Shown: positions 1 to 64,000 of the stretch, in pieces
Position numbering within the stretch: position 1 is the first letter of the stretch
How the letters are laid out: every line of letters begins with the position of its first letter
Assembly: GCA_021234155.1 (NCBI GenBank)
Contig: JAJEKV010000011.1
Span: 2,317,888 to 2,381,887 of the forward strand
Direction of reading: 5' to 3'
Source of the DNA: Isoetes taiwanensis
Lineage: Eukaryota; Streptophyta; Lycopodiopsida; Isoetales; Isoetaceae
Length of the DNA stretch: 64,000 nucleotides
Program-made: the position numbers and the translations under genes
Notes under the pieces: model-generated
The model's input: the letters and a program-made list of their open reading frames with translations, nothing else
What the model was told of the DNA's origin: nothing
Database searches by the model: none

Positions 1-120
1 GTCTCCGTCCCAGTTCCCACGCCCCAAGCGTGCAAACATTGCTCACAACCTCGGTCCCCTCATCACTATCGGGAGCCTTATCGCTCAACCTTCTCAACCG
101 TACTTTCATACCCCCTGAAC

Positions 121-1483
121 ATGCCTACATCCATCATTCTTCGGGCCATACGCCTCTTCCTTCACAACCATCATCTCCCCGGGTGGGCACGGATATCCAC
201 ATGTCTCCTTTGCGCCTACCGGGAATATCCTTTCCCTATGTTTCCCCTTTGCCCTTCCTGTTTACAACCTTACGGATCTCAAAACCAATGCTCCAGCTAC
301 TCCGCCAACTCAACCCAGCCACCCCCTTCATCCGGGTCCTTCAGCACCATGCCACATCCAACTCAACCTCAATATCCTCACTATATTGTTCTCCTCCCGG
401 CCAAGCACTTTCACATCTACCTTTCGGACTCAAACTTATCCCACCTTTGGCAACCACGAAGGCAAACCCTTATCTACCAAAGTGCTCAGGCCCACATGGA
501 AGAATTTGAGGCTCTAGCTGTCCTAAATGGTCATGCGCAACCTCAACTAAAATTCCACATCTTTTCCACCACTCTGCGTGGCTCTCCTCATCAATGGCTC
601 ATGTCCAACAAAAGCCATTGGAAACAAGGCTGGTCAGTCGAAATGAGAACCGCTTTTACGTCTCATTATGGGACCACGGATGATGATCAATTTCATCTCA
701 AGCAACTCAATGAACTTCAACAAGAGCCCACGGAGTGCGCCCGGATTTTATGGGATCGACTTCACATTCTGCTAAGTAAGCTCAAGGAGTACCCCACACA
801 CGAGCCGTTTTTTGGTCCGGTTTCTCCAAGGACTTCCTCCTCGGCTATTCGACTCATGATCAATACCAAGTCCCCAAGACTTTGGAGCGGGCTATCGACC
901 TTGTCAATCACTTTCGGTCAATGTTTCCTCCCGAGCCGTGGCTCTTCAAAACTCCCGTTCATTCCACTGTCATGGTTCCACAAACGGTACATTCAGCCTC
1001 AACACGCTAATCCACAGTAGCGGTCAAATGCGGTGCCATATTTGCAAATACCAAGGCCATTTGGCAAATGAGTGCAACTCCACCAATGGCCCGCCTCATT
1101 GCAAGCGATGCAACATGTGCAATCATGCCCCCGGGAAGAGTGCACTTCGCACTCATCCCACACCGCTTCGCAACAAAATGGTTTATCAAGTGCAAACCAC
1201 ACCTCGGCAACAATCGCACTATCGGCGGCCACCACCCGTGCAACCCACTCAACTCTATCAGCCACAGGAGCAACAACGGGGATCCAACCCACGCCCTCCT
1301 TTTGATCCTTCTAAAGCACGGTGTTATCACACGCCAAGAATGGGGTCATACCACCACGGCGGTCCTCAACTTCCACAAGTTCAGGTGCGACTTCACGGCA
1401 CAAATCAGACCACATCGGTCCGCCTCACGGCTTACCAACTCTGGATTGCTAATGGCAAACAAGGCCCGAGACCCAGTTCTTAA
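121..1483 (+). pseudogene. gag: gag polyprotein region with CCHC zinc knuckle (element 1)
   Basis: The capsid-like gag domain lies at about 480-930. It has the typical run of hydrophobic and tryptophan residues (a QWL motif, then WDRLH and SKLKEYP near 750-800) seen in plant retrotransposon gag proteins. Just after it, in another frame, a CCHC knuckle of the form C-x2-C-x4-H-x4-C is encoded at about 1030-1075 (RCHICKYQGH then LANEC). A second Cys-rich cluster follows at about 1100-1140. Gag packages the element RNA into virus-like particles in the cytoplasm. The change of frame near 830-940 and the lack of a single ORF show breakage or indel error. The N-terminal part before 450 is proline- and serine-rich, and I cannot assign it. 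Confidence 0.75.
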
Positions 1484-1942
1484 GAAGCCACCAAGAGCCT
1501 CGGCAATCACGCTATCAACCAGCTCCAAAGAATCAACCTCGGTTTGGATCAACAAGCACAAGAGGAAATTTTTCGTGCACTTAATCCTCCAAATCCGGTA
1601 GTCAAATTGGGTTGGTTTAGTTTCACGCCGCACCAAGGCATCACGTCCCTTGACCATTATTCAATGGCGCGCAACTTGCCTTTGCGGTTGACACCATTCC
1701 TCATGCGGACCGAAAAAAGGTTCACTTTGCACCTGACTTGGAGAAGCTCATGCCACATGTCATGCCAAAAGTTCGCCAAAGCATTTTGAACCTCATGCAA
1801 GGCTGCGGAAGGCGCACATTGGCAAATGTTCATGCCACCACCGAGCTCAACAAAGACAAGATACACCTTCCACATCTCAACCTCCACGCTCTCGGGCGTA
1901 TCCCAATATTGCTGCCGAGGTTGACTTACTCAAAGAAGTTCT

Positions 1943-2395
1943 TTGCTTCACTACCACGCACTCCGGCACACGGTGGAACCAACAGATCCTTTTTCTCATG
2001 TGCCTCTAGAACTCCAAGAGGAGCTAGCCAAGATCAAAATTCCTTTAAGCTTGGCAACCATTTTGAAACTTCGCCCCGCTCTCAAGGACCAGTTACCACT
2101 CCCAACTGCTTTAGTTGGGGCTGTGGTTACCTCTACACCCACGGTCCATGCCACGGTGGGTAATCGACAAGTCAACCATGTTCAAATAGATGGAGGTAGC
2201 GCGATCAATCTCATCACGGATAAACTCCGCAAACAAATGGGCATCACACAACTCTTTAGTGCTCCATATGACATCAAGTTGGCTAATGGCCATATAACGC
2301 GACCTCAAGGCGTCACACCTCTTCTTCACATCAACATCGGTGATCTCCGGCTTCCCCATGGAATTTGGAGTTTGGAAAAGGCGAAGATCCGGTGA
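1943..2395 (+). pseudogene. retroviral-type aspartic protease (element 1)
   Basis: An open stretch encodes a retropepsin-like core. The catalytic motif reads IDGGSAINLI (about 2188-2217), so the active site is D-G-G-S rather than the commoner D-S/T-G. It is followed by the hydrophobic flap-side segments expected of the family (LLHINIGDL near 2325). The enzyme would cut the Gag-Pol polyprotein. It lies between the gag knuckle and RT, as in other Ty3/gypsy elements. The frame breaks after 2390, before the linker to RT. The second element in this window also has DGGS, so the motif is probably a property of this lineage and not damage. Confidence 0.7.
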
Positions 2396-3129
2396 CTATG
2401 AAATGTTGGTGGCGCACCTTTTTCTCCGCCAGGGCCAAGAGTATCCATTCTTGGGCCACGGACCGCTTAGTCATCAATGATGGTCATCTCAATGCCACCA
2501 TGGACTTGCAAACGGCGGGATCATTTCACGTTGACAATGCGGAACCCTCTCTCTCGACCGCGGATTCAAGAAGCTCGGAATATTTATCAAGTTCGGGCTC
2601 CACTGCGAAAGTGCCTCTGTCATCCTACCTCAATATCTTTGATCCTTGGGGAGAAATGACTCTTGATCGAGACCAGCCGTGGGTCGCTTTGCTTGACCCT
2701 TACCTGCTCCTTGCAATCGAATCCAACGTGTTGATCACTTTTCGAATCTTGAACCTCCCCGCAACTCCCCGTTGATGTACACGCAATCATGAAGCAACCT
2801 CTCGCCGGATGAAACCGGAAGCAACCCCTCTTTTTCACCACGCCAAAGTGCCACGCGCATCCGGTTATGCTCCAACCTCCGCACACATTGTCCAATAATG
2901 AAGTAATACCCCATATTCGGACTCGTAAGTCGAGATTGTGGATGTCGGCAACAATCAACTGTCCGCCTTGTTTTGCAAATCTTCCCGGCCCTTACCGTAA
3001 CGGGGCCGTCAAGCCATTCACAAAATTCAAACACATTTTCACAGAGTTCTGAGAGATCTTCGGGAATCAACAAAAGCTTGGGGAACTCACCATTCCTACC
3101 AAATCTGATGCAAGACCCGGTGTAGCAAC

Positions 3130-3800
3130 GATGCACCGCTCAACCCTAATTACCGTGATCGCGTCAAGGCGGAAATTGACAAACTCCTTTGCTGCACTGG
3201 GGTTTGATCTATGAGGTCAAACATTCGAATGGGTGAGCCCCATCATCATTGCCCTCAAACACAATGGTAAGATCCGTTATGCGTGTGGACTATCGGAACT
3301 CAACCAACCCCGCGGGCGTGATCATTTTCCACTTCCCTTCCACGCACCCGTGTTACGGAAGAGGTGGTTTGGACATGAGATGTACTCCTTCATGGATGGA
3401 TTTTACGGCTACAATCGATCTCAATCAAAGAATCTGATCAACTCAAGACTACTTTCACCACCCCGGTGGCACTTTTGCCTACAAGGTGGTTCCTTTTGGA
3501 TTATCAAACTCTCCATCAACGTTTCAACGCATCATGCTCTCGGTTTTCATGATTTCATGAAGGAAAATCCCTTCTTGCAAATTTTTCAAGATGACTTCTC
3601 TCGCCTCGCCCATGGTGACCATTTGGATAAATTGGAACTCGTCTTCCGAAATGTGATGAGTCCGGCATTAGTCTCAATCACGAAAATGCACCTTTTTCGT
3701 CACCTCCGGTGTTACGGTAGGCCATGTTGTCGAACCAAAGCGGGTATCACCACAGATCCTGCCAAAATCGGTTATTGTGCTCAAGGCTAAAGCACCGGCC
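3130..3800 (+). pseudogene. reverse transcriptase (element 1)
   Basis: RT motifs appear in order over two frames. They are an N-terminal SPIIIALKHNGKIR-like segment (3236-3280), a GHEMYSFMDGF motif (about 3368-3402) holding the first catalytic aspartate, and a FQDDFS box (about 3585-3602) that replaces the usual YxDD with FQDD. The enzyme copies the element RNA into cDNA. Short indels between these blocks move the frame, for example near 3310 and 3430. It continues into the connection and RNase H segment. Confidence 0.8.
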
Positions 3801-4490
3801 AATATCAAGGAGACACGCTCTTTCACGGGTAAGGTCAATTATTACTCCACCTTCATACACGGACTAGCAGCCATTGCGGATCCCATTCATAAACTCACGG
3901 GTGACCGAATCCACCGGGCTTGGAATTCCCGGTGGGATCTTTGCTTTCAACAAATTGAAGCTTTTGCTTACTCGGGCACCGGTTCTTGTTCCTCCTCAAT
4001 GGGACAAGCCCTTTCATGTTCATGTCGATGTCTCCGGCGTTTGCTATTGGAGCTGTTCTTTCTCAAGAATATGATGCGCTTAATCGACAAACCAAATCGC
4101 TTCGCCCGGTAGAAAACTCAATTCTGAAGGCGCCAACTATTCTGCCACGGGCGTGAAGCTTTGGGTCTCATTTTACGTGTCCAACGCTTCCGTCATTACC
4201 TTTTGGGAAGTCAAATCAAGTTCTTTGTGGACCACCAAGCACTCCTCTATTTGATCAACAAGTCCACGCCCGCGGGCCGCATTGCTCGTTGGGTCCTTCT
4301 TCTCAAAATTTGCTCCTTTTGAAATCGTTCATAAAGGCCGCCAAATCTCATGTAGTCCCGGATTATCTTTCACGCATCCACCGCGGATGATCCCTCCACC
4401 GAGTCTCGGGCGCCTTTCCCGATGCTTTCGGCTCTTTTTAGTCACGGCAACACCACATTGGTTCCATGATTTTCAGCGAGCACCTCCTCC
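3777..4490 (+). pseudogene. RT connection and gypsy-type RNase H (element 1)
   Basis: The ORF beginning at 3777 carries the RT-thumb/connection signature (SFTGKVNYYSTFIHGLA, ADPIHKLTGD) that precedes RNase H in Ty3/gypsy Pol. The next frame, about 3950-4075, gives RAPVLVPPQWDKPFHVHVDVSG, where the VDVSG aspartate corresponds to the first catalytic residue of the RNase H. At about 4200-4380, further frames give the VDHQALLYL-like and GRIARW-like segments of the same domain. It would degrade the RNA strand of the hybrid during reverse transcription. At least three frame changes are needed to read it. Confidence 0.7.
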
Positions 4491-4599
4491 GCGGTGCTCT
4501 TCCACCGTAAGATGAGGCGCTCTCTCACGCCCAGCGACAATCCTGCCGCCATCAATTTCTCCGAGGTCCGTGACTACACCATGGTTGCGGGACATCTCT

Positions 4600-5900
4600 A
4601 CAAAAAGGGTAAAGACACCATCCTTCCGACTTTTTGTGTTCTACCTCATGAAGTTCCGGATATTGTTCGAGAAGCTCATCAAGGGGCTAGGTGGTGGTCA
4701 TTTTCATGGTGACACCCGCGACGCGCAAAAATCCTTCTAGCTGGGTATTATTGGCCCACTCTTCAAAAGATGCTCATGCGCTTCGCCGCGTGTGGCGCTT
4801 GCCCGTGGTGGGGCGCCCCACGTGGCGGCGCTCTTCCCTTGACGCCGGTCGCCACGCCACTTCCCTTCAGCAAATGGGGAATGGACTTTGTGGGACCTAT
4901 AGATCCTCCTGCGCGGCACACCCGTGCCCGTTACATTCTGGTTCTCACTGACTACGCCACCAAATGGGCGGAAGCTTGTGCACTTCCAGACAACACTGCA
5001 GCAAGCACAGCTAGGGTCCTCTATCAACAAATTATCACGCGATTCGGCTGCCCCACGGAGCTGGTCAGTGACCGTGGTGTCCATTTCATCAACCATACTA
5101 TCAAGGAGCTGACGGATTATCTCCTGATACATCATCACAAGAGCACACCTTACTATCCTCAAGGTAATGGTTTGGCAGAAAGCACCAACAAAACTCTGGT
5201 CACCATTCTCAAGAAAATTTGTGGCGCTTCCGCATGATTGGCGGACAAAACTTCCCTCTTGTTCTTTGGGCCTACAATACTTGTTTCAAGATTGCTACGG
5301 TCACACTCCTTTTAAATTGGTTTATGGTCGAAGCTCTCATGCCGTTTGAATACATCCTTCCAACACTCCGTTTTCAATCAAGCTCTTGCTCATAATCCAC
5401 TGCCGCACTCAAAGAAAGGGTCTATCAATTAGAAACGATTGGATGGACTTGACCGGGATGCTTATATTAGTGTTCTTCATGGACAACGATTGCAAACATC
5501 TTTACATGACAAACGTCCCAAGACAAAAACATTCAAAGAAGGCGATTTGGTTCTTCTTTATGATTCCGTACAAAAATTTTCCGGGTAAACTCAAGTTTCG
5601 TTGGCTTGGCCCTTATCAAATTGTTCAAGTGGTTAGACCAAGCGTTTTCCAAGCTGGCGAGTTAGATGGCACTCCATTACCTACATTGGTTAATGGTTTT
5701 CGTCTCAAAACATTTCATCACCGCGAAGCGAAAATCAACAAAAGCGATCTGATTCAAGAAGCAAACACCACAAAAGTGACTAGAAAGGCGGCATATTCTA
5801 TTATAGTGGAGATTTTTTACAAAATGTGGGCGCGACCGGCTATTTCGCTATGGGCGCGCGCCTATATATACAAAAAAGCGGGCTCGAGCCCTATCTACTA
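4600..5900 (+). pseudogene. integrase with GPY/F-like C-terminal module (element 1)
   Basis: A Cys-containing remnant of the HHCC zinc-binding region (CGACP) sits near 4790-4805. The core is well kept in the ORF 4770-5237. It has WGMDFVGP (first Asp, ~4880), VSDRGVHF (second Asp, ~5065-5085) and PQGNGLAEST (Glu, ~5160-5185), which is the D,D-E triad. The frame then shifts and HTPFKLVYGR follows at ~5300-5335. The C-terminal module (KFRWLGPYQIVQVV, ~5592-5635) matches the GPY/F module of Ty3/gypsy integrases. I see no chromodomain. The enzyme inserts cDNA into the genome. Confidence 0.8.
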
Positions 5901-6732
5901 AGTCGTAAGAGGAAAAACCCTCTACTCGGGGTTGGGAGCAGGGTGATCTTGAGAGGAGATGGTAGAGGTTACTCTTTCGGGATCCCAGCGAAGGTGCGAG
6001 AACCACCTCCATCCCGTTGGTCTTGGTTGGGATGTTCAGCCATCCCTACACACCAACCATCCATTCGAATGCCACGGTTGTGGCAGCGCCCGAAGTCCGA
6101 ACAATTCATCTTGCGGGTAATCCACTCCGGCGGTTCGTGGGCATCGTCGCGGTCCTCGTTCAAACCAGCGGCCATACTTGGCGCCATCCGGATGCCTTAG
6201 TTACTCCGGTTAGTCTTATATAGCCAAGCGAGGAACTCCTTGTCGGCGTGGACCAATCACACAAATGCGCCAGCGTGTTTTGCAATGCAAAATTGTTTCT
6301 AAAATGAGAATCTTTTCTCCCCGCCGCATATCTAGCCATGGTACCTTCCGACACATTCCTTTTAATGATATCCCACCCGAGTTGCCAGCATTGAATGCAA
6401 TTTCTTCTTTTCACGCGCCCGTCGAACATTAATGTGTGTCCTTTGCCCACACATCACATCCGATCCTTCTTTCACGTCTCATCCTCACCGTTCATTGCTT
6501 CTCCCCCTTACGTTTTTGGGACTTAGCCAAATTTTTGCCTCTCAATACACTTCTTGGCATCTTTTGACACCTGGCACCATCAGCGGTTCCGTTTAAGCCC
6601 TCTTCATACCTCTTAAGCCTCCGGTTATGCGCCCTAAAAACCTTTTACGTTCTTCTGGCCTTTTGTCCTCCGTGCTTTCGACTTTAAAAGTCCTCGCCTT
6701 TGCATCACTCTTCGTTTACGCAAATCGTTACC

Positions 6733-9500
6733 ATGGCTGCCCCAAGATTTTCTACACTTCAAACTCTGCTCCCAAGGATCCGGCCCTTTTTGCATCGTAT
6801 CCTTCTTGGCGCCCACTTTCCGTGAAGCCCTTGTTGGCCCAAATAAAGAAGTCATTTGAGCGACACAAGCTTTCACAATTCGCCAAATGGAACTTCCGGC
6901 TCCAAATCGACCCGGTTAAGCGGTTCATCGCCAATATCGTTAACGGCCGCGGGGCTACACCCCGTGGTCGATGGCACCACCATTTCGCTGACTCAACATT
7001 TGATTTACGAGGTATTTCATATTCCCTTGCACACCCTTGTTTATCATGGTGCGCCATCACGGGATCTAGATGTCCGCGAGTTTGGTGCACCTCCTTATCA
7101 TGCCAATGTCCATCGTCGACCAATATCGACAAGCCTCCGCGAAACCTTTGTTAAATTTACGTGGCGCCAAGTTCCTTGGGTATTCTATCAAGAACACCCA
7201 TATCAATAAACCTTTCTATAACCTGGTCATCAGCGCTACACACTCCAAACACCACATAGATTGGCCCCAAATGATGTTCTATCGTCTTCTCCAAGAAGTG
7301 GACCGCCGGGGTGCCACTTCCATTTCTGAAAGTTTACGTGGGAGGCCACTTTCAAGCCCTCATCCGTCATTACTTCCCTCCCACACCACAAAATTCTCAA
7401 AATTCCACTCGGTAGCTCCTTCCAATAACTAACCCGAAATGCACTTCACGCCCTTCTTCCCCGGTCATGTCCCAAGTCCAGCACACCCATGTCCTTTGTC
7501 TCCTCCTCGGCTACACCATCCAGTTCACACCATCTTTCTCAAACATCACAAACCCGGAACAAATGGCCGGCTCCACCACCACAACACCCTCGTCGGTTGT
7601 TGTATCGGTATCGGCCGGGATGCTCAAGCTCTGCCGCTCTCAAGTTACAAGAATCCCAAGGCGCTCTTATGGCGGGGTTCAACGAGCACTAGAGGCCTCG
7701 ATCGCGGTCCACCGGGACCTTCAAGCTGCCAACGCCCAAGTTGCAACTTTGGAGGCCAAACTTCAAGACAAGCACGAAGCTCTCTTACGTGGCTCATCTG
7801 GATCTCAAAAGTGCACAAGATCAAGTCAGCCAACTTGCGTGATCAGCGAGGCTCGGCTCAATCGAAATTCAGAATTTATTGGAGCACAACAAGTCCAAAG
7901 CAGCTCTCCCGAAAGTACCAGGGCCGCAGATATTGCTAAGCTCAACGCCTTGTACTCCGAACTTTGTGAAAATTTCAGCACTCAAGTTCAAAACCTTACG
8001 AGCGGGGCGCTCAAGTTGCCTCCTTGGCGGCTCGGCTTTCTACAGACCTCTCGGCTCACCTCTCTTCAAGATCAAAACAGAGGCGAAGCAAACGAAAATC
8101 TTGGATGGCCGGGAGATTGCCGTGCCCGCCTCAATACTCGGGAAATCCTCCTCCCAGTCAACACTTCTCGAAACGGGTCCGTGACCCGATCCGCTTCTTT
8201 GCTAGAACGGGACAACGGATCGTGATCTTGAACAACGGCTCTGACAAGCTATTCGATCTGGCGATGAGGCTCAAGCAAAACTTGGCCATACCGCCATTCT
8301 TAACAGAATGCCTTTTGACTTCCCGCCTTCCTGCTATCACGATTATGTGGTTGCTCGCCGCCACCTCTTCCTTTCAAGTGGCATGCGGTAGATGGACTGT
8401 GGATATTCCCCGAGCAATGCAGATTTTCTTGGTTGGCGAACTCTCCATTGAAGATAAAGGGTTGTCTTTGTGCCCTTATGGTCTTTGATCTCATACAACT
8501 GTGCGATCCGACTTTATCACCTTCCGAGTTGTTCAGCCCATGGCTTACATATTTCATGATTTCTATCTGGGTGATACACGGGAACACTTGGAAATGGGCC
8601 CGCCCGGCTCTTTTCGGGGTGACCCCCAATTGTGCAATGGGTGCTTCGGGATAACAATCCATATCTTGCGGATCCTGCTCGGACCCAAACTCTTCATCGA
8701 GAGTACATGCACGAGCTTGCCAATCATTTATCTCTACGGCAAGCGGGCTACTGCAATAATAAGGAAGTATCTAGGACATCCCGAGGATCTTCCCTATGCA
8801 CAAATTTATATCGCGACACCTCGCGGGTTACAATCAATTCACGAGCTACGTTGGATAGCAAGGCGGTCCCCACGGGATGGGATAGCCCCCATCAACTCTC
8901 AACTCTCTGCTTCTCTTTGGGATCGCTGGTGTCAAGCTCTTGATCCGGATCTTGTCGATCAATTCGGGGAGACCGCTCGGCAACCCATACGGGCATGGTT
9001 CCTTCTCCCTATGCTTCCCCAGGCGTACCTCCACCCCCGGGTTCTGACTTCCCGATTGGCGCCTCCCTTTTTGGACCAAGGTCATGGATGGTCATGCCGG
9101 ATGGACTCCACCTCGGATCTCGGCGGATCTCCGGTGGGATCCGCGTTTTGTTCGCCGCTCACATTGGGAAGAAGGTGCCACTCTGGATACCACCACAATT
9201 GGATCTACATTGCAAATGGCGTGGTTGGCAGCGGCCCGGATCGCTTCATGGTCTTGACACCTTCTTGCGAGAATGCCACCACCTCACGATCCTTGATCCA
9301 TCTTCAAGCGAGGATTTTGTGCTGCTCTCAAATGCATTTTGCTAAGCTCCTTAAATCGGCGTCCATTTTTCACATGCAATCCGAATGCGATGTCGATTGC
9401 CTTTGGCCTCGGACTGTCTCCTCATGGAATGTCGGTACATTTCTTGAGATGCCCATCTTTGCCCTTGAAGACATGGTGCGCTCTCGCTTTCTTATTGATC
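6733..9500 (+). pseudogene. extra 3' ORF of element 1, unknown function, coiled-coil segment
   Basis: Between integrase and the polypurine tract lie 3.7 kb with several long, same-strand open stretches that look like one broken ORF. A likely start is the ATG at 6733 (MAAPRFST). A well-kept segment at about 6985-7150 reads LTQHLIYEVFHIP and SRDLDVREFG. At about 7690-7830 a heptad-rich segment (QAANAQVATLEAKLQDKHE) predicts a coiled coil. More open frame runs from 8500 to 9400. The position is that of env or other extra ORFs in plant Ty3/gypsy elements. I see no signal peptide or convincing membrane segment, so I do not call it env. The function is unknown. Confidence 0.5.
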
Positions 9501-9670
9501 ACGAGATCCGCCCTTGGCCAAAACACTCCTCCTGCTCTTCAAACACGCCGGGGATCTCATTAGCCGATTACCATAATGGTGCCCGTCCTCACTCCGTGAG
9601 GATCACTTTCAGACAGATGGCTTCCCGCCCTCAGAAACACTTCCTCCTTTTCTTCACTCTGAGTGTCGTT

Positions 9671-9683
9671 TGGTGGGGGGGAG
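9671..9683 (+). other. polypurine tract of element 1
   Basis: The sequence TGGTGGGGGGGAG sits directly before the TGTTAG start of the presumed 3' LTR. This is the expected plus-strand primer for a plus-oriented LTR element. Confidence 0.65.
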
Positions 9684-9983
9684 TGTTAGTCCTGTGCCTC
9701 CTGGTACAGGACTATTCATGCATACGACAGACCAGGTCAAGCTACAACACCACGACCACACAACACATTGTCGAATTGGAGCTATTTTTAATAGGGACAA
9801 ATTTGTCCCAATCCCCGGTGATAGATCATGATGCTGGAATTCAAAAATTCATCCATGGCTTGCAAATCCGGCAGTAAATCAAAACCCACACCTTTTGCAT
9901 CATATTTTGCATGAGCATCTGCAGGAGTTGTGTCGTAAGTTACAGTGAGTAGGCTCTGCAGAGTCTTAAGAATTGGGACGTCC

Positions 9984-10120
9984 GTATTTAGAGTCCGGAA
10001 TGTGGTATTTTCAGGTGGTATTTCCGGCCAAAAAAGTGGTATTTCCAGCCAAAAAGACCGGTACTTTTTGACAAAAATAAAAATAGTATTTCTGGCCAAA
10101 AAGTGGTATTTCTGGCCCAA
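9984..10120 (+). repeat. cluster of GTGGTATTTCYGGCC repeats (left end of a DNA-type element?)
   Basis: Four to five copies of a ~15-bp word close to GTGGTATTTCCGGCC, each followed by A-runs, lie head to tail. The block begins after TTAGAGTCCGGAATGTGG. The same block occurs in inverted orientation at 23124-23195. That is what one expects of the two subterminal regions of a DNA transposon later split by the 12-kb retrotransposon. The exact terminal inverted repeat and target duplication are not resolved. Confidence 0.5.
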
Positions 10121-10177
10121 AACCAAGCGCGAAACTGCGCGACAGAGCTGAGATCTTTGGTCAGGTCATTCTTGCAG

Positions 10178-10182
10178 CTTCA
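10178..10182. repeat. target-site duplication, left copy (CTTCA)
   Basis: CTTCA directly precedes the TG of the left LTR and is repeated at 22266-22270. Five base pairs is the usual length for Ty3/gypsy integrases. Confidence 0.9.
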
Positions 10183-12681
10183 TGTTAGCCTAAAACCTGG
10201 AATTTTAGCCTAACCTCAAAGGAATCTTAAACAAAGTGGTTAGAACCTCCAGATCACTTAGGGTGATCAATCCTTATCATATGAAACCAGAAAATTCATT
10301 TTTGGAGTGCTAGTTTCTTCAAAATCACTAGAGTCCCTGAAACTGAAAAAACTGTCAGAGCAAAAACTGAACCTGCAGACACACCTTGAGAGATTTTGAA
10401 GATCTGATTGGTGTTATAAGTGGTCAACAAGCAGAGGAAAAAGGTGGAGAAGATTTGACTTGATTTGAATAAGGGAAGGTCAAGAAAATCGAGGTCAAAG
10501 GCAGGTCAAAAAGTTGGCGGTGCCAAAGCGAGAGAGCCAAATTTTACAGATGGAGTTTGATGGGGAATTTTGGGTTGGGATCTGTGCAGGCAACTTCAAA
10601 ATAGCCTCTAGATCACGTGCAAAAGGTTTAAATAGAAAAAAGATGTTTTAGTTTTTCTGTAAATAATCAAAACCTTGAGAAAAGAACAAACTCTGTAACA
10701 GTTATGAAAAGAAATATCTTTATATGTTTTCTTGAGTGTGTATGGGTTTCTAGGATTGCTATAAGGATGAAATACAACTACACGGAGAAGATATAATCTC
10801 TGAGTAAATATTTTTGATCTTGTTTTTGGTTTTTTGCTTTTTAAAGGGGCAATGCAGAATTACAAAGAATGGATGTACAATAATGACAATGATTTTTCGG
10901 GCAAAGACTATGCATTATAGCAATGTGATCTGAGGAGATTTGATAATGTCAACAGGATATTACCAAAGCTTTGAAAATAATAATGCTTGAGAGAAATTTC
11001 AAGACTGTATGAGTCTTTCGAGGGCTTCAAGAATACCAATGAAGTAATATGAAGTGATTATTTAAGTTTGTGTCGAGGAGCTTCGATCTTTGAAAGTCTA
11101 TGCAACGGGACTTGATCTCGAATGAAATGGAGCTGGAATCGAAAGAAACGAGCAAAATGATATCAAAATATTCAATGCGCCAAAATCCACGGGTAGATCT
11201 CCGAAGGGCGGTCGATTTGATCTGTGATCTTTGGCTTAAGAACTGTTCTTCCCCAAAACTAGCTCGTAGCCGAAGTGATTTTAGGCCTAATTTGAGCAAT
11301 TTCTATCAAACCAAGTGCCCGAGAGAGGATCACCGAGGTCTCGGGAAAAGGTTCGGGGCTGATTTGGGGAGAAAATTGGCGGGATTCAATCAAGTTATGG
11401 CACGAATTGGCCAGATTTAGCGGTTCCCCTATTTCTTAGGGTTCATCGAAAAATTCTTGAAGGCCATATATCCCACAGGCTAAAATGGTTACGGAGGCTC
11501 ATGTATATAAGGCTTAATGCTGACCCGACTAATAACTGTCGCGTGCCATCTTGAGAGGGTTGTGCCCGCTTTCGTGTTACGGAGGCCACGCCTGCGCCAC
11601 GTGGACCAATGGGGGGGCTGAGGTGGAATTTAAATTTGAGGTGGAAAATAGAAAAATAGGGTAGATAGGCTAGAATAGGTTTTTTTGCTATATATTTTTT
11701 TTTTTTTTTTGTACGCATCCCAAGAAATAATATTTGAGGAATTTTCAAAGGTCTTTTTGAATTTTGGAAAGGCCAACATAGCTATTTTTGCCAAGCTCCA
11801 AATCTAGAGTGTTTTCAAGTCAAATTGAGATACTTGAAATTTTGCCCATTTTGACCATGGTCAATGAGTTTTCAACCTTGGGAATGGTGAAAAAATCATA
11901 GGAAGAGGGTGAAAAGATAGGGAAAAAAAAGGCTATGGCGGGATTTAGGGAAATAAGATGAAAGTAAAATTCAAACCTCCTTGCTCTTGAAGTTTTTCAT
12001 GATCTCTTGAGAACAATTCACAAGTGGAGGTGAGGCCAATAAAAATATAGGTAGTGAAGTAATGAAAGAAGGCATGACAAGGTGGAAATGGGGTATAAAA
12101 AGATGAAAGGAAAGTGGATATGGAATGGATGAAATGGATAAGGGATGGAAACCCACCTGGCACATGATCTTATCTCCAAAGCTCAAATCATACCTCATAA
12201 CTTTGCTCAAGGCCCTAGGGTCTTCCAAACTTCTAAAAAGGTCTTCCAATCTTCAAGGCCTAAATAAGAGCAAAATTCACCTTTAAAGTGACATCTTCAT
12301 AGGTGTGATTTCCAAACCATTGGTGCAACTCCATTTAGCTCCATATGAGTGAATATGAGCAACATGCTTATAACTCCTTGTATAGCTTGCTATATCCTTT
12401 GCACAGTCTTCAAGAAATAAGAATGTAACTAGAAAATTTCCTCAAAGGAAAAGAATTAGGCTATACAACCAAGATCCCAAGGGTCTTCCAAACTTGAGCC
12501 AATTTCTTCCAAACTCTAGCGGGGATCAAAATAACACTAACTCTTACCATATGAGTAATAGGAAAGTAACTTAAGATGAAACCTCAAAAGAAACCACAAG
12601 TCTTCCAAACTCTGACAAGTATCTTCCAATCTTGAAACTCTAGGTATCATGATGGTCCATGTTGCCCAAAAAGAGGCAACA
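10183..12681 (-). repeat. 3' LTR of element 2 (left copy)
   Basis: It is 2499 bp and matches 19745-22265 end to end. In element orientation the LTR opens with a short hairpin (TGTTGCC, loop, GGGCAACA) and closes with GGCTAACA. Immediately outside, in element orientation, lies the purine run GAGGAGA, a weak candidate polypurine tract. Open stretches of ~90-100 codons inside it are the same in both LTRs and are not supported as genes. Differences from the other copy gather at CAG/CTG and CG words. Confidence 0.92.
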
Positions 12682-13150
12682 TCTCCTCAAAAAAGGAAAG
12701 AATGAGGCTGGTCCCCTCAGGCCTCAAAGGAAAAATGCTAACTGAAGGTCTTCAAAATATCAACAAGTGGTGGAGGGAATAGAATTACTCTGCGGTGGTG
12801 GGAAATATGAGGCGGAGTATAAGGTAATGGAGAGAGTGATAAGAAAATAAGATCAAATGGAGGGTAGGACAACTCAAGGCAATTGAATATGGAGAAGAAG
12901 TGGATGAACACATATGACAATGATAATCAAATTAGCATGAGTGCCAAATAAAGGGATGAGTAACAATGTAGGATTAGCACTCTTAAAATTTCATATGGAA
13001 GCAAGGGCTAGATGGAAAGAGGCCAACTTAAGACAAATAAGAGTAATGAGCAAATGGACTGAAATGACAACACTCAAAATTGTTAAAGCATAGCAAATCT
13101 CTACCCTATTTAACTAAACTTCTACTATTCAAGAAATTTGGCTCATACAA
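12682..13150. other. element 2 untranslated region between antisense ORF and 3' LTR
   Basis: AT-rich sequence with no coding potential that I can support on either strand. It belongs to the element, since it lies inside the LTRs. Confidence 0.5.
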
Positions 13151-13273
13151 CCATTGAATGTATTTCAAACTAAAAATTCAAACCTTCAAACCAAAAATTT
13201 CAAACCATCGAGTTCGAACCCTAATTTGCTCCTCCTCTGCTCGTGCTCAGAAAACTTGACCTCCCTTGCCGAT

Positions 13274-14024
13274 CATGGCTCCTTTTTCTTACCATACACC
13301 TATCCGGGACAATGTAACAGTGATCCGAAAGCAATTTAGGAGTGCTTCTGGGAGCTCGATCCATTCTGAGAGTACCTATTCCTTATGGTGTAATCAGGAC
13401 ACATTGCAAGAATTGCATCTGAGTCTGAGAATGGGACAATGTTTTAATTAATGAAGAACCTCTTCCTCGTGGAAATTTACTCAGTGCACATGCATTTCTG
13501 AGGCAGTGTATATGGGAAGGCACAAATGTTGACCAAAACTACCCTGACTCCGAAAAGGAACTCTACAAAAAAGACATGAACCATGATCACCTTGCCATGG
13601 AGTGTTTCCTTGGGCAAAAGACTTATCAAGAGAAACTAGCGACCTTTGCCGCAGTGTCGAGAACACAAAGGCTCGTGGGCGGAAATTTTTACAAGGGAAT
13701 GCATTCGGATGCTACATATGCACTACTTTTTGTGTAAGCATCATCATGGTGACGGATGCTCAATTTGGCCGGTATAGGCGGTTATACTACTCCCACGGGA
13801 TGCTAGCGGATAGCTATGGTTCCTTGATGCTTCTTATGATAAAAGAGATGCATTTCAAACTCACGAAAGAGAATCTACGGAGTGAAGATCGATATGTTTT
13901 TGGTACCATGAACAATTTTTTTACCGGATATAATGGTCTCTTGGATCTTTGCGGATGGCTCTCCTTGAGACAAGATTCCTACTATCCCTTCGAGGGGAAT
14001 CTTGATAGCATTGGCTTCCTATGA
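13274..14024 (+). pseudogene. antisense ORF in the 3' region of element 2
   Basis: On the strand opposite to gag-pol, open frame continues from the ATG near 13274 (MAPFSYHTPIRD) to 14024, crossing frames twice. The middle frame (~13447-13735) is open and rich in charged residues (KELYKKDMNHDHLAMEC). The last part (13745-14024) reads MVTDAQFGRYRRLYYSHG and ends WLSLRQDSYYPFEG. Antisense ORFs near the 3' LTR are known from plant Tat-clade elements such as Grande-type elements, and this one has the same position. I recognise no domain. It may be a captured or antisense-transcribed gene whose frames are broken by indels. Confidence 0.45.
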
Positions 14025-14056
14025 GAGGATCGATCATCACAGTAAATTTGTGTACC

Positions 14057-14078
14057 CCCTTTTTTTTTTTTTTTTTTT
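14057..14078. repeat. poly(T) tract
   Basis: About 20 consecutive T follow a CCCC run, inside element 2. This is a simple homopolymer and probably length-variable. Confidence 0.8.
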
Positions 14079-14773
14079 TGAATAGAAATTCTCTTGCTCT
14101 TTTTTGAAATTATGCGGTCTTGAAAAAAATATTTACGCTTCAAGCGAGAACACACAATTAGCTCACCTCAAAGGAAAAATGGTCTTGATGGTACAAGTAT
14201 TAAGAACCTTGAATACAACTAACCAAAAACAACTTAGCAAATCCAATCAACAAGAATCTCTGACTTAAGCCTAAAAAGGAAAATGAAACAGAACCAATCA
14301 AAAGAGTTTTAAATCTTCAATTTTCAACAACAATTAACCTACTCTAAGTTAAAATAAGTATTCATATAGGACAAAAAGGCCTAAACATGCATGTTGAGGC
14401 CAATATCTTCAAATCTTTGGATATTTGTAGGATTTGGTAATTCCAAACTGTTTTGAGATCCTTAAGCCAATAGGATGAACAGCCCCGACTTCCTTTACAA
14501 TCTGGTAAGGGCCTTCCCAAGGATTTTCAAATTTAGATAGCTTACCTTCATTTGCAACATCCCATTTGAGCCACGAGTTCCAATGGAGCCAATCTATCCT
14601 GGAGCTTGTGAGCTGCTTTAAAAGCTCTTTGCACTCCTAGCCTTCTTAAGTAGATTGAAGTTTTACGCATCAAATCTATCCTCATCCAATTTTAGCAAAA
14701 CTTCATACATTGTTGTAATGCTTGATAAACTCGGATCAACTTGAGTGCCATTCTCAAAGAGGGAATTTCCAAC

Positions 14774-15671
14774 TCAACGGGAATAAGCTGCTTCAACACC
14801 ATAAACCAAACTGAAGGGAGAAGCATTAGTGGCGACTTTAGCGGTGATTCTATGAGCCCAAAGGGCATCATATAATTTCAAATGCCAATCTTTTTGGTTT
14901 TGGCAAACCGTTTTACGCAAAATTCCCTTAAGCACTTTGTTAGTAGACTCGGCTTGACCATTTCCTTGAGGATAATAGGTGAGAAATTTCACATGTCGAT
15001 TTTGAGACTTGAGACAAAATTTGAATAACCTCATTAATAAAAAGTAGAGCCTCTATCGGTCAAAATTTTGAAAGGGATTCCAAACCTAGAACAAATATTT
15101 TCATGCAAAAACCTAGCGATTAGTATATGCATTTGCTTTTCTCAAGGGTCTTTGCCGACCATTTGGTAAATAAATCTGTGGCCACAACAATGTATTCATC
15201 TTTGGCGAAAGATGGGGGATTTATAGGGCCAACATAGTCCAATCCCCATACTTGAAATGGACCGGGGAGACAATTCTGTAAGAGGAGCGGGGTCTGCGGG
15301 ATTCTTTTGCCAAAGATCGGCATTGATGACAAGTCTTTATGATATCATAACAATCTTTAAATAAATGAGGCCGAAATAACCGGACCTCAATATTTTCTTG
15401 GCGGTTGTGTATGCCTGCAAAATGACCACCACAAACACCTTTGTGATTTTCGGCAAAGTACCGAGGCGACTTCATCTTCATCAACACATCTTAAGAGTAC
15501 ACCATCCCTATTTACCTTGCACAAGATGTCACCAACCAATGAGTAAGTCAAACATTTTAACTTAAACTTGTAAAGCTTGGCTTTTGAAAATTCGAAAGGT
15601 ATCTCTTGATCTTGAAGGAATCTCGATAGGTTGTTGCCAACCTTGGTGGCATAATTGACACGTCTGCTCAT
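14774..15671 (-). pseudogene. integrase (element 2)
   Basis: Read on the minus strand, the HHCC zinc-binding region comes first (ENHKGVCGGHFAG with its histidines, then TCHQCRSLAKE; about 15450-15310). The core follows with WGLDYVGPINPP (first Asp, ~15240) and later YYPQGNGQAEST (Glu, ~14970). After that comes the conserved NASPFSLVYGVEA block near 14800. The second Asp motif falls in a frame-broken part around 15040-15070. The C-terminal part continues in fragments to about 14450, with a long-diverged DER-like region. The enzyme would integrate the cDNA. Two or more frame breaks are present. Confidence 0.8.
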
Positions 15672-15699
15672 TTACAACAAGGTTAGTCATTTCTTCTTC

Positions 15700-16330
15700 T
15701 TGTACCACCTCCTCATGTTCAAAGTAGGCGGTATAAACTTCGGGTTGTTCAATACATGAATAACCTTTACCTTTAAATCATAAGATTGAAGCCTACAAGC
15801 CCACCTATGAAGCTTAGGTTTTCTAATTTCTTACCATACAAAAAAGGGCATGGGGTTCTGCTGCATGTAGATAGTGGCTTGGGATTTTTGTAAAGATGAC
15901 CTCATCTCTCGATCAAAAAGATGAGGGCAGCGACACTCCTTTCTATCTTAGCATACTTCTCTTGATTTGAGACCATTGTTTGCTTGCAAAAGCAATAGGG
16001 TGTCTATCTGCAAAATGGCAACTCCAGCAGCCTTTTTAGTGATAGTTATGTAAACTTTAAATGGTAATGAAAGGTCTGGAGTTTTTAAAAGTGTAGAATG
16101 GCAAATAGCCTCTATGATCTGCAAAAAGCTTTTTCACACTCATCAGGTCAAACAACGGGCCTATATTTGCTTTCTCTTTTACTAACTTGGCCTACTCTAG
16201 TCAACTTAGAGATAGGACTAATAAGGTGAGAGAAATTAGGCACATACACTCTTAAGAAAGAGGTCATTCCCATAAATCCCTTGACTTCTTTAATTGTCAC
16301 GGGTGTTTGAAGCTTTTTAAAGCTATGATC
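15700..16330 (-). pseudogene. RT connection and degenerate gypsy RNase H (element 2)
   Basis: On the minus strand the segment from about 16310 gives the connection signature TIKEVKGFMGM followed by RVYVPNFSHLISPI. From ~16090 it gives TPDLSLPFKVYIT, which is the entry to the RNase H fold, here lacking a clear DAS/DVSG motif (KVYIT is followed by ITKKAAGVAI). The rest to 15750 is frame-broken. This is the RNase H normally fused to Ty3/gypsy RT, in addition to the archaeal-like copy upstream of RT. Confidence 0.55.
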
Positions 16331-16492
16331 TTCTCTTCACTACTTGAAGGCCTTTAGCGAAAACCTCGTGGCCTAAGAGCTGGCCTTTTGATGCCAAAAA
16401 GATGCACTTCTTTGGGTTTAGATTAACTCGGTTTATGCGCACAATGTAAATATTCTTGTTAGCTCTGAAATATGATCACTTGTATCGATTAC

Positions 16493-16900
16493 CTAAGCAT
16501 AAATCATCGGATAAACTCTGAATTGCTTTCGGGAGTCATGTTTGCAAAGGCGGTATCCATGGCTCTCTGAAGAAATGTGGCGGGGGCATTCATTAAGCCA
16601 AAAGGCATCCTTTTCATTGCATAAGTTCCCCATGGAGTAATGAAGGATGTCTTTGGTGATCTTCCTTTTGATGCTAATCTGATTAAAACCGGAGAAACCA
16701 TCCAAAAATGAGTACATAGACTTGCCGACCAACGCATAAAGTATTTCTTCAAAAAGGCAAAGGGTAACAATCTTTGTGGTAGCTTTATTTAGATCTCTAT
16801 AATCCACACATATTCTTAAAGAACCATTCTTTTTAGAACTGGAACAATACAAGAAACCCAAGAAGGGTTCACAATGTCAACTATCAAACCTGACTCCTGC
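16493..16900 (-). pseudogene. reverse transcriptase (element 2)
   Basis: Minus-strand frames show KKNGSLRICVDYRDLNKAT (RT block 2, ~16830-16775) and GKSMYSFLDGFSGFNQI (~16725-16675, first catalytic Asp). Another frame gives TPWGTYAMKRMPFGLMNAP (~16645-16585) and TFLQRAMDTAFAN. The YxDD box would fall near 16500, where the sequence reads into a frame break. The RT N-terminal segment (VFAWEYSELKGVD, ~17050-17010) is in the ORF that also carries the archaeal-like RNase H. Confidence 0.8.
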
Positions 16901-17289
16901 ATTTTGAATAATTCACCTTGATAAGATCTAAAAGTGAGGAATTAATTCTTCTCAATCTCTGCATGACGGGGTTTTAGTATCTTCCACGAACTTTTATCTC
17001 AAACTCACAAATGCTCCTATCAACCCCTTTCAATTCTGAATATTCCCATGCAAAAACATCCACCCAATCTTCAAAGTACCTAATCATTTTACCTTTGCAA
17101 TCTTCATCATATAGATCTCCCATTTGCAAAGTCCTGGACATACCTCCTTTGTGCACTTCAAGTTCTTTGTGTGATTCCTCTTGTGCTAGGTTGATGGTCA
17201 AGATAGGATGAAACTGAGAGAGTTCATCCTCATCTAGGACATCTTCCTTGATAGCTCCCTCAGAGAGATGCTCTAAGAGTGTTTTCCTG

Positions 17290-17660
17290 CACAAAGAATC
17301 AGCCTCAAAGTTTTTAGACCTTGGAATATGATAAATTTCCCAATGATCAAAAACAGTTAGCAATTCTCGAGCTTGTGTGTTCAGATCCTCCATATCTTGA
17401 TGTTTTGTTTGGTATTCTCCCAAAATCTGTTTGCAAACAAGTTGTGAGTCTCCATAGATAACAATATGGGAAATATTCATGAACCTTGCTTCTTGTAAGC
17501 CTGCAATGAGGGCCCTATATTCTGCTGCATTAGAAGAAATATTAGGATGAATTCTCCCTATCTTAGTCATCGGCTTAAGATCTGCATCCTTGAGAATAGC
17601 GTGAGAAGAAGCAATCCCTAATTTCTTAGACATACCTCCATCAAACCAAAGGTAGGCCTT
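17290..17660 (-). CDS. archaeal-like RNase H domain located upstream of RT (element 2)
   Basis: The open frame reads WFDGGMSKK (first Asp, ~17642), SSNAAEYRALIAG (Glu, ~17522), VIYGDSQLV (Asp, ~17450) and SKNFEADSL (last Asp, ~17300). These form the full D-E-D-D set of a type 1 RNase H, of the compact archaeal-like kind. It sits in one continuous frame with the start of the RT region (down to ~16974). In Tat-clade elements as I know them this domain lies between the gypsy RNase H and integrase. Here it is between protease and RT. All catalytic residues are intact, in contrast to the degenerate gypsy RNase H downstream. Confidence 0.8.
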
Positions 17661-17829
17661 GTTTTCTTTTGGATCGGGGAATTCTACATGAGCAAAGTTG
17701 ATAACTTCGCATTTATATCAACATCTAGACCTAAAACGTAAACTCCTAACTCTTCTTCACGCAAAATATCCACATCTATGAATCTAATGTTAGCGAAGAA
17801 GGGTCAGTTTTGGTTTACCCGGTCTAATG

Positions 17830-18220
17830 GAAGTTGCTCCATTTGAAATAGTGCAAATACCTTCAGACCATATAGGCCTAGCATCTACTTTTTTCATCCA
17901 CCTTCTTCCCAAGAATAAATCATAAATGTTAGCATGATTAACATTCTCAAAGTCAACAACCACAAATGTAGCTAAGACAATGATTCCCCACAGATTATGG
18001 ACACATTTCTCACCACTCCCTTTGGTACTACCTTAGCATTGGAAAAGGATTTTAGAACAATAGAAGTGTTGTCTTCTACTTTGAGATTCATGTGTTTTCA
18101 TAACATGATAAGGCATGACATTTAGGGAGGAACCTCCATCCAACAAAACCTTATCTAAATGGGAGGTACCTATAGTAGCACTACAAATAAAAGCACCGGA
18201 TCTTGATTGTGCTTTCGGGT
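17830..18220 (-). pseudogene. aspartic protease (element 2)
   Basis: On the minus strand near 18155-18110 the sequence encodes LLDGGSSLNVMPYHVM, a retropepsin active site of the DGGS form. At ~17960-17900 a second frame gives the NIYDLFLGRRWM block typical of plant retroelement proteases (I/L-LGRxWM). The frame breaks between the two blocks. Confidence 0.7.
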
Positions 18221-18588
18221 AAAGGCTACTGAAAATGTTGTTGCAAGTTTACGCAGCAATTTCTTCAACATCTTGGGTATTCTTGATGAGCTTTTCCTGT
18301 ATGATGGTGCAATCCTTAATAAAGTTAGTAAGTCTACATAACCTTGGAGTTTTTCATAAGCAATTCAAATTCATCAAGCTCGGAATCTTTACTGTTTGTA
18401 CCTTTGAGCGAGGGGAGGAGCTATATTACGAGGATTTGGCTGAAATGTTACCTTAGGAGCTACACTTGGTGGGGCCGAAAACTTGCGGATGTACACGAGT
18501 GGAGTCTAGCACGTGTTTGCACAACCATAACATCTTGTTCTTCTTGTTCTTACGCACAAGTCTCAATAAAACTAATATTGGACACTGT

Positions 18589-18798
18589 TTACCTTTTCTT
18601 GCTTTGCAAGGTAATTCTTGACAACTGCTTCTTCTCTTCATGACCTATCTCTTTGCAAAAGAACAAACAGGGACATTCTCTACCAAAATGGCCCCTTTTG
18701 TGGCATTTGGGACAAGATCTTGCAAAGCAATTTTCAGCCCTATGATAGGGTTTACCACGGTTTGTGCATTCGGTATGGCGAGCTAGAAGAAGGAGCAT
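18589..18798 (-). pseudogene. gag: double CCHC zinc-knuckle segment of gag (element 2)
   Basis: The minus frame reads CTNRGKPYHRAENC and then CPKCHKRGHFGREC. The second is a perfect C-x2-C-x4-H-x4-C knuckle. In the first, the second Cys is replaced by Arg (CGT). A third Cys/His cluster follows (FFCKEIGHEEK). These knuckles bind the genomic RNA. The Cys-to-Arg change corresponds to CAG read as CGG on the plus strand, the same kind of change that separates the two LTRs, so it may be a sequence error. Confidence 0.75.
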
Positions 18799-19244
18799 TA
18801 TTACTAGTTTTTAACTCCATGAGCTGTTTGGTAACTTCTAAGAGAGCTTCAGATACCTTACTTATCTCAGATTTCATTTCCGAAAACACGAGGGTCTAGC
18901 TCTTCACTTTTGGCTTCTTCTTTTCCTTCCGAATCTGCATACCGGGGGCAGCATTAGCATAGTGTGACTGGTGCTTTCGATATCATGATGAGGAGGGTAG
19001 AATGGATCTCGATTTCATCATCGAGGCCGGATAGCTTAGCATTTCTACTAAATCTACAGCCTTTACAAATGTCTTATGGATTGAATCTAGCTCACCAAAC
19101 TTTTGAAGTTTTAATAACTTTCTATAAATCTTAGGCACGGACATCGGACCTCGATAAAGGAAGCAACCAGATGCAAAGTTGGGTGGGAAACATGGTTCCT
19201 ATTACACACCAACAAATAAGAGTTAAATCTTTCCACATCTTGTT

Positions 19245-19700
19245 TCACACTTTCACCAGATTTAATAGAAAAGGAATTGAGCTCAAAACAAGGTCCTGGG
19301 GTGAAGTAGTCTTACCAAACCTTGACAGAAACCTTTGTTCCAATTCATCCCACTTAGTACCTATCGACAGTTCGAAATCCAACCAGGATCTGGCCTCATC
19401 TCCTTTCATGCATTTGATAAACTCAGCAAACCTGGTACCTTTCTTCTTTCCATGCTCCTCATAATATTCTTCAAAATTCTTCAAGAAATGGTTAGCATTC
19501 ATGGAAGAATCATAACAAGGGGAAGAAACAGGTATAGTGAGCTCAAATTGGTAAGGAGCTTGTGGAGGGAAAGGCAAAGCAGAAACATTTGTAACATTTG
19601 CTGTGGAACTGGTAGCCACTTTCATGCTTACTCCTACTAGATCTGGTTGACCTATTACCTCGGGTTGCTCAGCAGGCTCAGCAGTCTTTCTTGGTGCCAT
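19245..19700 (-). pseudogene. gag: gag N-terminal and capsid region (element 2)
   Basis: The likely start is the ATG at 19700 (MAPRKTAEPAEQP), only about 45 nt inside the 5' LTR, so the leader is very short. The capsid-like gag domain follows (HFLKNFEEYYEEHG, then GDEARSWLDFEL and LEQRFLSRFGKTTSPQDL; ~19500-19290). The frame breaks near 19260. Gag-like sequence continues in other frames (KSGESVKQDVERFNSYL, ~19255-19205) to about 18950. Confidence 0.75.
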
Positions 19701-19744
19701 GGAGTTCAACTTCCAGGTGAAAATCTCGGTAGAACCTCCAAAAA

Positions 19745-22265
19745 TGTTAGCCTAAAACCTGGAATTTTAGCCTAACCTCAAAGGAATCTTAAACAAAGTG
19801 GTTAGAACCTCCAGATCACTTAGGGTGATCAATCCTTATCATATGAAACCAGAAAATTCATTTTTGGAGTGCTAGTTTCTTCAAAATCACTAGAGTCCCC
19901 AAACCCGAAAAAAAAAACTCGTCGAGCAAAAACTGAACCCTGAGACACACCTTGAGAGATTTTGAAGATCTGATTGGTGTTATAAGTGGTCAACAAGCAG
20001 AGGAAAAAGGTGGAGAAGATTTGACTTGATTTGAATAAGGGAAGGTCAAGAAAATCGAGGTCAAAGGCAGGGTCAAAAAGTTGGCCGTGCCAAAACAGAG
20101 AGAGCCAAATTTTACGGATGGAGTTTGATGGGGAATTTTGGGTTGGGATCTGTGCGGCAACTTCAAAATAGCCTCTAGATCACGTGCAAAAGGTTTAAAT
20201 AGAAAAAAAGATGTTTTAGTTTTTACGTAAATAATCAAAACCTTGAGAAAAGAACAAACTCACATATAGCTTTATGAAAAGAAATATCTTTATATGTTTT
20301 CTTGAGTGTATAGGTTTCTAGGATTGCTATAAGGATGAAATACAACTACACGGAGAAGATATAATCTCACGAGTAAATATTTTTGATCTTGTTTTTGGTT
20401 TTTGCTTTTTAAAGGGGCAATCTGAGAATTACAAAGAATGGATGTACAATAATGACAATGATTTTTTGGGCAAAGACTATGCATTATAGCAATGTGATCT
20501 GGGAGATTTGATAATGTCAACGGGGATATTACCAAAGCTTTGAAAATAATAATGCTTGAGAGAAATTTCAAGGCTCCGTATGAGTCTTTTCGAGGGCTTC
20601 AAGAATACCAATGAAGTAATATGAAGTGATTATTTAAGTTTGTAATCGAGGAGCTTCGATCTTTGGCAGTCAGTCTATGGCCGGGACTTGATCTCGAATG
20701 AAATGGAGCTGGAATCTGAAAGCGAAACGAGCAAAATGATATCAAAATATTCAATGCGCCAAAATCACAGAGGTAGATCTCCGAGGGGCGTGTCGATTTG
20801 ATCTGTGATGCTGGCTTAAGAACTGTTCTTCCCCAAAACTAGCTCGGCCGAGTGATTTTAGGCCTAATTTGAGCAATTTCTATCAAACCAAGTGCCACAG
20901 AGGATCACCGAGGTCTCGGAAAAGGTTCAGGAGCTGATTTCGGGAGAAAATTGGCGGGATTCAATCAAGTTATGGCACGAATTGGCCAGATTTAGCAGGT
21001 TCCCCTATTTCTTAGGGTTCATCGAAAAATTCTTGAAGGCCATATATCCCACAGGCTAAAATGGTTCTGGAGGCTCATGTATATAAGGCTTAATGCTGAC
21101 CCAGCTAATAACTGTGCGTGCCATGCAGAAGGGTTGTGCCAGCTCGTGTTCTGGAGGCCCTGCCCTGCTGCCACGTGGACCAATGGGGGGGGGCTGAGGT
21201 GGAATTTAGGCTGAGGTGGAAAATAGAAAAATAGGGTAGATAGGCTAGAATAGGTTTTTTTTGCTATATATTTTTTTTATTTTTTTTTTTGGCACGCATC
21301 CCAAGAAATAATATTTGAGGAATTTTCCAAGGTCTTTTTTGAATTTTGGAAAGGCCAACATAGCTATTTTTTGCCAAGCTCCAAATCTAGAGTGTTTTCA
21401 AGTCAAATTGAGATACTTGAAATTTTGCCCATTTTGACCATGGTCAATGAGTTTTCAACCTTGGGAATGGTGAAAAAATCATAGGAAGAGGGTGAAAAGA
21501 TAGGGAAAAAAAAAAGCTATGGGCGGGATTTAGGGAAATAAGATGAAAGTAAAATTCAAGCCTCCTTGCTCTTGAAGTTTTTTCATGATCTCTTGAGAGC
21601 AATTCACAAGTGGAGGTGAGGCCAATAAAAATATAGGTAGTGAAGTAATGAAAGAAGGCATGACAAGGTGGAAATGGGGTATAAAAAGATGAAAGGAAAG
21701 TGGATATGGAATGGATGAAATGGATAAGGGATGGAAACCCCTGTAGCACATGATCTTATCTCCAAAGCTCAAATCATACCTCATAACTTTGCTCAAGGCC
21801 CTAGGGTCTTCCAAACTTCTAAAAAGGTCTTCCAATCTTCAAGGCCTAAACAAGAGCAAAATTCACCTTTAAAGTGACATCTTCATAGGTGTGATTTCCA
21901 AACCATTGGTGCAACTCCATTTAGCTCCATATGAGTGAATATGAGCAACATGCTTATAACTCCTTGTATAGCTTGCTATATCCTTTGCCTGGTCTTCAAG
22001 AAATAAGAATGTAACTAGAAAATTTCCTCAAAGGAAAGAATTAGGCTATACAACCAAGATCCCAAGGGTCTTCCAAACTTGAGCCAATTTCTTCCAAACT
22101 CTAGCAGGATCAAAATAACACTAACTCTTACCATATGAGTAATAGGAAAGTAACTTAAGATGAAACCTCAAAAGAAACCACAAGTCTTCCAAACTCTGAC
22201 AAGTATCTTCCAATCTTGAAACTCTAGGTATCATGATGGTCCATGTTGCCCAAAAAGAGGCAACA
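19745..22265 (-). repeat. 5' LTR of element 2 (right copy)
   Basis: It is 2521 bp and pairs with 10183-12681. In element orientation it runs from 22265 to 19745. The first bases after it (19744 downward) read TTTTGGAGGTTCTACCGAG. A TGG-started primer binding site is possible there, but I cannot match it to a tRNA with confidence. Confidence 0.92.
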
Positions 22266-22270
22266 CTTCA
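22266..22270. repeat. target-site duplication, right copy (CTTCA)
   Basis: CTTCA follows the right LTR and equals 10178-10182. Confidence 0.9.
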
Positions 22271-23107
22271 TGGATGGCTTGAACTGCTAGCCCTTCTAAT
22301 TCACTTTGCCTACCTCTTTAACGTTGGTTTGTTGAAGAGAGGAAGTGATCTGAGCCTAGATAGAGCTGGATCGATAAAAAAATGCTCCAAAATAGCTGGT
22401 TCTGGGCTTGAAATTGTGAAACATAAGAGGCTTTCTTCTATAGTACTGTTCACTGCAAACAATATGAGCTTCTTTCTTTTTTAGTTCTCTCATGGAAAAG
22501 GGGTATGATCTATAGTACTTCTGCTGTAGCGAAGAAGGTGAGGAAGCTGTTTGAATGGAGTGACAGTTACTTAGACCAAGAGGGCGTTCTTGGATTCTTA
22601 TTCATAGTATCTTATTTGTGGGAAGAGGGTGAGTTGTTTTTCCTTAGTATTTGTAGGAAAAGGGATCATGGCCCCCACATTACGTGAGCAGGAGAAGAGA
22701 ATGGAATATTAAGGGTATTCTTTTGGCCGAAAGTATCTATGCTGAGTAGAAGGATTCTGTCTAGTAGGGCTCCAAAAGTATAGTTGAATTCTTGTAGTAG
22801 ATGTAGTGGATGGAAGAGGGCCATACCTTCTAGTACTAGTTGGCTGGATGGGGGACGTTCATATCCTTATGTTTGTGAAGAGGAAGGTCAAGGTTGCTTC
22901 GACCGGAGTATATAGCTTCATCTTACAGTCCAACATGGTGTTTGCTTGTTAAGTGTGCAAATTCTTCTTATTTGGTGACTATGTGTTCTATGTATTTCTT
23001 ATCTGGCCTATTGTGTAGCCTGGAAATAAGATCAATGTATCACGTTTAATACTTTAATAAAATCAAAATATCTTGCCTTCAAAAAAAGAAAAAGAAAAAG
23101 AAAAAGA
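22271..23107 (+). mobile_element. possible 5'-truncated LINE 3' end with A-rich tail
   Basis: Non-coding sequence ends in TATCTTGCCTTC followed by an A-rich (AAAAAG)n tail at 23078-23107. The LINE at 34.7-41.6 kb ends with the similar TAATCTTACCTCC plus poly(A), and both have CTATAGTAC words in the presumed 3' UTR. It is continuous with 9.97-10.18 kb if the inserted retrotransposon is removed. No ORF2 coding is left. Confidence 0.4.
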
Positions 23108-23123
23108 ACTGCGAAGTGTACAG

Positions 23124-23195
23124 TGGCTGATAACGGGTGGCCAGAAATACCACAAAAAAGTGTCCGGAAATACCACATCCCGGACTCTAAGGAGG
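23124..23195 (-). repeat. inverted copy of the GTGGTATTTCYGGCC repeat block
   Basis: GGCCAGAAATACCAC and CCGGAAATACCAC lie here, followed by the reverse complement of TTAGAGTCCGGRATGTGG. This mirrors 9984-10120, as expected for the opposite end of one DNA element. Confidence 0.5.
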
Positions 23196-23199
23196 TCCT

Positions 23200-25355
23200 A
23201 GGAATTGTAGCATCAGAGTTTGCTTGAAGATTACCAGCCATCGATTTGGCTTTGCAACAGGGAGGTTTGGGAATTGGCAAAACCTTTACAAGACGTGTCT
23301 TCCATTGAGAATTTACATTAGAAATTTTTGGATATGCCCAGAGATATTACATTCCTAATTATGCAAACAGAAATTATAAGAAATTATACTGCCTTATATA
23401 AGTAGTGATACTAATAATATTTATGAACATTGGAGTATAGATATAGGAGTGAACTATTGTGAGATGAGGATGTCCATTCATGTATATTCTAGTGGATATG
23501 TCTCGGTCACCTCTAGATAAACGAGGAGACAAGCATAACGTGATGTCTACATAAACATTGTGTATTGTATAGCAGCTTGTGACATGTAGTGTAATATGTC
23601 AACTCCATAAACCATTGTATATTTCATTGAAGGCCCGACATGATGCAAGCAGTAATGGCCATGTGTAGGCCAGTATGCAATTTAATAGGCTAATGGTGGG
23701 TTGGTCAATGTGGTTAGCGATGGCGGCACTGATCTGTAGCACTGAGTGGTGGCGGCAACATCTAAATCAGATAGGCATAAAGAAACACCCTCAATCACTA
23801 CGTGAGGATGGACATTAATATATGTAACACAATGTGCATTATTACACATTATAAGGTATTGTATAGAAGGTTGTCTGTAAAGTATCATAGGAATTTTCTT
23901 ATCATCATTTATTTATAATGTATTTAAAATTATAAACCTTGTTTGAATTTCTTATTCAAAGTTTTATGGCTTTTTCAAAATACTAATCTAACGACAATGT
24001 TTCTATTTAGGACGTTGTTGAATTGAATTGACTAGATGTTTAATGTCCATGAAGACCAAAGGTCTATGGGACTTAATACTGGATAGTGCAGGGAAAAGTC
24101 AACATCCCTAACAAACCAAAGCCTGCGTAGAAGAGTAACAACCATGACAAAGCTTCAAAAGGGGGCATGAGTAGTTATCCAAATTGATGTACTATTTTTC
24201 TTTCACGGACTCGTCTGTTAATGTGTATATATAAGTATAATTATATCTACTCCTTCCAATCAAATACTCCTGTTTGAAACTCTCATAGCAACTCCAGAAT
24301 ATGAGAAAAAATTCAATGATGGAGCACCTAAATGGTACCAAACCACCAAATTGCCCGATTCAATCTGCATAAGCATATTACTAGTAAGGATTATGCAAAC
24401 CCTGCCCCAAAGGATTTTCAAGGAAAAACATTCATAGCAATCACGTCAAACGTCTGTAGAAGCGATGTAACGATCGATGTGGGGCCAAGAAAGCTACATA
24501 TTTCTCTCTAGTGGTTGTAAATGCTGGACAATATTAGAGCGCATGTCATTCAACTTTTGGAGTTCTTAGCTGACAACATTCGCAGATCCTTAACTCCTCT
24601 ACCTTTAATTTCTCCTACCAATATGTCCAACTTTAGATCTCATCCTTGCAATTGAAGGGATGATATTCTCAATTGCATACATTTATATAATATACAAATT
24701 CTTTTACACTTGAGACGATATAAAATGCACTCTCTAAAGAGCACATATTGCCAACATATTTTAAAAGTAGGTATGAGGCTTCATGTAATCAGGAAAGGCT
24801 CAAGCATTTTACTGAGAGTAGTGCTCATCATTTCCAAAATCTATTGTTGTACTAACACTCTTTGCCTATAATGTTTCCAGTTTCCCATCTAAGCATTACT
24901 TGACAATCGACTGCCTCCCATAGCTATAGATTATTCAAAATTGCTTGAAAACAAATGAATATATTAAACAATGCAAATATGCATGTATATCAACGAATGC
25001 GACATGCCGTCATAGATTATTATGTAACATAAAAAGATTTTTTCTGAAACTATTAGCAAATATATTACCTTTTTTTTTAAGCATATCAAATACTACTACA
25101 ACATGCACTATAAGTTTTATAAAATGCCCTTCGGAGCTTTTAAGCCATGTTAACTGGAGTTTTACATAGGCTATGGTTTGAAGCCAAGGCGCTTGTTTGG
25201 AAACTTTTTGACACCTTTCTTAATTGGAGGTTTTGTTTTGGTAATGAGTGGCATTATGGCGGATCCTATAAGTTTCGCCACTGAGCCCTAGGGGGGCGTG
25301 TTTGATTACGAGCATTTGGTCGGGTCGAGGAGGAAGCTATACATTGCACTGCACA
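23200..25355. other. no gene seen
   Basis: AT-rich sequence with only short open frames and no recognisable domain, RNA gene or repeat. Confidence 0.5.
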
Positions 25356-25369
25356 TTCAAAAATGTCAA

Positions 25370-28300
25370 AATGAATGTGAATCTTTCAAGCATCACCGGA
25401 TTCTTTGTCCGGTTTTTTGAAAGAGATAGAGCCTGCTATTGTATTACAAATTGCCCCTAACTCCGATTTTGTAAAAAGCTTGGTGGAGTGACTTGAAGAA
25501 ATGCTTGGACGAGTCACTATATTTGGTTTCATCTTTTCGCCCGATACCAAATGCAACCTTCGAACTTTTTTTTTTTTCAAGTAAGTTGTCCTTCTAATAG
25601 ATTGAGAATTTGTTTGAAGCTTAGTCTCTAATTGGTGGTTATAACAAACGTAAATTCATTAAGGAAGGGTATTTTAGCTAAAAGAGATGAGCTTGAGCGT
25701 CTACTTCGTGATGCCAAAATAAACAAAGGCCCGGCGATTATAAATGTGAATGAAACGAAAACGGACTAGCTAGTGATGTTAGTAAAGTAAAGGGTGATGT
25801 TGAGAAAATGAATCAAATTCTTAGCGAGATTGGGGAATCTACAAAGATGTATCTGCAAATCTGAGGGGGGATAAGCAAGCAATTGCTTCTAAACTCAATT
25901 ACCTTCAAATCATTTAGTAGAAATGAAGAAATCAAAGAACATGTAGTACCACGAAATCTTTTTTTTTCCAACAAGAAGAAGAGCCATTATTTGGCGGGAA
26001 AAACTGATTAAGGAATTAGAAGTGCAATTGCTCAATCCTCAAGGTCCCAAAGTTATTGCATTTCACTTAATGGGGGGCAGGAAAACTCGTTTGGTTAAGG
26101 CACTAATCAATAGACCTAAAGTACAGTCTTACTTTGGAAAAGCCCAAAATCTATTTTGGCTATCTGTGGGAAGGGATTCAAAATGCTAGATTTGCAAGCA
26201 AAAGTTGAAAAGCACATTTCATCTATCAAATGAAGATAAGCCTAGGGAGGATAAGCCCGAAAGCCGAGATACGTGGGGTTGATCGCTCTAGATGACTTAT
26301 GGAAAAAGGAAGAAATTCGATTTGCTCAAAGAAAAAGTGAATCTAGTGAATGTAGATTCCTCATCACTACACTACACGAAAAAAAATGGTTGACTAATAC
26401 AATAATATATATCCTGTCCTTGTCCCTATATTATCGAAATGTATAGTTGGAATTTGTTTATATATCATGCGTTTTCATTTAACAAGCAGATTACATTCTT
26501 TATTTAGATGATGTGGCTAAACAAGTTGCACAAAGATGTAAGGGTCTCCCACTAGCATTAAAAGTCATAGGACGAGCTATGTCGGATAAGATGACAAAGA
26601 AGGGAATGGAATGAGGCCTTGTGCAAAAAAAGAATCATATTACCATTGATAATGACCATGATAGGGACTTAATGCAAGTTTTATTGAATCAGCTATGATG
26701 CTCTTGAGAGCATAGAAAAATATGTGGGCCAAGTCCGTAAATGTTTCTTATACTTTGGTGCTTTCAAAGAAGATGCATACATAGATGTTCAATCATTGAT
26801 GAATTGTTTGGGTTGGAGAGGGTTTGCTTAAGGCTCACGAAAATCAAAGAAGCCAAACCTATATTGTTCCGGGTGTGTTGATAGGTTCTTCTTTGGTAGA
26901 GAAAGTCCCGGATGATAGATGCCAAATACATGATATGCTTCGGAATTAACCTTCTATATCACAAAGCGTGAAAGGCCGCATGAGAATCTGTTTCAAGCAA
27001 CTAACAACCAACAATTAAACAAACTAGATTATGCTAGAATTCTTAGGATCTCTTGGTTTGATGCAAAATTGTTTGCAAATACTGTTAAAATACAGGCTCC
27101 AAAGCTCAAAGTGATATTGCTTGACCGGAGCTCGGTTTGAAGTATTTTTGAATAGTTGCTTCGCAAACTTGTGTTCATTAGAAGTGCTTAGCTTGAAAGA
27201 AACTAACATTGAATATTTGCGAGAGAGCTTGGGAAAACTCCAACGCCTTGTTGTGCTCGGGTCTTTGCCAATCCCACATAAGAAGTCTACCATATTCTTT
27301 GAGAATGTTGAGACAACTTAAAATTTTAGACTTGAGTGACTGTTCTTATCTCCAAGAGTTGCCTAAGGATGCCTTCTGGATCTCAAAACCTTCAAGTATT
27401 TAAGTTAAGATGCTCCCCGAAGACTTCCCCGTGTTAAGGCCTTGCTTCCTTCACAAGGAAAGGATTGGGAAAGAGAGAACCTTTGCTAAGCATTTCTCGG
27501 ATGAAGATGTTTGCTGAATTTAGGTATCCTCAAATTTGACATTGTTCGACTTTTGTGGCACCACAACAGAGTTACTGCATTTATGGAAAATATGTCACGA
27601 CTCACAGTTTTGCACATCGGTTGTCCGATTAGAGATCCGGAGCCACTCAAAGCATTGAACACATTGGAAGACACGAAAGTGCTTCATTCTGACCTAACTG
27701 AATTGCCGATTGGATAAGTGAACTCTCATTCCCCGACTAAACCGAGAATTTCTACAACGAATAGAATGGCAACCTATCTTCCCCGATATGCACGCTCTTT
27801 GCCGCCTTCAGGCTCAAGATAGAAGGATGGGAATCATTGGTTTCTTTTCCAAAGTTACCACATTGCTTGGAAGAACTATATATATCATTCTCAGAACTTC
27901 GTTAGAAAGGCTATCCAATGTGGAAGGCGAATGCTTTACTAGTCTACGACATTAGAGCCGACATTTTGTCAAAAACGTCCCTGAAAATTGTGGTCATTTC
28001 CCCAAACCGCAACATCTATATGTCGAAACGTGATACCAAAATGCTTCCCGGCGGGATGCATTTCCACAAGTGGAAGACATTACAATTCGGGGACGCTCGA
28101 TATATTCAAAAGAAGACCAAATTCACAGGTTGTTACCTAGTTCTTTATCGAATCAAAAAGTCTAAAAATAGAAGATATAAGCGTAAGCTTTGGAGGGATG
28201 ATTTGTGAAGGGGCATTAGAAAGGTCACATTTTAAAATTAACGACAGGAGGAAGACATGCCGTAAATGGAAAAAGGAGCGCTAGCCAATTTAAAAAACTA

Positions 28301-28660
28301 GAATGTATGGTAAAAGGTCGGAACAGAGTTCGAGAGTCATTATGGTGCTTTCTTGATGGGTCGCCAAATTTGGATGAGCTTTGGTTGAAGGGTTCAGATA
28401 TCACAAGCATGGAAGAGTGGGGCGTAGCTTATGTTCCCAAAGTTTTACACCTTGAAAACTGAAAGTGCAAAAGCTGCCGGCTTCTATGGGTGTAAAAGAA
28501 AGCCCATTTCAAACCTTGGAAGAATTAACACTATGGAAACCGCCTCGAGCCGGAAGAGCTTCCAGAGGTCCACCCTTTGGCCCTCTCAAACTTGAGACCG
28601 ATCCGCTTTAGTGGTTGCCTTAAACTAAAACGAATTCCAAGCTTCTACCATAGATATTGG
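25370..28660 (+). pseudogene. CC-NB-ARC-LRR resistance gene, decayed
   Basis: Fragments of an NLR immune receptor follow in order. A possible start is the ATG at 25372, with a charged coiled-coil-like region to ~25950. A worn P-loop lies at ~26065-26100 (GGRKTRLVKALINRP). Kinase-2 is at ~26282 (VIALDDLWKKEEI), RNBS-B at ~26361 (CRFLITT) and the GLPL motif at ~26545-26585 (KGLPLALKVIGRAM). Later come RKCFLYFGAFKEDAYID (~26730-26790) and leucine-rich repeats at 27140-27400 (LCSLEVLSLKETNIEYL) and 28350-28650. There are many stops and frame changes, including loss of the P-loop glycines, so it is not functional. There is no sign of a TIR domain. NLRs detect pathogen effectors in the cytoplasm. 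Confidence 0.8.
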
Positions 28661-28669
28661 TAATCTGTC

Positions 28670-30000
28670 AACAATTTGTATGATCCCGGAGCCGCTGTCA
28701 TCTTTCTTGATTCCTAAACATTTCTAGCATACCTAATCGTTAAAATGCCCACCTAGGTTTCCATTCAAAAGTTCCAAACAAGAAAAGTCTTCCACACTCT
28801 TACGCAATTGAAATCCAATTCAGAGCCAGGTATTCCAAAGTGTTGTTCCTATCAAATTCCATAATCAAAGGTACATTTGCACCAATTATTCCTTGTCAAT
28901 AATATGCATTCACTCACATTTCTATACCATTGGAACAATGTTCACAAAAGTAATCAAAAATAGATAAAATAACTAGCCAAGATCAGGTTTGACTACTTTG
29001 CATAGAAATATGCAAGAGTTACCACCTTACATTGGGAAATTTACGAGGCGAGTTTGTTGCATGCATAATTGTTTATCTAACTAAAGTCCAAGTTGCATAT
29101 TGAACCTTACAACACATGAACAACCCACTATGGAACCACAACTTGAATGTTCAAAGCAAAGTAAGAGTACCATGATGTTGGACGTGAACGATAAAAATCT
29201 TGCATGCAAGATTATGTAGTTGTTGCCATTTTATCGAAGACAATGAAGTCGTGTATCCCAGTTTGGCTTGAGCGACTAGCTTGATAATTCCTTGCTCATC
29301 AGCTTGCAAACATAAACTTACATATAAACTCAGCTTTATAAGATTCAGTTTTGACATCCAAGGGGTGGATGAAAAAATGCCACAAAAGCTCGTTCTTCCT
29401 TTATGTCAATTGAGGTAGATCATATAGCAAAAGAAGTTGCTTTCAAACATATCTTTATCCACCAATTCGAATTACCCCCCAAGAGCTTATAACCGTCTCT
29501 AAATAATTAATGTACATACGATATTAGACCTTCTAGATTATAGTAAAAAAAAATGATCTAATGAAATTTAAGAATTTCGTAATAAAACCCGTTGAAAAAG
29601 TATGAAAACTTTGTGAAAACTTTTTGGAATGCAATGTCAAAACATTGTGCCAATGATCATTATCTATGGCTTAATATTGACCATCTTTTTAGAGTATTTT
29701 AAGCATAGCTACTTGGAACGGGAACGGGAAATTGCACGTAATTTCAGAACGGGAATAGGAATGGATGGGATTGGGAACGTCCAACTTTCAAATTTTTTTA
29801 AATTCAAAACGGGTTTGTTGTTTTCATTGTATGCGGATCATTGTAGAACATTAGATACAGAAATTTATGAAATACAGAGTTTTGTGTGAACATAACAGGG
29901 ATAGGTTCTATACGTATTAAATTATTTTTTCAGACGTATAAAGTTCAAAAATACGTATTTTTAGGTTAAATACGTATTTTTCGTATTTTTAACCTACCGG
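28670..30000. other. no gene seen; AT-rich
   Basis: No coding signal is visible. Near 29720-29790 GGAACGGGAA words repeat, and at 29936-29990 TACGTATTTTT recurs several times, part of it as an imperfect hairpin (AGGTTAAATACG / CGTATTTTTAACCT). Confidence 0.45.
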
Positions 30001-30015
30001 CCGGAAAAAAAAAAA

Positions 30016-30054
30016 TTTCGCGTAAGCGAAACCTTCAGTTTCGCTTACGCGAAA
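30016..30054. repeat. perfect 16-bp inverted repeat (hairpin)
   Basis: The left arm TTTCGCGTAAGCGAAA (30016-30031) and the right arm TTTCGCTTACGCGAAA (30039-30054) are exact reverse complements with a 7-nt loop, CCTTCAG. Each arm is itself nearly palindromic (TTTCGC-GTAA-GCGAAA). An A-run on the left and a long T-run on the right extend the stem. It lies directly upstream of the duplicated segment that starts at 30077. Confidence 0.85.
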
Positions 30055-30076
30055 ATTCTTTTTTTTTTTTTTTTTT

Positions 30077-30740
30077 TAAGTATTTTTACCTTGATAGTCA
30101 GTAAGGATCCTGGGATCTTTTTTGACAGTAAATAACTTGATTTTGATACGAATTGTATGATTTTTGCCTCAATAGGCAATAATAGTCTAGTTATGAACTA
30201 CCTAACAGTGCAGAAGTGCACAAATCAAAAAAAGTTAACTCCACACTAGAGCACAAGGGGATAAATGATATCTTCAATATTGTTTACAAGGGGCTCTATT
30301 TGACTATTATGTTCTCATTTGATAAGGATAAGGCATATAGAAGTTTTATTGAATTTTTTGCGTGCATGTGGCTTAAAAACATGCTAGGTTAGGGCAAAAA
30401 GATTTTTTCCTTGACCTGGGCGCCAGGCGGCCGCTGTTGGCGATGCCAATCTAGAATGGTAAATGCCAAAAATACGTTTCAGATATGTCTGCTGCAGCTG
30501 AAAAATGAATTGAAGTTTTGGACCATGCAAAGACACAGCTTTTTGATCTGTTAGTTGCCGATTTGGCTGCCTAATCATTGATGATAATTGTTGCTCGGAG
30601 CAGTGCACAGGTGGCCAGAATATAACATTTGCTAATTTATTGTGAAATATTCACTTCATGCAGTCGTCTCCAGCCCTATAGGGCCCGGCTAAGATGGGTT
30701 TTACATAACAAACGCAGAGCTATGTCGGCACAAAACGGTA
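30077..30740 (+). repeat. segmental duplication, copy 1
   Basis: This segment is nearly identical to 32933-33632 but lacks 21 bp and 17 bp present in copy 2 (after 30632 and near 30709). It has no TG/CA ends and no retroelement signals, so it is not an LTR pair. No coding function is recognised. Confidence 0.85.
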
Positions 30741-32932
30741 AGCATTTGTTTGCACAGACATAAGTTTAGAGAAACACACAGGGATTTGCAGCAGTATGTA
30801 TCGTGATTTTGTTAGCCAGTGGTGCCTCTTAGAGATTCGATGTAACTGGCATAGATGATTCTCCCCTAAACTGCAGTTGCAGGCATATGCTTTCAACGCT
30901 AGAAGGCTGGATGGATTTGATTTTGGGATAATGATTTCAATCCTAGAAGCCTATACGGATTTGGTTTGCCTCCAACAATCAGGTTTTTATTGTGGAAATG
31001 ATGCTATATTTGGTCATGTTTCAATAGATAGTTCTGAAATTTTATCCTGAGAGAGCTTAGTTCAGGATTATTTACACTGTGCTTTTCAACTTTGAATCAA
31101 TATGATATAAAGTTCAACGTTTGTATCTTTTCAAGCTTATATAACATGCCCTATGTCATTAAAGGCTGCTTGGTAAGCAAACGGTGTACTTAGTTTTCTA
31201 TATTAAAACTGGTGCTTCCATTCTAATGCTTCTATAGCATCATTTGGTGCATGCTTTGCTATGAAACTGCTTATACTATGAAATTGTTGCACCTTGTTTG
31301 CAAATGAAATTGCATAAATATAAAGGTTTGACAAGCGTGTTGCATCTCTTACTGCAACTTTTAGATTTGAGAAAGTTCTCAAGTTATAATTCCATCTCTC
31401 TTTTGTTAAAGCTAACTCAGGGCAAAAGGATACAATTGGGGATCAGTGATAAACTGAGAGACCCAATGTACCTTTTGGCCCTTGCATCGTTACCGGGATT
31501 ACTGCTAACGTTTGCATGATTGGCTGCAGGTACGGGTTCTCTCCTCCAATTGTGTTTATTTTGCTGTTAGAGTTGGCTTTAGCGTGAAGGATGTGGAATT
31601 TTCGAAAACGACATGGACAAGGCCATTTGGAGTTTGGAGCTGCCTATTCATTGAAATATGGGCTGCAACAGTGATGGTCTACATAATCAGAGTGATTCAA
31701 GTAACACAATTATTTTACATAACTGATACATTGATACATGTGGTATGGTCCTCTTGCCTCAATTTATATACGTTTGGATAGCTTAACAGTTGATAAGCTA
31801 AAGTCAAGTTTTGGGTATAAACTCCAAATAATTGTACATCGACTTCATAGTATATGAAATTGCACAGAATTCATATGGAGACTGTAGCAGATGATTTACT
31901 TCTTATTTCTTATGGTTTTAATGAATAAATAATGGTCTTCAAATTACTTAGGCTTTGGGAGAAGAGGTACTAGTCTAGACTGGCTTGCTCAGTTTAGATA
32001 TTAGAATGTTAATACTGCCAAGGGATTGACCAAGGCAGATGCTGGTCTAGCGTTTGCTAGTTCAGGCCGGATTTTTTTTAGAAACTTCATTTCACTAGGG
32101 ACACCTGGTGATGCCTCTCTCCCTATGCTTTAGGTGATTTAGAAGATTGAACTTTCACTTGCATCTATTATGTAGTCTTTCTATTTAACCACATGAAGCT
32201 ACATGGTAATATGTGTGCAGGTGGCATAGGCGGCTATGCAGATTGTTTTTACCAGTGTATTCTAATCTGGGTGCTCTGGTGATGAATAATAATTCATCAA
32301 GGATGTGCATTAATGGCAGATGTCATTATTACACATATGGCAGTTGCCATGTTATGCCAGTTGGCTAAAATCTTGATGATAAGTATAATCTTTTTACTGG
32401 TATACGGGATGGAAGCGCAAAGCCCAGTGGTAAATTGACCGATATAAAAGGGAAATTCCTACTGCCATTTTACACCAATAGCAGATAGCAGATGCTATTC
32501 TATGCCAGTTGGCAAAATATCTTCCAAAATTATTTTATGCCAGTGGGCTATATAATTTCTAATTCTAAAAAGCTAAAATGCTATTGCGTAGAATCCTGAT
32601 ATCTACTCTTTTGTGCAATGATGAATCATTCATTCATTCTATGGCAATTTGCTACTGATATTTTTCAGGCTTCAAAACAAAATTGAGCTCCACGGGTCAC
32701 AAAAGATGACCTTCGGCTGGAACTTCCCACTACAATTGCAGATTGCAAGTAACACAGAGGTATGTCTTAATACTATTCCTAATACTATTTACATTCTGAA
32801 AGCAGGGCTAAGTAGTTATAGGGTATGGCATTACCCCTGCTGTAATAGTGGGGTCTTGCCATCCCTATAATTACAGTTCTATAAACAAGGGGACATGTCA
32901 TACTCTACGGAAGGTGGTAGGGTTTTTTTTAT
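30741..32932. other. spacer between duplicated segments; no gene seen
   Basis: No supported gene. Between 32300 and 32560 the word TATGCCAGTKGGC occurs three times with CAGATGYYATT words, forming a short diverged repeat region. Confidence 0.45.
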
Positions 32933-33632
32933 TAAGTATTTTTACCTTGATAGTCAGTAAGGATCCTGGGATCTTTTTTGACAGTAAATAACTTGATTTT
33001 GATACGAATTGTATGATTTTTGCCTCAATAGGCAATAATAGTCTAGTTATGGACTACCTAACAGTGCAGAAGTGCACAAATCAAAAAAAGTTAACTCCAC
33101 ACTAGAGCACAAGGGGATAAATGATATCTTCAATATTGTTTACAAGGGGCTCTATTTGACTATTATGTTCTCATTTGATAAGGATAAGGCATATAGAAGT
33201 TTTATTGAATTTTTTGCGTGCATGTGGCTTAAAAACATGCTAGGTTAGGGCAAAAAGATTTTTTCCTTGACCTGGGCGCCAGGCGGCCGCTGTTGGCGAT
33301 GCCAATCTAGAATGGTAAATGCCAAAAATACGTTTCAGATATGTGCTGCAGCTGAAAAATGAATTGAAGTTTTGGACCATGCAAAGACACAGCTTTTTGA
33401 TCTGTTAGTTGCCGATTTGGCTTCCTAATCATTGATGATAATTGTTGCTCGGAGCAGTGCACAGGTGGCCAGAATATAACATTTGCTGCAAATGGTGAAG
33501 TGCAGTAGAATTTATTGTGAAATATTCACTTCATGCAGTCGTCTCCAGCCCTACAGGGCCCGGCTAAGATGGGTTTTACATAAAATGGCTCGGACAAGCT
33601 CAAACGCAGAGCTATGTCGGCACAAAACGGTA
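32933..33632 (+). repeat. segmental duplication, copy 2 (longer)
   Basis: Pairs with 30077-30740 and holds the 21-bp and 17-bp segments missing from that copy. The 17-bp segment brings in an ATG (33585) opening a short frame (MARTSSNAELCRHKT) that runs to about 33692, with GTAAGT just after its stop. This is too little to call a gene. Confidence 0.85.
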
Positions 33633-33639
33633 GATCTTG

Positions 33640-34700
33640 CTGCAAACCAGCTGGGCCATAACCGGCAAGCCTACAGATCTGCCTGCATTTAAAGTAAGTA
33701 CTGATTGTCTCTACTTTGTTGCCAAGCTTTTGTTACTAAAGGATGAAGATGTAATACATGTTCTTTTTTTGCATTTTTGGTTTATTATTGCTGGATTTTA
33801 GCTATGGCATTTGAGATGTTTTAAAGTTTTTGTTGCTTTTATATGTCGTACAAGCTTAATACGAAAATTATTTGGATGCTTTGTTTCTAACTAGAAGTAT
33901 TCGGATTGATTGGAACAAGGTGGAAATACCCTGAGTTTCAAATCATGAATATCTTAAATCTATTGAATGTCAAGATAAATAAAACTATGTTGCAATGAAA
34001 CATGTCGATTGATACCATGGGTGTGGCCTAAGTTTTAATTATGCATTTTATACTTGAAATCTGGGCAAATGGCTTTCTAAAAAGTAGTTTCTTAAGTAAA
34101 ACTTTGAGAGAAAATTTGGATTATCAAACAATATTATGTCTTATGGACTTGTTTGGGTTCGATTCCCAAAAGGCAACTAAACAAGATCAATAAAAAAATT
34201 ATAATATATGAATAAATAAATAATTTATAATATATATGAAAAAATAAAATAGTATATTGACTTTTGTTGTTATCGATAAAACTACGTGTTGTTTTTGTAG
34301 ATGTAAAAAAGACGCCACATGTGTTTTTTTTTAATTTTTTTGGCAAAACTACACGTGGAGACGAAATATTAACGCATAGAAAAATTGAAAACAATAATTA
34401 CTTTTAAAACAATACATGTGGATTTCTTAAAAATTATGTATCCCTTTTTGTGAAAATAATGTCAACTTAGAAGTAGAAAAAAAACAATACACATAGAAAA
34501 TTAAAAAAGAACTGTGTTTTTCAGTCTTCTACGTGTACTAATATTCAAATCTACATGTGCTATTTATAAGAATAGAATAGAATAGAATATGATTTTATCG
34601 TGCACGGAGACAAACAACGTGTGGCTCCTCCAGAACACAACAATTAAGAAGGAAGGAAGGAAGGAAGGAAGGAAGTATATTTTAACGTCCACGAAAAGAC
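33640..34700. other. no gene seen; microsatellites
   Basis: AT-rich. It contains (GAATA)n at about 34570-34589 and (GGAA)n at about 34649-34675. No domain is recognised. Confidence 0.5.
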
Positions 34701-35419
34701 CACACGTTGACAAAAGTTCTCTAAAAATAATAGTGAAAAAAAAAGGACAGGTCCGGCCATCCTACACCAGCGAACCTCCGCTATTCACAAGCTCGATTGA
34801 AACGAAGCTCTGAAAACTCAGCCAAAAGCTTCATACCAACAAAGAGCAGAAGAAGCGATACGAGACAAACACAGGTACGTTCTTGGGTTAGTTTCTAAGC
34901 CAACGAGGCTGCCTATTTAGGTTGAGGACAATAGTTTTCTTGAGTTTTCTTGAGTTCGAGCTTCCGCGATGGCGATCTCTGGTGCCAGGGGAGATTTTTG
35001 AAGCGCCGTGATGAGTAGTTAGTCGTTGCTTGGTCGACAGTAAAATATCCTTAGGCAACTTTTTGGTGCAGGCCGAGTGTTTTGAAGTTTGGTTTTTGAT
35101 GGTTTTGCTCGTCTTTGGTTAGAATCTGGCCTCTTATCCAAACGTCTTGCGAAGTGCAATACTCCTTCACCATATCCTTCACTTCTTGAAGATGGATTGA
35201 AGCTCTGCTCTGGTCTTTTGCCAGATCTAAAATAGAGCTGCTTGGTCCAATTTACCTATTTGGCCGCCCAGTTGAAGGCGTCATTTTGGCAAGAAAGAAG
35301 AGAAGAAAGATATCCCTGATCAATCAGAAAAGAATCCATGCGGAGGGAATGTTAGGGCGGCTGCTGAGCGGCTAGGGTTAGGGCGGCCGCCATGGCCGCC
35401 CCCGTTACTTGCAGAGCAA

Positions 35420-35900
35420 GGTATGTGCCCTTCTGGTTTTGCTTCCCGTGGCCTGGCAGATACAGTCACGGTGGGGCTCTTGCTTCCATTCTGTGTAAAA
35501 GAATGGAGTTTCGTAGAAAGGTTTCTCTGGAGGATTAGATCAGAAGTATTTGAAGATGTTAGCAAGAAGAACTTGGATGAAGACGATGTTGGCTATAAAA
35601 CATCTGATTTGGAAGGATATTGTATGAGGACATCGGTGTCAGAAAGGAGAAATGAGTACCGAGGGTTTGGGCGACAGCCATGTCCATCCCTAATAGTTGC
35701 ACAACAGAATATTTGCAGCTACAAACTAGTTTCATGTGGCCTGATTGATGCAGCCACGATAGAACTTCTGTTTCCGTTTGGTATGAAGCAATGGAGTTCC
35801 TTTGAGAGGTTTCCCTGGAGAACGTTTCTGGAACTTGCAAAACAGGGTATGTGCATCTTCGAATTTCTCTCAAGTGGCCTGGTAGATGCAGCCTTGAATC
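35420..35900 (+). repeat. diverged tandem repeats in LINE 5' region
   Basis: A unit of about 290 bp recurs. GTGGCCTGGCAGATACAGTC near 35449 matches GTGGCCTGATTGATGCAGCC near 35738. Both are followed by similar sequence (AATGGAGTTYCKT...GGTTTC). A third partial copy starts near 35874. The units keep an open frame (35423-36223), but I see no known domain. Tandem 5' UTR units are common in LINEs. Confidence 0.6.
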
Positions 35901-36572
35901 CTTGGGGTAAATGGATAATCTGGAGTGGGCTTTACTTCAAGACGTCTGCTCATATCCTACCTGGTTTTGAGATGAAGATTGAAATGGTCTATTTGGTGAG
36001 AACTTTATTTCTTATAAGTGGTCAGTACTTTACTTTTTGCACCTGCAGATGCTTCTGTTTACATCACAGGTTAGTCTTTTTCTTACTTGGGACAAGTAGC
36101 TGCTACAGATTTTCTTGTTTACCATATTGTATCAGAAAAGACAAATATATCAGAAAAGAAAAGACAAATGTATCAGAAAAGGAAAGTATTTTGGTTTATA
36201 CCAGGAGGAGGGAAGTAGATTGAAGCATAGATTTATGTATAAAGCTAAAGATCGTGCCCATTTTCCAGCTGGTGCCGGTAATTTTGTATCAGGATATTGT
36301 TTTTTATGTCGGCAATTTAATGAAACTTTTTATGATCAATAGTTTAAATCTGGTTTCTAAAGATCTGGATATGAATTTGTGGGAAGAAGTTAATGCTCCT
36401 AGCTACTTTCAATCCCAAGAACCTGAGGCAAATAACAGGGGTATTGGAGCTGTTTGGCAACTCTTAAATATATGGTACTATAGTTGTGGTCTGGGTTTGA
36501 TTAAATATTCCTCGATTCTCACTTATCAAAACAGGGGATCTATTTCAATGTTTCATAAAATATGGACAATCT

Positions 36573-37544
36573 TTGAGGGTCAGTTATGGAATTGGTGGGA
36601 GGGGGCCACTGAATCCCATAAGGTCACAACTAATAACAGAAATAACAGATATGTTGGCAAGATTCAGAACTTGGAAAGAACTGGGTTGGGGTGTCAGCTA
36701 TGGAAGTCGATTGGGGGGCATTTTAGTATGTCATTGTACTAGCACATTTACCAATAGAAATAGCAGACCCCCCACTTGGATTGCTAAGTTATTTGACCCG
36801 GTATTCTGGTTAAATCTTCCTTGGAACTCGAACACCAGGTTCTATGTACAACAGTGGGCTAGCACTTGTGGTGGCGGGGCTACCTTCACCCATTCCAAGC
36901 TAGACACATTTTGGTACATATGTTTAACCAAATGCTTTGACCATGTGGGAATGGGGCTGTCATATGGGAAGTCTGACCATTGGCAAAAATATTGGGTAAC
37001 GGGCCTTATATGGCAGTTTTTGGGGAGGGGAATGATTCCAAGTATAAAATGGCAATGGTGGGTGATTATATGGGTTTTCATATGGGGTTCTATGTACAAT
37101 AAGGACAAATATGACTTTTGGGGTGTTAAAAGGGGAGGGGACTTATGTTACTTGGGCCTATCGTTTGCATCATATGGTCTAACCATTTTCAAAGCTAGGG
37201 GTCGTGAGCCACATTCAAGTATGGATGTAATAACACACCTAGGTAGTGCTTGGGATAGGGGGCCACTTATAAGGTTGTGCTGGTGGGGGGGAACCGCACA
37301 TTTTGTCTTTCGGTTTAGATGGAGGGACCGATGCAGAAAAGGAAAGGGTCATATATTCCCTGCCCTCTGTCAGATGGACCGTTTGAGACCACTGGGGAAA
37401 TACACTCCCATAGGTCATACTTACTTTGGTTCAGGTGGCCTGTGTGCAGGGAATGTTCTTTTAACAGAGACATTGCAATTCTGCCAGAAAGATTATTATA
37501 CTATTCACTATGAAAATTGTCTCCTGGAACCTTCGAGGTATTAA
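36573..37544 (+). CDS. candidate LINE ORF1 (nucleic-acid-binding protein), unrecognised
   Basis: This is a 323-codon open frame immediately upstream of ORF2 and overlapping its start by 35 nt, as in many LINEs. The predicted protein is unusually rich in Trp, Gly and Tyr, with repeated GVSYGS/GLSYGK-like words and a basic patch near its end (RFRWRDRCRKGKGH). I do not see the DUF4283 domain or a clean CCHC knuckle usual for plant L1 ORF1. It could be a true divergent ORF1 or a chance frame in repetitive sequence. Length and position favour the first. Confidence 0.45.
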   Translation: MRVSYGIGGRGPLNPIRSQLITEITDMLARFRTWKELGWGVSYGSRLGGILVCHCTSTFTNRNSRPPTWIAKLFDPVFWLNLPWNSNTRFYVQQWASTCGGGATFTHSKLDTFWYICLTKCFDHVGMGLSYGKSDHWQKYWVTGLIWQFLGRGMIPSIKWQWWVIIWVFIWGSMYNKDKYDFWGVKRGGDLCYLGLSFASYGLTIFKARGREPHSSMDVITHLGSAWDRGPLIRLCWWGGTAHFVFRFRWRDRCRKGKGHIFPALCQMDRLRPLGKYTPIGHTYFGSGGLCAGNVLLTETLQFCQKDYYTIHYENCLLEPSRY

Positions 37545-40500
37545 AGGCATCTTGAAACGTAGCAGAGTGCTTGCAGCCATTCGCTCTATGAAGGCTGATG
37601 TTATTCTCTTGCAAGAGCATAGACTTCCTGACTTCGAAGCAAGTTCTATAGGCAAGTGGGTAGGTGGCAACTATTCCTCATTTAGTTGTGCAGCCAGGGG
37701 AACTAAAGGTGGCACCTGCATCCTCTGGAGAGGCCTTGTTCAAAAGTCCTACTTTGCTGCCGGGGATGGTCGATGGCAGGTGGTGACCTTTGAATCTAAT
37801 GAGTGTCAATGGGGGGTCATCAATATATACGCGTCAAATAAGCCTGCAGAAAGGGCTGTGATGTGGAAAGAAATTGAAAGCTGGATAGGTCATCAAGGGG
37901 ATGTCATCGAGAACTGGATTCTAGGGGGAGATCTGAACATGACCGATGTTTGGGACCAAAAAATTGGGTTGCATAGAAATCTATCAGGAGATGAGGATAC
38001 CTCCTGGAACTCCTTGCTTGATAGTGTGGGATTCAACTTGATTCCACCGTCCAATGCCACCTTCTCATGGTCGAATAAGCAGAAGGGCCAAGATCGAGTA
38101 TATTGCCTATTAGACAGGTTTTATATGGCTAATAAAACAGCATGTTTCATGGATAAGTGCTATGTTGAGGGGGAGCTTGCCTTCTCCCACTCTGATCATG
38201 TTCCCCAAAGCCTATTTCTGGAAAATCTGCCTACTACTGGCAAGTGTGGAAATATCCCTTTCAAATTCAACACTTCGTGGCTAGGAAAGGAGGCATTTTG
38301 CAAGCCTTTTAGGATATTTCTATCCTCTCTCTCTAATGATCCTAATCTTCTAAGTATGAAAGCCTGGGTTGAGAAGCTCAGCCTAATGAAGGCCTGGGTT
38401 AAAGTGTGGGGGAAGAGCAGAGCCATGGAGTTCAAAAAGGGAAAGTTGGATATATATAATCAGTTGAGATTAGTTAAGCAGGACCTATTATCTGATCCAC
38501 ACAACATTGCTAAACAGAACATTGAGGCAGATTTGGAGGGGAAAGCAAAGGCAATTGAGGAGGAGGAGGCTAGAGGGGCAGCTGTTCGCTCTAAAACTAA
38601 GTGGTATACCGAACTTGACCATGAGAACTCCAAATGTTTTTTTAGAATGGCGGGTGCTAGGTTAGCTGATAATAGTATCTCATCGATTAAGGATGGCAAT
38701 TCAAATGTATTGGAGGAACACAGGAGATCAGATCATTTATTAGGGAAAGCTTTGAGAATCAATTTAAGGAAGATCCTATACCTTCCTCTTACCATGCTCA
38801 GTTGGCATGCTGGCTAACTAAAGTGGATTGGGGGGGGAAGGTTACCCGAGAAGAAAATCAGTTGTTACTACGTAACATAGAGGGGGATGAGATCTACAAA
38901 ACCTTATGCTCCCTTGCAGCAGGGAAATCTCCTGGGCCAGATGGTTTTCCTCCAGAATTCTTTGTTGAATTTTGGGATTTGCTTGGGCCGGACTTCATCA
39001 GAGCTGTTTGTGGAGCATGGATGTCATGCTCTCTACACCCATCATTAGCAGCAGGGTTTATCACTCTTGTTCCGAAGGTCCCAAGACCTCAAAGCCTGGG
39101 GGAATGGAGGCCTATCGCACTCACCAATGTCATCTATAAGGTAATCATGAAGGCTATTGCTAACCGCTTGAAACCAATTTTGAACAGGGTAATTGGGCAT
39201 GAGCAATCAGCTTTCTTGCCGGGCAGATACATATTGGATAACTACCTTGCAGCCAGGGAAGGCCTGCATTGGTGCCAGGCCTCCAAACAAAATTGTGTAA
39301 TGATTAAGATGGACTTTAGAAAGGCATATGACTCTCTCAGATGGGAAGGGTTGCGCTCAGTCATGTCCCATATGGGTTTTGAGCTCCACTTTATTCAGTT
39401 GGCTTTGGGGATGAATAACTTAGCTTCTGCGTCGGTCCTGGTTAATGGACAACCGTCTGGCCTGTTTAAACTCAAGAAGGGGATTAGACAGGGCTGCCCC
39501 CTCGCTCCCTACTTATTCCTCATCATGGCCAACCTATTGACAAGAATGGTTCAGCTAAAGATGTTAGGGGGAGATCTGGAAGGGCTTACCTTTCCTGGAG
39601 GTACAGAAAAGCTAACAATTATGCAATACGCAGATGATATCTTCATGTTCCTCAGATATGATGACAACAGTTTCCACTCATTTCGAGAGATTCTTACGTC
39701 CTTTGAGGTTATATCTGGTATCGGCCTTAATGCCAATAAGTGTGTAGTTCTCTAGGCTTCAGATAGTCCCATTGATCCTCCTGCCGGGGTCCGGGTTTTC
39801 CCAGAGTGGCACCGGAGAATCTGTTAAGCTCCCCGGTCTTCCCCGGTGCTTTCTCGACAACCTCAAAGGCCTCTGGACCCCCATAATGGATAAACTCAGA
39901 AAGAAGGTAGGCCTATGGTCCACAAAGACCTTGGCAACATCTGGTCGGGTGACAGTGGCTAATGCAGTGCTAGCTGCCTCTCATATTTATTACTCATCAG
40001 CGATGATTACCCAGAAAGGGGTTTACAATCAAATGCAAACTATCATCAGGAAATTCATTTGGGGTGGCATGGCTAAGGTGGCCTGGGAGGAACTGTGTCG
40101 GGACAAAAGGGATGGGGGATTGGGCTGCAAAGACCCCTTCACTCAGGCACAGGCCCTGGCGGCTAAATTTGTTTGGAGAGTACTACAAGGTGAGTCATCT
40201 ACTTTATCACCTGCTTTAAAATTTGCATCCTATTGGTTGAAGCAAGGTAAGCTCTTGGGAAAGCCAGCTCTCCCCAGAGATGAATTGGGAGCATTCTACT
40301 TTAGTTTCAAAGTAGCCCATGGTACATCTCCTGTGATGAGAAAGATTCTCCAAGCGTGGCTGGATGTGCAACATCTTTTTGTTCCTATGGATCCTCCTAG
40401 GGAAGCAGGTGGCTTCAGTTTATTCTGGAATACTAGGATATGGGGGAGGGAGGGTCTTCCTCTGGCCCTCTCTCACCCCCGCATCTTCATTAAATGGAAG

Positions 40501-41179
40501 AGCTATGGAATCACTAGGTTGCAACATCTGTGGATGAATGGGAGATGGGTCTGTTGGACTACATTCAAGAGTAAAATCCAGAACCCAGGCGAAGGTGACC
40601 GTAAGGTGCTACGAGAGATATTAGGCAAAGTCACCAACCTATCTGGAACAGTGGGGCCTTGTGAGGAATGGCGGGTTGATGGACATGCACAGTATAGTGT
40701 GGCAAGAATCTATCGAGGACTATGTGTAGATACTCCTCTGATAGCTGAGGCAAGGCTTGGAGTGAGCAATGGAGTTGCCAAAGCTGTTTTAGCCAACTCC
40801 TGGAAGTCGCTTTGTTCAAGAAAGATACAATTCTTCAGGTGGACAGCTTTACAAGGAGGGCTCAGTACAAAGGAAAGTTTATTCAATAAAGGTATTCTGG
40901 ACAATGATAGGTGTCCACTTGGTTGCCATACCACTGAATCTACTGGACACCTCCTCTTTTGCCCCCAGATCGCAGAGTTCTGGCACTGGGTTTGCCCCAT
41001 CATTGGGCTGATGATACACCATCTGAGATGGCCGATTTATCGATCAATCGATAGGTGCGATCGAAGCCTCCTTGGTGAATATTGCGATATGGGTCATCTG
41101 GAAACACCGATGTGATGTGGCACTAGGTGGCCAAGGGATCTCCATAGTGAAGCTAAAGAACTTTTTCAACTCGGCGTAG
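37510..41179 (+). pseudogene. LINE ORF2: AP endonuclease, reverse transcriptase, zf-RVT-like tail
   Basis: The start ATG is at 37510 (MKIVSWNLRG). The endonuclease has LLQEHR (Glu36), GGDLNM (Asp141, Asn143), a LDRF block near residue 202 and SDH (229-230). The frame shifts near 38715, and RT then continues with SPGPDGFPPEF, FLPGRYILDN, IKMDFRKAYDS, KGIRQGCPLAP and QYADDIFMF (YADD at 39627-39638). A stop lies at 39753-39755 with a shift, after which 39772-41115 carries the C-terminal region. This includes a zf-RVT-like segment (CPLGCHTTESTGHLLFCP, ~40915-40970). A last shift near 41010 leads to an IAIWVIWKHR-like end and stop at ~41179. The protein nicks DNA and primes reverse transcription at the target. 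Confidence 0.85.
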
Positions 41180-41584
41180 CAATCGATGGCTATCACATCA
41201 TAGGAAGCATGGAATTAACTACAACAAGGGTCTTGATAGACTCGGTTCCTTACAGGGGTTCTACTTTTATTTTAAGTGCCATTGGGCTGATAATGAAGCA
41301 GGGAATGACACAAGCACAGGAATCCCATCTATTCAGATTTGAGAATGTTTTGAGGACCCAGTAGTGGAACGGAGCTGCTTCCCTCTATAGTACCTGCTTT
41401 ATGGTGAAGATGGGCGACTCCCTATAGTACCCCTAAAGTAGGGAAGACGAGATGATGCTCTCTGTAGTACACATGCTGTCCCCACAACATCTGAGTGGGT
41501 CTCATTGTACATAATGCTTTATATTAATACATATATCTAATCTTACCTCCAAAAAAAAAAAAAAAAGGGACACGTTGATCAAAA

Positions 41585-42270
41585 AACAAAAAGGCGCCAG
41601 AAAATCCACGGTGGGATTTTGTTGCCAAAAAACCACTGTCTCTTTGTGCAAATCCGGATAAATTGGCCACCTGGACTTTTGGAGTCATTTTGGTGTTGTT
41701 TTTAACATAAAACAACAGATAAAAACAACTGTGGACCAAAAATTGGGGTGAGTGTGTTATTAACATCCACGGAAGCCCGTAGGCAATGGGACAAGAACAT
41801 CTAGTACATAATCAAGTAAACATTGTGAGAGGATTGTTCACACACTATTAGTATTCCTCGTGAAACAAAGTTTAAAATGAAACACACTTATTTGCTCCAA
41901 ACGCACTTCAAAAGGAATCTTTGAAAGATTCCCTAAAATTCCCCTAAAAAAGTCCATTTTTAAGGTTTTTTTGTGACAGATGTAACAATTTAGGTAATTT
42001 AGGTACCCTTTTTGAGGGGTTGATTGAACATAACTTCCATGCAAAAATTTTAAATAGCAATTTTCATCCTCCTAATTTAGAACAAAAAATAGTTACTTAT
42101 ATAAAGTGTAGCGAAAAAGGGGCAATAAAAAAAATAGCAAGGGTAGTAGATTGACAAAGAAGTGATATATTCAAGGTTGTGAAAATTATACAAAATTATG
42201 AACAAAATTGTCAAAAATATAGGGCATTTTGACAAACACTCATCACCTTTACTTTCTGTTCTTTACATGT
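41585..42270. other. no gene seen
   Basis: AT-rich spacer between the LINE and the minus-strand gene. If the gene pair to the right is part of a mobile element, its left end should lie here, but I found no inverted repeat pairing with the region after 49.2 kb. Confidence 0.4.
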
Positions 42271-42275
42271 TCGAG

Positions 42276-45200
42276 TCATCGGACAAACTTATATTTTGCA
42301 GCAATATCAGGATGCATCTCATCCTGAGACTCAATTAATCCCTGATCACTTGAGCCTTCATCCTCAGCTTCACTCTCAAAACTGGATGTACTCGAACGAT
42401 CTTCTTCCTCACTGTCTACAAGTGAGTCTTCATCATCATCTTTTTTTGCCACCTTTTTGTCTAATCCACATGCCGACCTTATTAAAGTTTGAGTGACCAT
42501 ACGTAACTTATTAGCAGCAGTCAGAACAAAGTCATATGCAAGAACCTTTACTTCAGCTAGATCTATGACAGCAGTGTTAATTGCTTTGGACTTTGCTCCC
42601 TTTCCCACTCCTGTTTTTACCATCTCCAAAGTATAACTCCCACTGAAAGCATGGGCAGCATTTGTTCTCATCCAGTGCACTTTTAATTGAGTGGGAATTC
42701 CATCCTATCTTGTTACCTCCAGTACTTTAGCTAGCCAGAATGGCTTCCCAGATTCATCATTATCAGCTGGGACAGCTATGAGCATTCCTTTCTGAATCTC
42801 TGAGACTGAACCGGAGACTCGAGCAACTTGTTGTGTCGTGCGTCTGGGGCCAGTGTACATGACTCTGTCATCTTCATCTGAGCTAGCCATTATCTCTACA
42901 TGTTCCTCTTGACTTTCAACTTGCACAGGGAGAATTTGCCTAGATTTCCAGTTGAATGTAATTGGTCTTCGACCTTGTAATGAAGCTTGCAACATGTCAC
43001 GTTGCCGAGAAAATTTAACTGAGGCCACCATAAAGCATCTGCCTCCCCAAAGTGGTTAGAGCATGACTGAATACTTGTCTCCATATAATCCAATGATTTG
43101 TTTGAGTCAAATGCTCTTCCCTCCTTTTTACTCTTTGTGATTTCTTTCAAGCTTTTTAGAGGCATTTGCTCTGCAGAGAGCATAGAACTAGTATTGGGGA
43201 TGGTGCGAATGAATTGGATACCTGTTGCTGGCTGCACTGCAAGGATGTGGCATATTTCTTTCCTTGTAAGATGGCCTTGCCATCTACAAGTGAAATTTTG
43301 ATCTGATGCTGAAATGTAATATTTCTCAAGGGCTCAATAGCGCAGTGACCCAGTTGATCTCTCCGAAAAATCCATTCCTTGAAATCATAAGTTTCTTCTA
43401 ATAACTCGATGTCTGGACGAGGATTGTAGGAATCTTGGATAACCTCAATCATTGCTGGTAGGCTGAGAGCTTTTTTTCGAGCAAGACGTTTAGAGAACCT
43501 ACTGAACATCTGATCAATTTGATCGTGTGTATGACCAACAAGCAGGAAACCAATCTTCACCTTCTTGAAGATTTGTTTCTCAGCTAGCATAGCACAGTAA
43601 GCAAACAAGGCCTGATTCTTATTTTTTCTTGTCGTGTTGTCTAGCTGAAGATATAGAACCGGTGGTATATGTTCTAGATTGGAAAGAAGCTTATTCAATA
43701 TTGTGATAGTGAGATTTGGATCAGCATGAATGTTTGGATAGTTAAAAAATGCCTTGCAAGATAGTTTTCTATTAAATACCATAGCATCAACAACATGCAG
43801 GTGTATGAAGTCTTCTTCAGCAGCATCCTTAGGCACATTGACAAAATGTGGTAGGGTGGTCTTCTTCTGGTCCATTCCATCAATAACAACCGATATGTAG
43901 TTGAGTGGTTGTTCCAGTGCTTTCTTCCTATGTTTTGTCAATTTTCTCCTTTCCAAAGATTGTTGTTCTCTGTGCTTGTTCAGTTTCTCTTTCAATTCAT
44001 CTGAAATGAAAATATGTTCAGGAAAGAACCTATTTTTAAGTAGAACTAGGCAAGAACATGTTTTGGAAGCTTACTTTTAGTGTGAAGTGTCCTTGCATTT
44101 TGTCTCTGAGCTTTAATTCAGAGCATGTAGCACAAACAGACATCCGGTGCTTTTTAGGAATGGACACGCGAGAAAACTCTTTTTTCCAGAGCACAGTGAA
44201 GTAAGAGTAGCAGACATGGCATTCTCCAGCCTCAACACACATATCCTTATAATTACTGTAGACTTCACGTTTCGTGAAGTTGTCACTCAAGTGGTACATA
44301 GGGCTGTTAGGGAGTTTCTCGCATGACTCCTTAAAGAAACCTTCCATCCAGGAAACACATTGAAGGGCATGAATTCTGGATATACCTCCTGAATGGCAGT
44401 AGTCATTAATGCCTGGATTCTTGTCAAGTCTTTTCTTCAGGCGGTCAAGTCGTCTGCTGCCTAAAGCATGAATCAATTTAAAAGCTGTTTGACAGACGGT
44501 GTAAACCTTTCACCATAATCTGGCCTAATATTGAAGGCTAAGTAGCCCCTTTGGTCTAGCAGAGTCATTGAACTGTAACAATCGTCCATGAGTTTCTTTC
44601 TTCTTTGGGTTGTACATGCTTTCTTGTGTAAGTTTCGCTTAAGATTCTTACTTGCAGGAGCTTTGAATTCAAACATAGAGTCTTGTGGCTTTGGTAGGTC
44701 CTCGTCTGAGAGATCAACATGAGGTGTTTCTTCGTCTGAGAGATCAACATGAGGTGTACTAGTAGATGCTGAGAGGTTTGGTGTGGGCAATTCCTGGGGG
44801 GGAGGTGCTTTCCCTCTCTCTGGGAAAAAGTAATCGAGGTTGGTGACGTAATTGACCAGCTCCCTCAAGTGTCGTGAGAACACGGGGAGTTGCGTGGCGG
44901 GGCTCGCCCCCACTTGTTGTAGTACCAATTAGCTTAAATGGATGGAGTTGGCGTGATTTGCCTCCGGGGGGCAGGCCCTCTGATGGACTATGGGAGACGT
45001 TACTAAAATGAACTGGAGGAGATAGTCCGAGCTCAGAGCCTGTTGTGGAGTAAAACACATTGGTGGGGGCAAACGACGCTCGTTCGAGCGTGGGGTGTGG
45101 TGGAGTAAATTGAACCGGGTGGTGGAAGCCGAGGTGGTCGTGGTGGAGTAAATTGAACAGAGCCGGGGTTTGAATATCGGAGGCGTAATTTTCAGAACTA

Positions 45201-45293
45201 CTTCCCCGTCAGTCTTGAGGATGTGTGAAAGTCATTGCAGAGGAAGCCTCGCGAACGTGAGTTGGAGGCTCGGCTTCTTTTCTCTCGAGCCAT
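42276..45293 (-). pseudogene. transposase-like gene with DUF7869-type domain (gene A)
   Basis: Probable start ATG is at 45293 (MAREKRSRASNSRSRG). The N-terminal ~270 residues are low-complexity (repeated TPHVDLSDE). A Cys/His-rich part follows (CVEAGECHVCYSYF, then SVCATCSEL; ~44235-44110). A 74-nt GT-AG intron lies at 44074-44001. The downstream exon carries the core: VVIDGMDQKKTTLPHF (~43890), YLQLDNTTRKNKNQA (~43645) and LVGHTHDQIDQMFSRFSK (~43540-43490), resembling the family I know as DUF7869 and an RNase-H-like D/D/D arrangement. A FWLAKVLEV...KVHWM block (BAH/Tudor-like, ~42740-42665) and an acidic tail end the protein. Frame breaks near 45190, 44500, 44000, 43240 and 43035, plus an in-frame TAG at 42705, suggest decay or sequence error. 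Confidence 0.7.
44001..44074 (-). other. intron of gene A
   Basis: In the minus strand a GTAAGC donor follows the AAA codon ending at 44075. A TTTCAG acceptor precedes the next exon at 44000. The phase does not fit by one base, which I attribute to an indel near the junction. Confidence 0.6.
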
Positions 45294-45322
45294 ACTGAAA
45301 GTTAGGGCCATTAATCAGAGCA

Positions 45323-46072
45323 AATTTATACCTAAAATAGATTTCGGTATAAATTTATACGTAGATGGTATAAATTTATACGTAGGAGGGCAACATAGAA
45401 CGTAAAACGTAAAATTTATAATTAAACTCCTGCATTAATTGTATTGGAAACTTTATGGAGAAACGCTTATACCTAAACGCAAGACTTAACAGAGGTACTT
45501 AAGCCCTCGGCCGGGCCAATTCTATTTTCTATATACACCGCCGAGTCGGCCGCCACGCCGTTTTATATACCCCAACCTTGTTTCTCCTAACAGCTATAAG
45601 TTTAATCCATACGGTCATGGCCACATAAGTCTCTAATCCGTTGAGTCTAAGCTCCTTCTGTATAAATTTATACCGAAATTATTCTGGAACGGTATAAATT
45701 TATACGCCGAGCAATCTGGTATAAATTTATACCGCTATAGAACACTTCAAGTATAAATTTATATGCCTCGAAGACGAAGCGTATAAATTTATACCGTTAG
45801 TAGTTCGAACCAGTATAAATTTATACCGCCGTCTTCGAGATACCGAAAGTGTTCGAAACGGTATAAATTTATACCACTTCGTTCGTGCGAGGCGATAAAT
45901 TTATACCACGAAAGTGTTCCACGAATCGGTATAAATTTATATCGCTTTCGTTCTTTCGAGGCGTATAAATTTATACCGCGAGTGTTCTGCAACGGTATAA
46001 ATTTATACCGCTCATGCTCGAGGCGTATAAATTTATACCGTTCCAGAACAATTTCGGTACAAATTTATACAG
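45323..46072. promoter_or_regulatory. array of 16-bp palindromes GGTATAAATTTATACC in a divergent intergenic region
   Basis: About fifteen full or near-full copies of the perfect palindrome GGTATAAATTTATACC, plus one half copy at 45322, lie between the divergent starts of gene A (45293) and gene B (~46.3 kb). Full-core copies centre near 45354, 45375, 45667, 45699, 45726, 45758, 45788, 45820, 45868, 45900, 45936, 45970, 46002, 46032 and 46064. From 45667 on, spacings are 27-36 bp with one of 48, most often exactly 32, close to three helical turns. Spacers differ but often hold TTCGAA, GTTC or GAAC. Each palindrome contains TATAAAT on both strands. It may be an operator array, a parS-like site or symmetric TATA boxes. 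A CCAAT word (45516) and TATATA words (45531, 45564) lie in the gap near 45.5 kb. Confidence 0.85.
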
Positions 46073-46694
46073 AAGACAACATTTATGTTTCTATTCTCGT
46101 AACGTGTCGAGAGTCTAAAACAATGTCATGAACCTTAGTAGTTGAGTATAAATGTTGTGTTTTAAAGATCAAATGACACAAATAAAGGGTTAAAATAGCG
46201 TGCATTTTAGGTCCTTTAAGCCAGTTTTCTTACAGTTAAAGTGTCCAAAATAGTGGCGAAAAACTGTATTTTTGGTGTAAAAATGGGTTTTTTTGCTCCT
46301 TTTCAGCACAAAGATCAAGTTCACACAGAGAGGCCAATCATCAAAGGCGAATCCAGCAGAGCCACAAACATATGAACTGACAGACCAGACGTGGTACGTA
46401 CACAGGGGTGCGAGAGAGCGCAAACCCACAGAGGCGTACCTTTATTTGTGTAACCAGTCAGGGAGGGGAAAGTTTACCAAAGATGATTACTACCCCGCGG
46501 GGGAAATGATAACCCTTACTGCAACAGAAAATGAAGATGAGATTTTTATGAAGTGCAATAATGACAACGGTGAAGTCTTCTATATTCTGAACAGTAGAAT
46601 GCTCCGCATAAGCATGTGCAGACCTAAAGACGTCCATGATTACATGGCGGAAAATTATAAGAATGGCTATGTAAGTATGTGTTAGTGGCTTCAC

Positions 46695-46709
46695 GTATAA
46701 ATTTATACC
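46695..46709. repeat. palindrome copy in intron of gene B
   Basis: GTATAAATTTATACC lies inside the intron 46671-46739, the same word as in the intergenic array. Confidence 0.9.
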
Positions 46710-46972
46710 GTCATCTTTCTAATTTACCCTGCATTACAGGACATAGTGGACATTTTGTCCTCAGTATTACTTTGTGAAGAAAAGGAAATGGTCAAGGGTC
46801 TTTGGTACCCACTTCCTCAAGAAGATGTCGAGAAGGACGAGGTTTCGGAACAAGAAGAGGAAGAGGAGGAACTGGTGGTGACAAGAGGGAGGAGCAAGAG
46901 AGCAGCATTGGTAACAGATACACAGCCTCCCACCAAAAAAAGGTCAAGAACCACAAAGGCCTTGACCATAGA

Positions 46973-47130
46973 TGTAACGTTCCTAACCGACATGCCCTTA
47001 ACCAACTGGGCAAAACCGTCTAGACGTTTATGAGTAGTCGCTTCTACCCATTTATGTCGGTGTCTCGGGAACGCCCCACAGGCACATTCAAGGTTCGAAT
47101 ACTCGAGCGGTCTACCATGGGCTCGTTACA
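46973..47130 (-). repeat. TRIM 3' LTR
   Basis: 158 bp, TG...CA, paired with 47290-47447. The LTR contains GGTTCGAATACTC, similar to a tRNA B box. Confidence 0.93.
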
Positions 47131-47289
47131 GTCTCTCCCACTAGAACTATGCTCGTCCTCGAGCATCCAAGGCTATATCATATCATATCTATGTCATACC
47201 AAGTCACAATGAGTACCAAGTCTTTGCAAATTACCCATGCATATAGGCACCCATGAAGACTCGAACTCAAGACCTGCTCTGATACCAAA

Positions 47290-47447
47290 TGTAACGTTCC
47301 TAACCGACATGCCCTTAGCCAACTGGGCAAAACCGTCTAGACGTTTATGAGTAGTCGCTTCTACCCATTTATGTCGGTGTCTCGGGAACGCCCCACAGGC
47401 ACATTCAAGGTTCGAATACTCGAGCGGTCTACCATGGGCCCGTTACA
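47290..47447 (-). repeat. TRIM 5' LTR
   Basis: 158 bp, TG...CA, next to the initiator tRNA-Met primer binding site. Confidence 0.93.
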
Positions 47448-48264
47448 ATAGAGGAGTCAGCAGAAGCTCTTCAAAAGGCTCCTGGGGCAGACGTTGTTGT
47501 GCGGCCGTCTGATAAGTCAAGTGCTATTTTGAAGAGGGTTAATGAGACCAAACTCCTCAAGCAAACCATTTCATTGACACTGAGCACGATTAAGAGGCCA
47601 CCAAAAAATGAAGATGGGGTCAGAGTGCTTCAGGTTAGGAAGTTGTACGCGGCACATGTGGCTATCCTCAAGCAAAGAATGAGAAGGAATCCACATGCAC
47701 ATGTGTCGCCACTGGTTGTTATGGTTGACAGAAGTCAGGTCAACCAACTAAAAGATTACAAAAAAGCCGACTTCGAGGATTACACCTACTATGTTCTTGG
47801 TGGCACACACAGCTACAAAGCAAGAAAAGAATTATCAAAAGAAGACAGTCGGAATGAAGTCTGGAAGAGCGTCGACACACATCTACGTGGGGCTTACAGA
47901 CGAAGAAGCAAAGGTCATTGCCGTGAGCCATAATCTCGACAATGACTTTAGACTAAAAATGAGCCTCATCGACAAAATTCGTTTCATGCACCGAGAATAT
48001 GTAGAGTTCAAACAAGTGCATGGAGAAGACTTCAAAAAACAAAAAAACAAGCTTCATAAGAAGCCCATAATGGCAGTGAAGCAGTACGACAATTACTTCC
48101 AGCTTGCTTTCAGAGATGGTCAAGTAAGTAAAAGCTTTAATTTAGTCTTTTGTAGTACACTTAGCATAGCTTAGTTTGTGTATTAACCTCGAACTGTGTA
48201 AATTGGTATCAACCATGGAAGCCTGGTCACGGTTTGAATTTACACCGTGACTAGATCTCGGTAC

Positions 48265-48314
48265 GGTATAAATTTATACCGTTACCTCGGCACGGTATAA
48301 ATTTATACCGTGCC
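48265..48314. repeat. two palindrome copies in an intron of gene B, one extended to 26 bp
   Basis: GGTATAAATTTATACC lies at 48265-48280 and 48294-48309, centre to centre 29 bp. The second is extended by GGCAC on the left and GTGCC on the right to a perfect 26-bp palindrome (48289-48314). Both lie in the intron 48124-48403. Confidence 0.9.
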
Positions 48315-49203
48315 TTTCCACCGTGTGCATTTAGACAGTAGACTGCGTAACAAACACTCGTACGCCATTCAACACTAAACTACTTGAGTTCGACCATTAA
48401 CAGGTGTGGGATCTTCAAGAAAGAATATTTTGTATGTTCGAAGATGGTGAGCTAAAAGAACAAGGTAGCTCTGCAGGAAAAAAACCAAAAAAAGGTGGTG
48501 AAGCAAAACAAAAAAACATGAGCATTGTACCCTGGACGCAGCTACAAGGTTTAAAAAGCAAAGAAATTTTTGTGCGACTCTTAGAAAAAGTTGTGGCCAA
48601 GGAATTCACTCTAGACGAAATGGCCAAGGAAGCTAAGACGTAAGCCTCATTTGCTATGCCGTGTTCTTTTTTCCCTCATTTTGTTTTACAATATTTTTTC
48701 CTCTGCAGTCAGAAAGACATTGCCACCTGCCAGGCCGAGTTAATGAAGCAACTAAACCTAGAGGACTGGGAGGAGTGCAAGCTTTTATATCCAACTTGTA
48801 CTACAGATAGTATTATCAGAGAGCACGCTGTTAACTTTAGTGGCTGGGTAAGTTTTGCAGAAAATATTTTTTGTTTTCGTGCCTTTGTCTCACAGTTTTC
48901 TTACAGAACAAGAAGAAAGGGCTACCAACAGGATTTTTAAACCTGGTTCGTAGGGCCAAGGAGGAGAGGCAGAGACTAAAGGCAATTGAGCAGGGAAAAG
49001 AAGTCGGCACTAGCAGTTTTGACACTAGCTATGAGAGATTTACAACATTTGGTCGCAGATCCGCTTTGCGCCGGTTGTTCGTGGAGACTGCACGAAAGGC
49101 GAAATGCTATCTTTTAAAGTTTACAAATGTCACAAGTTCAGCCGCGATTGGCAGAGTCCTCAATAATACGCCAAACTTGTGTTGTCAAATCATTGCTCGC
49201 TAA

Positions 49204-52200
49204 CCGCGTAAGCAAAGACTTATTACTTGTTGTGTCTAAAACTATATATTTATCCGGGTTCAATAGTAAAAAAATACATACACACACTTCAATAATTAAA
49301 TTGGGGCCTTGGTTTGCCATGGCTGCCAAAAAGTCCGAACCTTGAGCAATTATATGAACATAAGGGCACATAAACATATATGTCATTACTTTATGAAGGC
49401 AACATAAACATAAATGTCATTGGTGAAATTGATTCTAGCTCATGCTCAAAAATGTAAATGGCTGCTATAAGTTTCGCCTTATCTCTTTGTCACTTATTTG
49501 TTGCAACAATTCCTCGGCTGGAATATAATCAGTTAGTTTTATTGTTTACTCTATTGGTTTCATACTTAGGCATACAAGAAATTTATCGTACAAGGCCGCC
49601 ATAACATTTTTGCCCTACTGTGTAACCTGAGGGTTTGTATTAAGCTCCAAAGGAACCTCGCCTATGGACGAAATTTGAACCAATGTGTCTAACTTGGCAG
49701 TTCCAAATTCACATACAGCGCAAAAATAACGATTATGACGAAAATGAGTTTGTTTTTATGTACGTCCAATGTCTTTTATATGTCAAATGAGTTGAATTAT
49801 TTCAATCGTTTTCCTCGACGGCGTATATGTTTGTTAGCGGATTTAGGAAATATTAAGTTCAATTATCACGGCTCAGACTAGTGCCAAAGAAATAATTGTT
49901 TTATTCATTTAGTTGTTTGAACGATTTGTGAGGATTAAGTTTTGGAACGGGAAATGTCGCGAAGTTCTTGGCAACCCAACAATCAAGGAAGCCAATACGA
50001 CTAATAATGATGGAGCCTTTGGTATCAAGAGGCTAATCAAACTCTTTACGGAAAGTTGATTTGGGTTTGATATGATTTAGGCTTGCAAATGCACTTAATA
50101 AGAGGATCAAAACCACCGTTTCTAATGAAAGTGCAAATTAGTCGGAATGTCAACGCCAAGAGGTAATGCCAATTGAATTCAATGATACCGAGGAAAGCAA
50201 GCATAATAAGAAGTAAATAAGGATCCTCGGGCAGAATTAGCTATGGTGAAAAAGCAACCATAATGGCCCTTATCGATCAATCCATAGCCGTGAAGAATTT
50301 AGAGCACCTAGGCGCATTAAAAATGGAAAGCTAACATGAAGCAACAAACAAGAGTTCATGTCCCAACATAAAGGCATAAATCCAATCTGGTTTATTTCTC
50401 GACATAATCCTTGCTCTCAAAATACACGCATCTAAGAAGTCCTACTATATATTAGACTTTTTAACTCAGAATAATCAAGATGTAATCTTGTGTTGGGTAC
50501 CGTTGAGAGACAAACGTGTGGTTTGATCCATCGCCGCATACTGTGACCCAAGAAACCCCAACGAAAAAATAATAGATTAATTCCTGATCGAATCCTTTGT
50601 TTGGTCGACTCGTAATTCCCCGCCATATAGCCGTGAGATTGAAAACTGATCAAGTAGGAGATGGGATTTGAATGTGTTCATGGATATGCATACATCAAGA
50701 TATACTTCATATCCCGAGTGAACCTATACACGCAGCAGAAGCCATATGCTTTGGCCCACCGCTGAGGTATCTTTTCGAGATTTGCGATCATGATCATGGT
50801 GGCAAAATTCCATGATGTTTTGGGTTTGTGTGTTCATTTTTCAACGCTTGAATCCAACCCGTTTAGAAACCCTCTCGGGTTATTCTAAGGGGACAAATTA
50901 CCCGTAATCAATCAGCCTTTTTACATATTGAAGACATATGTTACCTATGACTTTTTGGACCGCAGACATCTGCTGATTGAACAATGCAGCCATGACGCCC
51001 TTCACCCCAAGCAAAAATGACATTGGAAGCATTATGGAATTAGGCTTGAACATTTCAGCAATGCGGGTTCTAGTGGCGCCATCGCTAGGCCATATGCCTC
51101 TTCATCCAACTCCTCAAGCCTCCCCTGCTCTCCGGGTTTCGAACCCGCCCTATCCCTAAAAGTTTTCCGGGTAGCTACCGCTCAGCACCATAACCGTAAC
51201 CTACAAAACATTTGAGGTGCCATAACCAAACACCGAGCTTCGCAAATGTAAACGTATGACCCCTCAAAGAACAGGGAGATCAACCAAGAAAAGAAGCTTT
51301 TTCTTCTTCTATGATGGATTTGTGATGAGAAATCCCTAAAGAGTGAGCTTCATAATCAATTAAATCCTTACCTCTTGGCCTTTTGCAAGGCAAGGAAGCA
51401 ACCGCATACAAAAGGTCGTTAGAAGACAAAGCCATGCTAGGTTCAAAAGCATGCTAGCCACACGGATTTGATTCACGCCTAACGAGGGCAGACATTGCTT
51501 GAATAAGGCCGATTGTTTGAGACCATTGTTGTTTGGCGACCAAGAGGTTGGCTCTAAGAACCGAGGAAGGCAACAAACCAAATTTTCCAAGGGTTCAATT
51601 GGATCTAAATTAGGGTGCATAAATTTAGCAAAGAGGTTTCCTCAGCTCAAGCAGCCTACTCATGACGCTCCCCAAATTCAATCCACCGGGACATTGTTTT
51701 TGAGCGAAGTTTTAAACGCAGACCGAATAATAAACAAAAGGATTATGGGCAAGCAGTAAAATAGAGTGGGATTAAAAAAAGAAAAATGGCAAACTTCTCT
51801 TTATATGTTTAGATAATGGTTTCATATGTCAATATTAAGTCCTCTAGCATCATTATCTACTAAGTTTCTCGTGGTCTTGTGATGCTTGGTGCTAAATATA
51901 AAAGCTAATACAATAATAAATGATGCAATTTGTATGGAGTTTCAATGTGCGTGAATGGAGATGCTCTCACAATGATTTAATTTTTGGCCTACTTGTCGCT
52001 TTATTATAAATATATATCATAGAATTCTGGTAGTGCAAAGACTAAGTGGTTCAAGGTCGATTCTCTAGGCACAAACACGAAGAAAGTACATAATATTCCT
52101 AAACAATTCTCAAGGCCAATTTCTCACTTCTCAATTCACTACCAATGAGAGAGTACAAAAAAGGGCTCTCAAGGTTCAAGAAATTCAAGATCATGATTGA

Positions 52201-54940
52201 TTGCCTTGTTCTTTCATAGCTAGACACCGCCAATATCATAAGACCAAAGAACGCTACATCCAAGTCTCTACCAAACACAAGATTAAGCACCACAAGAAGA
52301 TTGATGATGCAAATCTACATCGCATTAACGACATGTCAGCCTATGCTTCAACCCGTAAGGCATGCACATGCATGGAATGGTACGCTTTCTCAGCAGGTGA
52401 AAGCACAATAGTGCACTGCTTCTGACGAATAGCAACTTTATTAATAAAAGACAAACACTATTGCTCTTTGATGTCTTTATTATTTCGTTATGACATAAGT
52501 TCGAGTCCAAATAGACAATGAGCATCTTCGAAGCCAAGAAAACGACAACCCTCAAGGGCCATAGCATTTTTAATATCAGCCCACACAAAACAAACAAGAC
52601 CACAACCAAACAAAACTCGCGCCACCTTCGCCATCGGCAAACCCCTCGCGCTAACACCAGCAAATTGCCATGGTTCATGCCACAAAGCAAAATGCCTTTT
52701 TGATGTCTTTTTTCCAAACCAAAAATGTTATAAAACCATTTGCCAAGGTCCCGCCAACGTGCCGAACCTCAAACTAGGCGACATGAATCGATTTGGGTTC
52801 CTTTCTAAATTATCATTTCAATACGTGGGTTCTTTAGCAGGGTTGCCTTAACCCCGGGCAACAAAAAGGCTGCACTTAGCTATGCCACGTCGTGCCACGT
52901 CACCCAAAATCAATTTGAGCCGTCCGATTTACCCCGAATCCCACGGCCAGGGAAATGAAACTCTAAAAATTCTCTGCCGTACTCGGCTAAGTGGCAGAGA
53001 TCCGCTGATGGCGACGGCCGTGTTTCTCTTTCTGCCTCATGCGGTGGTATAGCTCTTGAGCTCTGCTTGCACTGCCTTGAGGTACATGCACTAAGTTATA
53101 ACTAGAGACAAAATCCTTTTGAGCAACATAAGTTTGCATGGAGAGCGGTGCTCCAGCTATGGCAGACAACTTTTCGCTTTGAGAAGTTGTAGCTGCCGGA
53201 ATTTTTCATAAGCTTACTTCAAAACAGGTCTGTAAGAAAACCACGATGTCTATGGCAGAGATGTTCTTCCCCTTTATATATATCATCCCTTTTCCATTAT
53301 ATTTTCCCGAGACCCTGTCGCAGGGATATTCATTTTGGCTAGATTAGGCCAAAACGCCCTTTGGAGTAGCATTTGCTTAATAACAACATCGCTTCGAACA
53401 TAACATCAATACCATCGAACTGGGTATTGCAGGATCCCGCCAACATCAACGCCGAAGAAGTATATTTCGATGGTCTGTACTGTAATGCAAGGATGTTTTT
53501 CGTGGCCTGTTTCTGTGCCCAGCAACTACCGTGGGAAGCACATGATTTGGGGTTCGTTTCGAAGATAAGATCAGAGATCTAAGCAAATAAGGCTGTGAGC
53601 CATTGCTTGGAAGGCTGGTGGTGCACTTCGGATCTGTGGCTAACACCAGCAAAGTACGGCAAAACACTTGGAATAGGGCAAGAAGCAAACGGATTTGGGT
53701 GTGCGCAAAGATATCCAGAACTTACGCTATGTCTTCTAACAATTCATAGGTTGGTGGTGGGCACTGAGATTTGCTGAAACTGCATTTGCATTTCGTTAAG
53801 TTTCTTTTCCTTGATGAATAGGGAAACATTTTGAAGTTTTGCAAAGATACAGAAAGTGGAGAGGAGAAGGGCGAATTAGGTATAATCTCTTTCTGTTCTT
53901 TCTAGCTCAGACCAAATGCAACTCTGCAAAAATTAAGCAGTGCTGCATTTTATGATTTGCAGTGCTATACGTTTAGATTTGTTTACTTGAAAGAGCCATT
54001 TCACTATGCAAGAAAGTACGCATTAAATAGCAGGAATAGTTCCGCCAGGCTCTTTGTGTTTAGTCTGCTCCATAGATTTCTACAAAAGGGCTCAAGTGTT
54101 TTGTCATAGTCAGAAGCTTCCCAGTTTCCATGCTGCCATGTTACCAGTGTTGCAGCCTATTCTGACAGCATGTTTTTTGACGATTTTAGTCTAGCAAAAA
54201 ATCAAATTTTGTCTTTTGGTTCGCACCGTCTGGAAGCCTTCTGCAAACTTAGAAGTTAGTAGACCCAAGATTGTAATTCTTTCTTTCGTTTTCTTCAGTT
54301 GATTAGGTTCTTGTGACAGAAGCTATAGTTGAAGAACATAAACTGGTACCAGCATATGGATTTTCACGAGAGACCAAGCATATCAAGTTGAGTATTCAGA
54401 AAATAATAATACATATGAATCTGCAAGTGAACAACAGCGAGGTCTCAAGAACCACCCTTTGTGCCTTCTGGCAAACGCAGGTAAATTTGAAAATTATTCT
54501 GAAGTCTTGTAGATGGAAACCAATGCATAACTTGCCTTTTTATCCAGATTTAACTCTCTCAGAAGAAAGCTCGTATCCCCAGAGTCGCTTTGAGTTTCTG
54601 AAACGTTTTCCTTCTATTCATGCTTTAATTTGGCAAGAAACGTGGCAAAAAATTGTATAGCAAGGCCAAGTTTGTTGCAGCATAGACATACAAGCATCCA
54701 AGCCTACAATTCTTGCAAAAAATGAGAAGAGTGGCTAAAGCCAGATAAGGTCACATTTGGTTAAAAGTATATTCTTAACGTTTGCTCTCTCAATAGTTTG
54801 GACAAATAAAACTTATTTGTATTGTGCACTATATTTAGATTCCAGTGTAAGTGTAGATTTCAAGAAGATAACCTGCTCTAAAAAACTATAAAGCTGTTCT
54901 TGAATTTAGTAGCTCTACAATTACAAATTTCAAGATGTGC
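49204..54940. other. no gene identified
   Basis: Only short unsupported open frames. At 52884-52902 two CCACGTC words (ACGT-core, G-box-like) lie 10 bp apart, and a TATATATA run lies at about 53274-53282. Together these could be part of a promoter, but I cannot identify a gene downstream. Confidence 0.4.
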
Positions 54941-54944
54941 AAAA

Positions 54945-55300
54945 GGTTCATTTAATAGACAGTACTTGATTATGTGTTTAACACAATGTAAGGCTTTACC
55001 TTGATACTTTCTTCTATTCTACTCCACATATAGGTTGCCATGCTAGAGAAAATATTTGGCTTCATAAGCAATAATTGCATATGGTAATGCTATGCATGAT
55101 TTAAAGATGTAAAAAGGTTCATTTATTAGATGTTAACATAACGATGATCTAAAGTTCTGTTGTAAAAGAGATCATTTAACAGGCAAATACTAGCTTATGT
55201 GCTTAAATACACAACACCTTTTTAGAATATACCTCATTTTGTTCAATACGGTACATGCCATGCCATGAGAGGAATATTGACTTCATAAGCAACTAATGCA
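54945..55300 (+). repeat. diverged tandem duplication
   Basis: Similar ordered words occur twice about 220 bp apart: AAAAGGTTCATTTA, CTTATGTGYTTAAA-like, GCCATGC..GAGA, then CTTCATAAGCAA-TAATGCAT (54945-55085 and 55110-55300). This is an old local duplication with no coding signal. Confidence 0.5.
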
Positions 55301-55309
55301 TGAAGATAA

Positions 55310-58300
55310 TATTTAATTATTTATACATGCTAGAGAAACTTACTGAAAAAAATAACCATACACAACAATTATAACAAAGGAAAGCATATTTAAAGCCTCC
55401 CAATGTACCCCGCACGTAACATATAACAATATACCTATCATGTTACTTAAACAAATCCTATAAATCACATAGCGAGCATATTTACATACTCCAAATGTGC
55501 GGCCCACAAAGTAAAGATAAAATACAATATTTACTATATTTCAACCTGCTTTTTGTCATTATGAAAACAAAACAAATCCCGTATAGTCCATTGTTGATAG
55601 CTTGTATTGAAAGGTTCCAACTTTACCCGCACTAGCATGGCAAGGATGACCCCAAGAAAGTGAGAGACTGAGACCAAAGGCTAGCACAAAACTAGGAGGC
55701 GAGGACCGCAATATGGCAAGATAGGGTTTTGATCACCTAAATGGAGGCGCGATGTGCACTTCATACGACGCAAGGCCACCCTGACACCTAAAAGATTGAA
55801 GATACCAAGATCAACAAGATATTGGGTCCTTCGTGAGGTTACCGGATCGCTGTTCCACTCAAAGCTTAAGATATTGATGCAACCTCAAAGCTATGAGAGA
55901 TATCGATGCAACACTCTCTACGTGGAAGGAGCTAGGTGTCTTGAATGTTGTTTCATTGTGTCTTTTGAGCATCTCTATTATTTACCGCTTTTTAATACCT
56001 TTTAAACTTTTGATTGCAATGACAAGATCCTAAGCTATGCAATCAATGGTAAATATCGGATGTTCCTTTGCGTATTACGCTCCATTGACTTGGCTTGACA
56101 TTGTGGTCTCAAATGATATCTCGTGAACATGCTAGCACATTCAATAATATTTTATAATACTTTTTTCCTTTGCCTCGCCAACCGCCTTTGTGCTAGTTTA
56201 AGTTAGTTTCCAATCTTAAATAAGATATGTTTATCATGCGCTATCCTGAATCGCTGGTCTTCCAACGTAAATCTTACGTAACAAAAAATAATAGTCCGGA
56301 AAGAAAAGGAAGAAACGTGGTATCATAAGGTATTTTCACCATACCATGCATTAGTATAGAATCATCTTATTTCCGGAGCGTGGCCTCACATACTTACGCT
56401 GCGGTCCCAACGCCTGCCGCCATGCCCGTCAGCCCAGTCGCCGCCCGAATGTCGATACTCAGAGCAGACAGTGCAGCAATGCCTTTTTGAAATGACTTGA
56501 AATTTTCCAGGGTATTTCTACATTGATTTGCAGTGTGTATGACATGCCTGAAGTACCCATTTGTTGATCCCTGGCACCATGTCTAAAAAGAACCCTAGGG
56601 TGCTGTATGCTGCTGCCACAAGACCTGCTGGAAGTCTGGTTAACTGCAGGCTCTGGTGGTAAGGATACAGAGCTACAAAGTGGTAAGGTAAGTACGCCAT
56701 GGCCAACCAAATCAAACCACTTGCTCTGACACCATACATCTGATGACCTCAGATTTATGTAAAGATCCTTTGTGGGCACTCCTTCCCTGATTAGGGTTTC
56801 ATTTTGTGAGGCCAGAAACCCCATACTAAACACTGTGTTAGAAGTTTATGTATCAACCATCTTGGAAATAATTTGACAATTGAAGAAAAGGCTGATGCCC
56901 AAACGAACTATGAAAGCATGGACTCTGGCTCTTCCAGAAGCTGACCCAAAGAAAGATGGCACTGAAGGTGTTGCTTTGTTATCCTTATTCGTAGTTATTT
57001 TTATCATTCTCAACACAATAGAGCTTCAAATCTGGTCATTGTTGATAAGTCATTTTGCTTGATCCTCCATATTTCCAGCAAACCTCTTGCTGTAGCGCTC
57101 GTTACTGAAAACTAGAGCTTCCTCGCGATTCTCGCTTAAGCTGGATAGATCAGTTCGCGATATAGAACATGTGCAGGATCCATCAGATTCTAGAAGAATG
57201 AGTAGTCGTATGGTAGTTCATGTAAAGTAGAGATGTCATTGGAAGCCTGGTCTATCATAATGTTCAAAACCATGGAATCTTTTGTGGTCACATCTGTAGA
57301 GTTTTATTCCCATCCATGCCCAGATAACCCTGGGACTCCTTCACTGCATAGGATGCTGATCGAGGAATTTTGCCCCAGATGGTAGCTGAATGCATACATA
57401 AAATATATCTCAGGAAGCATAAAGTTGGAGATATGAACCAAGAACGTAAAAAGTTATACAAAAGAGCTATTTGATTATTGCATGCATTTTTCTGCTAGTG
57501 ATTGCTTGGTTCACAGCAAAGATTTCTCGCCGAAGCTAAATCTGGCTGAAATTGTAATTTTAAAGCAAAGAACCATCTCCATTGAACTGCCATCCGATAT
57601 AGGCATTCAAGCCCGCCATCCATAACCTGACCCCTCAGACAATTTTGCAAGTCTGCACATGGTAAGCTATTAGAAAACTTATGTAAAGCCATTAATAAAA
57701 ATACTGAAAAGACCTATATAAAGCAACATCCATTGATCGTGAAAGAAACCATTGAAAAGACCAATTAAACAAATGACATCTAGTGATCATAAAGAGATAA
57801 TTGTTCTACAAGGCCTGAGAGGTTCCATCCAATTTTGCATGTTTCTTGCAACAATTAACAAGTTCTGAACTATTAAATTTAAAACAAAGGAACAAGGCAC
57901 AAAAAAAATAATCAGATCCCGAATTAATTTCACAACCTTCGGCTCCTAAAATATACCTGTGTGGGCAACTGGATCTTCTAGACAGTTCAAAACACCGCTG
58001 CCATCATAAAATAAAACAAGCTGCCTGTCAAAACTGTGAGACCTAGAGGAGCATCTCTGGCATTTCGTCCACCAAATACACGGGCACCATTCTGTTTCCC
58101 AATTATAATCCACTTTTGATGATCAGCTGCTTGCTCTGAAACAAAACATCCTCTGTGCTACCCGTTTCAAGAAAAGGGCTGGCGGATCTGGCTACAAATT
58201 TTGATGCCGATTTTGAAGAATGTAAGCCTGATGGGTGCAATCAAATGGCGTGTCTTGAAGGTGGAGCTTGTGATAACACCCAACGGTGGCAGGAGAGAGA

Positions 58301-61300
58301 AAGAGGCCATGGCCGGATTAGGAACTCCTTTCTCCATAACCAAGTTACGCGCATAAACTCGTCTCCGGCAGATATTTCATTTGGACCATTAAATTACGTG
58401 TCTATAAAGCAAATTGATCGCTTGGTTGGCCCCTAGGCCCTACTACCGCTGTGATCTAGGGTTCAAGTTCGACGGCACCTCCGCGACCGCTCTTGCCCTG
58501 CAGCAAACCTAAGATCCAATAGCGAAGGCCCTGTTATATCTCAAGATCCGACAGCGAAGTCCAAGATACGGCTCAAGAACTCTGAAAACCTTGCTTAACC
58601 TCCTCAAGATACGATCACAAAACCCTGCAAACTAGCCGATGAGGAAAGATGAGCATAACTCAGCAAGAAATAAGCACTAAGCGCCTGGTCCATCGGGCAC
58701 AGAGTTGAAGCCGATTTGCAGAACTAGAACTGCATCGCCAGAGCTGAAGCTGATAAGCAGAAGCCTATGAAGCCATCGCCAAAATGCCAAAGCTAAAGGT
58801 GACAAAAGAGAAGGGGTTAAATTTCAACGTTGCAGCACTATCTGAGCCCCTCCAGCCATGCAGAGAAGGACTAAAACGTAAAGAACAAGAATGGCAACAC
58901 TAAACGTGCCATTCAATTGAAATGCAGAAAACACGAAAACACTAAAACGTGCCATATTCAAACCGAAATGAAAAAACACGTAGAATGGCTATCATTTTAA
59001 AATTTTACCTATACACATTATTTCTATGTTGTGAAAAGCCCAGCGTTACTCAACATTTTGTTATTTGAAGCTTAGATAATGATAACAAAATTGGGACAAT
59101 GTTAACAAGGCGCCAAGATAGTACACATTGCTCCAATGCCATGGGCAATAGGATTTGCAACAACAAACACGTTATTTATGTTTTGTCCATTAAGTGAGTT
59201 TGTAAACTAATGCATCTAAACTTAATAATCTAAATGGAAGTTATCAACAATAATCTAATGGAGTTATCATTGCATTCAGTTCCTTTATATATATATATAA
59301 ATTGTTGATTTTGACGGCATGACTTGTAAAATTCTATAGTGTGTGCATTATAATAGTCATATTGATTTACAAGAAATTGGCACCACCACCACGAGGAGGA
59401 TGGGTATAGAGAGGGATGGGCAATCGGTATTGCTCACGTCTTTAAGCCCTCGTGTGTTTTCTTGAGCGACAATATTGGAGGTGAATGATGTTTATTTCAT
59501 GGTTATAGTTCTAATGCAATTATAGGAACGTTGGATTTAATCCTTATTGCTCTATCATATTGCTTTTTTTTTTCGATCATTGGATGAAGCATTATTTAAT
59601 GAATATGCCGTCAGGGGCGAGGAATTTACATCGGACCACGTGTCGCTTACGCACCCATCTGACTATTATCATTATATACACCCTCTTATACTTGAATCTA
59701 TACATAAGTTCACAAAACTGTAGATAAGAACGTCGGAACAAAGGGCTAAGCACTGAGATAAGAACTTGAATTGAAGAAATAAGAACGAAATAACAAGAAT
59801 CCTGAAATCATAGCCATAGAAACCTAGCCATAGCTGGAGTACCCGCATTTGCTATCCAAACTTCCAGGAAGCCAAGCACATGCAGGCCTCCCTGTTTACA
59901 CCACCGCCAAGCCTCCTGTTTTACACGCCAATAAGCCCCGGCTTGATCTTCTCTCACCTCATGTGCCACACACACCCACCATGCCGGTTGGCACTAACAA
60001 AAACTAAGCCCAATTCAAGATAGCTACCAATCTTACATTTCACAGAAGCCCCGAGGGTTGATTTCTAATGAGACTGAAGATAATTCTGGGTGCCAAAAGG
60101 CGGAAGTCAAATCCATGCAATAAGACGGGCTTCGTAGCAATGGGCTTCGGGTTCTCCAGCATACTTAAGAACCCGGAGATTAGGCACTTAAGCACGAAGC
60201 AGCTTCCCCCTGCTTCACTTCCCGGCTTCTCCCGGTTCTCCCTGCTTCTTCCGGCGCTTCTGCTTCGTGAAGCTTCTCCACAGTGCCACAAGCTTCTCAC
60301 GGCGTTTGGTCTGCAGGCTCCTCGAGTCCAGCCATACTCCCGCTTCCGGCCTTCTCACTTCCCGCCATACTCGGACTGACCTTCGCCGACGACTCCCATT
60401 TCTTTCTACTAAGACTACTTTCATTTTAGCCAAACCACTAACAAAATCATACTTAAAAATAAGACCCTCACCCCTTTTCCACGCTAAACCACTACAAAAT
60501 CCTTGGGAAGAATGATTGGGAACCTTATGGGAATACTCTATATTTGTTCCACTGTGTTTATTGGATGAATGGTGGGATAAAGCAATATTATATGGATGGT
60601 AGACCCACTTTTAGTTATTAGAAAATATTATTATTTTCAATAACTGGCGACATGACATCACCAATAATAATAAAAAATGGAAGTTAGATTCACGCAGTTT
60701 GTTGAACGATGGAACCCAACAACATGTCGCGGCCGAAAAATGGAAGTTGGATCTACTAAAAAAAACCCTTTTTTAGGACCACTAAAAATAATATAGTGGA
60801 ATTCGAGGTCGGGCAATTAGAGGCAAGGTGGACAATTTGATGGGTTTAGGGTTAATTGGGATCCTCTATTGCTAATCTTCCGAATCTAACCACAGTTTCT
60901 TCACCGGAATCACGAATCAAGTGCTATGTACAACTTAGCAGGGACTTTCTCATATATACAGGAATCTTGTGGCAGCGACCTTGCTTAGGTTATAATTGAG
61001 GCCAAGGTGGCCAGGCAGTCGAGAACACCCATTATAAAGAATAGATAGACCCGGGTTTTTGCTGGTCGAATCAGGTTTCTGCCTTCAAAGTAAGTATATT
61101 GATCCAAAACACTGCCAAAAGAAAGCGAGCATATTGAGCAGAAGGGTTAGATCCAGAAGCGTCAAAGAACACGAGCTGTCAGAACTCAGCGCAATATGGC
61201 GAACTCGGTATAATGGGATAAAATAGCAAAATGGAACTAATTACATTACTGCGGGCTGGGGGCTGGCCGGGAATGCCCGGACCCCTTTCCTTTCACTACG

Positions 61301-62395
61301 TCAAGGTGAGGACTTGTTTCTACCGGTTTTTGTTGAGAGACCAGCCACTTACCTTGACGTTAGCAGTGAGCCTCTTATATCATCCACTTGAGATTGTCAT
61401 TTGAGTCCAACCTCCATGTAAACTACCCGACGATATTACGTGTCATCAATTTACCCAGTACTCCATGACTTTTGTTATGGGTATTTGCGTTCAAATGACA
61501 ATTATAAATGAAAAGATCACGAAGAAAATTAGCTCAAAACTTGCATCCATATCCAACCATGTAAGCTCATCAAATATCCCAAAGGCAAAGCGCAAACTAA
61601 CTATTTGCATAATGCATGAGATGAGATTATCTTAAAGGGTAGTATTAATACAACATAAATTAAAATTGAGCGTATAGGTGCCTCCCAAAGTAAAGCCGTA
61701 AGATTACTTGATTTGCTTACATAGCATTTTTACATGACGTACTCTGAACAACTCAAACTCACTACCTGTTAGCCTCCACAATCTAGCAGTAGAAAATAAT
61801 ATACATAGCGGAAATAAAACTTTTTGATCTTTAACTTCAATTGTTACACTTTCTCCCTTCTTCTTCAAGTAATGCTTTCATCTGGGACTTCAATACATAA
61901 CGGAAGGTGGTACATGACATTCTTTTCCTCCATTTGGACAAACCCGAACCCGATATACTTGCTTTTCTCCTTTGCTTCTAAAAGTATTTGCATACCTATA
62001 ATATCGAAGGGCCAAAACATGATAAACGAAGTTTTAAAAGGCACATAGCAACTCCACTAAAACAATGTAGTAAACATGTACCGAAAAATTGGTTCACTTT
62101 CTACAACAAAGAAACAACATTTCACTATTATCGGGAAACAAGCAGGTGCCTACGCCAGTGACAAAGAGTGAGAATCACATTGCTCTGACAATGACAAAAA
62201 TGGATGGAGAATATGACTAAACAAGACCGTACGGGCTCAAACTATACTTAGATTTAATCCGGGACTCTAGGTTACGACAACATGTAACCAGCCGGACAAT
62301 TTTCTTGGAGGGTAGTTCTCATGCCATTCTCATGATTTAGCGGTAAGCCAGAGACAAATGTATAATAAAATAGAGACTCTTGCTTTGACTAAGCA
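55310..62395. other. no gene identified
   Basis: No domain is recognised on either strand. A GCTTC-rich pyrimidine tract (about 60199-60300) and a short (TA)n run near 59290 are the only local structures seen. Confidence 0.4.
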
Positions 62396-62399
62396 GTAG

Positions 62400-62880
62400 G
62401 CTGAAATTTTTTAAATATAACAACCAACACACAACTACCATTAACATTAATTATCACAACCATTGGATCCAACACATTTTAAATTAAATCACTTACAAAC
62501 CCCTTTGGTTTGGGTGCATATTCACGGGGGTGACTCGAACTTAGCAGGCTGTTGGATAGGCATATTCACCCTTATTCCTTAATCTACACACGTCGTAAAT
62601 TCCTCGTTTTGGGGGTAGCTGCAGAATTACAGAATTTGCTATCTTTGTGTACTGTGATTTGCAAAATACTATAAGATTTGAAATAGTACTATATGGTGTT
62701 GATTTACATCGTGCAAAATAATATAATTGTGAGACTCCCTCGGCCCTCGTCACCCCCGTGTGAATATGCCCAAACCAAAGGGGGTTTAAGGGGGTTTAAT
62801 TTAAATATGTTGGATCAATAGTTTGTGATTAATGTTAATAGCTGAATTAATAATGATGATAAAAAATTTAAAACCTCAGA
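62400..62880. mobile_element. foldback MITE with ~100-bp inverted arms
   Basis: The left arm (about 62434-62533: CCATTAACATTAAT ... CATATTCACGGGGGTGAC) is repeated inverted at about 62747-62848 (GTCACCCCCGTGTGAATATG ... ATTAATGTTAATAG). Weaker arm similarity continues outward (AAATTTTTTA both sides) to about 62400 and 62880. It is about 480 bp with a central unpaired part and no transposase. Target duplication and exact ends are not resolved, so the superfamily is open. Confidence 0.75.
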
Positions 62881-63417
62881 CCCCTAAAAAAACAAACATA
62901 TGTAAAACAGCAAACATACGAGCAGATATCTAATAATATCTAGCGGTATAACAAAAAAAAAAAAAACTAATATGGAAGCTGAGTAACTATAATGTGCTTA
63001 GCATAATGTAAACAGTACATATCGGCACAAAAGCATATTATTTAAAAATTTATTAAGCCATTGAAGGCAATAAAGTATTATATACATAATTTTGAAGCAC
63101 TCCGTAGATAGCGGCTTAAGATAAATATACATCTTACCGTTGATTTGCCTATCAAGCAGTGGAAGGCGATTGGCCTGTTTTACTTTACGCCGTAAACCCA
63201 ACCAACCAACCAACATAATAACAACACATCAATGATCTTCATTTATTGGATTCTCTAATCTGGGTAATGTTGGATCAGCATCATGTTGACTTGAGCATCG
63301 AAGAAATGTCATGTGGAATTGATGGATTGAAGAGATTCTATAATGCTGCATGGCAAATAAAGGAAAGAGAATTGGTTAGATTGATGTTAATTTAGAAAAT
63401 GGGGAACACACTAGTGA

Positions 63418-63562
63418 AATAAAATTGAATCAATAAGCTTTTGACAACGATATATACAATAATGTTTATTCACAAACCTTTAGTAACAAAATAAAATTGA
63501 GATCAAATAAAAGCTTTAGACATTGATATGTGACAATAATGTTTTATTCACAAACCATTGCA
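63418..63562 (+). repeat. two-unit diverged tandem repeat (~75 bp)
   Basis: AAATAAAATTGA ... AGCTTTTGACA ... CAATAATGTTTATTCACAAACC at 63418-63478 recurs as AAATAAAATTGA ... AGCTTTAGACA ... CAATAATGTTTTATTCACAAACC at 63489-63558. Confidence 0.7.
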
Positions 63563-63564
63563 TG

Positions 63565-64000
63565 AAGACAACAGCATCAACGTTACTGCGATGAGGTGAG
63601 GTTCATAAAAGAACTTAAGTGACACTTTCTCGGAGTTCACTTGGCTTTGGTTTTAGCCAGTGAGAGAATGAGTTTGGTGATGTGGAGTGGGTTTTCACTG
63701 TAGCGGTCGATTGAGCGAGATCAGGAATAGAGGTTTGAAGCAAGCTTGCTCTGTTAGCGTGTTGCTGGCTGACTATTTCCTCTTTCTGATGAGGCCATTG
63801 TTTACATGGTATATGATTTTGGATGCTCCATGGCCCTTTGTTTGCGATACAGTCTTGCACATTTCGGAAAGAATAAATCCGCTGTTATGCACAAGAATCC
63901 GATTGAGAGCTAAAGGCTGGTTACTATAGATAATCAGCGAGGCCGGGGAATATCCAAAGAAGTTGGAAGCAAAGCGAGGAGGGCAACTTAATGCATGTGC
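63565..64000. other. no gene seen at right edge
   Basis: Short open frames on both strands, none recognised. Confidence 0.4.

Follow-up and report, generated by a model that had tools for sequence, protein, structure and literature searches.

The window, as we call the whole 64-kb stretch of Isoetes taiwanensis DNA that was analysed, holds two divergent genes with an array of short palindromes in between (Table 1). The sequence-only reading had described about fifteen palindromes, most often 32 bp apart, between divergent genes, and the count, the spacing and the gene orientation were all borne out. With up to three mismatches allowed, GGTATAAATTTATACC (word A; preferred extended form CGGTATAAATTTATACCG) was found 19 times in the window, against 0.35 matches expected, and none of 100 shuffles gave 19 or more. 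Fifteen of the matches make up the array, with no mismatch in three copies, one in nine, two in two and three in one. The other four lie within the ParB-like gene, at 46694, 48231, 48265 and 48294. Successive copies in the array were exactly 32 bp apart in 6 of 14 cases.

Table 1. Features of the palindrome-bearing element and of its surroundings in the window.
Feature	Positions	Strand	Remarks
Terminal inverted repeat, AACAAAGTTTAAAATGAAAC...	41864..41893	+	Element's end on the DUF7869 side
DUF7869 gene, presumed to encode the transposase, in several exons or pieces	42276..44928	-	From open reading frames and relatives; borders read from sequence
DUF7869 domain (PF25273)	43246..43827	-	Residues 82-275 of a 304-aa open frame
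GGTATAAATTTATACC array, 15 copies with at most 3 mismatches	45346..46071	.	Shared upstream region of both genes
Open frame holding the N-terminal exon (Pe1) of the ParB-methyltransferase gene	46281..46682	+	Conserved in relatives
GGTATAAATTTATACC copy	46694..46709	.	Intron 1 of the ParB-like gene
TRIM-like LTR insertion	46973..47447	+	Inside the ParB-like gene; 159-bp LTRs; target duplication ATAGA
ParB-like exon, motif VLGGTHSYKARKEL	47451..48125	+	Frame break near 47870 in the window copy
Three GGTATAAATTTATACC copies, one with 3 mismatches	48231..48309	.	Intron 2 of the ParB-like gene
Middle exons P3, P4 and start of P5	48401..49052	+	Homology with relatives ends at about 49052

The gene on the minus strand matched the DUF7869 family (PF25273) with an E-value of 1.7e-50 and 171.8 bits, the cut-off being 26. 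Its pieces have homologues at the loci L021, L024 and L026, and another relative, L027, has a DUF7869 open frame of 784 aa. The DUF7869 protein is presumably a transposase, and we infer an RNase-H fold for it; fold prediction of the window piece without relatives gave a pLDDT of 38.1, too low to be of use. No confirmed relatives of the DUF7869 or the ParB-like pieces were found in viral contigs.

The copy in the window is damaged. The point at which homology with relatives sets in is 41864 for L016, L023 and L025, 41863 for L020 and L021, and 41859 for L018, and the terminal sequence at 41864 is found inverted at the ends of complete relatives. On the other side homology extends only to about 49052, and this copy accordingly lacks both the methyltransferase domain described below and the element's end on the ParB side. 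The TRIM-like insertion in the ParB-like gene has LTRs that are 98.7% identical and a sequence complementary to TGGTATCAGAGC, which we take to be its primer-binding site; it is later damage and foreign to the palindrome-bearing element. Next to the element, at 37510-41115, are LINE-like frames that by eye look like an endonuclease and a reverse transcriptase.

The array and the two genes are part of a two-gene DNA transposon that is dispersed in the genome. The element has terminal inverted repeats of about 30 bp, makes 4-bp target duplications and is about 8.0-8.6 kb long, and short copies of 2.2 kb exist too. Complete copies have AACAA[G/A]GTTTAAAATGAAAC... inverted repeats at their ends, and perfect 4-bp target duplications were present in nine of the ten complete elements examined, L025 being the exception. 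Long elements were found at L024 together with L058 (8601 bp, duplication ACCC), L027 (8046 bp, AATG) and L028 (8037 bp, TTAT), and an element of 3.4 kb at L020 (TTGA). Short elements of about 2.1-2.3 kb were flanked by AAAT (L016), ATAG (L023), GATT (L049), TGTC (L054) and AGAA (L056). The short element of L025 is directly adjoined by a distant DUF7869 fragment (L025:3355-3488, 42-47% identity) and has possibly inserted into that gene fragment, which also indicates that further DUF7869 families occur in the genome.

The genome (1,658,258,908 bases in 1110 contigs) was searched for palindromic words and for a terminal sequence. Perfect word A occurred 7218 times, with no occurrence of the reversed control, and one exact 39-base terminal sequence occurred 686 times (369 + 317). 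In a sample made up of the first ten loci on the genome list of word-A arrays, all ten carried genes or termini of one element. The possibility raised earlier that the palindrome is a common satellite unrelated to the genes is thereby rejected for this sample. Conversely, ten loci were taken from the list of 39-base termini, leaving out four loci already studied, and each of them had at least one word-A site (up to three mismatches) within 2.4 kb: 2 to 8 sites in eight loci, 12 in one and a single site in one.

In better-preserved copies the gene opposite DUF7869 is predicted to encode a fusion of a ParB-like protein with a beta-class N6A/N4C DNA methyltransferase (PF01555), referred to below as the ParB-methyltransferase. 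At L024, L026, L027 and L047 the gene extends past the ParB-like exon into exons with ADIPYG or ADLPYG, and exons with LDAFSGSGT are present at L024, L027 and L047; at L026 the exon after the middle region continues unbroken into motif IV. The exon borders of this gene were read from sequence alone. The motif-I exon matched PF01555 in L027 (E 2.7e-16), and in L024 with 0.0017, below the cut-off, while the motif-IV exons of L026, L027 and L028 on their own gave no PF01555 match. Read directly, the motifs are LDAFSGSGTT (motif I, FxGxG class) and ADIPYG/ADLPYG (motif IV), the latter thus being DIPY or DLPY and not DPPY, with the first P of D-P-P-Y replaced by I or L. A PHROG DNA methyltransferase was matched at 5e-17, and the best solved structure for the methyltransferase part was MboIIA (2.5e-6). 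The motif-I piece matched 592 phage records; in two of these that were inspected, Tote and a Nodularia phage, the methyltransferase is not annotated as a ParB fusion. Within lineage A (the copies with word A) the ParB exons had dN/dS values of 0.04-0.14 at dS 0.58-1.16; the methyltransferase motif-I exon compared between lineages B and C gave dN/dS 0.12 at a dS of 2.85, which is near saturation. All ParB-methyltransferase copies that were read have stops, frame breaks or deletions.

The ParB label for the exon at the VLGGTHS motif is a weak one. For the ParB-like fold claimed from the sequence, hhalign against four phage ParB-like proteins gave an E-value of 4.2e-5 and 70% probability over 50 columns at this motif, the four proteins having been selected for being tblastn matches and "ParB-like" being their depositors' name, but Pfam searches of the ParB-like part matched no ParB family. 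Pfam ParB families likewise matched none of three of these four phage proteins. The tblastn search of the ParB-like part against phages (E up to 10) returned 50 records, none of them significant. Twenty-five of these (H16-H40) comprised 19 annotated as ParB-like, three from other viruses and three annotated as hypothetical or as a regulator, from the same kind of Mycobacterium phage. In profile searches the ParB-like part of L026 gave phrog_723 at 0.013 and phrog_6392 at 0.039, and that of L027 gave nothing ParB-like among the PHROG profiles; TIGR03764 was matched by L027 at 0.041 and not by L026. Sub-threshold Pfam matches were IgA0_D2 (0.0007, 3 of 5 members) and DUF6551 (0.0024, 2 of 5). 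Against solved structures the ParB-like profile placed DHFR-TS first (0.03), with sulfiredoxin at 1 to 2, and fold prediction of the window piece without relatives was uninformative, with a pLDDT of 38.5.

The two genes occur together far more often than by chance. Among the matches listed, 42 of 130 DUF7869 places (132 rows) had a ParB place within 10 kb, where about 0.2 are expected by chance, and 40 of these 42 pairs were head-to-head. Between the window and L026 the DUF7869 exons are nearly identical (dS 0.09, 43231-44070) but the ParB exons are distant (dS 0.79, 47451-47870), which suggests that the DUF7869 and ParB modules may recombine, perhaps at the array.

Twelve intergenic stretches were chosen by protein matches over a range of identities and not by the palindrome, nine of them by DUF7869 and ParB matches and three by DUF7869 alone. 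All twelve had an array between the genes, made up of word A in nine (6-20 sites each), word B in one (L046, 6 sites) and a mixed third type in two. The expectation that an array of the same or a different word accompanies the gene pair was thus confirmed at all twelve loci, different words included. Word B (TGTATTCCGGAATACA) forms arrays in L027 and L028 in the same places as word A elsewhere, and no word A was found there at up to three mismatches. The DUF7869 protein of both loci is 63% identical to that of lineage A, and the ParB part of L027 48%. Short spacings of 41-42 bp made up 8 of 13 in the word-B arrays, and word B occurred 3392 times in the genome, with no occurrence of its reversed control. 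At L028:5418-5639 some word-B sites sit within longer perfect palindromes of up to 38 bp. The mixed arrays of L044 and L045 contain GGTATGAATTCATACC and relatives with AAATTT, GAATTT, AAATTC, TAATTT or AAATTA cores. Beside L044 lies the ParB-methyltransferase gene of L047, whose intron 2, downstream of the ParB exon, contains word C (GTATGAATTCATAC) three times without a mismatch; the ParB part of this gene is 62% identical to A and 46-48% to B. Words A, B and C all fit GTAT-N6-ATAC, with changes that are symmetric in both half-sites, and the palindromes of the arrays are 14-18 bp long. L057 was considered as a lineage of about 50% identity carrying word A, and this was rejected, its sequence being nearest to A and decayed.

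The placement of the sites was uneven within the element. In the five elements counted (L024 covered in part) no site was found in the DUF7869 gene, the sites being confined to the stretch between the genes, the ParB-methyltransferase gene and the 3' end of that gene. In L026 the sites within the ParB-methyltransferase gene are in introns, and one 3'-end palindrome overlaps the stop codon. Spacings across 12 word-A loci formed clusters near 21, 31, 42, 52 and 63 bp. The phasing proposed from the window alone was also seen beyond the main class: with the 27-37-bp spacings left out, together with those below 17 or above 70 bp and repeats within a locus, the remaining 36 spacings gave R = 0.54 at 10.5 bp. 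In simulations random spacings reached this value with a probability of 5e-5, or 5e-4 when the best period from 7 to 16 bp was taken, figures that are not strict because the loci share ancestry.

The palindromes were also less diverged than the spacers around them. In 36 close ordered pairs of arrays palindrome divergence was 4.8% as compared to 15.8% in the spacers, and it was less than half the spacer value in 29 of them and in 139 of 151 ordered pairs overall, a benchmark that allows for the selection of a perfect site in one copy only. In the other seven close pairs the palindromes were not below half the spacer value, and from L036 to L043 they diverged more than the spacers. The 13 arrays give 156 ordered pairs, which are not independent, and five were dropped for having too few palindrome letters.

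We see an even chance that the array is a private address to which the ParB-methyltransferase of the same element binds, for auto-regulation or to counter silencing. In this reading dimers of the protein would sit on the palindromes along one face of the helix, and the methyltransferase domain would modify the element's own regulatory DNA. Binding or modification would then let the protein auto-regulate the divergent promoters, hold off host silencing in the manner of VANC on VANDAL arrays, or both. The ParB-methyltransferase is favoured as the reader of the word, since the sites are found in its gene and in the flanking DNA, and since the third lineage (C), in which the word has changed, appears to have a DUF7869 protein closer to A (75% identity) and a ParB part more distant from A than six word-A loci, where DUF7869 is 65-71% and ParB 79-94% identical; these six carry internal stops, and their low DUF7869 identity may reflect decay. 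Several observations count against an address read by this protein: the word-C core is exact in only two of six intergenic sites of the third lineage, word A still accompanies divergent remnants of the first exon (25-40% identity), and a candidate recognition helix in the middle exons, picked by eye, hardly differs between lineages. Since there are only three lineages, shared descent by itself could also account for the differences in word and protein. A DNA-marking system that is complete and private to the element, in which the ParB-like domain would read a lineage-specific GTAT-N6-ATAC array, the fused bacterial/phage-type methyltransferase would write N6-methyladenine or N4-methylcytosine on the regulatory DNA of the element to keep it active, and the word would be re-coded as lineages diverge, is a tentative proposal that we hold to be more probably wrong than right.

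Subterminal repeats assemble complexes for TnpA of En/Spm or for the Ac transposase, and the palindromes could similarly be sites at which the DUF7869 transposase or an accessory factor assembles a transposition complex. Short elements without most of the genes keep the array, which is what one would expect of a cis element required for transposition, and three complete short elements found by the terminal repeat and not by the palindrome (L049, L054, L056) also have it; helical phasing would fit a multimer on one face as well. However, the sites are internal, the array of L016 beginning about 1.35 kb from one element end and stopping about 0.6 kb from the other, and the DUF7869 gene has none. 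The identity pattern given above is suggestive in the same direction, with the reservation about decay made there, and a word that follows the transposase is disfavoured. We regard the transposition-complex explanation as fairly unlikely. A host transcription factor that reads the array as a bidirectional promoter or enhancer is an unlikely explanation. The position of the array upstream of two divergent genes would suit this, palindromes of such size are typical transcription factor sites, and word A contains TATAAAT. However, words B and C lack TATAAA and occupy the same places without a TATA box, so that a TATA-box array was rejected, and a host factor would not readily account for different words among lineages of a single genome.

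Quite unlikely, in our judgement, is a non-functional tandem-repeat expansion in which slippage and fold-back duplication let a palindromic repeat spread along with the transposon. Spacers within the array are partly repeated and partly inverted, and palindrome arrays arise elsewhere in the genome too: at L025:7916-8205, about 2.2 kb outside the short element, there is an apparently unrelated tandem array of the palindrome AAGGAATATTCCTT, with 11 near-copies of the GGAATATTCC core, 6 of them exact, and neither DUF7869 nor ParB was matched there. Expansion alone sits poorly with palindromes that are less diverged than their spacers, with the repeated presence of sites in different introns and at the 3' end, with spacings that, outside the main class, gather around multiples of about 10.5 bp, and with the same layout of a different word in sister lineages. 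Bacterial ParB-parS systems pair a ParB protein with short palindromic sites, and the earlier suggestion of a segregation role drew on a ParB-like domain, itself weakly supported, beside 16-bp palindromes. This suggestion fared badly, as the array sits inside a dispersed transposon. A parS system would have few sites on a replicon, forming a segregation locus, and a partner gene for ParA, whereas here there are thousands of dispersed sites inside transposons; the protein is predicted to be fused to a methyltransferase, no partition context was seen and no ParA gene was recognised among the element's genes. A parS-like partition or centromere-like locus is therefore very improbable.

For the preferred reading, an address bound by the ParB-methyltransferase, the closest analogue appears to be VANC of the Arabidopsis VANDAL21 and VANDAL6 elements. 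MuDR elements make 9-11 bp target duplications, unlike the 4 bp of the Isoetes element, and the Pfam matches of the element's pieces (DUF7869, PF01555) include no VANC-like or MuDR-type family. According to the parts of the VANDAL papers used here, VANC proteins bind arrays of motifs, with binding and loss of methylation demonstrated, and the motifs form tandem arrays in introns and upstream regions and differ between related families (PMC5735166, PMC10398659). The Isoetes element resembles them in having dense short motifs in its introns and upstream non-coding DNA and in words that vary among relatives. In the same parts of these papers the VANC21 motif, YAGTATTAY, has one orientation and is non-palindromic, in contrast to the palindromic words of the Isoetes element (PMC5735166, PMC10398659). 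The proteins also differ, VANC in the one case and DUF7869 with a ParB-like methyltransferase in the other, for which binding and anti-silencing are inferred.

Two further systems are related in other ways. As set out in sections of the rotifer study, bdelloid N4CMT was captured from bacteria and helps to silence transposons (PMC8885841). It is likewise a bacterial-type N6_N4_Mtase enzyme in a eukaryote that is tied to transposons and tandem repeats, but it has SPPY, whereas the Isoetes protein has DIPY or DLPY and is encoded by the transposon itself. Fungal DNA transposons that carry TET/JBP dioxygenases, proposed to serve escape from silencing, are also transposons with their own DNA-modification enzyme; the enzyme is of another class, and the portions of that article drawn on here mention no matching palindrome array (PMC12730594). 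In open-access PubMed Central, judged mainly by titles and the opening lines of abstracts, we found no description of an element such as this one, no paper on DUF7869 and none on ParB with subterminal repeats and palindromes.

If the address reading is true, sequence-specific self-recognition by a transposon, known from VANDAL/VANC, would have arisen anew, with different proteins and coupled to an enzyme that modifies DNA. The protein and word pairs A, B and C would then be natural pairs within one genome for the co-evolution of DNA recognition. The I. taiwanensis genome, according to the part of its description used here, was sequenced partly by Nanopore (PMC8566536), and the element would offer a testable case of transposon-written, non-C5 DNA methylation in a land plant.
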